DNA of 64,000 nucleotides from Undaria pinnatifida (Eukaryota > Sar > Phaeophyceae > Laminariales > Alariaceae): positions 12,609,973 through 12,673,972 of the forward strand of contig JABAKD010000010.1 in assembly GCA_012845835.1 (NCBI GenBank), in the 5' to 3' direction. The position numbers and the translations under genes are program-made. How positions within the stretch are numbered: the first letter of the stretch is position 1; each line of letters opens with the position of its first letter. Below are positions 1-64,000 of the stretch, in pieces. The notes under the pieces were generated by a model. That model was not told the origin of the DNA and did not search any database. It saw only the letters and a list, made by a program, of their open reading frames with translations.

Positions 1-124
1 TTCCCAGAGACTGACATATTATTTACGGGTAGAAATAATCATATACATTTCTTTGCAACATTTTTTTTTCTTCATCCCATTTATCATCCCCGCACCATTC
101 TCGCGATCCCTCCCAGTAGTAACT

Positions 125-255
125 CAGATCCGGGGTCACATAGTGGGCTCTCCTCCTCCCTCCCCACTTCGGCACGTGCCTTCATTTTTACCGCGAGGAG
201 AATCGAGCATTTTCTTCCCTCGTCGCCTCGGGTCGAATTGTACCTAGCAGGCGCT
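125..255. repeat. Dispersed repeat, second copy at 41430-41545
   Basis: The run GGCTCTCCTCCTCCCTCCCC, ACGTGCC, AATCGAGC, TTCCCTCGTCGCCTCGGGTC and GAATTGT is matched in order and spacing in UPF2 intron 7. No coding potential is seen. Confidence 0.7.
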
Positions 256-304
256 CTCAGCAGTTGATCTCTTTTTTTATTGCATTTTTGCAAATTAAGT
301 CATA

Positions 305-400
305 TTTCATCGTGGTGGGTGTCGAACTCAAGGACAACCAAACGTTGGAGGTATTCGAGGGAAAAACCACTAGACCACCGGGGCGGCCGGCTGACCATTG
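305..400 (-). repeat. tRNA-like, SINE-type promoter sequence
   Basis: Read on the - strand, GCCCCGGTGGTCTAGTGG fits an RNA polymerase III A box and GAGTTCGACACC a weak B box at tRNA-like spacing. The 3' end does not pair with the 5' end, so it is not an intact tRNA gene. A tRNA-derived SINE relic is the likely reading. Confidence 0.45.
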
Positions 401-540
401 ATTCAAACAAACCAGGATCTTTGCATAGAGATTACATTCCCTCCCCCATATTGTATGATATTCCGATGGTTGACGCGACATAGAATAAAGCGCCAAATAC
501 CTAAATATCAGCCTACGCGGAGTTTTAGATATCATGCCAA

Positions 541-1140
541 ACTAAAGGCAAAATAATGTAAAAGCCGAATTATTAGAGCGATCTACTACTGCTATAAAAC
601 CAGAAGAAAAGATCTATTCATTATTTGCGCGGTCGCAATTCGGCTGGTCATTTGCGTCATGTACGTTGTCTAGCAGATATTTTATTTGTCCGTGAAGGGT
701 GTCCGTCTATTTTTTGCTTCCTAATAAAGTTGTATTCCCGTTTTCGTTGCCAGCCGTAGGTACCCTTGCGTAGATAGATAGATGTCATATTATGCACATT
801 CGTCTACGAAAAGCACGCCATCGTCAACGCGTTATTTGTTTAGTTCTTTTTGTAGGTTGTCCGTCGTTGTTGTACTAATAATACCTTATCAGACTGTAAG
901 TAGATGTAATTTCTTCATGTATGTGCGAATTCACCCGACGAAGTCATTTCATACACATTCTTCGTGCAGTTAGTAACTCCTCCTCCAGAATGTTTTTGCG
1001 TAAGGTCGCGCAAAGGAACGGTTTTGAGCCAATCTGTACCTGCAGACCAAGCAATCTCAAAATGATGGAACACTCCAACAGCACCAAACGCAATAGTATA
1101 AAAAGCCGCATTGTTTGAGCGATCTACTACTGGTACAACA
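541..1140. repeat. Diverged direct repeat pair (541-600 and 1085-1140)
   Basis: Both carry AAAAGCCG, ATT, then GAGCGATCTACTACTG. The two copies are about 540 bases apart in otherwise unannotated sequence. Confidence 0.65.
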
Positions 1141-1339
1141 CGCGTTCTTCTGGACGTATCATGTGTCGTCTTGCAGCCGCACCTTCAGCCACATGGCCTG
1201 CACGCACACTGCAGTACATGACAGCCCAACAGCACACACGCAACCAACCGCTGCACGTATGAAGCCTACAGCGCGGCACCATGAATAACGAATGACCGCG
1301 ACGGCTTGATTAGCACCCTCTTGCAAAGTTGTATTTGCG

Positions 1340-1690
1340 GAAACATTATCAAGTACCGTTTGTATATGATGCCAATTTTGTAAATCGTCCAGGCGCGTGC
1401 AATTAAATGCCTGGTGCACAATCAGTAACCAAACATCGAAAAGTTGCACCATGCACCGCAAAATTCCGAACATTATCAAGTACCTATTTCTTGGAAACAT
1501 TATTACGTACGGTTTGGAAATGATGCCAATTTCGTAAATCATGCAGGCGCGTGCAATTAAACACACCTGGTGCGCAATCTGTGACCAAACAATAGAAAGT
1601 TGCACATGCCACCGCAAAATTCCAAACATTATCACGTACCGTTTGGAAATGATGCCAATTTTGTAAATCATTCAGGCGTTGCAGCCATCA
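1340..1690. repeat. Tandem repeat of about 150 bases, two and a third units
   Basis: The segment ACATTATCAAGTACCGTTTG ... GATGCCAATTTTGTAAATC ... CAGGCG recurs at about 1344, 1496 and 1627. Copies share the spacer with GCGTGCAATTAAA and CTGGTGCACAATC. The - strand frame of 170 codons spans this repeat and is not a gene. Confidence 0.8.
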
Positions 1691-1959
1691 AGATTCAACA
1701 TTTTTTCCAAAATTCCTCCTCGACACTCGCTCGTCTCGCTCGGCGCCCGTCCGCGTTCACGTCGATGTGCGGAACGGACACGGCAGGGCGAGGGGCGTTG
1801 GAGCCGCCCCCCGAAGGCGGCGCTCGAACCAAGCCATATTCGACCGAGAAATCCAGTTCCGCGAATCGCATACTTAGGCCGAGACAAAAAAATCCGGACC
1901 AAAGTCCATGACACCAAGGAATGGCTCTATATTCAAGGAATGGTTTTATATATGTTTAT

Positions 1960-2615
1960 TTCAAGGACGTCAGCCGTGAGTTCGACGAATTTCGGGTCAA
2001 TACTTCAGAGTCAACCCTATTATACATGGCGCCGACGACAGGACCCACGCCAAGACGTCTACCACATTTACCATTATGTTATTAGGTGCGGCTGTTCGTT
2101 CTGGATCCCACGCATACAAAAAAACATCCCCGGTGCAAAATTAAGATACCCGTAGCTAAGGTCAAGACAAATCTGTCATTTCAATTTGCGGTCGTTTAAC
2201 TAGATGGGGCGATATCAATTAGTTCGAAATCCGCAGACCTACAAAAAGTCGAAATTCCCCACCTAAAGTAAAAATACCAACACGTACCACTTTAGTGAAC
2301 AAGAAATAGGAGCCCTCCGGATAAAAACTCTCATAGTATATTACAGGTACCAACAACGCAGCTTGCAAAGATGAGTATTGACCCGAAATTCGTCGAACTC
2401 ACGGCTGACGTCCTTGAAATGTTTTATAATAAAATATGTATATACTCGTATATATATGTGTTTGTTTTTTTAACCGAACAATATGACCCCTCCCATTATG
2501 AAAAAACTCACCCACATAGTATATTACAAGTACCAACAACGCAGCTTGCAAAGATGAGTATTGACCCGAAATTCGTCGAACTCACGGCTGACGTCCTTTA
2601 AATATTTTTATAAAA
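1960..2615. repeat. Direct pair plus inverted copy of an 85-base sequence with a coding-like core
   Basis: The segment from TACCAACAACGCAGCTTGCA to ACGGCTGACGTCCTT occurs at 2346-2420 and 2529-2600 almost identically, and its core occurs inverted at 1968-2010. Translated on the + strand each copy reads QLAKMSIDPKFVELTADVL. A diverged version of the same peptide is at 60926-60985. Confidence 0.85.
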
Positions 2616-2960
2616 TAGTAATACCGAAAAAACTTAGATTCTGAACACATTCACACATGCAATATAGCTGGTAATTCAGATACTTTTGTACTAGAGTTAG
2701 TTAGTGAACATACCTTTGCGCGAGAGTACATACAGGATGACTTTGTACTCAACGCTATGCTCTTTACCGTGTTTGGGCGCTGCTGTATATTTTGGAATCC
2801 GAAACATAGTAAAAATAGGTCAGATTTTACAGAAAGCCAGCTGATGTCGGCATCCTTGCATAATACTCGTAGCTGAGGTCGAGACGCCTTTATCAAATCC
2901 CATTGGCGGTCATTTCAATAGATAGGGCGATGCCAAATAGTTGAGAATCCAGAAACCAAG
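2150..2960. repeat. Direct repeat pair (2150-2240 and 2867-2960)
   Basis: Both copies have GTAGCTGAGGTCGAGAC-like sequence, then GCGGTCATTT and TAGATAGGGCGAT in the same order, with scattered substitutions. They flank the QLAKM repeat cluster, so the whole 2.0-3.0 kb block may be a nested or tandemly duplicated element. Confidence 0.65.
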
Positions 2961-3383
2961 TAATACCTAAATATCGTACATTCTGACAACACATTCACAC
3001 ATGCCCGAAGGTCTGTAAATAGACCAGTGGTGGCTCAAGGGGATAATAGCTCAATGATGTGCCCGTGAAACGAATGTCGCCGAAGACATAAGAGGTATTG
3101 ACACTATGTACCCAAAAATCATTCAGCTATGTTAACGAAGAAATCGCCGATGTACCATGTATTTCCTCCAGATATTACCCAACGCGTCTATCGGCACATT
3201 CTTAAGTGCTTGGCCAGAAGTTACCGCGGGGGTGAATCGCCTATTTATGTACGCATTGCACGGTGCCAAACGATAATGCGGAACCAGCGTTGGAATGAAA
3301 ATATGAAAGAGTGCAACTACGATCCATCGGGCCCACACCGAAGACCGATGCGTACCAATCAAAGCGTCTTTTTTGACGGCTCC

Positions 3384-4310
3384 TCATATCGAAATCCGAC
3401 ATAGATGTATAGAGCGTACTCGGCACGGTACTCTACTCCAGCTTTCTGGGTCTTGATGGACTCGAAGATGGGATCGCTTCCCCATACGCCGCCACCCATG
3501 AGTGGAACCTAACTTACGGCATACATGCGTGCCACGGTCGGGATTGACCTCGATCTTCTTGATGGTACTCGATATTGATGCGCAAAAAACAAAGCTGTGC
3601 AAGCAGAAGGCGATGGTCTCTTCCTCGAGTGTGGGGCACTTCGCTTGCTCAAGCGCGGTTGCCGCTTGCTTGCAACTGGGTGCTGTGCGAATGCCGCCTG
3701 CAATGCGCGTGTTTCACACGCGGCCAGGCGTTCAAAGACAATCTCGCCACTGACATGAACAAATGATCCGAGCTGTGCTCCTCTGTAACGAGATGGTTTA
3801 TCTTAGCGTACACGCATAACACAAAACTGCGGATAGCATTTGCATGCTGCCTACACATGACACACAACGCATACCATGTTGCTCCTTCCATCGGCTGGTC
3901 AGGCGGCATATTTCGTCGAAACAACACACCCGAACGCCGCAGGGGAACGTCTTCAGAGCCGTTGGTACCGACACTACATCACGTTCAAGCCTTCGCCTAG
4001 CCTTACGCGCTCCTCGCAATCCCTCCAGCCTTGTCTGATGAGAACCGCCAACGCCATCGAAAACGCTCAAGCACGCCGTCGACGCTAGAGGAGGTAACAA
4101 CGTACCAACCTAAAGGTCCATTTGCGCACAAAATCTGACTTCCTCGCACTCCATTTGAACGACCTTCTTCATCGTGGCCGACTTGATGCTGGTTTCTTGA
4201 TCGTGTTCCTCAAGACGGGACAACTCCACGCTGCTTGGGCTCTCACCAACACACCCCCCGACCCGTCGACGCACTGTACTGACAACGTTCAGAGCCTTCA
4301 CGCATCCCAA
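3384..4310 (-). pseudogene. Decayed coding relic, family unknown
   Basis: Several short - strand frames look protein-like but lie in different phases. Segments include ATMKKVVQMECEEVRFCAQM (near 4120-4180), VVSVPTALKTFPCGVRVCCF (3890-3990), AKCPTLEEETIAFCLHSFVF with STIKKIEVNPDRGTHV (3530-3660) and MGGGVWGSDPIFESIKTQKA with GVEYRAEYALYIYVGF (3395-3500). They could be exons of an unrecognised gene or a frame-broken transposon or viral relic. I do not recognise the family and no clean exon structure joins them. Confidence 0.3.
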
Positions 4311-4399
4311 ATAGTAGCTTTAATTCGCCTGTCGCCCCCCGATGGCTCCCGCCATCACCACCTAAACGAGCCGCCCCTTACTTGTGTTCCCCGGTATGT

Positions 4400-4798
4400 T
4401 ACCACCAATGTGACTTACTCGTAGGACTATCCACCTTTCTCCCCCTTAAAACCATCACCTCGCATGATTCAAAACAAAAATACCATCACCTTTTCTCCCT
4501 GCTGGTTTAAGCTGTCTCGTGCCATACACCGTCGGAACACTCCACCTCGACACGACACCTCACTCTGCCCAATTGTCTTCTAACACAACGCCTCACCCTT
4601 CCCATTTGTCTTCAAGCTGCCGTTCTCAACCCACATCTTACGCGACGCCATATGATGATGATGCCGCGTCTACTTTCGCTCCGCCAGACCGCCTTCTCCG
4701 AGCTCCCTGTGAGGCAAACCCATCCAAGCGCCACCTATGAACCTACGCGTTCGCCCATATTCGTCAACGCCACGCGTGTCTGCCTGTTGTCCTCCAGC
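4400..4798. other. 3' flank of the giant gene
   Basis: Just past the TGA at 4799 the sequence is C/A-rich on the + strand with CACCTC and CTCACT motifs and no gene. The polyadenylation site should be here, but no AATAAA-type hexamer on the - strand stands out. Confidence 0.3.
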
Positions 4799-5104
4799 TC
4801 AGCCCCACCGCTGCTGCCCCCCAGGGTTGTACTCTGACGGTGCCGTGCTGTACATCGATTGAGGGGGCTGAGGGGGCTGAGTGCCCACGGGCAGCGGCGG
4901 GTACGCCTGGTGCTGCTGGGGTTGCTGCTGCAACTGCTGCGGCTGCTGCTGCATGTATGGCAGCTGCTGTTGCAGCGGCGGCGGCTGTTGTAGCTGCTGC
5001 TGCTGGACCACGGAAGTTATGTTGGGCATGGCAAACAGAGGGTGTTTCGGGAGATGGAGATCTTCGTCATTTGGAGACATAGACGCGTTACATACTTTGC
5101 TGAC
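4799..5104 (-). CDS. Last exon of the giant gene, Q/P-rich C-terminus
   Basis: The frame reads [40 protein letters not shown] and [17 protein letters not shown], then TGA at 4799. Composition and phase fit the preceding exon. The acceptor is uncertain: GGAAG before 5104 is the only phase-compatible AG I found, but it lacks a pyrimidine tract, so a small intervening exon is possible. Confidence 0.6.
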   Translation of the reverse strand, partial: VSKVCNASMSPNDEDLHLPKHPLFAMPNITSVVQQQQLQQPPPLQQQLPYMQQQPQQLQQQPQQHQAYPPLPVGTQPPQPPQSMYSTAPSEYNPGGQQRWG

Positions 5105-8100
5105 CTTCCGAATCCACTTACATATACGTGCATCAATGCGATCCCGTTATTAGACGAGACAAAACTTGGCACGAAGAGTGCACAGAGCACTACGACAATC
5201 CTATCCACCGGCGTCTATACAAAAAAATAAAGCGAAGGAACAGCAGCGAAGAAAACGCAACAGGAAAGTGGTTGCCCCCGTCATGTTTGCTTGCTGTTAC
5301 CTCGCACCAAGTTATTTTACAAGCAATGCGTTATGAAAGTGATTGGTGTTGTTCTCACAAAAACACATCGCCATAACCTCGTCCGTGAAAAGTGCGGCAT
5401 CATATTCACAAGTGGACCAGACGACGGCATCTGGCACACCGGCCTCGTGCTCATCAACCAATGCGCATCACCTGAGCATGGTGCCCGGACACGAGTAACT
5501 GCTACGACGACCAACAGACACAAAGATCCTCCGCAAACGGGGCACGTCGATGGTGTCCGCGCTAAAACGAAACCTGTCCCGAGTTCTGGGTTAACAATAA
5601 AAAACGAGCCAATGTGGTCGCCGCTGGTAACAAATATAACACCAGAACTGCGACCAGCCACAACACAAGAACAACCTGGTTGTACGACCGTTTCACGAAT
5701 AGCGTTCCTGCTGTCGGAACTGAATGAACCCTAAATGGGGAACAAAACAAGGACAAGGTCAGGAAAGGGGCAACGATCGGCTGTCCCATGAAACACGCAT
5801 CGTGCAAAACCCCTACGCTTCAAGGGTATGCTTTTACGTCATTACTGCCCTCGTATCTGCCAAGAACTGTCCGAAAAATTTCGGTTTGTACCAGGCCGAA
5901 TCGACGACGGGCTATTGCATAATACCTAAACATCATAGGTTGGCCCCAACATTGAAAGGGGGAAATAAAAGAACGGTCAACACGGCAAACGCAATGCCTT
6001 AATTAAAATTGGCTTGATTTATCATTGAAGGTACGACTCTGTCCAAAGGTGTAAGGACCGTTGGAGTATTCGTGGTATGAACTCCGGACGGCCCTAGCAC
6101 GTTTTCACAAGAGTGGGCAGTATATCATACCAGGTAGGTCAATATCAGTCCCCAAGGTGCCATCCTCGTTTAGACGCTATTCAAGACCGACGCGTTGTAC
6201 ATTATTTACTCAGCGAGGTACAACGTTGTGCGCCAAATTTGGCGTGAGTGAAAAGACGCGAGGAGGTACGGAATCCAAGCTTTTTCTCGCTACCGCGCAC
6301 GAGAAAAAACTCAATCTACTGTAGCTACTGTGAGTACCATCTACTTTTGAATTTCGAATACGCTTCGTAAAACCCCGACCGAGACTTTTTTACAGCAAGA
6401 TGCTGTACACGGGAGACGAGCCCCCAATGATGTTACGTACACCAACAATGCTTCAACAACGGTTTGCGCGGTTAGGTCTGTTGCGACCAAGGCAAATGGT
6501 TGAGTTAGATGTTGGACTATTAATAGAGTTTCTCTTTCGCCTTGTTAGCACATGAATGGAGTCTGACACAGGCAGCAAGAGGTGTTGCTATGGAACGCAT
6601 TTCACGCCAACATAAAATTGATACTTGAATATTTCCACGCAAAACCAATGAACATATTACTTTGGACACATTACCATGTAAACAGCGCCAGGAACTCTCC
6701 TGGCACGCGGCAAAGCCCACGGGTGGAGCAGAGAGTAACACACACAAGCACGTTGGCAACGTTTAAAAACGGTGAATAAAAGCTCAAGTTAATACCGGGA
6801 TGACCAAAGGCGCGGAAAACGACAAGTATTATGCCATGCGCCAACCCCTATACCCTCACCCTCACCTGCAAGTACTGCTGCTGCTGCTGTGGCTGCACGC
6901 TCGCTATCGTAGTATATTGCTGCGCGCCCGTTGCGCTGGAACTCTGCACAACGGTCTCCAGCGGCGCAGCCGGTGCAGGGGTAGGGACACCGGCCGCCGT
7001 CTTCCCGGCTTCCTGTCCAGTGGCCGCCGGCACTGCTGTATCGTACCGAGAAGAAGATTGCAGATGCTGCTGCTGCTGCACTCCGGGGGCCGGCGGCGCA
7101 GCCACGGGGGCGTACGAAGCTGGCTGGTACGTAGAAGTAGGGTACGCCTGTTGTCCAGCACTACTGGCGCTCGCCGTCTGCGCCGGAATCTGCTGGGCCT
7201 GCTGTTGCTGCCAACTACTCGCAGCTGCACTCGGTCCACTACCACTCGCTGCACTAGGTGAAGTCGCTACTGGCGCAACTGAACCAACCTTGGACGAGTT
7301 CCACGACTGGCTTCCGCCACTGATGTACCCTACTGTGCCGCTCGGTACGGGCGCGGCGGCAGCCGCGGGACGCGTGGACGTTTTATAGTTACCTTGCCCG
7401 TCTATTTCACTGTACGTAACAGACGGGACCGCTGCAATCTTCTCCGAAGGTGACGATATCGCAGCAGGCTGCTGCTGCGGCTGCTGGGAGTACGGGGCAT
7501 ACACGCTACTAGCGTCAAGACTTACTGATGCAGGTTGCGGAGTAACGTGGGGCAGCTGCTGTTGCGCTGCCTGTCCTCCGGGGGTGTACTGATATTGGAA
7601 AGGTTGTGTGAACGACTGTTGCTGCTGTTGCTGCTGCTGCGGTTGCTGCTGCTGCGGTTGCTGCTGCTGCTGCGGTTGCTGCTGCTGCTGCTGCGGTTGC
7701 TGCTGCTGCTGCGGTTGCTGCTGCGGTTGCTGCTGCTGCGGTTGTTGCTGCTGCTGCTGCTGCTGCTGATGCTGTTGCGGTTGCTGCACCTGTTGCTGGT
7801 ATGTCTGCTGCTGCTGCTGAGGTTGCTGTTGAACGGGCGAAGCTACCTTCGCCGGTGGTACCGCCGCCCTCGGCCCCGCAGTTCCTGGCACTGTCGCCGC
7901 CGCCTCTGCCACATTTGGCTGCTGCCGTGTGTCTGGCCGCGGCTTCACACCTCCCGTCGCTTGCTGAGGCTGCTTCCAAGCCATGTGCTGCTGCTGTCCA
8001 CTGGCCTGCTGCGCTCCACTTGTCACCTTAGCCGCCGAGGCTGCAGCACTCGTCGGGGCAGCAACCTTGCTGTGTCCTTCCTTCGCCCTTGCTGAGCCAG

Positions 8101-11100
8101 CAGCAGCTGGAGAAGGGCCACCAACGACGGAAGCGCCGGCAGGCGATCCACCCTTAGCAGCGCCCTTGCCACCACCACCACCACCGCCACCGCTACCACC
8201 GCTACCACCGCTACCACCTCTGACGCCAGCTCTGCCTCCATTACTACCTGGCACCGCCCCTGCTCTCGCCCCAAGCACATCCCGATGCGGCGCGGGAGTC
8301 TTCCCGAGCCCGTTGGTACTGAACCCCGCATTGCCCGACCTCCCGGAGACAACAGGCGACGATTGGTTAGGAGCGGAAAGTGACGCCCCCGACCCCGCAG
8401 GGGCAGGGCCAGCAGATGACTGGTATGCCGAGAAGCCGCTCATTGAGGCACCCGGGCGTCCTCCATCGCGAGTGGGGGCGGTCCCCCCCGGCTGGTAGGT
8501 GTGCTGTTCGCTCCGCGTCGCGCCCGGGCGCCCTCCATCTCGAGTGGGGGCGGTTCCCCTCGGCTGGTAGGTGGACTGGTCGCTCCGCGACGGACCCGGC
8601 CGCCCTCCATCGCGAGTGGGGGCGGTGCCCCCCGGCTGGTACGTGGATTGGCCGCTCCGTGACGCGCCCGGCCGCCCTCCATCGTGCGTGGGGGCGCTCC
8701 CCCCCGACTGGTACGATGGTTGCTCGCTGCGCGACCCGCCTGGTCGTCCTCCATCGCGAGTGGGAGCGGTCCCGCCCGGCTGGTAGGAGGGCTGATCACT
8801 CCGAGGAGCGCCCGGCCGCCCTCCGTCGCGAGTGGGGGCGGTCCCCACCGGCTGATAGGTGGGTTTATCGCTCCGCGACGCGCCCGATCGCCCTGCATCC
8901 TGCGTTGGGGCGATCCCCCCCGGATGGTAGACGGCCTGCCCGCTTCGCGACGAGGCCGGCCGCCCCCCAGGCGGGGCCGGCGTGGAGCTTGACTCCTTGT
9001 ACCCGGACAAATCGCTCCTCGGTGCGCCCACCCTCGAGCCTCCGGGGAGAGAGGCGGAGGGAGTTTGGTAGGCGGGTGGGTCGGCCATGGACCCGCTTTG
9101 TGATCGCGGGCCTCCGTGGGCGGGAGTGGAGGACGGTTCGTAGGCCGACAAGTTGGTCCTCGTTGCTCGCCAATCTCTGCTGGAAGGGGCGGGCTTCGGG
9201 CCTCCCGTAGGGCGATCACCGCCACGCCCCGCGCGAGGCGCCGCTCCGTGCTGATGGCTGTCCGTCATGTGCGCGGGTGCTGCGGTGCTGCCGCTGCCGC
9301 CGGGTTGGCTGGAGAGGCGCTCGGCGGTATCATGCTGCTGCTGCTGCTGCTTTGGTGGGCGCTCCTGTAAAGTTTAGGGATTGCGGTTATATCAAAGGGC
9401 CCATTGGCGCGAGAGAGATGTCTTTCCCGCAAACAAAATGTCACATCTGCTTTCACATTTTGGTGTATTACCAGACTGCATATGCTACTGATATCGATGC
9501 TGCCTCTTTATCTGTCTAGCGCCTTTTGTGCTGCGTCCGTCCGTCCGTTCGTCCGTGAGCTCCAGACTGTCTTGACTGCTTGAAGACGTGCCGATCCTAC
9601 ACCAATACGCTTCAACACACTCTGATAATATGAAAACGCGTAAATTTTTCGACATCTCTCGACAGTCCAACGACCAAGCGCGTCGCGGGAATCAATAAAA
9701 ATAGCCCAGCACCACTCGACGGCGAAAAGTTTTTCGGCTGCTGCTGCTGCTGCTGCTGCTGCTGCGAAAGTACTACTGAGGATCTACATTTTGTACTATG
9801 CACTTACTATATATTGAATATACCACCGTACCACGCTTGCGCTGCAGTGTGCAGCAGACGCACGGCACAACATGCTCTGAACCGCCTTCGCGACCAAGTC
9901 GACATTTCGATCACCATGAAATAACTGAAGCCAAACAATTATGATGCCCACTTCTATCGTTGGACCAACCATTTCATACGCATTTACATCGTAGAGGCAA
10001 CCAATTTGATGTGCATTTCTATCGTAGAACCAACAACCATATTATGTGCATTTCTGTCGTAGCCTTGCGCGGTTGCGACAAGAGAGGCACAAGACCCCTG
10101 GAGGAAAACTGCGCGTCTTCATTCTTGGCGGAGTCCTGTGCAACCTGTATTGAAAACCCTCTTCACAGTGTGTCAACTTGACCCGGCAATCCCTTCTCCG
10201 GCCGCCGCTCTACCTTCACTATCAGACACCTCGACGCAAGCTCTGTATAGTCGAGCCGAGTCCTCAAAAATACATTGTAAAACTAATATCTACCAAACTA
10301 AACCATACGCACGTACGCACGCGGGTTCCGCCAGCACAGGCGTTGCAAGGACGACACCTACGCTACATTCTTGGCGCGCGATCCGTTTGTTCATCTGCAC
10401 GAGATCCTGTTGAACCGAGCGGTCAGTATTTTCATCCGCAGGGAAGCTCCAGCGTAGCGTAGACAGCGGACCGACGGGAACGGGCAGCAAAAGTGCCACG
10501 TCTCGCTCTCGAAAGGATCCAGGGACGACCCCCGAACCGAAAAAAGAGCATCAATCTGCCGAGCACAAAAGATACGGTCTTCCCAATAACGTGTGGGCGG
10601 TTGTTCCCGCACATTCCACGACGGGATGCGTTCTGTGACTTTTTTCACGGTAACCCTCCCCCCTCCCACCCCATTTCGGAATCGCTAAGGACAGCATCAA
10701 CACGTAACTTCAGGTACAAAAGCTCCATGTTAATAGCGCGCAATTACTCACCTCCGGAGCATGAAGCAGGGGGATGTCCATCATGTCCAGATCGAGTGCG
10801 GACATATCAGCGCCCCGCCCCCCCCCCCCCCCCCGAGCCGCTGCCGCCGCCGCTGGCATCAAGCACCGCTCCCTTCGGCTCAACCCGTTGGTTACCCATC
10901 GTAGGCGGGTGCCCCTGCCCTTGCCCTTGCCCCTGCCCCTGCCCCCTCCCCTCCCCACCCCTCCCCCGCCCGCCCCCTCTACCGCGGCCGCCGCCTCCCC
11001 GGCCGTCAGGCGGAGCACCGCGGCCGGACCCTCTTTGGCCACGGATTTGCCCCCTCCCGCCACCCCCCCTTCCACCACCACCGCCACCGCCAGGCCCTGA

Positions 11101-11327
11101 CATAATGTCATCCCTGCCGCCGGAGGACGTCTGCCCCTGCTCGTCCTGCGGTGGACCCCTTCCGTACTGCCCGGTAGAAGGTGGTACATGTTCAAGAGGC
11201 GAAGATGAAGGAGGAAGAGGACCTCCGCCCCCTGCCCTCCCCTGCAAGTATCCCCCCTGTTTCTGCTGCTGCTGCTGCTGCTGCTGCTGATGCGGTTGCT
11301 GCTGCTGCTGCTGCTGCTGCTGATGCG

Positions 11328-11358
<31 letters not shown>

Positions 11359-14300
11359 ATGCGGTTGCTGCTGATGCGGTTGCTGCTGCTGTAGTTGCTG
11401 CTGCTGCGGAGGCGGTGCACCGTGTTCGCCGCCGCCGCTGCCACCGCTGCGCTCATGGTACAACGCGGGTCTATCGTTACCCCCCTCGAGCCTTGACCCA
11501 CCAGGGGGCCCCGTCGGCCCACCCGGGGGTCCACCCGGCGGCCCAACAGCCCCCGGCGGCCCAACAGCCCCCGGCGGCCCACCAATCCCCGGCGACCCAA
11601 CCGGGGGTCCACCTGGCGGCCCACCCGGGGGTCCACCTGGCGGCCCACCCGCGGGTCCACCTGGGGGCCCACCAGGGACCCCACCAGGTGGCCCACCCAA
11701 CGGCCCACCCGGCGGCCCTCCCAGCCCCCCCGGTGCACCCTGCCCCCCAGGTCCCCCCGGTCCAGCCGGTCCTCCAGCCGGCGGGCCGGGGCGCCCCAGT
11801 CTCCCGAGGGGCGCTCTACCAGGGTCAGAGCCCTGCCGGCGTGTCGGCGGTCCACCGTGCGGCTGCGGTGTACCAGACCCAGGTCCAGGCCCGGCCAAAG
11901 CTCCCGGTGGCCCGAGCGGAGGGCCTACACCGCCACCACCGCCGCCCTTACCGCCGCCTCGTCCCCCTCCACCGTCGTGGTAGCCCGAGTCCCGCCTGGG
12001 CGGAGGGCCATCCTGTACGGGTGGGGGGTAGCTGCCGACACCGCCACTGCCTTGGGGTAGTGCGCGTTCTAGTGGGGGGCGGTCCCCACGCATTGGCCGC
12101 TGGTGCAGCGGGCCCAGGCCCGGGCCCGGGCGGTCTGTCGGCCCGCTGCTGGGCGGGGGAGGGCCTCTCCTCGGGGGACCGTAGCGATCGTCCTGCCGAA
12201 GGTCGCGCTGCTAGGTTTGTGAGAAGAAGGCGGTCGTTTTTTAAATGGGAGGGGAGGCGTGGGGGGAGGGGGTTGGGCGGGGGTCAGTCAGAGTTCAAAT
12301 CGTGAGGAAGAAAAGGGCAACGACAACATACCGGCATAAACAAGATACCAATTATATATTTTTGCTAACGACGCTCCGAGAGCAGCCTCGCGTTGTTTTG
12401 CTGTCCAAAATACAATAAAAAAACAGATATCGGGTAAAATGATGGCAGGCACAACAGAACCTCCCCAGTCTCGCGACCTGTAGGCCTTTCCGAGCGAGGA
12501 ACCGCAAGACCGCACCCCCGCGCGCGCCGTATGCGACAAGCCTCGCGCGTCGAACTTACCCCAAACTCTTGGATAAAACTCAATCTCAAAACTACGAACC
12601 AGTGTTTCGATGGATCTCTTGACGAAGCCGATCTCACCCTCTGTTCGTCCACTTAACGCTTGGAGTGATCCCTCCTTGCCCACGTCTTACACCATAAAGA
12701 ACATGTTCAAGAGCGGGTCAATGCTACCCTCCACTTGGGTCTCTTGGGACTCCTGGGGAGTAGGGGCTTCATATTTGGCGGAAGACTTGCAACACTCACG
12801 CCAACAGCCTACAACTTTCTACAAGCACTGAGAGATAGACTACGGAGAGTCGAGAGCGAAGAAATCGACGTGTCCATCAGTCAATGCCCCAAGAAGATAC
12901 CTAAGCTCCAGATAGACGGTCTAAACAGGACGTCCTATATATATGTGAAATCGAAAAAATAACCCGCTTCCGGGGCTATTTTCTTGTTGTAAGATGCAGC
13001 CAATGAGATATTCGTAGCCCTCCACGGCTTAGGTGGAAACATGCAAAGAGTCCAAGGCGCAACCCGAGGCTACCACTGCGAGCGCCACAGACCCATGCGG
13101 GCGGGCGCTGCGCTTTCACTTACTACCGCGGAGAAGCGGTATTCTCGCGCGTCCCGTGCGGCAGCCGAACCAAGCGCCTTCACGGTGGCAAACACAGAGC
13201 CCAGGCGGAGGTATGAACCAGACGAACCGCCCTCTATGTAATGGTGCTCGTCCGCCGGAGGACGTACGCAAGCAGCTACGTGTGTGGCAGGGGTGATACT
13301 ATTTGTGGTGTGGGTGTGGGCTGCAGTTGGGTGGCGCGTGGCCCATCGCCCACTACAGCGACGGTGGCATTCGTGATGGCGGGACTACTGGATGGGCACT
13401 GCTGACATACAGACCAAAATCAGCTGACACCCAGGCAGAGCAAGCGAACCTTGGTCTTTATCCCCCAAATATCGGTGCGATGTGTTTTCGGGCAATCGCG
13501 TGGCTCGCGGGGTGGTATATTTGACACAAATTTTAGCCTGTACCTCTTGTTGACTCCAAACGGAACAGGCTTTAAACGGATCACGTAAACCCGTTATTGG
13601 TCAACTGCCCATATTTTTACCTTATATGCCTTCCACCAGGGCATGCCGTTGACGACAGCTTTGAAAACCCACCAGCGCGAGTTCCTAGAAAGGGCTACCC
13701 TGCGTACCTTACTACAGTCAAACCCCGCTTAAAGACGCATATCGGTACTTTTTTTCAAGGCGTCTTTAACGCGGGGAATCGTCTTTAAGATTCCGGGGAC
13801 GATAACGCACCATCCCCGGGGCCGATGGAGGCATAACATACATCAAAAGACGCGCCGTTGCAGCAGGTATACTATAACGAAACGAGAATCCACAAATCTG
13901 ACCGTCACAACGTTGCCGTGGTTGAAAGTGGAATGTACTTAAAAACCAAGTTTATACAGTAGTTGCCGCACCCCACCGCCCGAAATAAAATGCTCCGAGA
14001 AGTGGGTTCAATGTTGCAGGATGAAGGTTATTATGACTGCAGTGAACTCTCTCTCTCGGTTGGTGTCGACTGTGTTATTCTTATTATCTTCTCGTCCTCA
14101 TGTTGGAAACCTCGCCGATATATCATTCACCACCTCTGTTCCAACTTTGACATGTCAAATCCTACCTGATAAGGACACAGATGGACATCAACTCAGAAAA
14201 ACGGTGAAGATAAACAACGCTAGACAACAACAAGAGAACCGTACATCACAAACAGGCCCATTGCTATATGCCCTCCACAAAAAAAAAAAAACTACCGCCC

Positions 14301-14492
14301 CCACATGTCGCCAAGAGTGGCCTGCACCTCGCCCTCCTGCTTCGCTCTTCGGTTGACTTGAGTTTCATGAGTGAACGAATGCACAGTCCTCGAAAGAAGG
14401 TACAGGGTTTCGCTGTACTCGCCGTTCTTCCCTTTCGCGTTGAAAAAGGAGCGGCACTCCTCGAGGCGAGAGCGGACTCTATCCATGTCCAC

Positions 14493-14524
<32 letters not shown>

Positions 14525-17500
14525 CTGCTCTCTGGCAGTCTACAGGTGTGCTGCACCATTTTTTGGGGGGCCCCGCAGCGTAAACAATACACCCCCCCTT
14601 AAACTTGTACATCTGCGGGGCACCCTGGTTCAGATTTTTTTTTCGTCTTTATAGCGGGGAGTTGACTTAAGAAGTGCGTCTTTAAGCGGGGTTTGACTGT
14701 ATGAAAAAAGTGTAACATCAGCCGTGGACGCATATATAGTCAACTTACTGAGGGTTTATTTTCGGATTGTTCGCAATGAAAACGCCATCGTATAATTTGG
14801 TGGTAGGGTTACACCCAAATCGTCGCGGGGATGCAGATACTGCAAAATACCTGGTACCTGGAACGTAGTTATATTAATTACCTGAGTCTACTTACACTTG
14901 CCTATACTCATCTGTATGTGCATGTATGTACCTAAACTATTGCACCATAAACCCGGGAATAAGACAAAAGGTAGGGTTGTGAATTGGTTGACAATCAAGT
15001 TTTTAAGTCGCTGACTAAGCTATAAGGTGGGCTAGCCAGCTAGGTACTACACCTATGCATATTAACAGTTCCTTGCTGCCATTTGCGAGATTTGCGTTTG
15101 GGATTTGACTGGTCTGTACTGCTCTGTCTGTGGCTCGCTGTGTGTTTTATACAACGAGAGGCTTACACTCAGTTGGTTGGATATTTTCAACATCCATCCA
15201 ACAGCTACAAGAAAACCGTCAAGCCCAGCAGACTTACAGCCCCAACAAAATTTGACCCTTACCTGCATGCCGGGGTCGTAGCCACCAAGCCGTAGCTCCT
15301 CGCCGGGGCCAGGAGTTTCTCGGAGTTCAGGGCGGTTCTGCAGCCGAGGCTTTCGTTCGAATGACCGCATCGATATTTCAATCCAAACAGGGGGAGGGGG
15401 GGGGGGGGGGTGAGGAAATGATAGCGTTGACCAATCTATCCACAGAAGAGGGGGCGGAGGAATGGGTGGGTGCACTCATCACCAATGGACGGAGGGGAGA
15501 AATGTGCGCGAAACAAAAGCAGCGAGAAAGGAGAAAAGGAGAACGGCACCGGCCTGAGAATGAGCACCAATTATTGACTCTTCGCAGATGCGGGAAAACA
15601 AGGGTACTAAGGGCATGCGTCTTTCGGTCGGTTGGAGTGAAAGCGGACCGAACCAAATTAATAAAATAAAAAAACACACGGAACAAACGCACGGAACGAG
15701 CAAACGGCGAGACGCTGGGCCGAGTCTCTCTGTAGAAAGTGAATACAGCGCAACACATCTTACCGAATGCAACCATTTTTAGGTTACACACACGCAACAG
15801 AACGCAGGGTGGGGGGAGGCACGACTCGAGTGGGAATGTGCCTTTCTCAAATGAAGCAAAAACCTATACAAGCTGGGCTGGCCAAAAAACCCATAATCCG
15901 TCAATCGGGCATACCTTTTGAACGACAGTGACCCACTGCAAACTGAGCATATTCTCGTAATCAGTTAGATACGGTTGTCATTTTTAAGCCCTCCAGCTTA
16001 AGAATCTGCCAAGTTGGTGCCGAAAAAAGTGGTTGCTACTCACGTCTCCTAGTTTGAGCATTTTTTTCATGATTTTTTCGCGTTGCTTTTTCTAAAATTT
16101 GTCGAAATACAACGTGGATGGAATTGGCTCAATTTTTCTGGGCATGTACATCTTGGGACGAGGAGTAGGGAAATATGCGCTTCATTTCATGGGTCAATTT
16201 CGTTCGAAAGCTATGGATGAATCCCTGAAATATATGTAAACTTGTATGCAGAGGCCCTTCGGTGGAAACTTGGCCATGCATCTCTCAATTTTTGAAGTTA
16301 GGACCTGAAATTTTGACACGTGATTTGGACCAAGCTCACCAAAACAGTACTTGGCGAACTCGAAAAAAAAATAAAAAATAGCTGACATATGGCCGGCCAA
16401 AAGTTTTCCAAAATTATGAAATTGATGAAAAGTCAACGGATTTTTCTTTCATTTTTTGAGTTCGCCAAGTACTGTTTTGGTGAACTTGGTCAAAAAAACG
16501 TGTCAAAATTTTAGGTCCGAACTCGAAAAAAAGAGCGCAGCACAGCGATATTGGCTTGTTTCGAGCGTTTTGGCCGGCCCAGCTTGTACACAATACGAAA
16601 CAGATAATACAAAAGAACAAAAACACAAAAAACGAGAAAAAGCACCACAGACGGTACAAAAAACAAATTGGGGAGCAAAACAAAACAAAAACGCCTACCA
16701 CTACGATGAACTTCGCATCTCGTCCCTGGAACAGTCTACGGTACGGCATACGACGTACTTCGTATCACATCCTTGGTACAGTGCAGCACCGACCCGCTCA
16801 CAAGAACGGAACTCACAAAAAAGTCAGTCGGACAACAAAAAAAAGAATAAAAAGCTCCCAGCCCGCGAGTCACCGTCTATTTTTTTTTTCCTGTGACCAA
16901 CCTGGACCCAAAACACCATGGCACCGCTGCTGCTAGGCACCAGACGGGTTGACAGCAGACGTCAATACGTAGCAGTAGGGAGTACCGTACAGCAGGACAA
17001 TTCGTACTCACGGTACATGGAACGATAGGAAAGGCAATCATGCCTGCGGAAAATTGTTTGTGCGCTACGAGTACTACAGCAAGCGTCAATAGGCGGCAGT
17101 ACCGGGTACCGTACAACAGTACAACACTTAACGTACATGGAACGATAAATGAGTTAGGCATGCGTGCGGGAAAACGCTCGTGCGCTACTGCGAAAAACGT
17201 CTCCTCGGGGGCTGAAACGAGAAAGTGCAACATAAGACAGCGTGTTTCGCGAACACCCAAATTTAGAAAGTTATCCTGAGCCCGATTTCAGGTACAGTTA
17301 GCCTGAGCCCGGATTTCAGGAATCTTGTGAGAGTGCCGGTATTGTGTGCGGTAGCGTACAGTAAATTCTACGGGAAAAGCGGCACCCCCGCCCCCTCCGC
17401 GGAGGCGCCACCGTGAAGCAAGTAGTTTCTAAAATAAACAAAATATTGAAGCCACCCAGAAAAAAATCCTGATGGTGATCGTGTTCTTCATACTGCGGTC

Positions 17501-20500
17501 ATGTATGGTATCACATAATGCAACAGCAGCAACATGATAAGACTCTCGTGTTTAACGTACGCGAAACAACAGCGAACAGAAGCAGCGCGGCAGACAGACA
17601 GCCGACAGGCCTCATGTCGGGCAAGAGAGGCCACGACCACAGAAACAGCAGCATCGTCACAAATAGCCGATGGACAAAACATATCCAGGATGCCGCGAGA
17701 AGTCTTCCTATGAAAAAAGTAGACGGCACGAAGAAATCCCTAAATCATACTCGTACTCGTACTGTGCTCTTGTATGAGTGGTTCATGTGATACACAACAG
17801 CAGAAGCAGTGTTACAGGCCCTGTGCTGTGCGTACATAAACACTGGAGGCAGCGCGATAGACAGCTCAACAAGTAAGAGCGTAACATAAAGCCGATGGAA
17901 AAATCCACGATACCCAGCAACCCCGAGGATCGTTTGCATGGATGGGTTCAGACACGTGTTGCGAGACGTTTCCTGGCAAAAAAAACGCCTCGACAAGTGT
18001 CCCTATATCGGAGCGTTGTATCGTGCCGGCGTGCGACGTAAAACGTGGTGTCCAACAGGGAGAAAGATGTCAGGGATAACAGGTATTACAACACCAGCAG
18101 TAGGAGCTTTTCGAAAGTGTGGGAGAAAAAAAAACATACCTGGTATACCGTGTGCCCATAACAATACCAAGTGAGCATCAAACTCGGACAAAAGATACAC
18201 AGGAACCCCGACGATTGTTCGTACTCGTACATACGAATGCAGGCAAGTGTTGTGAGAGGCGCCCTAGCGAAAGAGACCCCTTGAGATTTGTAACGAGTGC
18301 GTGGAAGTTAAGGAAGGTTCTACCGGCAACATCATCGAACACAACATATGCTCCCACCAGGAAGATGCCCATTCCGGGTGTTTCTGCTCCAGGGGCGATT
18401 CAAACACCATCAGGTTAGAACAAATATTTTCGATTGTAAGCAACTATACACGTCCGAGTCAGAGTGCCAACTTGCGACGTGAAACATGGCGTCGGACACG
18501 CAGCGACGGACGTGAGCTTTTCGAATGTGTGAGTTTTTCTAGCACCCAAATTAATCTTGTTTGCTTTTCCTAATAAACGGGTGGGCATCACAGTCAGTTC
18601 TATTTTCAAGTTAAAAAGCGGGCATCATATCATGTACAAAATACCATGGGTAGATTGACTCTCTTGGGGGAAAATGCCCAAAACGAAACAAAATCGTCTC
18701 AGCACCTTAGCCACATTTTCCGGGGTAAACAGCTTAAGATTAACCACTTAAGCAGCTCCACTCATGTTGCACCCACGTTATTGGGGACTAACTACTTCGA
18801 ATTAGATTAGGGATTAGGGTCATTCTCGAAGAAATAGCACTGCAGGTTTTAAAGCTAATCTACACAAAAAAGAAGAGGTCGAAAACTCACTGAGTGTCTT
18901 GACCCTTTTGGGATCCATCTACACCCATCAACGAAGTACAACGGTACTATTTTCGGCCGGCTACGAGTGATGTAAGCACCCAGCCGTGCGAGGACCATGC
19001 TACGCGTCTTGTCGCACGACTCCTTGCAAGTGTAGTACGGGTATCAACCCTTGTCCTCCATTCGCGCAGTAATCGACGCTGGAACCGTCGTTTTTCATCG
19101 TCATTGTTTCCCTCTCAAGTCCGAAGAGGGTCAAGCAAATATTATGCCAGGTGTGTTACACTATTGTAGCAAGTGTCCGGCCATCGCACTGCACCTGCGG
19201 CGCAACCCCCGGCAGGAGTTCCGTTTCGAAGGCGTCCTCGTAGCGGCGTTTTTCTGGCATTCTCGGCTGTGGACGACGACAGGCAGCAGTAAGTACGTAG
19301 AACGGGAGGTAGGTCGGTAGGTCGGTAGGTAGGTCGGTCGGTAGGTAGGTGGGCAGGCATGCAAGTAGGTAGGTAGGTGGGTGGGTAGGTAGGTCGGTAG
19401 GTCGGTAGGTAGGCAGGCAGGTAGGTACGTAGGTAGGTAGGTGGGTAGGTAGGTAGGTAGGTAGGTAGGTAGGTACGTAGGTGGGTAGTTGGGTAGGTGG
19501 GTAGATAGGTAGGTAGGTAGGTAGGTAGGTAGGTAGGTAGGTAGGTAGGTAGGTAGGTAGGTAGGTAGGTAGGTAGGTAGGTAGGTAGGTAGGTAAGTAG
19601 GTAGGTAGGTAGGTAGGTAGGAAGGTAATAGGTAGGTAGGTAGGTAGGTAAGTAGGTAGGTAGGTAGGTAAGTAGGTAGGTAGGTAGGTAGGTAGGTAGG
19701 TAGGTAGGTAGGTAGGCTTAGGCACACGTGGGTAGGTAGGTAGGAATAAGTGGATAGGTAGACAGGTATACGTGGGTAGGTGGGAGAGCATGTGAGTAGG
19801 CAGATAGGAAGCAAGGTAGGTTGGTGGGTAGAGGAGGAGGGCAGGCAGGAGAGTAGGCAGGAAACTTCGCAGCGTAAATAGACAGGTGTAGAATGTAGAC
19901 TCAGGTATAGGTACGGCAGATACTGTACAGCAGTAGGTATACAAGTAGGAAGGCATGTATAGGAGGTAGGCATGTACAGGAGGGAGAAATGTACAGGAGG
20001 TAGATATGTACAGCAGTAGCCAGACTGGTACAGCAGCAGGTAGACAGGTAGGCTGATGTTGCCCTCGTTAATTGCATTCCTCAATCTTCCCTCAGGACTT
20101 CCAAAAAATAGTTGTACTATAACCCCGTCAAAAATCGCACCACCAATGACACGACTTGGGAAACTACGGCAGTTCAACCTAGAGTCGACATGTTTTGGAG
20201 TATCACATACGTACTGTTATCCAGAGTCGATGTCAAATACCGTTAGTAAAAATGGTTTTATTCCGGCAACCTCACTCTACCCGTCTCACCGCCTGCTGCT
20301 GTTGCTGTTGCAAGTGATACTGAGGAGGCGGAGGACCACGGCGGGAAGGAGAATGGCGTTGTTGCTCGTAGAAGGGGTCCCCCCCACGACGGTCCTGCGG
20401 CGGCGGTAGGAGCTCCTCCTGCGCGGAAGCCAAACACACAGAACAAGAAAAAAAATAAACAACAGAAAGGGGTTGGCGGCGAGGGGCAAGGGGCGTGGGG

Positions 20501-23500
20501 TGGGGGGTTGGCTCGGGCGGGTGGCTTCATACATACGTTGTGTTTTTCGGAAACCCCTGCCAAACGTACTTCGTACCACTCGTATTTATTGCAGAATTGC
20601 CGCCATCTCTTCGTCGGGAAAAAGTATATATGGCAGTGGTATATTCGTGAATACGAGGCAGACCACCGACCTGATCCCTGACCCCAAGGCCAGGGGGGTG
20701 GTGACCCGGCCCATCGAACTTCTCGTCGTAGTAGCCGTCTTGCGGGTACTCCTCCCGCGCCTGTCACCACGTACATCCATAGCGAAGCGCGGGAGGGTGA
20801 GAGGGGGGGGGGGGGTTAATCGTCGGAAAATAAGAAACAAACACAAAAATAATGCACAGAAAAACAAAGAAAAAAAAAGCCTAGAGGTGTTTTGCGGTTG
20901 GCGTGTCGCTAGTCACCAATGGATGGCAAGATTACGGGTGTATCAGGTACGCTGCGAGAGCCCATCGCGAAGCCAAGTCCGTAAGAACGCGGTCAATCTG
21001 ACACGCGAAACTCCAACCTCGGGGACACCGATCGACCGTCCGGCCCTCCTGTGTACTGGTAAGAGTCAGCGGATGCATGCTGCGCTAAACAAAAGCAGCG
21101 AGACACTTGACACCCGCATGTACACAGCTCACAGGACCATACAACAAGCAACCGGCCCTCCACGGACACGAGAACATATACTGTCTCTCCTCCCCAACCA
21201 TTAATACAGTTTTGAAAAATATTGAAAAAAAAAACTCTCGGTATTTACGATTTTTAACAGCGCGACAGGGGTTGGACTGCAAATATTCTCACCTGGCGTC
21301 TCCTACCGCTAGGCGGTCCTTCGCCACCACCGCCGCCACGGCCACCGCCGAAGTGTTCCACGTGCGCCGGCAAGCGCCGATCCACGGGGTCCATTCCGAG
21401 CACTGCAGCCCCCAGCGGCGGCTGTTGCTGTTCCGGGCCGCGGCCCATCCCGCCGCTCCTCTGTCCCGGCCCATTGCCGCGGTGTCCCCTACCCCCCGGA
21501 GCCATCGGCCTCCCCGCCATCGGAACGCCCCTTGGCGGGGGCGCGCGCGGCGGAGAGTCGTCGAACGCCGACCACTCCCGGAACCCACTGCCGCTCCCAC
21601 CATCCCCTCCTCCGTCTGTGGGCGGAGGTGCCCTGTTGCCGCCCCACTCGCCCCCGTCCTCACCGCGGTCTTGGCTCCCCCAGTTCCTGTCTGCCGGTCC
21701 CCCGCCAGGCGACAGAGGCTCGCCGCCGCGCGGGCGGTAACGCCCGCCACCCTCCCCGCGCCCTCCCCTGCCGCCGCCGCCGCGACCGCCCCTTCCGCGG
21801 CCACCCCGACCCCCTCCCCTCGGGCCCCTCCCCCCGCCTCCACCGTCGCTGTCGAAGCGGGGATCGGGCTCCCACTCGGGATTGAGCAGGTCGGCTTCGG
21901 GGCCCGGCCGTCCCCTGCCACCGCCGTTGTCCCACTCGCCCCTCCTGGCACCCAGCCCGCGGGGTTGGGGTGGCGACAGCGGCAGGAGCTCCTCCTCCCA
22001 GTAGCGCTCGTCCGGGTGGTTAGGCGCGCCCTCCCGCCGGTAACCGCGCCCTCCTTCTCCGCCAGGGGGGCGGCCGCCGCCACCGCCGCGCCCACCCCCA
22101 TCGAAGCCGCCACGCATGGGCCTCTCCCGCGAGCCCCGCCCACCGCGGCCACCGTGCCCCCTACCGCCGCCGTGGCCAGGAGGCTCACCGTCCCAGGGGC
22201 CCTCGAGCCCGGGACCATCTCGACGAGGATCGCGGCCGCCGGGACCGGGCATGTCACCCATGTGTCCCCGCCCACCGCCGCCGCCCCTCCCGTACGGCAT
22301 TGGAAACCGTGCCTCGTCCTGCGGCATGCGCTCCCTCATGTCGTCGTAGCCCCCGCCCCTACCCCCACCCCTTCCATCGGGCCCCGGCCCCCTCCTCCGC
22401 TCCTGGGAGGACCGCGGCCCTCGCCGCGGCGGTGGCCCGTTGAATGCCTCGTGTCCCTCGTGCAAGGCGGACCCTGTGAAGCGCTCGTAGTCGTGGTCGT
22501 CTGCCATGTCATCATCGTACCTCGGCCTCTTATTTCCCCAGGGCTCGTCTGGGTGGGGCCTGCCACGGCCGCCGCCACGGCCGCCGCGCTCGTCGCCTCG
22601 GCCGCCGCGCCCGCCGCGCCCGCGGCCCGAGCTAAACCTGCCCCCGTAGGGCGAGGAGTCGCGAGCCCCGCGGTCATAGTCACGGCCACGGTCGCGATCG
22701 CGATGATCATCATACCTACCGCCGCCCCAACCGCTGCCGCCCGAGTGGCGGGAGGGGTAGTCCTCGCGGTCCCCCCTGCGGGAGGAGGAAGCGGGGGGCG
22801 AGATGGGGTTGCCGTAGTGGTCGATCGAGCCTTTCACCGTGTTGGGCTTGCTGAAGGGCCTCTCCCGGTCCCTGCTAACCCGCCTGTCCTTCGGGCCTCG
22901 CGAGCCTCTTTCTGAGGAACCGCCGCCAGAAGTGCGGCGCGAGCGGCTGTGTGGCTTGTCTTCGGCGCTGCTCCGCGACTGTGAGGCCGGTCCGGGTACA
23001 ATCGGTTACAACGGCACCGGGGTGGGTGGGCGAGTGGGTGGGTAGGTGGGTGGGGGGGCAAACCACAAGAGGGGAAGAGGTGGGTCGCTGGTGGGTGGGG
23101 GGACAAACCACAAAAGGGAAAGAGTATTGGTGCTGTTGTTTCATCTAGCCTCGCTAAGGAGGACAAAAAGCAAAGCTGAGGCGGAACATAGAGGGGGGGG
23201 GTTCGTGCACCCGCGTAGCCACACAACTGCAGTAGTTATCCATCCAACCACCCACCCACCAACTATTCGCCACGACAACCAACAAACCAACTGTAAACTC
23301 ACCCGCTGGTCTCTGGGTCCTGACTCGCGGTGAGACCTCCCCCTCTCCCGCTCGACGGGGTCGTCGTCCCTCCCGCGTCGGTCCCTCTTCCTCACGGCCT
23401 GCGCGTACTCCTTAAAGTCTTCGCAAGTCCTTGACCCTTCTTTCCGATCGCCGCGGCCACTCGGCGCGGCACGGGCAGCGTAACCCTCCTCCTTGCGCCG

Positions 23501-26500
23501 TGACCCACCCGAGGAACGGTCGCGATCGCGGTCTTTGGCACCACTAGCGCCGGCACCACGACCAGCCCCCCCTCCCCTGCCGCCGCCGCCGCGGCCGCCG
23601 CGACCACCGACAGGCTCACGGTCCATCGCGAGCATGCTGCGCTTGACAGGCTTTTCGGGCTTGTCGTCGCCCTTGTGTATTTATTTTTTGCCGTCGGCGT
23701 TGCGTTGCGTTGCGTTGCGTTAGGAGGGCGTGAGGGCGGGCGGCGGGGTCCGTTGGGATCAATATTAAAATTAGGCGTCGCGAGGCCTCCATTCGATTCT
23801 ATATATGATACGTGCACACGGCATGATCTTCGCAAGTCAAGTCGAATCAGGTCAAGTCGCCGCGCGGTCGCGTTGGGCATACCGGTACATGAGTGAATGC
23901 CGGTACATGGGCGGATGTAAGCGTACATAGACGCACCGCTCCGCTCGAAGCTTTCCTCCGAGCGAGTCCCAGTCGATGAGACACCAACAGTGTACTTCGC
24001 TGACGAAAAAAAACTACTGCTACGACTATTAATAACTGTAACACGTAACACGTCGTCCACACTACTACAGTAACTGTAACGCATCGAACCCACCGTTCGA
24101 GTCACATCCGGCGCACGACTATCATATACTGGCACACAAGCGGGATACACAAAAAGACCTACCTCTCGCGCGCCGCGTTCACGGCCGCCTTCTCCCTTGC
24201 CGCTCCGCTCACTCTTGCTTTTCCACGCCTTGTCCTTGTCCTTATCCTTGTCCTTATCCTTATCCTTGTCCTTGTCTTTGACCTTGTCTTTGACCTTGTC
24301 TTTGTCCTTGTCTTTGCCCTTCGCCTTGACCTTAGTCTTGACCTTGTCCTTGTCTTTGCCCTTATCCTTACCCTTATCCTTGACCTTGTCCTTGCTCTTG
24401 GGCTTCTCCGCGGCTCCACCACCCACTGGGACATCGGCGGCTACCTTACTCCCCGCCCCCGCGCCTTTTACACCGGGGGCCTTGGCGTCGGTTTTGGAAG
24501 ACTTCGATGACCCAGCTTTGCCCACCGCCTTGCCGTTCTTCTTGTCGCCTGTTTCACGGACGCTCGAGCTCGTCGAACCCTTGCCGTCCGGCTTGCCGGC
24601 TCCATCATCGACGTTGCCGCCGGCAACGCCCGAGCCCTTATCAGCCTTGGAAGACTTAGATGATTTACTCGAAGACTTGTCCTTCTGTTTCTTTCCCGCC
24701 CTCGGCGACGCCGGTTGGGAGCGAGGCTTCACGTCGTCGTCACCACCACCACCACCAGCGGCGGCAGTGGCGGCGTCGGTGGCGGCAGCGGCAGCTTCGG
24801 CTGGGGCGGCGACAGCAGCGTCTTGTCCGTCCACCGCAGGCTTGTCGGAGTTCGCACCGCCCTCGCCACTGCTCGCACCACCGGCATCGGTGTTTTCTGA
24901 GACAGCTTCTGTTCCGTTCTTGCCATCGCCAACCCCTGAGGCCGGCGTTTCGGTAGGCTTCTTGGACCCGTCGCCATCTGTCACCTTCACTTTCTCCTTC
25001 CCGTCATTGCTTTTTCCTCCAGTGTCATCCTGACCCTTCTTCTTCTGCCCCTTCTTCAACACCTTCCCCTTCTTCTGCACCTTCCCTTTCTTCTGCACAG
25101 GCTCCTTCTTCTCAGGGTCCTTCTCCGGCTTCTTCTGCACCGGCTCCTTCTGCTCCTGTTCCTTTTCTTCTTTATCCTTTTCCTCCTCTTCTTCCTCCTC
25201 TTTCTCCAAGTCTAAGGCGCCTTCCACAGGCGGGTCTTTGGGAGCTCTGACGAGTCCCGCGCTACCGCCAGCCACAACTTGCGCCTCTTTGGCAGGCTCG
25301 CCCTCCTGTCCTTCCAGCATCGGGTCACCCCTGCTCATTTCTTCGGCCGATTTACTCTTGACTTCTTCGACCGAACTAACGTTGTCCTCTGCTCCGACCG
25401 AACTACCACTGCCTTGTTCGACTGAACTACACTTGTCCTCTTGTTCAACCGCATTACCCTTGTCCTCTAGTTCGACCGATTTAGCCGTGTCTTTCTCTTC
25501 GACCGGCTTATCATCATCCATCCTTTTGGCCAACACATCCTTGCCCTCCCCTTCGACAGGCTTGTGCCCGTCATCCGTGCCTGTCACAGGTGAAGCCGCG
25601 GCCTCGACATCGGCGGCCGCCGCGACATCACCACCGACCACGCCATCGGCCGAGGCCGAGGCGCAAGCCGTTTCAGGCTCGAGCAGCTCAATGGCGTCAA
25701 CCGCGCTTTCTCTCATGCCCTCTCCACCCGGGGGCACAGCGTCCACGATGGCATCCCCGTCGACAGGCGCAACAGGGTGTCCTCCGTCTTCGTCCACTTC
25801 CATGGCAGACGACGAGGGCTCAGCGCTGCCATCGCCCGCTTTTTCCGCCAGCATGACTCCATCAACGCCGCTCTCTCGCGCTTCGCCCCCGCCGTCTTGG
25901 GCCTCAGTGGTGCCAGCTTCCCCGCTGGGCTCACCGTCAGCATCCACCCCCTCGTTTTTCCCCTCCTTGTTTTCCTCCTCCGCGTCGTTGGCGTCGCCTC
26001 CTCCTCCGAGCGCGCTCCCTTGGTCCGACGTCGCAAGCGCATCTTTCTCGCCCCCCACACCCGCGTCCGTGACAGCTACCGCGTCGCCAGCCTCTGCTAC
26101 CGCCGCCACTGCTGACACTACCTCCATCGGGGCGGCAACCGTCGCTCCAGCATCGACCTCATCGGCAGTAGCTCCAACGATGCCACCCCCGCCACTGACT
26201 CCTGCCGTGCCAACGGCACTGTCAACAGCAACTGCAAAGTCACGGTCAACGTCCATGCCTTCGAGGGACGTCATTCCACCGTCAACCGCAGATCCGCCCT
26301 CCGCGCATTGCTCTGCCCTGCCCGTCTCGCCACCGCCGTCTAACACCTGAGCGGCGGCGGCGACGGCGGCGGAGGCCTCATCGGCCGGAGAAGGACCACC
26401 GTCGGCAGCAACAGTCTCTACCGCAGAACCTGCCACTGTCGATTCCGCTGCGCCATCTACGTCTGCAGTGTCAGTTTCGGCAGCTTCGGACGGGAAACTA

Positions 26501-29500
26501 CCGCTACCCTCGTCTGCTTCCTCCGCTGCTGCCGCCGCCGCCTCAGCCGCCGCCGCCTCAGCCGCCGCCGCCGCCGCCGCCGCCGCCGCTGCAACCGCCG
26601 CTGCCACCGCCGCCTTCGAAGGCCGACCTCGCCTCTTGCCTCCCCTGGTGGCTGCTGGAGAAGACGCGGGTGACAGGGCAGGTGAGGTCGAGTCCGCGCC
26701 CGCGCCCACCGCTGCCGCCGCCCCCCCTCCTCTCCCGCCCTTTCCCTTCCTGCCGACAGATCGAGCCGGACGAACGCCTCCGCCGTCGGCTTCGACTACG
26801 GGGACAGGATGTTCGACTCCCTCTTGCCTCACCGCCGCCGCCGCCCTAGCTCGGCGGGTGAGCCTTGTCGGCGGGCGGGCCGTCGACGCCGAGTGGGGTG
26901 GGAGCGAATCGCCAAGGTCTTGGAGTCCCTCCGCGTCCGAGCCAGTGGTGGCAGTGGGGGCGGCGTTCGTACCAGCAGCGCTTCCGCGGACGGGTTCCTC
27001 CGCCCCGGTCTCAGTTTCCTGAGTGGCAGCTGAACCGTTGTCGTGGTCGAGAACGCCTCCGCCGCCGGGCAGATGGTCGGCGGCCGTGGCCTCCTGGTGC
27101 TGCTCGTCGTGCTGCTTATGCTCCTGCGTGTGCTTCTGCGGTTGTTGCTGCTTCTGCTTCCCGGAGGTGGAGGGGGTTGCCACCGTTGCGGCTCCTGCAC
27201 CCGCTTCGTCGTCGGCAGCCTTATGGGGAGAGGGGAGGGAGAGAGGAGGGGGCAACGGATGTTGGAGAGTCTACCGGAGGTTGTGGGAGGGGGGGGGGGG
27301 GGGGGGGGGGACAACTCGAATTGTTGTATCTGTCCAGTCCTCATGCTATGGACGAAGCCCGGTGATATTTTCACGCAAGGCGGTATGGGTATTTACGAGG
27401 GAGGCGGAGGGGTATAACTAGAATATAGGGCCCAGACAACAGACACAGGCCACCCTCTTGCAGGTCTCTGTACCATAAATAGGCAGGTTCCACAATGGTC
27501 ACTCATTTGCAGTAGAGAAGCTTTTGTATTAATCCCACTAGCCACGCATAGAACTGAGCGCAAAATCCATGGAGCAATTGCATACTCCCCATTGCGTTTC
27601 AAAAAGTCGAAATAAAGTAAAAAAATGAACTTCAAAACTCGAGAAAGAATAAACAAAAGGTAGTCAAAACTGAGCGAACGAGCCGTTGCCACAAAAGCTT
27701 CAACATGGAAAATGCCGATATACGCACGTGCACGTTTGTTAACACGTACCATTTTTATTTTATTTTTTTCGCACACTTCTACTCTCCAGCTTCTGGACAA
27801 ACAAGCCGTGGTCAGGTGTCGTTCCTTCTCCCCCCCGGTTCTTGCCTTCAATTTTTATCGCGCATAGGGTTCAGCAATCCCACTGCTCGTCGATTTTTCA
27901 TCGAGTGTTGCCAACTCGCTCTCGCGTTTTCCGCAAGTCAATTTGTGCGCAAGAAAAAGTCCACGAATTTACACGAGTATGCAGTCGGGGGGGACCCGAA
28001 CTCACGAAACTGGCCCATACCAGGCTCGAGGATAACCTGATACGCCACCGCGGCGACCGGTTACCATACCATCATATGGCAAGTTGTTCGTACACTACAG
28101 TACGCGACAGCACTTACGAATTTGGCAGTCAAGAATTTCAGGTTCGAGTATCAGACGAATATAAGAACATGGCCCATTTTGTATTAAAAATAGTGGGGGA
28201 CACACCCTGCCTTGCATGAGGATTTCAGCCTGCGACAGAATTAAGAGATTCTTGACCTGTGTCGCATACCGTCCACGATTATTTTGCCCCTGTTCCGCCC
28301 AAATCACAATGACAACACACCCACCCGCAGCTCTTAGAGCTACAGCAATAATAGCATGTTGCCGTCGAGCATTCATCACAAGAACAGAAATGCCACCAAT
28401 CACAGCACACTCAGACCTCAAAGCATCAAAGCACACGTAGTGCGAAGCTGCTGCGTGACAATGCATTCAAGTATGGTACGAGTAGTCAGAGTTGGCGAGC
28501 TCAGGTACTAGTATCATCATGGTGTTTATGTCGTCGAACATTTACCGCTCGCTTTTCCCCCCAAATTTTCAATGTGTCCCCTTGTTTTAGACAAACGAGT
28601 GCGAGGGCGGTTTAGGTTACCAGTGGTGCGTACAGCAGTACACGTTATTTACGCATTTATCTGCTTCACATGTACAGAAGTACACGTCCATTTACGCATA
28701 CATCTGCTTCCGCTCAAATCACACAACAAGCTCACCCAGCTCCTGAGCTAGCATGTTTTGTCATAGCACAGCACAGCACAGCGCAATCAACACAGCACAA
28801 CTGAGCAAATCACGTAGCACGTGCCCATCATAGAGCAACACTGCAAGCAAAAGCAGACAGGGTTTTGCCGACACCCACCATGTCGTTAAGCATCTTCTAC
28901 AGCTCGCTGCGTTTTCAAGGCGAAAGAATGCTTCGTTATCTGCCCACCCAAAAATGCATACCATCACAGGCAGCAATGCATTAACAATAGCTGGTGATGC
29001 GCGATAGACACGCCTTTATTTCGAACTCGCTAAAAGATACAATACTACTGTTCTCTCCGCGTCGTTTCTCATTCGTACTGATGAATGGGATTCATGCGTG
29101 AATGCCATGTACGGGTCACTTGCCTCGAGCGTGGAGCTCTTCGCATTTGCAAGTCGTAAGTTGCTCCACATCCACGGAGCTATGTCCGCTTCACGTTTAT
29201 TCCATTTGAGCTATATACGTAGCGTAGCTTTTACGTCGTGCGGAGGAGGCAAAGGGGGAGGGCGGGGGGTGCCGCCCGCCGAGCGAAAAGTATTTTGCAC
29301 ATACGATCACATCGTTTCATACGTTGGTAGACTACAGCAGTACACGGTTACCGTTTATGACAGCGTATAACACCCCCCACAACACCCCCCCCTGGGATGA
29401 AATGCTGAGCCGGTTTCCTCCGAAACCAGCGCGGCACGAATAACAACGGTGGCGGCTTTGGGAGGATGTCGTCCAGATCTTTCCATAGAAGACGTGTCGC

Positions 29501-32500
29501 TCGGCGTTTAGACTCTACCGGTCGTCGAGAAATCGGCATACGAAACGCGTCCGAGGGGGTGTGCTATACACCGTCACACACGGTATATTGCACCTGTTTC
29601 GTCTGCCCAAATCACAATACAAACACACCCATCCACAGCATGCACCAGTGTGGACCTGGCACATCGTAGGCTGACTTCCGATTTCACTTTTATATGTTTC
29701 TGGAGGAGGCATGAATTGCGTCAGCTGTGATGTATGCGTGTACCACTTTTGGTTTGTGTTTTTCCCTGGGGCATTCCTCAGCTCCAGAGTGACTGGAGCC
29801 TGTCCTGTGACCACGGACTTGATTATGCGAGTTAATGTGAGAACAACAACACAGCTTTTAGAGCTACAGCAGAAGCAGCATGTTGCCGTCGAGCATATGT
29901 ATCACAAGGGCAGAACAGTGTAGTACACAGCACACTCAGTCCTTAAAGCATCACATTATGCAAGGTATTATGTACCGGTTTGTACGTGTACTGCTGTGCA
30001 ATCGTCATTTTGCTTTCTTCATTGATTGTCCTCTCTCGGTCCTCTCGTGTGTTTTTTTCGCAAATTACAACTCTACTTCCGATCAGAACGTGGCATCGCC
30101 AGCCAACACACCGCACACCACAGGGCAATCAGCTCTGCACAAGTGGCTCTTGGCATTATTAAATCGCTGGTTGCACCAATCATGGGCCCCTTTTGTCTGC
30201 CCCCTTCGCTTTTTGTTGTATATCTCCTTGCGCGAGCGTAGCGGGCGGCGTTTTTTATACGATACTCCTAACAGCGCTCCCACGTACTGCCTCTACTGCC
30301 GCCCTGTGAAAAGCGCGACGACAGAAAACAGGTCGGAATGGAACACCCAGCGGAGGCGAGTTCTGCGCTGTGTGCGTGGATCGGAGCAAAAGAACAAAAA
30401 ATAAAAGTGTTTTGTGTGTTCGTTTCGCGTGTTCCGTGATGCAAACACACATGGCGCGGCGATGTGATGAAATTAGATTCGCGTCAGATTCACGTCAAGG
30501 CGGTGGAACGTTTCATGACGAGGTGGCCCAGGGGCGAGGTGGAAAAGGGCTGGCTACGGCATGCAAACGAGGACGCCAAGAAGGGCGAGAAGGAGAAGGT
30601 ACATAGGGTGCGGGGGGCGGGGAGGGCAGCCGAACTGATACCGCTGTCGATGAAAGCAGAAAAGAACTGGCCGATCGTCTAGCAAGGCGCCAATGTGACC
30701 TAACATATGGAACCTGTGTTATGTCATATTATCTATTTGCTACCCCGGAAAGAGTGCTACGTTTTCTTCTGTGCGGCCTGTTTTCGGCTGTTTTGACTTT
30801 TTTATTTTTGGTTGGGGCGACAGCGGCAGCACTGAATTCGGAGGCCGCTGAACACGGGAATAGGAAGTAGTTGGCAGACCGTGTGGCTAGCAAGCAGGCT
30901 TATCTAGGTAACAGAGTGCTGGAAAACCATGCTGCTCACGCTTCACCTCTGTGGTCTGCGGTACGAGAACGAGCAATTTGGTTTTCGCTTGGTTTTTATT
31001 TTTCACTCTTTCTTTCGTTCAGCCGCTATCTGCCTCTCCTTTCCTTCCTTCTTCGCGTTGATAGTGATCCACCACACTCGTCCAACGCCTACGCGGCACA
31101 CGAGAGAGAGGACATCCACGAGAGAGGGTTCATTTGTATCGTTTTTCTCCTTGCGTATTTCTTTCATTACTTTGTTTAATGTCCCGTTCCAGCAGTCCTC
31201 CTGTTTTTCTCCGTCTTTATCTTATCCCAATGATTGTAGTTTCTGCTGTGGGATGTTTTTCGCTCTGTTACACGTACCCGGTACGCTGACATTGGACATT
31301 TCATTTGGTTTCCCCTGTTCATTTGCGATCATTTGTGAATGAACTGCTGTAGGGTGTCCTACTGATGTTGGGTGGAAAGAACCGGTTGAAAATGAAGACA
31401 ACAACAACCCCCCCTGCTGGCGAGTTAGTCATGTTGCTTCGTTTTCTTTTTGCCTCGTTTTTTCCAGTCTTGAGTTTTGGTTCTCCCTTTCCCGTCTATT
31501 ATTTGGTTTCCATGGTGGCATGCGGTGCACAGGTACTGCCTGTACCTGGTGGTCGGTTTCAGCTGCGAGTCTATTAACGCCTTTACAACTGGAAACCCGT
31601 TTGGGGGGATTTATAGAAGACAAAATACTTGGAATTAGTACAGCGAGGGTCTTGGGGCTCTAAATGGTTACCTGTGTACCAGTAAGGGCCTGATACGTAC
31701 GCTGGTACGCTGACTTCCGACTCCACATTTTTTGCAAATTGTCTCTTGTTGCGGCGGTGTACGGCTTGCTCCAGCAAAGCTACCAGGTATGATGTACGCG
31801 TACGAGTACGACCACTTTTGGTATGTTTTCTTATTCCTTGGGGTTTTTGCCACCCCAGAGTCCAAAGTGGCTGGAGCCTGTTCTGTGCCCACGAACTCGA
31901 CTATGCGAGTTAGTGCGAGAACAACAACAACAACAACAACAGCAACTATCAGCTGTCCCGCTGTTTCCCTTCCAATGCAAGTTGACGAAAACTAGAAGGG
32001 TGCCAGAGGCCAGAGGCAAAGAGTTCAGGGTCCAACGCAGGATACACATCGTTGCAACCAAAAGGCCCAACCTAAGGGTCATGACAGCAGTCGAAAAAGG
32101 TTACGGCGTACAGAAGTTGTCATGAGAACAGGCCTGTCGGGCCCCATACCAAAGCATTTCAATGCAAAATAATCGAAAATGCTTGCATTACTGCTGTAAA
32201 ACAATGGCAACACAAACAACCCGCGCAAAGACTGGTATTTTGAAACATCCTCCCAACTCCCAACAGGGAGCGCGGGGCACACGGGAAGGGGGAATGCATG
32301 GGGAAAGTTGCGGATCGAGCAGGCGAAAAAAAATGGGCAAAGACTGAAGAGAGAGTGGGTCCATTACCTTGTTGCCCTGTCCCTGCCCACCCACCATACG
32401 ATTGGTGCACTCACCGATGGGATCTTGGCGCATCCGGCATACTGCCCGTCTTTGGCGAGCTCGTTCCCTCCAGTCACCTCGCCCGCACTGGCGTCATGGG

Positions 32501-32555
32501 AGGAGCTGCCGCACGCGCCGTCCACATCGTTCACGGGGAGGACTTCCGGGTCCAT
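4799..32555 (-). CDS. Giant low-complexity RGG/RS/polyQ protein, 9 exons, function unknown
   Basis: Exons in coding order: 32555-32415, 27219-24163, 23671-23303, 22978-21293, 20760-20671, 20418-20290, 12207-10752, 9364-6866, 5104-4799, ending TGA. All eight introns are phase 0, and the joined frame is open for about 3243 codons except for one base in a 17-G run at 10818-10834. The protein moves from Ala/Glu/Ser-rich acidic sequence with an AT-hook-like KRRGRPSK, to KDKDK repeats, RGG and Arg-Asp/Arg-Ser stretches, Gly/Pro-rich sequence, polyglutamine, a 22-residue tandem repeat and a Q/P-rich C-terminus. I recognise no folded domain. Composition suggests a nuclear or cytoplasmic RNA-associated protein, possibly of condensates; that is inference. 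The first exon and the last acceptor are the least certain parts, and the 8.1 kb intron could hide further exons or mean two genes. Confidence 0.75.
5105..6865. other. Last intron of the giant gene, no recognised content
   Basis: A + strand frame at 5291-5734 (147 codons) and a - strand frame at 5317-5661 overlap; neither has a start context, splice partner or recognisable motif. I see no other gene or clear repeat. Confidence 0.35.
6866..9364 (-). CDS. Exon 8 of the giant gene: 22-residue tandem repeats and long polyQ
   Basis: 833 codons between a TTTACAG acceptor and a CAG|GTGAGG donor, phase 0. It starts [20 protein letters not shown]; the ATG at 9268 is internal. About eight 66-base units (8425-8990) encode the repeat [20 protein letters not shown]. 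Next come Ser/Gly/Ala sequence, a polyQ block of roughly 75 residues (7617-7840) with scattered Pro, and a Q/S/A/P-rich end finishing QQQQQYLQ. The + strand poly-Leu frame at 7535-8095 is a shadow of the CAG tract. Confidence 0.88.
7617..7840. repeat. CAG/CAA polyglutamine tract in the giant gene
   Basis: On the - strand this reads as CAG/CAA runs broken by CCG or CCA, giving polyQ with single prolines. The longest pure CAG stretch is about eight codons. Similar tracts occur at 11255-11405 and 4900-5010 in other exons of the same gene. Confidence 0.9.
8425..8990. repeat. 66-base coding minisatellite, about eight units
   Basis: Units recur every 66 bases (cores near 8470, 8536, 8602, 8668, 8734, 8800, 8866). 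Each contains CCTCCATCGCGAGTGGGGGC-like sequence on the + strand and encodes a 22-residue Arg/Gly/Ser/Pro repeat on the - strand. The length is a multiple of three, so copy-number change keeps the frame. Confidence 0.85.
10752..12207 (-). CDS. Exon 7 of the giant gene: Gly/Pro-rich and polyQ, frame broken in a 17-G run
   Basis: Starts after CCTAGCAG with [20 protein letters not shown], then long GGPPG collagen-like runs (11500-11770), a polyQ/PHQQQ block (about 11255-11405), more RGG and GQGQGQ, and [11 protein letters not shown]. In the sequence as given the frame then meets a stop at 10804-10806. Removing one G from the 17-G run at 10818-10834 restores a frame that continues [20 protein letters not shown] to a perfect GAG|GTGAGT donor in phase 0. 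A homopolymer sequencing error is the simplest reading; a real frameshift allele is the alternative. Confidence 0.78.
13715..14699. mobile_element. Non-autonomous DNA transposon with pogo/Tc1-type termini, TA-flanked
   Basis: The ends are inverted repeats of about 25 bases: CAGTCAAACCCCGCTTAAAG... at 13715 and its reverse complement ending GGGGTTTGACTG at 14699. TA sits on both outer sides (13713-13714 and 14700-14701). GTCTTTAA-CGGGG motifs recur just inside each end. The 985-base interior has no transposase; it holds a (CAG)11 run (14490-14523). The CAGT...AACC start and TA duplication are typical of pogo/Tigger-like Tc1/mariner elements. It lies in the 8.1 kb intron of the giant gene. Confidence 0.8.
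15869..16586. mobile_element. TA-flanked inverted-repeat element with internal foldback
   Basis: Left end CAAGCTGGGCTGGCCAAAA (15869) and right end TTTTGGCCGGCCCAGCTTG (to 16586) are inverted copies with one mismatch. TA lies at 15867-15868 and 16587-16588. Inside, 16290-16370 and 16450-16530 form a second imperfect palindrome around CACCAAAACAGTACTTGGCG. There is no coding capacity over the 718 bases. This is the layout of a MITE derived from a TA-targeting DNA transposon. Confidence 0.7.
16950..17195. repeat. Two-unit tandem repeat of about 120 bases
   Basis: Units at 16958-17070 and 17081-17187 share CGTCAATA, CGTACA, CGTACATGGAACGATA, GCATGC and GTGCGCTAC in the same order. They follow the 15.9-16.6 kb element. 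Confidence 0.7.
17560..18540. repeat. Diverged tandem units of several hundred bases
   Basis: AGCCGATGGA, GTGCGACGTAAAACGTGGTG (18025) versus CTTGCGACGTGAAACATGGC (18472), and GAGCTTTTCGAAAGTGTG (18105) versus GAGCTTTTCGAATGTGTG (18514) mark at least two old copies, with a third partial one from 17560. Small frames here are repeat-derived. Confidence 0.5.
19295..20055. repeat. GTAG tetranucleotide array
   Basis: Roughly 750 bases of (GTAG)n, near-perfect between 19505 and 19715 and degenerate on both sides (GGTC, GGTG, GCAG variants). It decays gradually to AGGTAGACA-type sequence on the right. The long TYLPTYLP frames on the - strand are translations of this array, not genes. It lies in the large intron of the giant gene. 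Confidence 0.95.
20290..20418 (-). CDS. Exon 6 of the giant gene (43 codons, Q-rich)
   Basis: Acceptor CGCGCAG, donor GTGAGA, phase 0. Encodes [20 protein letters not shown], then Arg/Ser/Pro and a run of six Gln. The style matches the exons on both sides. Confidence 0.75.
20671..20760 (-). CDS. Exon 5 of the giant gene (30 codons)
   Basis: Begins after GTGACAG with [20 protein letters not shown] and ends VRDQ before GTCGGT. Tyr/Asp/Gly-rich, phase 0. The donor is weak; the frame stays open for about 50 more codons, so the exon end is less sure than its start. Confidence 0.65.
21293..22978 (-). CDS. Exon 4 of the giant gene: RS and RGG repeats
   Basis: 562 codons between a CCTCACAG acceptor and a GTGAGA donor. 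It begins [20 protein letters not shown], then carries Asp/Arg dipeptides and dozens of RGG/GGRG units, with short non-repetitive islands such as [35 protein letters not shown] and [19 protein letters not shown] boxes of this kind usually bind RNA or G-rich structures and are arginine-methylated in other proteins. The 602-residue + strand frame over the same DNA is a shadow. Confidence 0.88.
23303..23671 (-). CDS. Exon 3 of the giant gene: RGG and Arg/Asp-rich
   Basis: Starts after ACACAAG with [20 protein letters not shown], passes through a Gly/Arg block ([14 protein letters not shown]) and [11 protein letters not shown], and ends PRDQR before GTGAGT. Length 123 codons, phase 0 at both ends. 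[11 protein letters not shown] is the only segment that looks like ordinary helix. Confidence 0.85.
24163..27219 (-). CDS. Exon 2 of the giant gene: Ala/Glu-rich, AT-hook-like and Lys/Asp-repeat region
   Basis: This exon has 1019 codons with no stop, flanked by a pyrimidine-rich tract ending ATAAG on one side and a GTAGGT donor on the other. It begins [20 protein letters not shown] and continues through Q/H-rich, polyalanine, and acidic Asp/Glu/Val/Ala stretches, with VEEKD and SVEQ-type short repeats. It contains [10 protein letters not shown], an AT-hook-like core. It ends with many KDKDK, KVKDK and KGKDK units. The long + strand frames here (for example 25238-26350) are mirror shadows of the Ser/Pro/Thr type expected from this composition. 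Confidence 0.85.
27995..28075 (-). repeat. tRNA-like, SINE-type promoter sequence
   Basis: On the - strand GCCGCGGTGGCGTATCAGG resembles an A box and GAGTTCGGGTCCC a B box. Acceptor-stem pairing is absent. Probably a tRNA-derived repeat. Confidence 0.4.
29590..29870. repeat. Dispersed repeat family A, copy 1
   Basis: Shares with 31700-31950 (same orientation) and 61020-61300 (inverted) an ordered set of blocks: GCTGACTTCCGA, GTACCACTTTTGGT, CCCAGGGGCATTCC-like, AGTGACTGGAGCCTGTCCTG, ATGCGAGTTAATGTGAGAAC and a CAACAA tail. No coding capacity. Confidence 0.75.
30464..30600 (+). other. Isolated coding-like segment inside intron 1 of the giant gene
   Basis: A + strand frame reads [20 protein letters not shown] and [15 protein letters not shown] and stops at a donor-like AAG|GTACAT. 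Its composition resembles a charged helical exon more than the surrounding repeats. No partner exon was found, so it may be a relic or chance. Confidence 0.2.
31573..31675. repeat. Dispersed repeat family B; second copy at 62632-62735
   Basis: Both copies have TTAACGCCTT, ACAACTGGAAA (ACAGCTGGAAA in the second), then CTTGGAATTAGTACG-like sequence and GGGCCTCTAAA-like sequence in the same order. The second copy is in UPF2 intron 23. Confidence 0.75.
31700..31950. repeat. Dispersed repeat family A, copy 2
   Basis: Same ordered blocks as the copy at 29590-29870, ending in a pure (CAA)n run at 31920-31941. The CAA tail suggests a retroposon-like 3' end. Confidence 0.75.
32415..32555 (-). CDS. 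Candidate first exon of the - strand giant gene
   Basis: An ATG at 32555 is directly preceded in frame by TGA CCC, so the frame cannot extend upstream. It opens a 47-codon frame starting [20 protein letters not shown] and ending AKIPS before a GTGAGT donor in phase 0. The next exon also starts in phase 0 after a pyrimidine-rich tract. The exon is GC-rich inside an AT-richer surround. The link across a 5.2 kb intron is inferred only from phase, donor quality and the absence of an ATG at the start of the following exon. Confidence 0.55.
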
Positions 32556-34938
32556 GGGTCACGGGCTCTGTTGTGCCACCCAGTAACCAAGCCCAAACTC
32601 TGGGCAGGGCGCCTGGTGGCTTATCTTGCGCGTGTCTTGTGTGATTGATTCCTGCCTTGCTTTTCACTTTCACTACACGGAGAAAAAATCACTTGAAATG
32701 AGTAGCAAAAAAAATAGTCGTGGGTGCGTAGGAGTTGGAATCTGCGGCGCTCGCCCTGCGTCACACAGGGGCTGCTGCTCTGAACATGCAACGAGGCCCG
32801 AATCCTGTCCAGAACCTTGATTGGCGGTCACGCGGGCGTTGCACCGCGCCCGTCGTCGCCAAATACAGTAAGCAAGCACTACTGCAGCTTGATCGGGGAC
32901 ACCCAACGAAGTGTCGATACTGGAGAGATTCTCGAGATTATTACGTTTAGAATAGGCGTTTATGGACAGGGAAGTAGGGGACAAAAAAAGGTTTGATTAA
33001 CCTGAAGATGGCTTTACGATTCCGACGAAGCAAGTTTTGAGTTTGGGTGTTTGCGTGTTTGGGTGTTGTGCACAGCATTGCGACAAGACGGACGAGCGAG
33101 CTTCTTCTTGGCTCTCTAGGGTCTACTTCTAGCCTACGATAAAGCCAAGTAACACGCTCTGCGCTCCACACTTTGGGTGAGCCCCAGGAAAAAGCGGCAC
33201 GATGCCACCAAGGACCGTAGTTTTTCCTTCCTGACTTTTGCTTTACTTGGCTTTACCTGGTACGAGTGCAAGGTTGATCTTTTGGTGGCTCCTTCTCTTC
33301 TCCTATCCCCATGTGTCTTTCGCGTAGACTACACATAGCGAGTTCTAGCCATGCGCCGGCGTGTGCCAATCGGTGTGTTGCCTCTGTGTTTTCCGATGAT
33401 GCTGCGCGATTGGGCACGCGAGGAAGGCATAGATAGCAAGACCGGAAGCCAGTAGCATATGTACACAGCAGCAGTTCGTTGTGAGAGTTATCGGCGGCGC
33501 GATCTTTCGCTTTCTTGGCATTGGGTGCCGACCAAGCAAGACTTTCCCTCTGCTGCCGGCTCTGATCAGATGCGAGGCTCCCCAACTCTGCTGCTGCTGT
33601 TGCTACTGCTGCTGCTGCGTGTGCTTCTGGTGTTGCTGTTGTAGTTGCTGCTAATGATGCTGCTGTTGTTGCTGCTGTTGTTGCTGCTGCTGCGCAAATA
33701 ACGTAGCGGCGTACGTAGCGTGCGGCCTCCGACTGGTTTGCTTCTGGCCTGCCTGAGCACGCCCCCAGAGAGAGTCGCGGGCCGCTCGCTGCTCCTGTGC
33801 AACTAGATTTCTCAGGTCGCAGAGAGCTTTCAGTCGCGCGCCGCCGGCATAGGCTGTTGACAGTACGGTCAGTGGTGCCCATGTCTGTCACCAAAAAGTG
33901 AGCAGCCAATTTACACCACAGACAAAGGGTCCGCCTGCTGCTATCATACTGTTGCCAGTTACGTCGCTACCTACCGGTATTCCCAGGTATGCTGTCTCCT
34001 GTATCACGATACCAGTATCATTTAAAGACGTCGTGGCTGTCTGCGGTTAGTCGACAACTTGGCTATTCGATCTACAGATGTCCCACCTGCCCGTCCTCGT
34101 GACCCCCCAAGACTGCCCGCACAACAACAATAGCAACTACAACAGCAGTAACAACGACAACACCGACACACTCGCAACCTCAACCGCAACAATCACAACC
34201 ACAGCCACAACCGCAATCGCAACGGCAACACCAACCGCAACCCCAACCCCAACCCTCCACAACAGATTTTACTGCTCTGCTGCTGCGCCCCTTTCTGTTG
34301 TCATGATCGTCGTGTCAGGTAAGGTCATTGTGTATCCTCTTTCCTACTGGCAAATTGGCACTTAGTACGAAGCTGTCCCCTCATGGTTCGTGGTGCCTCT
34401 TATTCATGTCTCCGTTGGCTCACAGCTCTCGGTAATTCAACGCCGATACGATGCAGCATAGAACAGCGACGATGGGCGACGGGATGCTCCCTTCGGAGCA
34501 TCATTGCCACTTGCCCCCGGTATAGTCTCGCCCATCTACATGATTTCCTTGACGTGAATGTGACATCTACTATCATATGGTTTTCACCTCACCCATGACA
34601 TGGTTTCATAGACTATCCACCTCCGTACATATACCACTCTAGAACACACACCCCGATCGAACCCGTCACCGACTATGTTTTCACATATGTCACACATACA
34701 TACCGTATGTTCGCCTTGTACCGGCCGAGCGACATAAGACAAAAGCCTCGCACTCTGTGTCGCCCGCTTGCTGCCTGCACCGTCACCAGCATCATCTGCA
34801 CAACCGCAGCTGGAGAGGAGCCGTCTGCAAAGCAGCAGCAGCAGTAGCAACAGCAAAGCACCATCAGCAATAACAGCAGCAACGGATCGCCGGACCAAAG
34901 GATTAACCGAAAAACAGGCAGCCAGGCAGCCGATCACA
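32556..34938. promoter_or_regulatory. Divergent intergenic region between the giant gene and UPF2
   Basis: The two start codons face away from each other across 2.38 kb, so both promoters must lie here if the first exons are right. The stretch holds CTG/TTG-type triplet runs at 33580-33690 and a CAACAA/CAACCG-rich run at 34118-34250. I see no confident TATA box or shared motif. A 196-codon - strand frame at 34584-35174 is a shadow of UPF2 exon 1. Confidence 0.4.
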
Positions 34939-36123
34939 ATGAGCTCTGCAAACGACAGCGGCAGCGGCGGCGGTGGTGGACGGGGAGAAGTAGCAGGATC
35001 CAGCAACAGACGAGGTGGAGGTGCTACCAGTAGCAGCAGTAGCGCCCAGGCGCGGAACAGACCGTCCCGGAGGGAGCGCAGCAGCAGTGCGCGGGGCAGC
35101 GGCACGCGGCAACCGACAACGTCGGCTAAACCCAACACCAACCCTGCCCCCGCCACCACCACCGCCACTGCCACAGCAGCAGCAACACCAGCAACAGGAG
35201 GAAATGCGTCAACTCCTCCACTGCCACCACCGTCTTTCGCTACGACCGCGACGAAAAGGGATGACGGACTGGTGCCCGGCTCAGGCCTCCTCGCCCTCCA
35301 AGCGTTAGCCGCTGCTCAGAACAAAGCTACCGCAGCAGCGGCGGCGGCGGAGACGGTAGGTGGGGCGAGAGTGGGCGACGGGGCGGCCGCAACTAGACCA
35401 CGGAGCAGCAGTGGTGTTGGCTGTGGTGGTCTGAGAGGGGCGCGAGGGGGGGGGGGAGAAAGGGTCGGGGAGAGCAACGAGGGTGGTGGTGGTGATGGTG
35501 GTGGTGGTGGTGGCGGTGGTAGCGGTGGTAGCGGTGGTAGTAGTGGTTGTGGTGGCGGCGGCAGTGGTAGTGGTAGTGGAAGCCGCGGTGCGGATCGCGA
35601 GGGAAGAAGCCGGGGCGGAGCTGGTCGCGACGGTAGCAACAACAGCAAAGGTAATCGCAACGGCAACGGCACCAGCAACGGCACTAGCAACAGCACCAGC
35701 AGCCGCAGCAACGTCAACGGTAGTACGCCAGCTGCGGGGGGAAGGAGCGCCAGGTCGTCGACCAAGACGCCCAGCAGCAGCAGTGGTATCACCGGTGGTG
35801 CTGGTGGGCGGACTAGCGGTGGAACCAGCGCCGACAAGGACGCCATTCCTGCCAGGGGACGAGGTGGGCTATCGACGACGAGGAGGGGAGGCTTCGCGGC
35901 GGCGGCAGCAGCGGCCGTGAAGGGGACCTCATCGTCCTGCGCACACGGTAGTAAAGGAGAAGCGGATGCTGGAGCCGGTCGAGGGTCCTCGAAGAGCGAC
36001 GGCAGAGGCGGCGGTGGTAACGGTGTTAGCGGTGGCAGAAGTGGTAGCGGTAGCGGCGGCAGCCGTAGCGCTAACGGGAAAAGGGTGTCGGGCAAAGAGG
36101 CGGGAGGGCGACAGCTGTCCGAG
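34939..36123 (+). CDS. UPF2: UPF2 exon 1: low-complexity N-terminus
   Basis: This exon encodes residues 1-395, starting at ATG in the context CACAATG and ending at GAG before a GTAAGC donor. The sequence is Ser/Gly/Ala/Thr/Asn-rich with runs such as SSSSSS, GGGGG and AAAAAA, and basic patches (RRERSSS, KRDD). It has no counterpart of similar length in animal UPF2, whose N-terminus is Lys/Glu-rich. The open frame, single ATG and in-phase junction to the coiled-coil exon support it. The assignment to UPF2, as opposed to a separate upstream gene, rests on that phase match. Confidence 0.75.
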
Positions 36124-39100
36124 GTAAGCCGTAAGCCATGAGCCGTCTCGCACGCGCCGAGGGGATTTTGGGGTTAAAGGGGGTGAGGGAGGGGATTGAG
36201 AGGGGCCCGCGGTGTGGATGCCGTGTTTGTTTTTTATTCGTTGACTTTTTTCTTCATGGTTTGGTTATTCCAGCATGTTGTCTGTCCTGATCACATGCGT
36301 CGGTGTGTTTGGATTCGATCACCACTTGCGCTGCCTATGAGAGCGACCCACAAGCGAGTGCTCCTGTGAGATCAGGAGACGATAATTTTGGGCGGCGTCA
36401 GTAACACGTTTGGGAGCTCCCACACTAAAAATTGTGTATTGAATCTGAACCGTCGTCCCGTCACAGGCGTTTTCCTGGCATATTTGGAAGCTACGGGTAC
36501 GTGTAAACAGGTATCAGTGTCTAATTAAAACACTAGACTAGACCAACTAACGTATTTAACAGCTACTCAACCCTTCAATTATTGCAAAAACTGCCTCACG
36601 TTAATTCTGAGTAGATTTCCCTATGAAGACGTGGGTGCAGTTCTAATGAGGGGTTAATACCTACCGGTGCATGTAATGCGGACTAAGTAACCATGCAATC
36701 ACTACCTACCTATCTGAAGCGCACAAACAAACCAACACGAACCGGCACCAAATCAAAACAAGTGCAAACGAAACGAGTTAAAGCCAACCGAATCAACCCC
36801 AAACAAACAGTCGGAGGAGCGCAAGAAGTCGGAGCAGTCCAAGCGGCAGCTCGCGGCACAGCAGGAGCAACGCAAGCGGGCCGACGAGGAGCGGCGCCGC
36901 AAAGCCGAGGAAGACCGCAAAGCCACCGAGGAAAGACGAGCGCGGCGCGAAGCCGAGGAGAAAGAGCGCGTGCGCAAGGCAGAAGCGGACGCCCGCCGGA
37001 AAGAACTGGAAGAAAAAAAGCTCGCCGAGGCTAAGAAAAAGCTTGAGGAGAAGAGGAAGAGGGTGGAGGAGAGAAGACTGAGGATGGCGGCGGAGGCGGA
37101 GCGGAAAAGGGAGGAGGCCGAGAAGAAAAGAGAGGAAGAGAAGAAGGAGGCGGAGAGGGTGGAGCTGGAAGAGGCTCGCGCGGCCGAAGAGGAGGAGCGG
37201 CGCAGGGTGAGGAAAGGGGTTGGAGGGGATTTGGGGGGGAGGTGATGTGCCGCACTAAGCAAGGGAGGGGAGGGGGGGCATGAGGAAGGGAATGGGGTGA
37301 GGGGGAGGTGTTTGGTGTGCCGCGTTTAGGAGGGGGGGGATAAGGACGGGGAATGGGGGAGGGGGGATGGCAAGTGGAGGTTAATATGCGGCCTTGAGCA
37401 AGGAGAAGGAGGGAGGGGAGATGGGGGTAGGAGTTATTGCGCTTGGGTTGCTCCCCCCGCTGTAGGCTGCTGTTAGTTGAGCGGGGCGAAGCGGGGGGGG
37501 GGGAGAGACAGGAAGGTGGTTCTGCTTCATTTTCTGATATTGCACCCTTGTAGAAAATGCCGTTTTTTTTGTTGTGTTTTACTAGGAGCGGCAGAGGAAG
37601 GGCCGGCGAATAACCGCGAGCTTGCGTTTGTTTTTGTTTGCTAGTCTCGTGTTTTGTTTTGTGTTCGTTCTATGCTTGGTTTGTGTTCGTGTTAAGTTTG
37701 TGTTTGCACACCTGGTGTTTTGTGCTTTGGTCTGTGCTTGCTTTGTGTGTCGTGCTTTGTTCTCGGTGCCTTTCGTGTTGTGTTTTGTCGTTTCTCGTGC
37801 TTGTCTCGGATGACGTACGATACGTGAATCGATGTCAAGGTTCACTCAACACCCAACCCCCACCCTTGCTCCCCTGTTTTGTTTTTTGCAACAAAACTGG
37901 CGCTTAGGAAGCCGAGCAAGAGCGCGTGAGGAAGGAGTTCGAGGCCCAACTGGAGGCCGTCTCCCAGCTAGAACTGCTGCAGAAGGAGGAGCGAGCTAGG
38001 TAAGCGCAACTTGCATGAAAATGCAACCCGCAAACCGTAATCCACATGCCGCAAACTACAAACCACACGCTACCTGTTATAAAATACAAACCACATCCAC
38101 AAACCGCAAACCACAAGCTAAAAAACACAAATCACATACCGCAAACCACGAGCCATGAAACGAAGTTCCTCTTTTTCGTTGTTGTCAGGCGAGAGCTGCG
38201 GGAGAAGCACGCGCCGGAGGCCCTGAAGGCCTCGAGAGACGCGCACGAGGCTAACAAGTCCAAGCTCAAGTCGGACCTGAAGAAGACCACCGCTTTCACC
38301 AAGAAGGTAGGCGAAGAGCCAGTCGGTTGATCGGTCGGTCGGTCGGTATTTCGGTTAGTCTGTCAGTACATTGGGTCGGTTGTTCTGTCGATCGTTTTGT
38401 GGCAAGTCCGTGGTTTGTATGGGTCGGTTGTTCGGCCGATCGATATTGTTTTCGGTCACTCAGTAGGTTGGTATTTTGGTCGGTCAATCGATGTTGATAG
38501 ATTAGTCGTGTGATCTGTCGGTCGATTTTCTGTTTGGCACGTCGACCGATCGATCTTTTAGTCGGAAGATAGGTATGTGTTTTCAGTCGATAGGTATTTG
38601 GTTCGGTCCATCGGTCGGTCAGTCAATCGGTTTGCTGACCGATCGGTCGGTTTTTATCCGTTTATGTTGTCCGTTTTTTTGCCCTTTGTTTGCCTTGGCC
38701 TTCCTTCTTGCCTGCCTGCCCGGAGCGCAGGTGAAGGCCCTGTCCGAGGACCAGAGGACGTCCCTCACCAAGGACGTGGAAGGACTAAACCTGAGCCGGT
38801 ACGTGAGCGAGGTAGTGGATGCCGTGGTGGACAACAGGCTCAAGAACGCCGACGTCGCCGTCGCGGTGCACCTTTGCTGCCTCATGCATCAAAGGTGGGA
38901 ATGGGAGGTGCATTTTGAGCTTTCGACGTCACGTTTTTCTTTTGTTTTTGACGTCTTGGGCGAAGCTATGAATCCGAAAAGGTGGGGTGGAAGGTAGTAC
39001 ACATTTTAAGCTTTTTTCGTAGGTGCGTTTGAGCGTTCTGGGCGAACATGTGAACCACTCCGCACCCCCCCACCTCCGCTCTACACGCTACCCTCCCACA

Positions 39101-42100
39101 CACACCCGTCCGACCTCCCCCCCTGTACCGACCTGAAGCCTTTTTTGGGTTTTTTTTGTTTAGGTGTTTCATTCAGGGCGTTTTACAAGTCATGATCCGA
39201 TCCCGCGGATCGGGTCAGGAGGTTGCCAAAATCTCACGGGTCGAGTCAGGAGATAGCTCGAAATCTCACGTGTCGGAACGGGTCGGGTCAGCAGTTTTTG
39301 CACACCTCACCGGTCGGGTCGGGTCATCTCGACCCGCTAACGGTGACCAGACCCGTGAACAGCCCTGGCTGTAGTCGAAGCTGTGAACCCCCCCCCCCCC
39401 CCCCCCATCCGACCGGCCCCCAGCCCAACCGACCCCCCCCTCCATACACACTCAAATCCCCACCCCCACCCGAAGCGCGGAAGAAAAGGATCGATCGATC
39501 GTTTGATTGAGGAGATAGGGTGGTTGATGGGCAGTCGCTTGGCAAGGCTTCGTTTTTCTTTGGTTGCGTTCTTGTTTTTGGCAGTCATTGCTCGTATATA
39601 CGAGTGCGAGTACGGCCGGTATTTGTTTGTGGAAAGTTGATTTTGTTCCTATTCTTGAGTTGTTCTTGGCTTTGTTTTTGTTCTTGTTCTGTTCTTGTTG
39701 CTCGTTAAAACCTCTTCCCGAAAACACGTTTTTCCTTGCTTTTTCCTGCGCTTTTTTTGACTGTCTTTTTAAGGTACCCGGAGTTTGCCGACGACCTTGT
39801 CCCGAAGCTAGCGGCGCCCTTGCTTTCCGGCCTTGCCGAGGAGGACAAGGAGGACAAGGACAGCCTAAAACGAAGGCAAGTTTTTTGGTTGCCGCTAAAA
39901 GTCTCCAACATGAACCGTACAATTACGTTGTCCTTGATCCGTTTTATGTTTGTGCTACCGTAAGATTGTCCTATCAAACACCGTTTCCAGGTGTTTTGCC
40001 TCTAAAAACGCGCGAGCAATTCTGCGAACCGTTCTGGGACCGATTCATACAGACCAAAAAGCGGCGAGCGCAATCTAGTCAAGCGTCTAAGAAAAGCTTG
40101 GGGCAATCCGGGCGTTGTCATGCCTCACGCGCGCCTCACAGCTTCCTGCGGTGCAGTTCGAACGCATCTCCTACACCAGCAGCTCAGATTGCTTCATGTG
40201 GCCGATCGCGATGCTGTCATGGTCAGTTTTTTTCGTCAATACCAGCAGCTCTGATTGCTTCATGTGGCGGATCGCGATTGTGTCATCGTCAGTTTTTTTC
40301 GTCATTTTTTGCGTCTGATATCACCCAGGGACGCTATATGCGAAAGCGCGTTTTTTCTACATCTCGTGCTGCAAAAGTCTCCAACTCGAAATTCCACGTA
40401 CCACTGTAGACTAATGTGTTGTCCAAAGTTTTTTTTTTTTCTTCTTCTGCTGTTGCTTGAGCTAAAATGTGTTTTTCTATTTCGAAAACAACCCAACCAT
40501 TCTTTCGAGTTCATTGTCCTTATAATCGAAAGTGTATCCTTATAAGCGATACGAAGTGCGATTTTTATACAAAACCGGTCCAACTTTAATTCGAGTAAAT
40601 TTGTCCTTACGCGAACATGCGGGTTTCTATTGCAAAACCTGCCCGACTTTTAATTCCATATACGTTTTGCTTTGCGCGTTTCTAGTGAGAAAAAAAAACG
40701 ACGTTAACTCGAGCTAAATTTGTTCTCGAAAACGAAATTATACGTTTCTACCGCAAAAGCTGCCGTACTTCAATGCCAAGTTGGCTGTCTTCAAACAATT
40801 TAACTTCAAGTAATCTGTTGTTAAACGAAAGTATGCGTTTTCTACAGCGAACGCTGTCCTACTGCAATTCCAAGTAGTCTGCCCTCAAACTATGTGGGGT
40901 TTTTTTCTAACGCGAAACTATGCCAGGGTATCTACCAACGCGAGTTCCTTGCGAGAGTTACCCTACGAGCTCCCCACCCTTAATAATTACTGTTTGTATC
41001 CTCTCGTTACAATCGCCACCGTTGCCACCGCTGCCCCTGCTGCCGCCAATCCAACCCTTTGTCGTGTTCGGGGGGGGCGCGTTTTTTCTCCAGGCGGTCG
41101 AACCTGCGGCTGCTGACAGAGTTGCACGCGTGCGGCGTTTTCGATGGCAGTCGCCTCATCGTGAGAATCGTGCGGTCGCTCTGCGGCCTGGAGGGCAAGG
41201 ACGCCAAGTAAGCCAAAAGTCAAACACGCTGTTTTGTGGATCTCAATTTGATGGTGTAATATTGTTGCTGTACGTGGTATGTGTAATGATTGATCGTATT
41301 ATATTACTGCTGTACCTGGCATATGTTACTACTGGTGTTGTTTGTTTGTTTTTGCTCCTCGCTTCTATTTTCTTCTCGCTTTTCTTTTCTCTTTCTCCCT
41401 CCCTAGACTGTAGCGCAGGTCTAGGGTCAATCACCAGGCTCTTCTCCCCCCTCCCCACTGCAGAACGTGCGTTGGTATTTATTGGGAGAAGACTCGAGCT
41501 ATTTCTTTCCTCGTCGACTCGCATCGAATTGTGTTAGTGCTGTCTGGTGTTGATATGCTCTGCTGGTATATAATGATGTTGCTATGGATATTATGGTACT
41601 AATAATGGCTTTTTGTTGGACAAAGACGAACTCTAAACTTGTTTATAATAATATATTTTATGTGATACGGCCCTTGATGTGATGTTGACATGAGCATGAT
41701 TATGCTGCTATATCATACCAGGTACTCCATGATATTGGTCGTAGTACGTTTTTCTCATTTTTATTGAACGTTTTTCCTGGGTATTTTTCGCTGTTTTGTT
41801 TTGCTTCTTTTTCGCAGGCGACAACGGCCTGCCGCCCCTGCGTTCGGCGACGCCAGGCGGCGTGACCAGCAGCACCAGACAGTTACCGCTGCTCCTGCCC
41901 CCCTGAGGGACAGCGACGTCATCGTGCTCGCCAGCTTCGTGCGGACGGCGGGGGAGGTATGTCGAGTACATCGAGTATGTCCAGTGTGTCGGGTATACCG
42001 AGTATGTCAAATATGTCGAGAACGTCATGTACGTCAAGTTCGTCGACCATGGCGAGTGTTTCGAGTATGTCGGGTATGTCAAGTACATCGAGTATGTCAC

Positions 42101-45100
42101 CTACGTATGTCGCGTGCGTTGATTGCCGTGTCGTCACGACCGGCACTCGGATTAATTGAAGGAGGGGGATAGGAAGAAGGTAAGAGGTGTTTTGCTTGTG
42201 CCGTTTGCTTGTGCTCTTCGCTCATTACTTGTGCTTGTTTTGTTGACTTGTGTTTTTCTTCGTGTTTTTTGCGTGTGCTTGTTGCTCGTGCAATTTAAAT
42301 TTAAAGCACATGCAATTTGCTTGTTATTTTTGTTTGCCCTTATTATTTCTGCTGGGTTTTTCTTGTTTGTGCTTTGTCTGAGTTTTCTATGTTACTCCGG
42401 TCACCGCCCGCTCGGGGTTTCTTTGCTCGGAGGGGTGTGCTTACTACTGCTTTTGACGCGCCGCGCTGTTTCCGAAGGACATGGTGGGGGTTTACCAGCG
42501 CAAGACCGCTAACACCATCAGGCTCGCCGGAGAGTTGGGCAAGCTCGAACGAGAGCCGGTTGCGGACTCCGACGTCAAGTCTCGTCTAAGGTAACACGTT
42601 TCCCAGATCGGACAGGTCAGATCTCTATAGATGATAGATAGATGATCTATTGATGATCTGTGTCTCGGGGCAGATGGATCCCTGGTGCATGGCCTATAGA
42701 CGTGCTGCCGGGTGGGAGCCGTACGATCTGCATGATCTAGCACATACCAGGTAAAACGGGGGCATGCAGTATCGATGCTGTTCTGCTATACTACTGCCAT
42801 CGTAGCGATGTCGAAGACTACGCAGACACTAAATACGGTGTTTCCTTGGTTGGAGCTGTGTTGTGCGTAGATCATGCACAAATTACCACAACGCCAGATG
42901 TAGGATCTGAATGATCTAGATCGTGATCTGGCCGACGTGTGAAATTGTTGCGGAATTTCTCACACTACATCCAAGTAGTTTGTCCCCATATATACATTTC
43001 CCAGTTGCTTTAGTCCTGGGGTCTGTCGTGAAAATTCCCAACAATCCCCAAATCCCTTGCTTTTCAACTCTACTTTCAGATATAATCCCGTTTTTTTTTA
43101 GCCCCGTTCCTCTACTCAATCCAAGTTTATAATCAATCTGGCTCTGTCCCCAAACACTCTCCTCAATTCGATTTTGCTCTATGGCTCCAACCGGCTTTTT
43201 TTTATCATTTCCCCCATACCGCTCGCGAATTCGATGCATGCAAGCTTTTGCTTCGGGATTTGACTGGCTTGAAATCGCGGGAGTGTCTTAAGTTGGAATG
43301 GGGGCAAATGCCTGTTGAAAACTATCAAAAAAAAAATGAGCAACTGCCCGTAGCCGGGCAAGTAACACCGACCGGCCCAAACAACTTTATAGCTTAGTCT
43401 ATACCTGGTACGTGGGTGAGTCTGCTGGTTCTACTGTATATAAAACAACTCCCACGCTATTTCCAAGTATTTTGTCCACGAACGCTCCCAGCCTCGTCCG
43501 ACCCCTTACCTCAACCCCCTCGCCATCACTAAAAACCAAACGACAGGACCCTTGTTGACGGGGCTTTCGATGCCCTCTGCGCACACCTGGAGGCGGGGCA
43601 CGAGGCTCTGTGGCGGCTGGAGAAGAAAATGGAAAAGGACAGGCTAACGAACGGCACCCTCACGGAGGAGAAGGAGAGGAATTTAGAAGAGAGCAGAAAG
43701 GCGTATGAGGCGCTACTGTCCAACGTTTCTTCCCTGGCCTCCTCTCTTAATAGGTGGATTGATTGGGGGATGGGGGGTGGGGAGATGGTGGCGATGGCGA
43801 TAGCGATCTGTAGCGATTGCGATTGCGATTGCCATTGCGACGACTGGGAGTAGAGCCCCGTTAAATTAGTTTTAAAATTATCTGCAAGTCGTTGCCGGCA
43901 CCATGAACCCCTGTTCTCGCTAAAACATGGCGGCAGCACCTCAGCTGCGTCCCTCTTACTCCCCCGACGCACCCCGCCACGGTTTTGCGCGTGAAATATT
44001 TCCGATCTTTTGGAAGGGGTTGCCGCGTACACCGCACGGGACTGAATCACACCCCACCTAGGGTTTGTTCTCGGTATCCATTACGCTAGCAGGTCTGCTG
44101 GCGTAACTGGGCGTTTTGAAGAGCATATAAACGAGCATGACCGTTTTTTTTTACGGCCGTAACAAGCGAAGTTTTGGGGGAAACATGCTACTGATATTCA
44201 CATGTAGCGCTTTTTTTCCTTATTCAGCAAAGCGCGTAAAACGCGGGGGGAAAGACACCCGAATGGATACAAGCATAACCGCACCGCGCTACGCCGCACC
44301 GCAACGCACCTCACCACTACTCACCGCGCCGCAGGGATATGCCGCTGCTTCCCGAACAGGAAGACGAGGAGGAGGAAGCTGGAGGGATCAGTCTCTGGGA
44401 GGGCGGGGTGGGCGGGGATGGCAGTGGGTACAGGGGTCCGTTCGAGGAATCTGAGAGGTACACATGTGTTATTTTATGTACTGCATACAGCGCTATACGT
44501 ACGTGTACGTTTATTTTGCAATCAGTGCCGAGGGTTGTTCGTAGATCGCACTCACTTGCGCTTCCCCCCTCCCCCTCCTCGCCTCCCCCCCCCTGCCCTC
44601 CTCACCTCTCCTCCTACCCTCTCCCCCCCACACCCACCCCTTTACTGCAGAGCATTCTATGAGGAACTCCCGGACCTGCTGAATACCGTCCCTCCCAACC
44701 TCTTAGGCCTAACAGAGGAACAGGCAGAGCAACTCAGAGAAGAGGAGCGGAAGAAGCTGAGAGAGAGAAATGCGGCGGATCACCAGGAAGCTGATGCCAG
44801 TGGTGGTGATGGGGGGGAGGGGGGAGAAGAAGGGGCAGCGGGGGGGGGGGAGGGAGAGGAGGATGTGCTCGTGGAAGAGCTGGGGAGGTTGTCGATGGTG
44901 GAGGAGGGGGAGGAAGGGGTTGGGGATGGGGATGGGGGCAGCGATGACGAGGTGCGTGGTTTGGTGTCGTTGTTTTTTGTTTGTTTATTTTTTCAGGATT
45001 TTTGTTTTTTTCATCTCCTTCGTCTGTTTGTTTGTTCCTGGTATTTTTTTTCGTGGTTTTCTTTTTTCTCTCTTTATGTTTCTATCTGCCGACGGATAAG

Positions 45101-45537
45101 ACGACAACAAATATGATGACGAGGATCATCACGGACAATCATGCTGGTGATGACGATGGTGGAGTTGGTGATGGTGATAGTGATGGTGATCGTGGCGGCA
45201 ATGGTAATGATGATGACGACGACGGTGATCATGAGAATGATCGTTATCTCGGCGATGATGTCGATGACGATTATGATGAGGGTGTGATGATAATACTAAT
45301 GATGATGGTGATAATGACGATAGTAATGATGGTGATGATGATAATATATGTATGATGATGTACGTGCCCCACTGCCGGTTTTCAGGACGAGGAAGGGAAG
45401 GAAGGCGGGGCGCGGGGCGGGGATGAGGGTGAGGAAGGTGGGGAGTACGTTAGCCGCAACGCTCGCCTAACGCTAATGATGGAGGACGAGCTGCCCAACT
45501 GCCACAACCTTGATAGAGTCGATGAGTTCGCGGTGAG

Positions 45538-45572
<35 letters not shown>

Positions 45573-48500
45573 GGTGTTGGTGTTGGTGTTGGTGTTGTTG
45601 CTGTTGTTGTTGTCGGTGCTGTTGTTGTTGTTGTTGCTGCTGCTGTTGTTGTTGTTGATGGTGGTGGTGGTGGTGCTGTTGTTGTTGTTACTGCTTTGTC
45701 GGTGCTATTGTTGTTGCTGCCGTTGTTGCTATGCTGTTGTTGCTGTGCTGTCGTTGCTACGCTGTTGCTGTTGCTGTCGTTGTTGGTGATGCTGTTGTCG
45801 CTATTGTGTTTCCTGTCATTGTTGCTGTTACTGTTTTTTGTTGACGCTGGTGCTGTTGTTGCTATTGTGTTTCCTCTCATTGTCGCTATTATTGTTTTTT
45901 GTTGACGCTGGTGCTGTTGGGGTTTGTGCTATTCATGTTGCTGCTGTTGCTGCTGATGACAGAGAAAGTTCTGCTACGTGAACAGCAAGGGAGCCAGGAA
46001 AAGGCTGGTTTCTGCGCTGTTCAACGTACCCCGGCAAGCCCTCGACCTACTCCCTATGTATGCAAGGCTTGTCGCCATCCTCGACAAGGTAAGCCGTCAC
46101 TGAGTGATCATTTAGTTACCCTTAGGCGCCGCGCAAAGAGTGCAGTGGTGGTAAAGTGGTAGGGGTGGGAGGGGGGGGGGAGGGGAGCTATGATGAGAAA
46201 GGAACGTAGAACGGAAACTGGTGAATAAATCTTCATAAGAAAACATACCAGTAGACGACAAGGGACTCGATCCACCCATCTTTGTGCGGGTTTGATGAAA
46301 GGGAGCGGGGATCTACAGATTTCTTTTGTACAACACGCACATCTCTCTATTTTTCTCTCTCGCCTTTTTTTCTCTAACCACCCTCTTTCCCCCCCCCCCC
46401 CGCCCCCTCCCCCGCCCTTTGTCCTCGACTCGGCAGGCCATGAAGAGCATCGCACCAGCCCTTCTGGAAGAGCTCAGGAGTCATTTTAGGTGCGCCACAA
46501 CCATCGCAAACGCGCGTGTCCTGCCATCGCGCGTTACCCCGTGCACGCGAGTTTCTCGTCCCCGTTTCACTCTACATATATTTTAGAGCTCCTCTCGTCG
46601 CCTACTTCCGCGTTGACATCGACATTCACTCATTGCCTTATTGTTTTGCCCGGGTGCGTATTGTTTTACGGCGAAGGCTGTTATAGTAAAATATTTAACC
46701 TGCACCTGGTATGTATCACGTGAGCAGGTACCTCCTGAGGAAGAAAGCGCCGGGTCAGATCGAGCACCGCATCAAGAACGTCCGCTTCATCGGAGAGCTT
46801 GTCAAGTTCAGGGTGAGGCGAGCTACACACTGTACACACACCAGACATCACACACCAACACCAAGTGTATCGGCGGCACTAACAGGTCACACCAACACCA
46901 CCACCAACAACAGCTAACAACCAAACACAAAACCAACACCAAGCACTAATACCAACCACCAACAAAACCCGATACCTAACGCCAACACCAGAACATCATA
47001 AACAGCAATACTAACACCATCGCAGGAACACCAACACCAACACTATCACGCCAATATCAGCACCATCAGCACCAAATACGAACTACCACCACCTAGCACG
47101 CAACCGATATCAAACGCCTACACCACACACCACACACCGGCACAGCCATCAGCACTAACACCGACATATCGAACACTCTATTACCAGCACCGAATACTAA
47201 CACCAACACCGAACAAAAACACCAGGCACCAATACGAAACACCAACGCCGGCACAGCACCAACACCAACACCGAATACTATTAGTAACACCATGCACCAA
47301 ACACAACGAAAACACAAGCATAACTGCTAAACACCATCACCTATCACCAACACCGAACGCCGATACAAAACCCAATACCAAACACCAATACCCAACACCA
47401 ACACTATTAATAACACCAACACAAACAATAACGACACCGCCAACACCGAAACCAACATCAACAAAACCGTATCACCATCAACAAACACCAAAACAAACAC
47501 CATTTACACCAACACACCAGACACCAAACACCAACACCAACGCTACAACACCAACCCCAAAATACCAACACCAACCCTATAAACACCATCGCCAACCCCA
47601 TCACACCAACACCAACATCACTAATAAAATGGAACATCCAACAACCAAACGCCGCAGGTGGCGCCTCCGATCATAGCATTCCAGTGCCTGAAGTCTTGCC
47701 TCGACGACTTCAGCTCCCTGGCAGTGCAGACTTTGACAGCCCTTCTAGAGACTTGTGGAAGGTGAGGGGGGGGGAGGGGGGGAGGGGCAAAGCCTAGCGT
47801 GTACTTCTGCTGTTGCTGATGCTGCTTCTGTTGTGGGTTGTTTGTGTTGCTGCTGCCGATGCTGTTGGTACTACTGTTATGGCTGCTTGCGCGCTGCTTC
47901 TTTTCTGGTAATACACATAAAACGGTGACAATGACTACGAAATGCTTTCTTTGTTTGCGGCGACGGCGGCAATGATGCTGGTCCAGGTTTCTGTTCCGGC
48001 AGAGATTGATGTCAGGGGGTGGAGGGCATAACGCGTTCGATACGATACATCGAAAGTTCGATATTACAATATACGAAGTATCGAAGTTCGGTAGTTTGAT
48101 ATGTCGCAAGTTGTAAACGGTATCCAGTACTAGCATGGTTCGTAGACGCCACGCATAAGATTATGAGGCCGTTTTGTTTGCGGCGGCGACGTTGGTTCAG
48201 GTTCCTGTTCCGGCAGAGACTGACGCACCAGCGCATGCGGAAGTTCTTGACGGTGATGATGAATCTCAAGAAGGCCAAGAACCTCGACCCAAGACTGGAG
48301 GCGCTGGTGGATAACGCCTTCTACACCTGCTGTCCGCCCGAGAGGTACGTACAAAGTTTATATTAGCAGTGGGGTGTTTTCGAGATTCGTAATTTACTTG
48401 GGTAGGAAAATATTTAATACTCCGGAGTACTACTAATAGTATTGAAACCGACGAAAGTCATAACCCGAGGCCAACCCAACCCAAAAAACTGGCTAAAAAT

Positions 48501-51500
48501 AGCCAAAATGGCCCTTTTTACCCACGCCCTCCAAATGTTTTCTTGGGTTGGGTTGGTCGTGATAACTCCAACCCAACTAGCCAACAAATTGCTCCAAAAA
48601 TTGAGCAACACTCAAATCAGGTTTCAATGTTTTATGGTTTCAGTTTTTGTTCGAACCTCACATAATTTGGTAGCGCAAAATACCCAGTTTGAGGCTTCAG
48701 AGGCTAAAATATACCAGTAGGGTGTTAACGATTGCCAACCACTGTTGGGTGGGAAAAAATGTAAAAGTCGTATTGACGGCTACGAATGTCATAACCCAAG
48801 GCCACCCAAACCCAAGAAAAACAGGTTAACAAGCACAAAAAATGGTATAAATACATGTACAAAATTGCAGCTGCTGCTCGGAGAAGGCTCCTCAGCTTTT
48901 CTTAGATGTATTTTTGAGCTTTTGCCGTTCTAGCTCACGATGAGGATTACCCCTCGACCTGAAGCTCCCTCATCTTGCCCCACAACCCCGACTGTGTCGG
49001 AGGAGTCCTCGGGCGTTCTTGCCCCATGCCCGGGCTGCTGGCTGGTACGGTGTGCTGTACTCATTTTTTGCAAAAATTGTTTCCAATAAGTCAGCTGTGC
49101 GTTCGACGAGTTGAGCGGTCGATACTGAGTTCCAACAGTTGAGCGGTCTAGATTCAACATTGCAAGCTGCGTGATTCATGAGTCTCGTGGCCAATACATA
49201 GGAGTACTTGCATACAGGGGAGAAGAGAGGAGAGAGATCCAGGTGCATATGGTTGGACTGCTGAAAATGATGATACAGCAGCACTACGTTCGAGGTACGA
49301 TGTGGTCTGGCGATTACTGCTGCTGTTGTAGTAGTCCTGCCATACTACCCGCCGGTACTCGTATGTACCTGGCGTATGATACGATCATCATAGATTTTTC
49401 ATCATCCCGGCCGTTCTTTTGCTTTCTCCCTTCAATATATACAAACCCCCTCCACACTCGCTCCACCTCAAACTTGCAACACTTATGTACTGATTTAATA
49501 CCACACCGTACTTGTACCCCTTGGCTGTAATTTGTCGCTTCTATATACGGTCCCTCTCCGCTTCGTTTACTACCTGTCGTGCGGGCATGCGTGGAGCCGC
49601 AGGCGGGCGTCGGTCCGCCGCGACGAAGCCCCCCTGGTATATTATTGGAAAACGTATTATGAACTGATTTTTTCGCTGACCTTGGATTGTGACGTTCGAC
49701 GGTTTCAATACTATTGATACTATGATATGTTTTCCTACCTAACTCCTACCCAACCAAAGTTGGTTCATCGCAAGGATCCTAGTGCCCTAGTGTCGAAACG
49801 GTGATACAGTATGACGATTACAACATCGGCCACACGAAGTAACTCGAGCGGGAGAGGTATTCCAGGGCGTGTCTGAACTTGGTTCAATGTAAGGAGAGCT
49901 GTACTACACTCGCGCGGCATGGTGTTACCCGAACTGCTGCACGCTCTTCCTAAACGCATGATAAGATCTCACTCGTTGTTGGTTCCAGGGCTTTTCACCG
50001 GTTGGGTCTCTTCTCGCGGGCCGGGTCGGGTCAGGGTGACCAGATCCGACCCGACCCGACCCGATCCGACCCGTGAGGTTTTAAAGCCTCCTATTCCGAC
50101 CCGACTCAACCCGTGAGATTTCGACCACCTCCTGACCCGACCCGACTCGCCTCGCGAGATTATGGGAATACCTTGATCTGACCCGCGGAACGGGTCATGA
50201 CCCGTGAAAGCCCCTGTTATGTTTTTTCGCTAGGCATGGGCCTCACGTGCTAATACTATGGGAGGCCAGTCATTTTTGGCCCATCAGCATGGCCTCTTTT
50301 GGCCTTTGAATTTCTGATTTACGATTAGCGCAAAACAAAATGGGGCTCCCTTTCCACCCTCGCGTGACAGAATCTCCATGTCCCGTCCGACATCCAGGAA
50401 TCCCCCCCCAAAAAGCAACAACGAAGCTTTGCGGATGCTGAGACAGCAGCACCAGTGCAGCAGCGCAGCAAGCACTATGTATGAGCAGGACTGGGTTGGG
50501 GTTGGGTTGGGGGGCTGGGTTGGGTTGGCTTGGGTTGGCTTGGGTTGGGTTGGGTTTGGGTGGGGTGGGGTGGGTTGGGTTGGATTGGGTCGGTTGGACG
50601 AGAGTTGCAGATGTCCAGCTCCGCGAGTTTCTAGCTAAAGCTGCAGTATCTTTATACCTGTTTTACTCCAGGGACTGATAGGAGACTGGTATTTTTTGGC
50701 GCGCCAAAGCCTGTTTTGGCCTTAATATACTAGTTGTAACGTGGGCGCGGTCAGTCAAAGGCCAACCCGCAGTCTCCTGCGATTATCACTTTGCGTACGT
50801 ATTATATGATACAGCAGAATCGAGTGTAATGTGGCGGTGGCCACAAGGTGCGGGCGTAGCCGGCGTCTGTTTCAGGGCGCGCGGTTGAGTCAATTGTCGA
50901 CATTTTGCCGTTTTTTGTTTCGTTTTATTTTTTTTCCTGAGATGATGCTCGCGAATTTCGTAACCTAATCTATTACCACGGAAAATATTATAACGACGAG
51001 TTAATATGAGAGCAACAACAACGCTTGTCAGCGCAGACATCGTGTAGATTCATGCTATACGAGTAACAGGATCCAATACTCTGCTGAACTAACTGCGTGG
51101 GCCTCAGTGAGTTGTGCAGGCGTTTCGTACGGCGTTTTTGCCCTTCACATGCCCCACCTCACGATACTGGCGTTCGTACGCGCTCTGCGTACGTACGAGT
51201 GCGTACTTGCTAACACGTGCCTGCTCATGACTCAGTATACTGCTGTACTGTTGTACCGCTGTTAGTGTGCGTACACACGTATGTAAAATAAGCACTCTTT
51301 TTTGGCATGCTGTTCTCTGGCGGCCGATGATATTTTCTCGCTGTTTAAGCTGCGGGGCAAGCAAGGGGTCCGTCCGTACATCACGACGCATGTCTGGTTC
51401 CCGGCCAAGCTCCTTTTGTTATTTTTAAATAGCCCGCCCCGCTCTCACATTTTTAGTTCGCTCCACTCTCCCGCCCTGTAACATCATCAGTCCATTTCTT

Positions 51501-54500
51501 CTCGCCCTCTCTGCTGCCTGCTATGACGCAACAGCAAACAGCAGCAGCACTAATTTGTCGCACCACGGACTCTGCTTATGTGTCTATGTATGTGCGCTTC
51601 TGTGTTATTGTGTGCGTGCAGCTTGTGCTGCCATCGGTCATAGGCACAAAATACAATCAAGAAGATCGGTGTTTTTTTTTTTAAAGCAGCCGCTCAGCGT
51701 CACAGCCGCAAACTCAGTATGTACACAGCAGTACAGCAGCGGTAGCAGCAGCGGCGAAACGGCGGCCGTGCTCCATGCTCTCGCCTTTGTGCCGGTCACA
51801 GTGTGTGTGGTTGGTGCACAGCAGCAGCAGGAGATCGAACCACAACAGCATTTTGACGTCCAATGCAAAGTCAAGCACACATCGTTGGACCTTATACCAG
51901 GTATACGAAGAATACAGAAGCAGCAAAAAAAGCAATAGCACATACCAATACAAATCATTGGAACGCCTGTGGTCCCCCTTATCAAATGGCGTCGCCAACA
52001 GGATGTCAAGTCAACCATATTCCGAAGGGAGACCTTGCATAACGTGTTACATGTACTGGTATGCGTCATCTGTAAAATTTGTGTACTACACTATTTTCTT
52101 GTCTCCGGTACGTAGGTACGCACGCACACTTCGTATCAGGACACAGAACAGTATAACATATCATGCTGCTGTTGTGCATGGTACTTGTGTATTTATGCAT
52201 AAGTACCCCTATTCCCGAGGTACCAAGCAGTAGGTACGCACAGGGGTACGCGTGAAGCACGAAACAAAAAGGAACCAATATTTTGTAGCACAATCCTACT
52301 TCGTACCGTATTTCAGAAGAACCAACATCCCAACCGACATCGTGCTTTTGTGTTTCATTTCGACATGGAGGCGAGTGGCGTTTTCACGTGCCTTCACAAT
52401 AGCAAACCGTTATTTCCAGTGTTTGTTTCTACCCAACCGATATCAGCAGAACACCTGGTGTCCATCCTGCTTCTTCGTAGTACGGAGATACAAATTATGT
52501 GGTCACATAGTCATACATCGAAGCTTAGCAGTCGCGATTTAACAGAGGTTGGGGGCGAAATACGAGGACCAAAACTGTGACGAGTTTGGTGCTGTCAGCC
52601 GTTTAGGGTGAGCCCGAAGCAGGTGCGAGTATCGCCACACTGCGCGCGTGTCGTACATCTTATTACATGGTTCGGAAGCATCCCTTTTCCCGGGAGCCCG
52701 GGAAATCCCCCGGGGGTGCTTCGTATCGCCGTTGCTGTAGTCGTCGATCTCAATCTCAAGATAGCTATGCGCGGGGCGGTGGTGACGAGCCTCATCCCGC
52801 ATATTTGATTCGTGTTCTACTTGTTGTACGCCCCTCCATCTGTACAACGACGACGGTGGCTGCTAGCCAGACAGCTACGGTAGTGCCTTATGTGCTTGCG
52901 GTCTGCTGTATCCTCTCCACCGCGCGCTCGTCCTCCTACACGACGATTACTCTGCGCACTCCCCTCCATCTGTACAACGACGACGGTGGCTGCTAGCCAG
53001 ACACCTACGGTAGTGCCTTATGTGCTTGCGGTCTGCTGTATCTTCTCCACCGCGCGCTCGTCCTCCTACACGACGATTACTCTGCGCACTCACTGCTTGC
53101 TAAGGGCTAGATGACGCTGTTGAGACTCACGTACATCGGACGAATCACGGTCTAGACCTTAGGCCCTACATCTGTCGTTGTGATATGTTGTGCGGGATCT
53201 GTGTAGTGCAAATCCAACCCAGGAAGCATGCGCAGGGGTCATGCGGACGTACGCATCCCATCCGGCAATACCATCTATAGATCAGGCAGATATTGAAGGT
53301 GGGATCTGATCTGTCCGATGTGTGGAGGCTTGTATGCACGCCATTCTCTCATGAACAAACCCAATATTATCGTGGTTCAGACGGGGGGCTCCCGGTGGTG
53401 CCGGTTGAACAGTGCCACTGCTGTCTATGGTGCCGGTGAAATTGCCTGGCATGGTTAGAACTTTCTATTGTAACCCTGTTCCCAATATTGCCAGTGGCCC
53501 TGGCTAGTGCCGGTATATTGGACTGGCACATACGATCTTCCTGGACTTTTCTGTTAATCGCTTCAGCCGTAATGCTCACAGCAGCAGTAGTGTCTGCCGC
53601 TCGGTCACCAACCAAATCTCTGTATTCTGCCGTATGTTTCGCCTCTCTAGTACCCGTCGTGTCCTTGTTGCTCTCCAAGTTCAACCTCACACGTACTTGT
53701 TCTGTCATATAAAACGTAGATGTCCCCGAACCAGCATGCCTTCCATATGTCAAGATGCAGTACCGTTTCACAAAACTCCAGATTTCCTGCGTTCAATCTT
53801 CCACGTTGGGAGTCCCCCACGTTATGCGGAATAAGGTAAACTTCTATCAATGAGATAGTACGTAGGTAGGGTGCTTGTTCAATCTTCCACGTTGAGAGTC
53901 CCCCACATTGCGTTATACGGAGTAAGGTAAACTTGTATCAATGAGATAGTACGTGGGTGGGGTGATTTTGCGATTTCCAAACTCTGCTGGGTTGGGAAAA
54001 GTGTAAGAAGTATTTGAAAACGATTAATGTCATAAACCAAGGGCAACCCACTAACGAAAGGAGCTATTAATAGGTTAGGAAAAAATGTATAATGGTGAGT
54101 TGGAAAATATATGTTCTGACCTATTTTTTTTGCTGGTTTTTCTTTTTTTTGTGGGTTGGGTTGGCCCTTGGATTGTGACGTTCGACGGTTTCAATATTAT
54201 TACTATTAATAGTAATACACTTTTTCCTACCCAACCCCTACCCAACCGGAGAAGGAACATCGCAAGGACCCTAGTGCCAATGACGCGGGGAACTCGCATA
54301 GCAGGATATTTTGTCGCTGTCGTCGACTTTGTGTGCATCGGTGGTCGGCGCTAGGCCGTATTCCAGGGTTTTTCACGGGCCGTGGTCCGGCCCGCGGGTC
54401 GGATCACGAAACTTTTCGAAAACTCGCGGGTCGAGTCGGGTAGGGTAAGGAGGTGTTCGAAATCCCACGGGTCGGGTCGGATCAGGTCAGGAAGTAATCA

Positions 54501-57500
54501 CAATCTCACGGGTCGTGTCGGGTCAGGTCATCCTGATCCGATCCGACCCGCGAGACGTGATCCGACAGGTGTTCGAAATCTCGCGGGTCGGGTCGGATCA
54601 GGTCAGAAAGTATTCACAATATCACGGGTCGGGTTGGGTCGGGTCGGGTCATCCTGACCTGATCCGACCCGCGAGACGTGATGCGACCCGAACAGATTCG
54701 TGGTAAATTCCGTCTCGAAAGGGGTTCCTTTTTTGTGGCGCGGTGGAAGTTGGAAACCTTGGAAATCGCTCGTAATCATACCACATGGGAATAGTCGAAA
54801 CATTTGAAAACACTGATACCACACGACATCACGTTATATGACATGGTAGTACATTATTTGATTGTCGTATGCGATGCGTTTCACGATGTTTTGACCCCCT
54901 ATGTTATTTTTATATCACGAAAACGATATTTTTTTTTTGCTTATAGTCGTATTTTTTATTTGCTTGGTTAGGCAGCAGAGAGCCAAAGCGAGGACGCCCC
55001 CTCCCCGCTGTACCATACGCGCGTATACGACACTATCTATCTACCAACACACCAACGCACCCAATATTATATCGTTTAATCTTAGCTCTTTTTCGATCGA
55101 TAAACAAACGCGACATTATTTCGTACAATTCCAGACTATATTCTCTGCTTTTTTTTTCCTTATTCGCAACTTTTTGAACCCGAACAGGCAACAGAGGGCC
55201 ACGAGAGCGAAAACGCCGCTCCAGCTGTACGTGCGACGGCTGATGATGGAGAAGCTTAAGGACGACCCGGACGTCGTGGAGAGCGTGATCAAGCAGCTCC
55301 GAAAGCTGCCGTGGGAGGTACTACACATGTCTGTTACTGGTGGGGATGGTGACTGGGGGTGGTGGGGCTCATCAAGCAACGCTGGAAGCTGCTGTGGTAG
55401 ATACCATGCATGTCTGTTGCTGATGATGGAGGAGGGGGATGGAGGTGGTGGGGGGTGGTGTTGGTACTGTTGGTTTTGGTGTTGATAGTCGTGGCGGGGG
55501 GTACACTACACTGTTGGTGTTGTTGGTAGAGGGTACCGGTATGATTTTGGTGATGGTGGGGGGGTACTCAGTTTGTGCATGGCCTTAGTCGTATGACCAT
55601 AGACCCTCGCATCCCTACTGTGCCAGGACGGAGCACATCGGGTTTCACCAATCAGGTGGTAGGGATGGTGGGGGTGGTGGTAGTGATGGTAGGGGTGGTG
55701 GTGATGGGGTTGTTAGGATGGTATCGGTTGTAGGAAAGAGAGGGGGTGTACTCGATATTCATGCATGGCCGTGGTCGTATGACCATAGACTACGGAAAAG
55801 GAGGGCGGGGGGTTGGCGTTGGTGATGTCGGGTGTTGGTTGCGATGGTGTTGGCCGTATTGCCGGCGATCGACAATATGGTTTATCATCCCCACCTCTGC
55901 CCCCTCCCCTCCCTATATACCCCTGGTGGCGGCGTTTTTGTTTCCTTCTTGTATGTCATATTCGTACGAAAATCGTTTTTTTTTGTTAGGATGGCTAAGG
56001 TTGAGGCGGAGACCCTTCGCACATGTCTAACGTTCGCCGCCCCCTTCCCCTACACCTGCTGACGGGTGTTTTTCTTCTTGTTCGGTGTGCTCTGGTTTGG
56101 GATTTGTTTTTGACAGGACCCGGAGTCTAACGTGGAGTCGGAGGTGCTCCGCACGTCGCTTCGGCTGTGCAGGTCACGATACCCCTGTATCCACCTAGCG
56201 GCCGACGTGTTGTCGGGGCTGGCGCGATATCAGGACAGGGTCGCTGTCAAGGCGGTAGATGCGGTCTTAGAGGCCATGCACAGGGGGATTGAGGTAAGGG
56301 GAAGGGGCGGGGCTGGGGGGGGGGGCACATGTGAAAACGTATCTACAGTCACCGGCCCTCCCCTAACCCTTCCCTTCTGATTTTTTTTTGTTAAAACATT
56401 GCGCTACCCTCTCCCGCCTCCTCCCACGCCCCCACCTCCCGTCGGATTTTTTTTTTTTTTTTCCGCCCCCCCCCTCCCTCACTGGTCTATCTTATGTATA
56501 GGTTGGGTTGGCGTCGGTTGGCAACGACACTGTAAAACATGCCGCTTACTACATGAGCTAGACCACCAGGGTACCGTTCTTTTTTTGCTTGTTTTTGGCG
56601 GTCGATCACAGCTCACGGTGGAGTTGGATCATGTGTGCGGCGTGGAGAACGTTTTCTCCGCACAAGGGGAATGATTGTACCACGTACCTGGTAGTGCTTA
56701 TGGTAAGGCACCCACGAGGCAGTTACAGGTACGTAGTACTCCAATTGCTATCTCTGGAAGTGGCCATACCGGAAATTAAAATAACTGATTGAAGCTGTCA
56801 CTCATATGGAAGTCCGCCTCGCAGGCGGTTCTTAGTAGGATGCAGCCCACCCCTCATGCGACTCGCCGAACACCTCACGGCGCTTCGCGCTCGGTGCAAG
56901 CAATGTCTGCCTGGTCGGTGAAAACCCGACGTGCTCCGTTCCGGCATAGTAGGGATGCGAGGGTATATACCATATGGTCATAACACTATGCATGAACATC
57001 GAGTACACCCCCCCCTCCTCGACTGAGCATGTTTCATTATCACAATCGACGTCACCCCCCTCCCACCCACCCCATCATACATTGAATTTAATCGCAAGTG
57101 ACCCCCTTCCCCTCCCCTCTCTTCCCTCCCGCCCATGATGCTACACGAAACGGACGCACTGCTGTCGTTGTTTGTCCACGTTTTTTTAAGGTACCTGGGG
57201 GGAGCAGGGAGTTCCAGAGGCTGGTGGGATACGCACGTCTTCTGGCGGAGCTTTACAACTACGCCGTCGTGGGATCACCGTGTGTTTTCGAAACGCTCAA
57301 CCTCATCCTCAACAACGGCCATGAGGTGCAAGTACTTCCAATGTCCTTCTAATAGAATTGTAGTATACGTGGGGTGCAAAGGCTACCAGGCATTATTACA
57401 AGGGGATTTCGCCGCCCCCCTGGTGAGAGCCGCCAACGAAGCTAAGTCGACGAAAAATACTAACTGTAAACGGCAATTTTATATGCCAAGGGCTGGTTAA

Positions 57501-60500
57501 AGATGTTCGATGAACTAAAAGCAACCCGGGGATGGGGGGTGGTTTGAGATCGCCCCACGGCCTTTATTGCCCGAACTATGAAAGCAGTACAGGTTTTCTC
57601 GTAGTCCGCTTTCGTCCTCCTTGCGTTTGGAATCGCAATGCCAAATAATCTCCCTCTGTATCTGCGATGCTTAATTTCTGTTCCGTAGTTCCTGGCCACA
57701 GGGCTCGTCTCTCGTCTCTCTCAATGAGGCATCAGCACGGGCACTGGTTGTGCTGGATGAAAATGGGTGGGAATATCATTTATTGTGCAGATCGCACACA
57801 CTGTTCTAGTGATAGATGCCGTTGGTTAAAAAACGGAATTCATGTGAAAAAGACGTCGCTGTTTTTCGTACCTTATGCGCTGACTTTTCAGTTTTGGATT
57901 GTTAGTTTTAGGCTTCTTCGTTTCACGGCCTGTGACAACATTACTTGTATATCTCTAGTATAAAGAACCAGGTTGGAGAGTGGGTGTTCTAGTGGTGATG
58001 TCGTTGCGTAGGAATAACCGATTTAATGTGATGACAACACACGAACACAAACACACAACACACAACACACAACACATAACACACAGCACACAACACACAA
58101 CACACAACACACAACACACAACACACAAACACGGCGTCCCTAGTGGTAAAAAATGACGGTGTACACACCCCGTAACACGTGCGATCGAAGTGTCACACAC
58201 AGCTTGCAAAGATGGGTTTCGATGGGTTATTTTCGGTCTCACACCTCCAAGTGTATTTTTTATTTTTCTAAATAGTAAACCACGTAACTAGCGGAGTTGA
58301 ACCTCGCCACGGACGAGACCTTGCAAGTTGTCCTGGCCGAACGTGCGAGAGAGCGAGTTGGCGGAATTCGATGCACATGGACGGTGAGCAGTGGGAATGC
58401 TGAGCCCTGTACCCGAGCAGGCACGTACCGGCGGGGAGAAGGAATGACGCCTGCGACCACGGCTTGTCCAAAATGTCGCTGACTCACTAAAAGCGACAAA
58501 ATAAAATAAAAAAAAACGGCGTCCCCGGTAGAGTAGCAGGTGAAGCTCGTGCCTACCGAATATAGTCGATGTGGGTGCAAACCCGCCCAGTGCATACACA
58601 CCAAAAAATGCTCGGATGTTTTGGCGGACGTCGGAGAAAGCAGAAGAGGGTCGATGCAGCGCTCTCAGGAGGCAAACACCTGGTAGCATTATTATGATAT
58701 TATAATATGATGTAACACTTCACCCTGGTATGTATTAGTACAAGGCTCCCCTTCGGGATGGAGTTGACTTGATATCACGGCGGCGTCGCAAGTCGAAAAG
58801 GGGGAATATAGGCTTTCCAATGATATGTATGAACTACTAGGAGTAGTGCAGCTGCTTTTGCTACTGCTGCATGCTTCGTATGCCTGGCATGAGATCCGAA
58901 CATGTTTGTTTGATTGTTGCATTGGACGTGAAGTATTGTCGTGATTCAACCTCCTGCTGTGCACCAGCCACACACACATGCACTGTGACAACTGACGCAA
59001 GGCCAAGAGCTTGGAACACGGCTGCCGTTGTACTGCTGCTATGCTGCTCCTTGGTACTGATCTTGTGACAGCACACACTCCACGCACACATACCTTGTAC
59101 ATACAGAACGGCACCAACTTACACCTACACACAGAAGCACCGTGTGTGGCTGTCACAAAGGAGGGGCTTACCGCGCGACTGCTATTGTACCGTGACTACC
59201 GCAAGTACTGAGCCTGGAGGGCCATGTGTGATGCAGTAGCACAGCAGCAGCAGAGCCAGAAGCTCTGAGATCACCACTGTGATTCTCATAGGGGGGAAGA
59301 AACATTGACATATGGGTTTCTATGAGCCCTGCGGCGCTCGGCGAAACGAAGCAGGCGGCAGGTTGGCCCTTACTCGTGGGTCTTGCCCGGTGCGACTACC
59401 TCCCAGATGAGGCACGGGGAGCACCAAAACAGCTCGAGAAATCGTAGAGCTAGGTGAAAATCTCCCTGGTAGACGGGCGGAGGGAGGCGTCTTTATCCTG
59501 CGACGTGTTTTACATGTTCAGTGCATGATGCATATATACAGAAGTCACAGGGCTAGATGCAACAGGTGTGGGAGAGCGGAGCGAATTAAAAGTGATCGCA
59601 GAAGGGGCTAGTTTGTTACAGAACCCAAAACAATGCGCGTTTTTCTATGAACCTTCTGGGCTCAGCAAGGCGGAACACAACCCTTTGACAAAAAATCCAG
59701 TTCCGTAGCGTTGAATCCCCAGAGCACCGCCATGGAGCTCGGCTGGGATCCAGACATGCGTCGTAGTGCACCGACGGCCCCCTTGCTTGCCCCGCAGCCG
59801 AAAGTGCGAGAAAAAGCCCTCAGTTGCGGGAGAACAGCATGCAGTGCATTTTTTACATGGACATATACATGAGGTGCAAATATGCTATTAATTGAATGAA
59901 ATAGGGGACGGCGGGTTGACCCCTTGACTGACCGCCTCCATATAATAAAAGTAGCATGTTAGGGTAGAACATAGGAGACCGAGGTTTTACGTAATAGTTG
60001 ATTAATTCGCTATTTTTTGTATCCATTGATTCCTTATTTCGCGTATGCAGCAATTCCTTCTTTCGTCTATCCGAAAATTCCTTCGTTCATAACCCCAAAA
60101 TCCTTTGTCCGTGCTATAATTCGTTCTTGCATGCATCCAGTATTTCCTTCAGTCATCCATCCAACAAGATTTTTACTCGCCCATCCAATAATTCCTTCAT
60201 TTGTCCATTTATCCGTCCGTCCATCCACCCTTTGGCAGGTCCCGCCGGATATGAAGCAGCCACGAACGGACCCCAGGCTCGCACCGTCCCCCGCTTGTGC
60301 CTCTGCTTCTGCTGCTGCCGCTGCTGCGACTACTTCGTCTTCGTCCTCTCCCCCCCCGTCATCTGCTGCTGCCGCTGCTGCTCTTGCTGGTGCTGCTGCT
60401 GCTACTGGTGGTGGCGGTGGTGTTGGTACCGCGGTACTGGCTCCGTGGGCAAGGTTTGACCCGAGAGTGCGCTCCCCCTCAGGTAATCCACGCTCACTAC

Positions 60501-63500
60501 GAAACCCTGGTTCCACCGCAAAATTTGTCCCACGCAAGTTGCAAGTAATTTGTCCCGACATAGACGCAGTCCTGTAGGGCTTCTGCCCCTGTTGGGATCC
60601 ATGTATTTTACTCCGACCAACAAAACCACGAGTGCGGCCTTACTATTAATACGCGTCGAGCAGGGTTGTACGGCGGTAAGAGCATCACCGTGCTGCGCGT
60701 GTTTTCGTACAGCTCGTGGTGTTGCCGTGCGGACTCCCCCCCGACTGGTTCGTATGGCGGAAGCTTTGTTACGAAGGTGCATAGTAACCAGAATCCACGA
60801 TATACACGAAAAGCTATATGCGGACGCAAACCTTTACTTATGGAATCGTCTGCGACAAATTGATTTTACAAATATGACGATTTATGCCAAAATTGAAAGT
60901 AATAAGCGCGATCGGAATATCACCCAACAGCTTGCAAAGATGAATTTGGACGAAATCTTCGATCTCACAGCTGGCGTGTATTTTTATTATTTGTATTGTT
61001 CTCCTTTTTTTTACTAGGCCATTGTCGTTGTTGTTGTTGCTGTTGCTGTTGCTGTTGTGGTTGTTGATGTTGTCATTGTTCTTCTTCTCACATTAACTCC
61101 ATAATCAAGTCCGTGGTCACAGGACAGGCTTCAGTCACTCTGGAGTGGAGGAATACCCCAGGAAAAAAACACACACGCAATCAATCAAAACCAAAAGTAG
61201 CACACTCATATATCATAACTGACGCAATTAATGCCTCCGCCAGAAAAGTGTAAAAAGTGAAATCGGGAGTCAGCCTACGATGTGCCAGGTCCATGCTGGT
61301 ACATACGTCGCACTACTCGCGCCTGAAAAAACCGACTACACCGCTTGCCACCCAGAAAAAATAGTACCACGTATATATTACACGCGGTACCTATCACCAC
61401 GCATACGCACGTCAGGCTCAAGTCAATTGGAAAAAAGGAAAGAAAGGAAAAGAAGAGAAAAGAAAGGGAAAGACAAGAGAAAAACCATATTTGGTACCAA
61501 GTACCTGATGACTATGTTCGCCCACGAGAAGTCCTCACATCTTTTAATACGTTTCCTATCTGAAAGTCCGTGTTGAAGTGGCTTTTCGTTGCCTCTCTCG
61601 CCCTCTTCACGGTCATTTTTTTTTCCGAACACAGGTTGTGTACCATTACTGCCATATTTGATCATGTGTTTCCATCACCCGGTAGAAAAACTTACTGCGA
61701 TGTTGATAACTTGAAAACTTTGAAAAAGCCCCTTGCGCAATCGATTTTATTTTATTTCCGTCACTCGCGTACCAGGTGCGGTTGTCAAAAACTTGGAAGC
61801 TTGAAAACCTGAAGCAAAAAAAAAAAAAAATGAAAACTTGAAAACTTTAAACCTTCTTCCTTCATTTTTTCTCCACTTTCTTTTTGGACCAGACCCGCCG
61901 GGAGACTGCCTCCGCATCCGATTGGTGGTGGCCATTCTCGAGGGGTGCGGCAGTTACTTCCTGAGGGGCGTGGGGCTGAAAAAACTCTCCATGTTCTTCT
62001 CGGTTTTCCAGAGGTAATGAGTAACTAACTCTTATACGAGTATTTCCTGGTAATTGTAACAATTTGCCAGGTACCAAGTAATGTTAGGGCCGCGTTTTTC
62101 GTAACGCCATTTTTTATTGCTAGATACTAGATACGCCGCGGTTTGTTATGACGCCTCGTTTCATTATGCCGCGTGTGTTTTCTGTGTCATCCGTCACGTA
62201 CCTGGCTTCCTGTCCGGAGCCCGCTCTCGGTTTGTTTTTATGTATGTTCCGGCATTTCTGTGGTTTTAGTTTTTTTTTACGGCAAAAGTCAGGATCGTGC
62301 GTGCGCAGATCCTTAGTGCTGGTGGTGAGGGTGTCGGTGGGGGTGGGGGTGGGGGGGGCATGGGCGTGTTGGTCGTCGTGGTGGTGTTGATGGTGGTAGT
62401 GAGGGTGGTAGGCGTAGTGGTAGTGATGGTCATAGTGGTAGTGGCGGTGGCGGTGGTGATTTTGATGGCGGTAGTGGTGGTGGTGGTGGTGATGGTGGTG
62501 GTGGTGGTGGTGGTGGTGGTGGTGGCGGTGACGGGAGCGGTGGTGCTATTGTTGTTGTTGTTGTCGGTGGTGGTGGTGGTGGTGGTGGTAGCAGCAAGGT
62601 TTGTCGCTTCCGCCCTGCGATCAGCTGCATTCCCTTAACGCCTTCACAGCTGGAAATCCATTTTTTTGGGCCAAATGCCTTGGAATTAGTACGTATAGGG
62701 AGGGGATGTGGGCCTCTAAAAGGGAGCCATAGGGGAGGGTGCAGCATCATCGATCAGTCCCTGAACTCCTAACATGAGGAGCTCGATATCTCACTCGACA
62801 AATGACTTCGCAGGTATTCGTTCGCACAACCCGACCAAGCTTCTATCCATGCCTCGCTAATCGGTAGTTGCTCACGTGAGGAGCTCAATCGGCCAGGTAT
62901 ACCTTTTTTTAGCGCAAAAAGTGTAACCCCTCTCGTGGGATGAGTCAAGGGTCAAGAAGAGCTCTTAAAAGCTACCTCTGGTCCCAAGAGGCGGTGTTTT
63001 TAGTTTCTGTTTGTCGGGTACCGTGATTGACGCAGCTGCTGTTGAAGCGGCGGTGCCTGTGTTGCCCCTTCGCCGGCACTTTTCGAAAACGTTGCAAGCT
63101 ACGCCGCGCTAGTTTAGCTTGGTGGGTCCGGATGTTCTGCCCTCCTCGAGCACGCACCCTTGTCAAATATATGGAATCAATTTCGAGGTTCGTGCTTGGT
63201 TCCACCGTTTCTACTCGCTATCGTTACATTTCCGTAACACAGTCTAAAGCAGTCTAAGAGTATCCGTTAAAAATAACTATCCAAAATAACATGCGACTAA
63301 TATAATCTAGATACAGTAAACTATTTTTCCAACAACAACACGCTGACGACGACGAAACCACTGCCTCCGGGTCATCCTAATGTATTATCTAGGTACCTGT
63401 TTTGCAAGGAGCGGCTGCCGGCGGGCACGGAGTTCGCTGTGCTGGACCTGATGGACGATCTAGAAAATGGAGCTAAGGCGGCCAGGGAGAAAGACAGGGC

Positions 63501-63525
63501 CAAGGCCAAGAAAGCGATGCTAGAG
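34939..63525 (+). CDS. UPF2: UPF2, nonsense-mediated mRNA decay scaffold; 24 exons, 3' end outside the window
   Basis: UPF2 bridges UPF1 and UPF3 in nonsense-mediated decay. Exons read from splice sites: 34939-36123, 36811-37206, 37908-37999, 38189-38306, 38731-38894, 39774-39875, 41094-41207, 41818-41956, 42478-42590, 43547-43753, 44335-44457, 44651-44951, 45386-45532, 45963-46088, 46437-46489, 46728-46812, 47658-47761, 48201-48344, 55188-55317, 56117-56293, 57191-57325, 60239-60482, 61893-62013, 63393-63525. Phases agree at every junction, giving 1551 codons without a stop. The product matches UPF2 colinearly: GLNLSRYVSEVVDAVV, HQRYPEF, AFYEELPDL, ELPNCHN, VPRQALDLLPMYARLVA, RFIGELVKF, LLETCGRFLFR, LRKLPWE and AELYNY all have counterparts in human UPF2. 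Three MIF4G domains lie at about residues 598-877, 1040-1238 and 1238-1507. The start is the first in-frame ATG of exon 1; a non-ATG frame runs open further upstream. The acidic C-terminus that binds UPF1 is not in the window. Exon 6 ends in a GC donor. Confidence 0.95.
36811..38306 (+). CDS. UPF2: UPF2 exons 2-4: charged coiled coil leading to MIF4G-1
   Basis: Exons 36811-37206, 37908-37999 and 38189-38306 (residues 396-597) give an almost uninterrupted Glu/Lys/Arg/Ala helix, starting at SEERKKSEQSKRQL and running through RELREKHAPEALKASRD to TTAFTKK. The TAFTKK segment corresponds to NTAFVKK just before MIF4G-1 in human UPF2. A candidate extra exon near 37588 would break phase and was not used. 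Confidence 0.9.
38320..38665. repeat. CGGT-type degenerate microsatellite, UPF2 intron 4
   Basis: GGTCGGTCGG-like units decay into TCGATCG and GGTCAATCG variants across most of the intron. Confidence 0.85.
39185..39375. repeat. GGGTCGGGTC foldback repeat, copy 1 (UPF2 intron 5)
   Basis: Made of alternating GGGTCGGGTC and GACCCG blocks separated by CAAAATCTCACG/CGAAATCTCACG. It can fold on itself. Related copies are at 49985-50220 (inverted) and 54360-54700. Confidence 0.8.
40176..40910. repeat. Tandem and periodic repeats, UPF2 intron 6
   Basis: A near-identical pair of about 66 bases (GATTGCTTCATGTGGC...TCAGTTTTTTTCGTCA) lies at 40185-40305. From about 40500 to 40910 a diverged unit of 80-95 bases (CGTTTCTA, GCAAAA, CTGCC, ACTTCAATTC-like) repeats four or five times. 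Confidence 0.7.
41957..42110. repeat. 12-base periodic repeat starting at the exon 8 donor
   Basis: GTATGTCGAGTA-like units recur about a dozen times directly from the splice donor of exon 8, so many units resemble the donor GTATGT. Confidence 0.85.
44335..44951 (+). CDS. UPF2: UPF2 exons 11-12: acidic linker between MIF4G-1 and MIF4G-2
   Basis: Exons 44335-44457 and 44651-44951 (about residues 877-1018) encode DMPLLPEQEDEEEEAGGISL followed by AFYEELPDLLNTVPPNLLGL and a Glu/Gly/Asp-rich tail ending GDGGSDDE. Human UPF2 has the same succession (NMPDLPQD..., GGIWEDEDARNFYENL..., then an acidic run). The two exons join in phase at GAG AG|A. Confidence 0.93.
45100..45950. repeat. GATGATG and TTG/CTG simple repeats flanking UPF2 exon 13
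   Basis: 45105-45360 is GATGATGGTGATAATGAC-type sequence in intron 12. 45538-45950 is TTGTTG/GCTGTTG in intron 13, starting at the GTGAGT donor. Exon 13 (45386-45532) is intact between them. Confidence 0.9.
45386..48344 (+). other. UPF2: UPF2 MIF4G-2 (exons 13-18)
   Basis: Six exons encode residues 1019-1238: ELPNCHNLDRVDEFA, RKFCYVNSKGARKRLVSALF, VPRQALDLLPMYARLVAILD, MKSIAPALLEELRSHFRYLL, IKNVRFIGELVKFR, FQCLKSCLDDFSSLAVQTL and LLETCGRFLFR, ending DNAFYTCCPPER. This is the most strongly conserved stretch in the window. Intron 14 contains long TTG runs and intron 16 is an 845-base CCAACA-type array. A decayed copy of the exon 18 start sits in the preceding intron. Confidence 0.96.
46815..47650. 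repeat. ACCAACACC-type array filling UPF2 intron 16
   Basis: Almost the whole 845-base intron is CCAACA/CACCAA-type sequence, with practically no G on the + strand. It begins within 20 bases of the donor and ends 20 bases before the acceptor GCCGCAG. Confidence 0.95.
48400..48870. repeat. Two partial GGGTTGG palindromic elements
   Basis: GTATTGAAACCGACGAAAGTCATAACCCGAGGCCAACCCAACCC-type sequence at 48430-48480 and GACGGCTACGAATGTCATAACCCAAGGCCACCC-type sequence at 48775-48810 match one arm of the 53975-54290 element. Right-hand GGTTGGGTTGG lies at 48543-48555. Confidence 0.6.
49670..49790. repeat. Right half of a GGGTTGG element
   Basis: CTTGGATTGTGACGTTCGAC, GGTTTCAATACTATTGATAC and CATCGCAAGGATCCTAGTGC match 54168-54275 almost base for base. 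Confidence 0.75.
49985..50220. repeat. GGGTCGGGTC foldback repeat, copy 2 (UPF2 intron 18)
   Basis: Begins CCAGGGCTTTTCACCGG and ends CGGGTCATGACCCGTGAAAG, with GACCCGACCCG and CGTGAGATTTCGA blocks between. The near-palindromic ends identify it as a discrete element. Confidence 0.8.
50483..50605. repeat. GGGTTGG microsatellite
   Basis: Irregular run of TTGGG and TTGGC units in UPF2 intron 18, strongly G-skewed on the + strand. No coding value; the frames over it are artefacts. Confidence 0.85.
51600..52045. repeat. Dispersed repeat family C, copy 1
   Basis: Inverted match to 58730-59160. Shared blocks include the CGGTCACAGTG / ACTGTGACAAC region, TGGTGCACAGCAG / CTGTGCACCAGC, GACGTCCAATGCAA / TTGCATTGGACGTG, and the GTATACGAAGAATACAGAAG region. 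Translated frames of the two copies are recognisably similar (CVWLVHS, LYSPFS). Confidence 0.75.
52831..53091. repeat. Perfect-looking tandem duplication, 130-base unit
   Basis: CCCCTCCATCTGTACAACGA starts at 52831 and again at 52961, and the following sequence is almost identical to CTCTGCGCACTC in both. Differences are one or two bases, so the duplication is recent. Confidence 0.95.
53791..53965. repeat. Tandem duplication, 86-base unit
   Basis: GTTCAATCTTCCACGTTG starts at 53791 and 53877. Both run through GAGTCCCCCAC, GGTAAACTT and CAATGAGATAGTACGT. Confidence 0.92.
53975..54290. repeat. GGGTTGG palindromic element (UPF2 intron 18)
   Basis: GGTTGGGAAAAGTGTAAGAA ... GTCATAAACCAAGGGCAACC on the left mirrors GGTTGGCCCTTGGATTGTGA ... 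TTTTTCCTACCCAACCCC on the right, forming a foldback. Related pieces are at 48400-48560, 48735-48850 and 49670-49790. Confidence 0.7.
54360..54700. repeat. GGGTCGGGTC foldback repeat, copy 3 (UPF2 intron 18)
   Basis: Begins CCAGGGTTTTTCACGGGCCG and repeats GTTCGAAATCTCGCGGGTCG-type units, partly tandem (54455-54560 and 54565-54680). Confidence 0.8.
55555..57010. repeat. Repeat with direct and inverted copies around UPF2 exon 20
   Basis: GCATGGCCTTAGTCGTATGACCATAGAC (55578) and its shorter copy at 55763-55791 are direct. The reverse complement, with GATGCGAGGGTATA and CGGTGAAAACCCGACGTGCT, occupies 56905-57005. Exons 20 and the first part of intron 20 lie between inverted copies. Confidence 0.7.
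58026..58135. repeat. CACACAA microsatellite
   Basis: Units of ACACACAAC in UPF2 intron 21, with ACACAT and ACAGC variants. Confidence 0.9.
58523..58605 (+). repeat. tRNA-like, SINE-type promoter sequence
   Basis: GGTAGAGTAGCAGGTGAAG resembles an A box and GGGTGCAAACCCGCC a good B box. It follows an A-rich run (58500-58516). No acceptor-stem pairing was found. Confidence 0.4.
58730..59160. repeat. Dispersed repeat family C, copy 2 (inverted)
   Basis: Reverse-complement partner of 51600-52045, in UPF2 intron 21. A 154-codon - strand frame covers it but is interrupted differently in the other copy, so neither is an intact gene. Confidence 0.75.
60000..60235. repeat. Degenerate minisatellite of about 29 bases before UPF2 exon 22
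   Basis: AATTCCTTC-TTCGT-ATCC type units repeat about eight times and end at the exon 22 acceptor, apparently supplying its pyrimidine tract. Confidence 0.75.
60800..61015 (+). pseudogene. Relic of a dispersed coding sequence (DEIFDLTAGVYF type)
   Basis: In UPF2 intron 22 a + strand frame reads RNITQQLAKMNLDEIFDLTA followed by GVYFYYLY and a stop. It is the diverged counterpart of QLAKMSIDPKFVELTADVL at 2360-2420 and 2540-2600. The conserved peptide at four sites suggests a decayed protein-coding repeat, probably transposon-derived. Family unknown. Confidence 0.5.
61020..61300. repeat. Dispersed repeat family A, copy 3 (inverted, in UPF2 intron 22)
   Basis: Begins with TTGTTG/TTGCTG (the complement of the CAA tail), then CTCACATTAACTCCATAATC and GACAGGCTTCAGTCACTCTG, reading the family A blocks in reverse complement. 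Confidence 0.75.
62320..62605. repeat. GGT/GTGGTG simple repeat, UPF2 intron 23
   Basis: G- and T-only stretch with GGTGGT and GGCGGT units on the + strand; no exon inside. Confidence 0.92.
63393..63525 (+). CDS. UPF2: UPF2 exon 24: post-MIF4G-3 helix, last exon in the window
   Basis: The exon starts AG|GTACCTG and ends at GAG before GTAACG. It encodes YLFCKERLPAGTEFAVLDLM, then a charged helix with AREKDRAKAKKAMLE. This corresponds to the human segment starting YVWWKKSLEVW after MIF4G-3. The remaining C-terminus, including the UPF1-binding region, must lie beyond 64000. Confidence 0.88.
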
Positions 63526-63655
63526 GTAACGTAGTGTGCTGATGTAGCTTGGATTGGGTTGGGTTAGGCTGGGCTTAGTGTTCTGGGCTTCTTATGCTGG
63601 GATGGGATGGGTTGCGTTGAGTGGGGTTGGGCTGGGTCGGGGCTGTGGGGACGGC

Positions 63656-63752
63656 CGTGTTGTGTGCTTGCTGTGTTGTGTGCTTGCCGTGTTGTGTGCT
63701 TGCTGTGTTGTGTGCTTGCTGTGTTGTGTGCTTGCTGTGTTGTGTGCTTGCT
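63656..63752. repeat. 16-base minisatellite after UPF2 exon 24
   Basis: GTTGTGTGCTTGCTGT repeats six times with one C variant. Confidence 0.93.
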
Positions 63753-64000
63753 GCACTGTACTGTACTATACGATGCTATACTGTAACGTGCTGTTCTACT
63801 GCAATGCACTGGTGTACTGCGCTGTGCTCCATGGTACTGCGCTGTCGTATACATACCTGATACAGCTGTTCTGTACTTTTATCTGCTCTCTACTCTTCTC
63901 TGATCATCTTTGCTCTTCTCTACTGTTACTGGTCTAGACTATTCTAATGTACTCTTCTTTGCGGTACTGCTGAACCTGGTACTGTTTAGTTTTGTGCTCT

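Follow-up and report, generated by a model that had tools for sequence, protein, structure and literature searches.

Why does the intron before exon 18 of a UPF2 gene hold a decayed copy of that exon's own acceptor and first bases, and is such a copy tied to splicing? The window analysed here is a stretch of 64,000 nucleotides (C2:12609973-12673972) of a 511 Mb genome in 68 contigs. The gene was identified as UPF2 by its sequence: when 48202-48345 is translated, 48 residues match 4cek_A (regulator of nonsense transcripts 2) with E=1.5e-4, and this match and the reading frame place exon 18 at 48201-48344 on the plus strand, as are the acceptor, donor and spacer features described below. In a Pfam search with exon 18 alone, no match was obtained at E<=0.001. 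Exon numbers follow those of the original prediction, and the UPF2 boundaries (18 acceptors and 15 donors) were placed by visual inspection of open frames and splice consensus, with some placements uncertain and some exons possibly missing. Repeats of other kinds are also present, including a long degenerate CACCAA-rich repeat (46829-47650) in the intron that precedes the exon at 47658, with a similar stretch on the opposite strand near 45510-45958, and a tandem duplication (52828-53091) that is 98% identical at an offset of 130 bases.

The presence of the exon 18 copy was confirmed. By alignment, the stretch 47950-48009 reproduces, in diverged form, the end of intron 17 and the opening 23 bases of exon 18, and its counterpart is the working acceptor region and exon start at 48173-48223, where the AG ends at 48200. 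The pair has a local score of 35.5, which no dinucleotide shuffle of the intron reached (0/1000): the shuffles averaged 13.4 and went no higher than 23. A whole-window self-comparison gave E=6e-4. The exon part alone scored 21.0 (reached by 0/1000 shuffles) and the intron part alone 15.0 (reached by 15/1000). Identity is 82% over 44 ungapped bases (47966-48009 and 48180-48223), and TTTGTTTGCGG is present 5' of both the real and the copied acceptor. At a copy offset of 214 bases, the copied AG occupies 47985-47986 and the first base past it is 47987, not 47988 as had been proposed. In the original prediction, similarity ended after about 25 exon bases; 23 copied exon bases were found (47987-48009), followed directly by a dispersed repeat; stretched to 48056, the alignment is weak and enters this repeat. 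The duplication is a local direct repeat of about 50–60 bases, which falls in the size range of break-repair small duplications (tens to hundreds of bases).

The two exon 18 copies are 163 bases apart and not directly adjacent. When 47900-48300 was searched against the genome, 20 other matches were found at 18 loci, all at query positions 106-207, which correspond to the end of the first copy and the spacer. In most of these matches, TCGATA-rich sequence comes after a CAGGGGATGGAGGGCA-like block. The spacer occupies 48010-48172, and its first part (to about 48130) is like this dispersed repeat, whereas the last 40 or so bases have no match in the sequences searched. The repeat piece in the window (48010-48130) is TCGATA-rich with a TGCCAGGGGATGGAGGGCA-like block, and the family is found at 18 further loci, with several copies in L042. 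In at least three of these 18 (L002, L033 and L034), the family extends leftwards through a common stretch; because other loci continue in this way, the window piece is read as left-truncated at the end of the exon copy. TGYCAGGGG was considered as the element end and rejected, as the sequence extends beyond it on the left in three or more of the other copies. At the junction, the repeat piece reads GATG and the exon GACG, leaving GA(T/C)G as a short shared sequence. Spacers of the exon 19 and exon 20 copies, described below, gave only self-matches within the 348 kb searched.

This arrangement would also be expected if a repeat element had inserted at the exon boundary and produced an unusually long target-site duplication of 50–60 bases. 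The two exon 18 copies flank the spacer, the element piece begins 0 bases after the end of the first copy, and filler that starts exactly at the copy end also fits an insertion that makes its own duplication. However, the window piece is left-truncated, the final part of the spacer matches nothing searched, and the other members of the family do not behave in this manner. At 16 of the 18 other loci, flanking direct repeats stayed above the lowest p (0.003), the nearest being L034 (0.019) and L002 (0.031), while L008 and L042 reached p=0.003 but hold further element copies. Long target-site duplication by this family was rejected on the basis of these 16 loci without significant flanking repeats, and we consider an insertion of this type unlikely at exon 18.

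The claim of three such duplications in three successive exons holds firmly for exons 18 and 19, and weakly for exon 20. For exon 19, the upstream copy of the acceptor region (54930-55013; real region 55149-55230) scored 30.5, reached by 0/1000 shuffles with a maximum of 20.5, and is as firm as the exon 18 copy. The copied exon 19 acceptor is in frame with exon 19, and the two share a continuous open stretch of 116 codons (54972-55317). The exon 20 copy (55927-56027; real region 56060-56157) scored 23.0, which was reached by 9/1000 shuffles (p=0.0067 in the boundary test), and when it was split, the score of the exon part alone was reached by 48/1000 shuffles and that of the intron part alone by 516/1000. 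In addition, a strong direct duplication that had not been predicted was found in the exon 19 donor region (55296-55453), pairing 55296-55367 with 55381-55453 at a score of 36 (p=1/601).

Three acceptor hits on consecutive exons could suggest that these copies serve as decoy acceptors in the regulation of UPF2 splicing, their use leading to nonsense-mediated decay. Splicing at the exon 18 copy (47987) would remain in frame for 43 codons and then meet a stop, splicing at the exon 20 copy (55990) would meet a stop after 2 codons, and self-regulation of NMD factors is a subject of published work. However, the exon 19 copy (54972) would give an open in-frame extension of 72 codons with no stop, and the rate of copies at acceptors equals the background, as described below. 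The mixed outcomes predicted from the sequence (stop, open, stop) do not look like one regulatory device. If true, the decoy reading would describe a self-regulating circuit that arose from accidental duplications; we consider it extremely improbable. Hardly any weight is likewise given to its fuller form, in which the three consecutive boundary duplications would be competing acceptors, two feeding UPF2's own decay pathway and the third adding a 72-residue segment.

Each placed UPF2 boundary was tested for a local copy and compared with pieces from elsewhere in the window. Copies at p<0.01 were found at 3/18 acceptors (48200, 55187 and 56116) and 1/15 donors (55317, score 36, offset about 86). 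On a window grid with a 150-base step, 57/422 positions had a local copy with a score of 24 or more at p<0.01. In a genome sample of 20 x 10 kb, 82/919 positions combined a score of 24 or more with the smallest attainable p (66/82 of high complexity). The sampled positions were taken at round coordinates and not by random draw, include exons, repeats and satellites, and are not independent, as a satellite-like array in L019 was counted eight times. This array (L019 7339-9247) has a unit of about 210 bases. Local repeat density differed by region, from 0/46 to 9/46 positions per 10-kb piece.

Acceptors and sampled genome positions did not differ (one-sided Fisher p=0.22), with a score of 24 or more needed for both and a slightly more lenient threshold for acceptors (p<0.01) than for genome positions (p<=1/201). 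At the genome rate, 3 or more of 18 acceptors would be expected with a probability of 0.21, and at the window rate with 0.45. Pooling of boundaries, which mixes thresholds and unconfirmed segments, gave 12/148 compared with 82/919 genome positions (p=0.88). The exon 18 copy therefore looks ordinary, because sampled genome positions have comparable copies about as often. A pattern tied to exon starts, as implied by the original prediction, is not supported, and the very comparison with random frequency that the prediction had named speaks against it. In favour of such a pattern, the consecutive placement of three hits among 18 exons has a chance of 16/816, about 2% by hand count, although the third hit is weak and local repeat density varies between regions.

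The confirmed exon sample beyond UPF2 is small, and coding-like segments were used as a weaker stand-in, scored in L013-L032, L044 and L045 with a codon model from 748 UPF2 codons. Seventy-six segments scored 7 or more, and the removal of 14 overlapping segments left 62, many of which are unconfirmed. Edges with a missing flank or N were removed (7/62 at the 5' side and 2/62 at the 3' side), and local copies were found at 4/55 of the remaining 5' edges and 4/60 of the 3' edges. Pfam searches with eight coding-like segments gave four matches (MIF4G, BipA_C, ERGIC_N and, below the cut-off, HEAT) and four segments without a match. The ERGIC_N segment is outside the set of 62, displaced by an overlapping antisense segment, and the set therefore has at least one false exon. 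L044 and L045 hold a second MIF4G-domain gene, which we take to be eIF4G-like and in which one or more coding segments have local repeats at an edge.

A general process that copies exon starts into the preceding intron would account for the copies in this gene, two of them firm and one weak. Against this, copies at acceptors, donors and sampled positions (3/18, 1/15 and 82/919), and at coding-like 5' and 3' edges, make such a process very unlikely. Acceptor-specific enrichment was rejected, as it was not found when the UPF2 acceptors were set against the donors, the window grid and the genome sample, nor at the coding-like edges. A catalogue of 264 kb contains at least 76 non-simple direct repeats whose copies are separated by less than 1 kb, with a median identity of 76%; 25 have gaps of 10 bases or less, 8 of 10–50, 25 of 50–200 and 18 of more than 200. 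The exon 18 pair ranks among its lower-scoring entries (28), and the catalogue is a lower bound, as it lacks the pairs of exon 19, exon 20 and the exon 19 donor. Local duplications are genome-wide and not bound to one type of functional site (82/919 sampled positions, 57/422 grid positions and 76 repeats in 264 kb).

We consider it likely that the exon 18 copy is an old local duplication with filler, which arose from error-prone repair of a staggered break and is now inert intron. A staggered double-strand break would have occurred across the boundary of intron 17 and exon 18, and fill-in of both overhangs would have duplicated the overhang, about 50–60 bases. A truncated fragment of the dispersed repeat may then have been joined in at the short shared sequence, giving about 160 bases of filler. 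The downstream copy would have remained the working acceptor, while the upstream copy would have become neutral intron and decayed. We infer this mechanism, the order of its steps and the lack of function; what was observed is the duplication, the repeat-derived filler, the short sequence shared at the junction and the background frequency of such duplications. Local repeats at the donor and at coding-like segment edges, including one in the MIF4G-domain gene, argue for a break-repair origin, and the consecutive placement of the three acceptor hits (about 2%, hand count) counts against it. A plain tandem duplication is insufficient, because the exon 18 copies are not adjacent; we propose that the case works like one, with filler. 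Two points lower our confidence slightly: the lack of adjacency, and the presence of one or more false exons among the stand-in segments.

The local-duplication background in this genome is high (82/919), and it is needed before exon-boundary copies are read as a splicing feature. Cryptic splice sites can arise from boundary copies, which may also mislead gene prediction, but the exon 18 copy looks ordinary. A literature search found no report of this locus, although one may have been published.

Several known systems resemble the exon 18 case. Partial exon duplication, or intron gain by tandem duplication, is a known process, and exon 18 is like it in that an exon boundary with AG|G has been duplicated; however, no new intron was formed, and the upstream copy sits within an intron that was already there. 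Introner elements place repeat sequence in an intron near a splice site. Exon 18 shares this likeness, but its element piece is inside the intron and does not supply splice sites. According to one study, small tandem duplications arise from fill-in repair of staggered double-strand breaks, and natural insertions in humans and plants indicate such a break-repair origin (PMC8355091). Work on rice by Vaughn and Bennetzen (2014) is among the references of that study. The exon 18 case is like the duplications described there in being a local direct duplication of tens of bases. However, the copies in that study are adjacent, whereas those of exon 18 are strongly decayed with 163 bases of filler between them, and no recent event was observed here.
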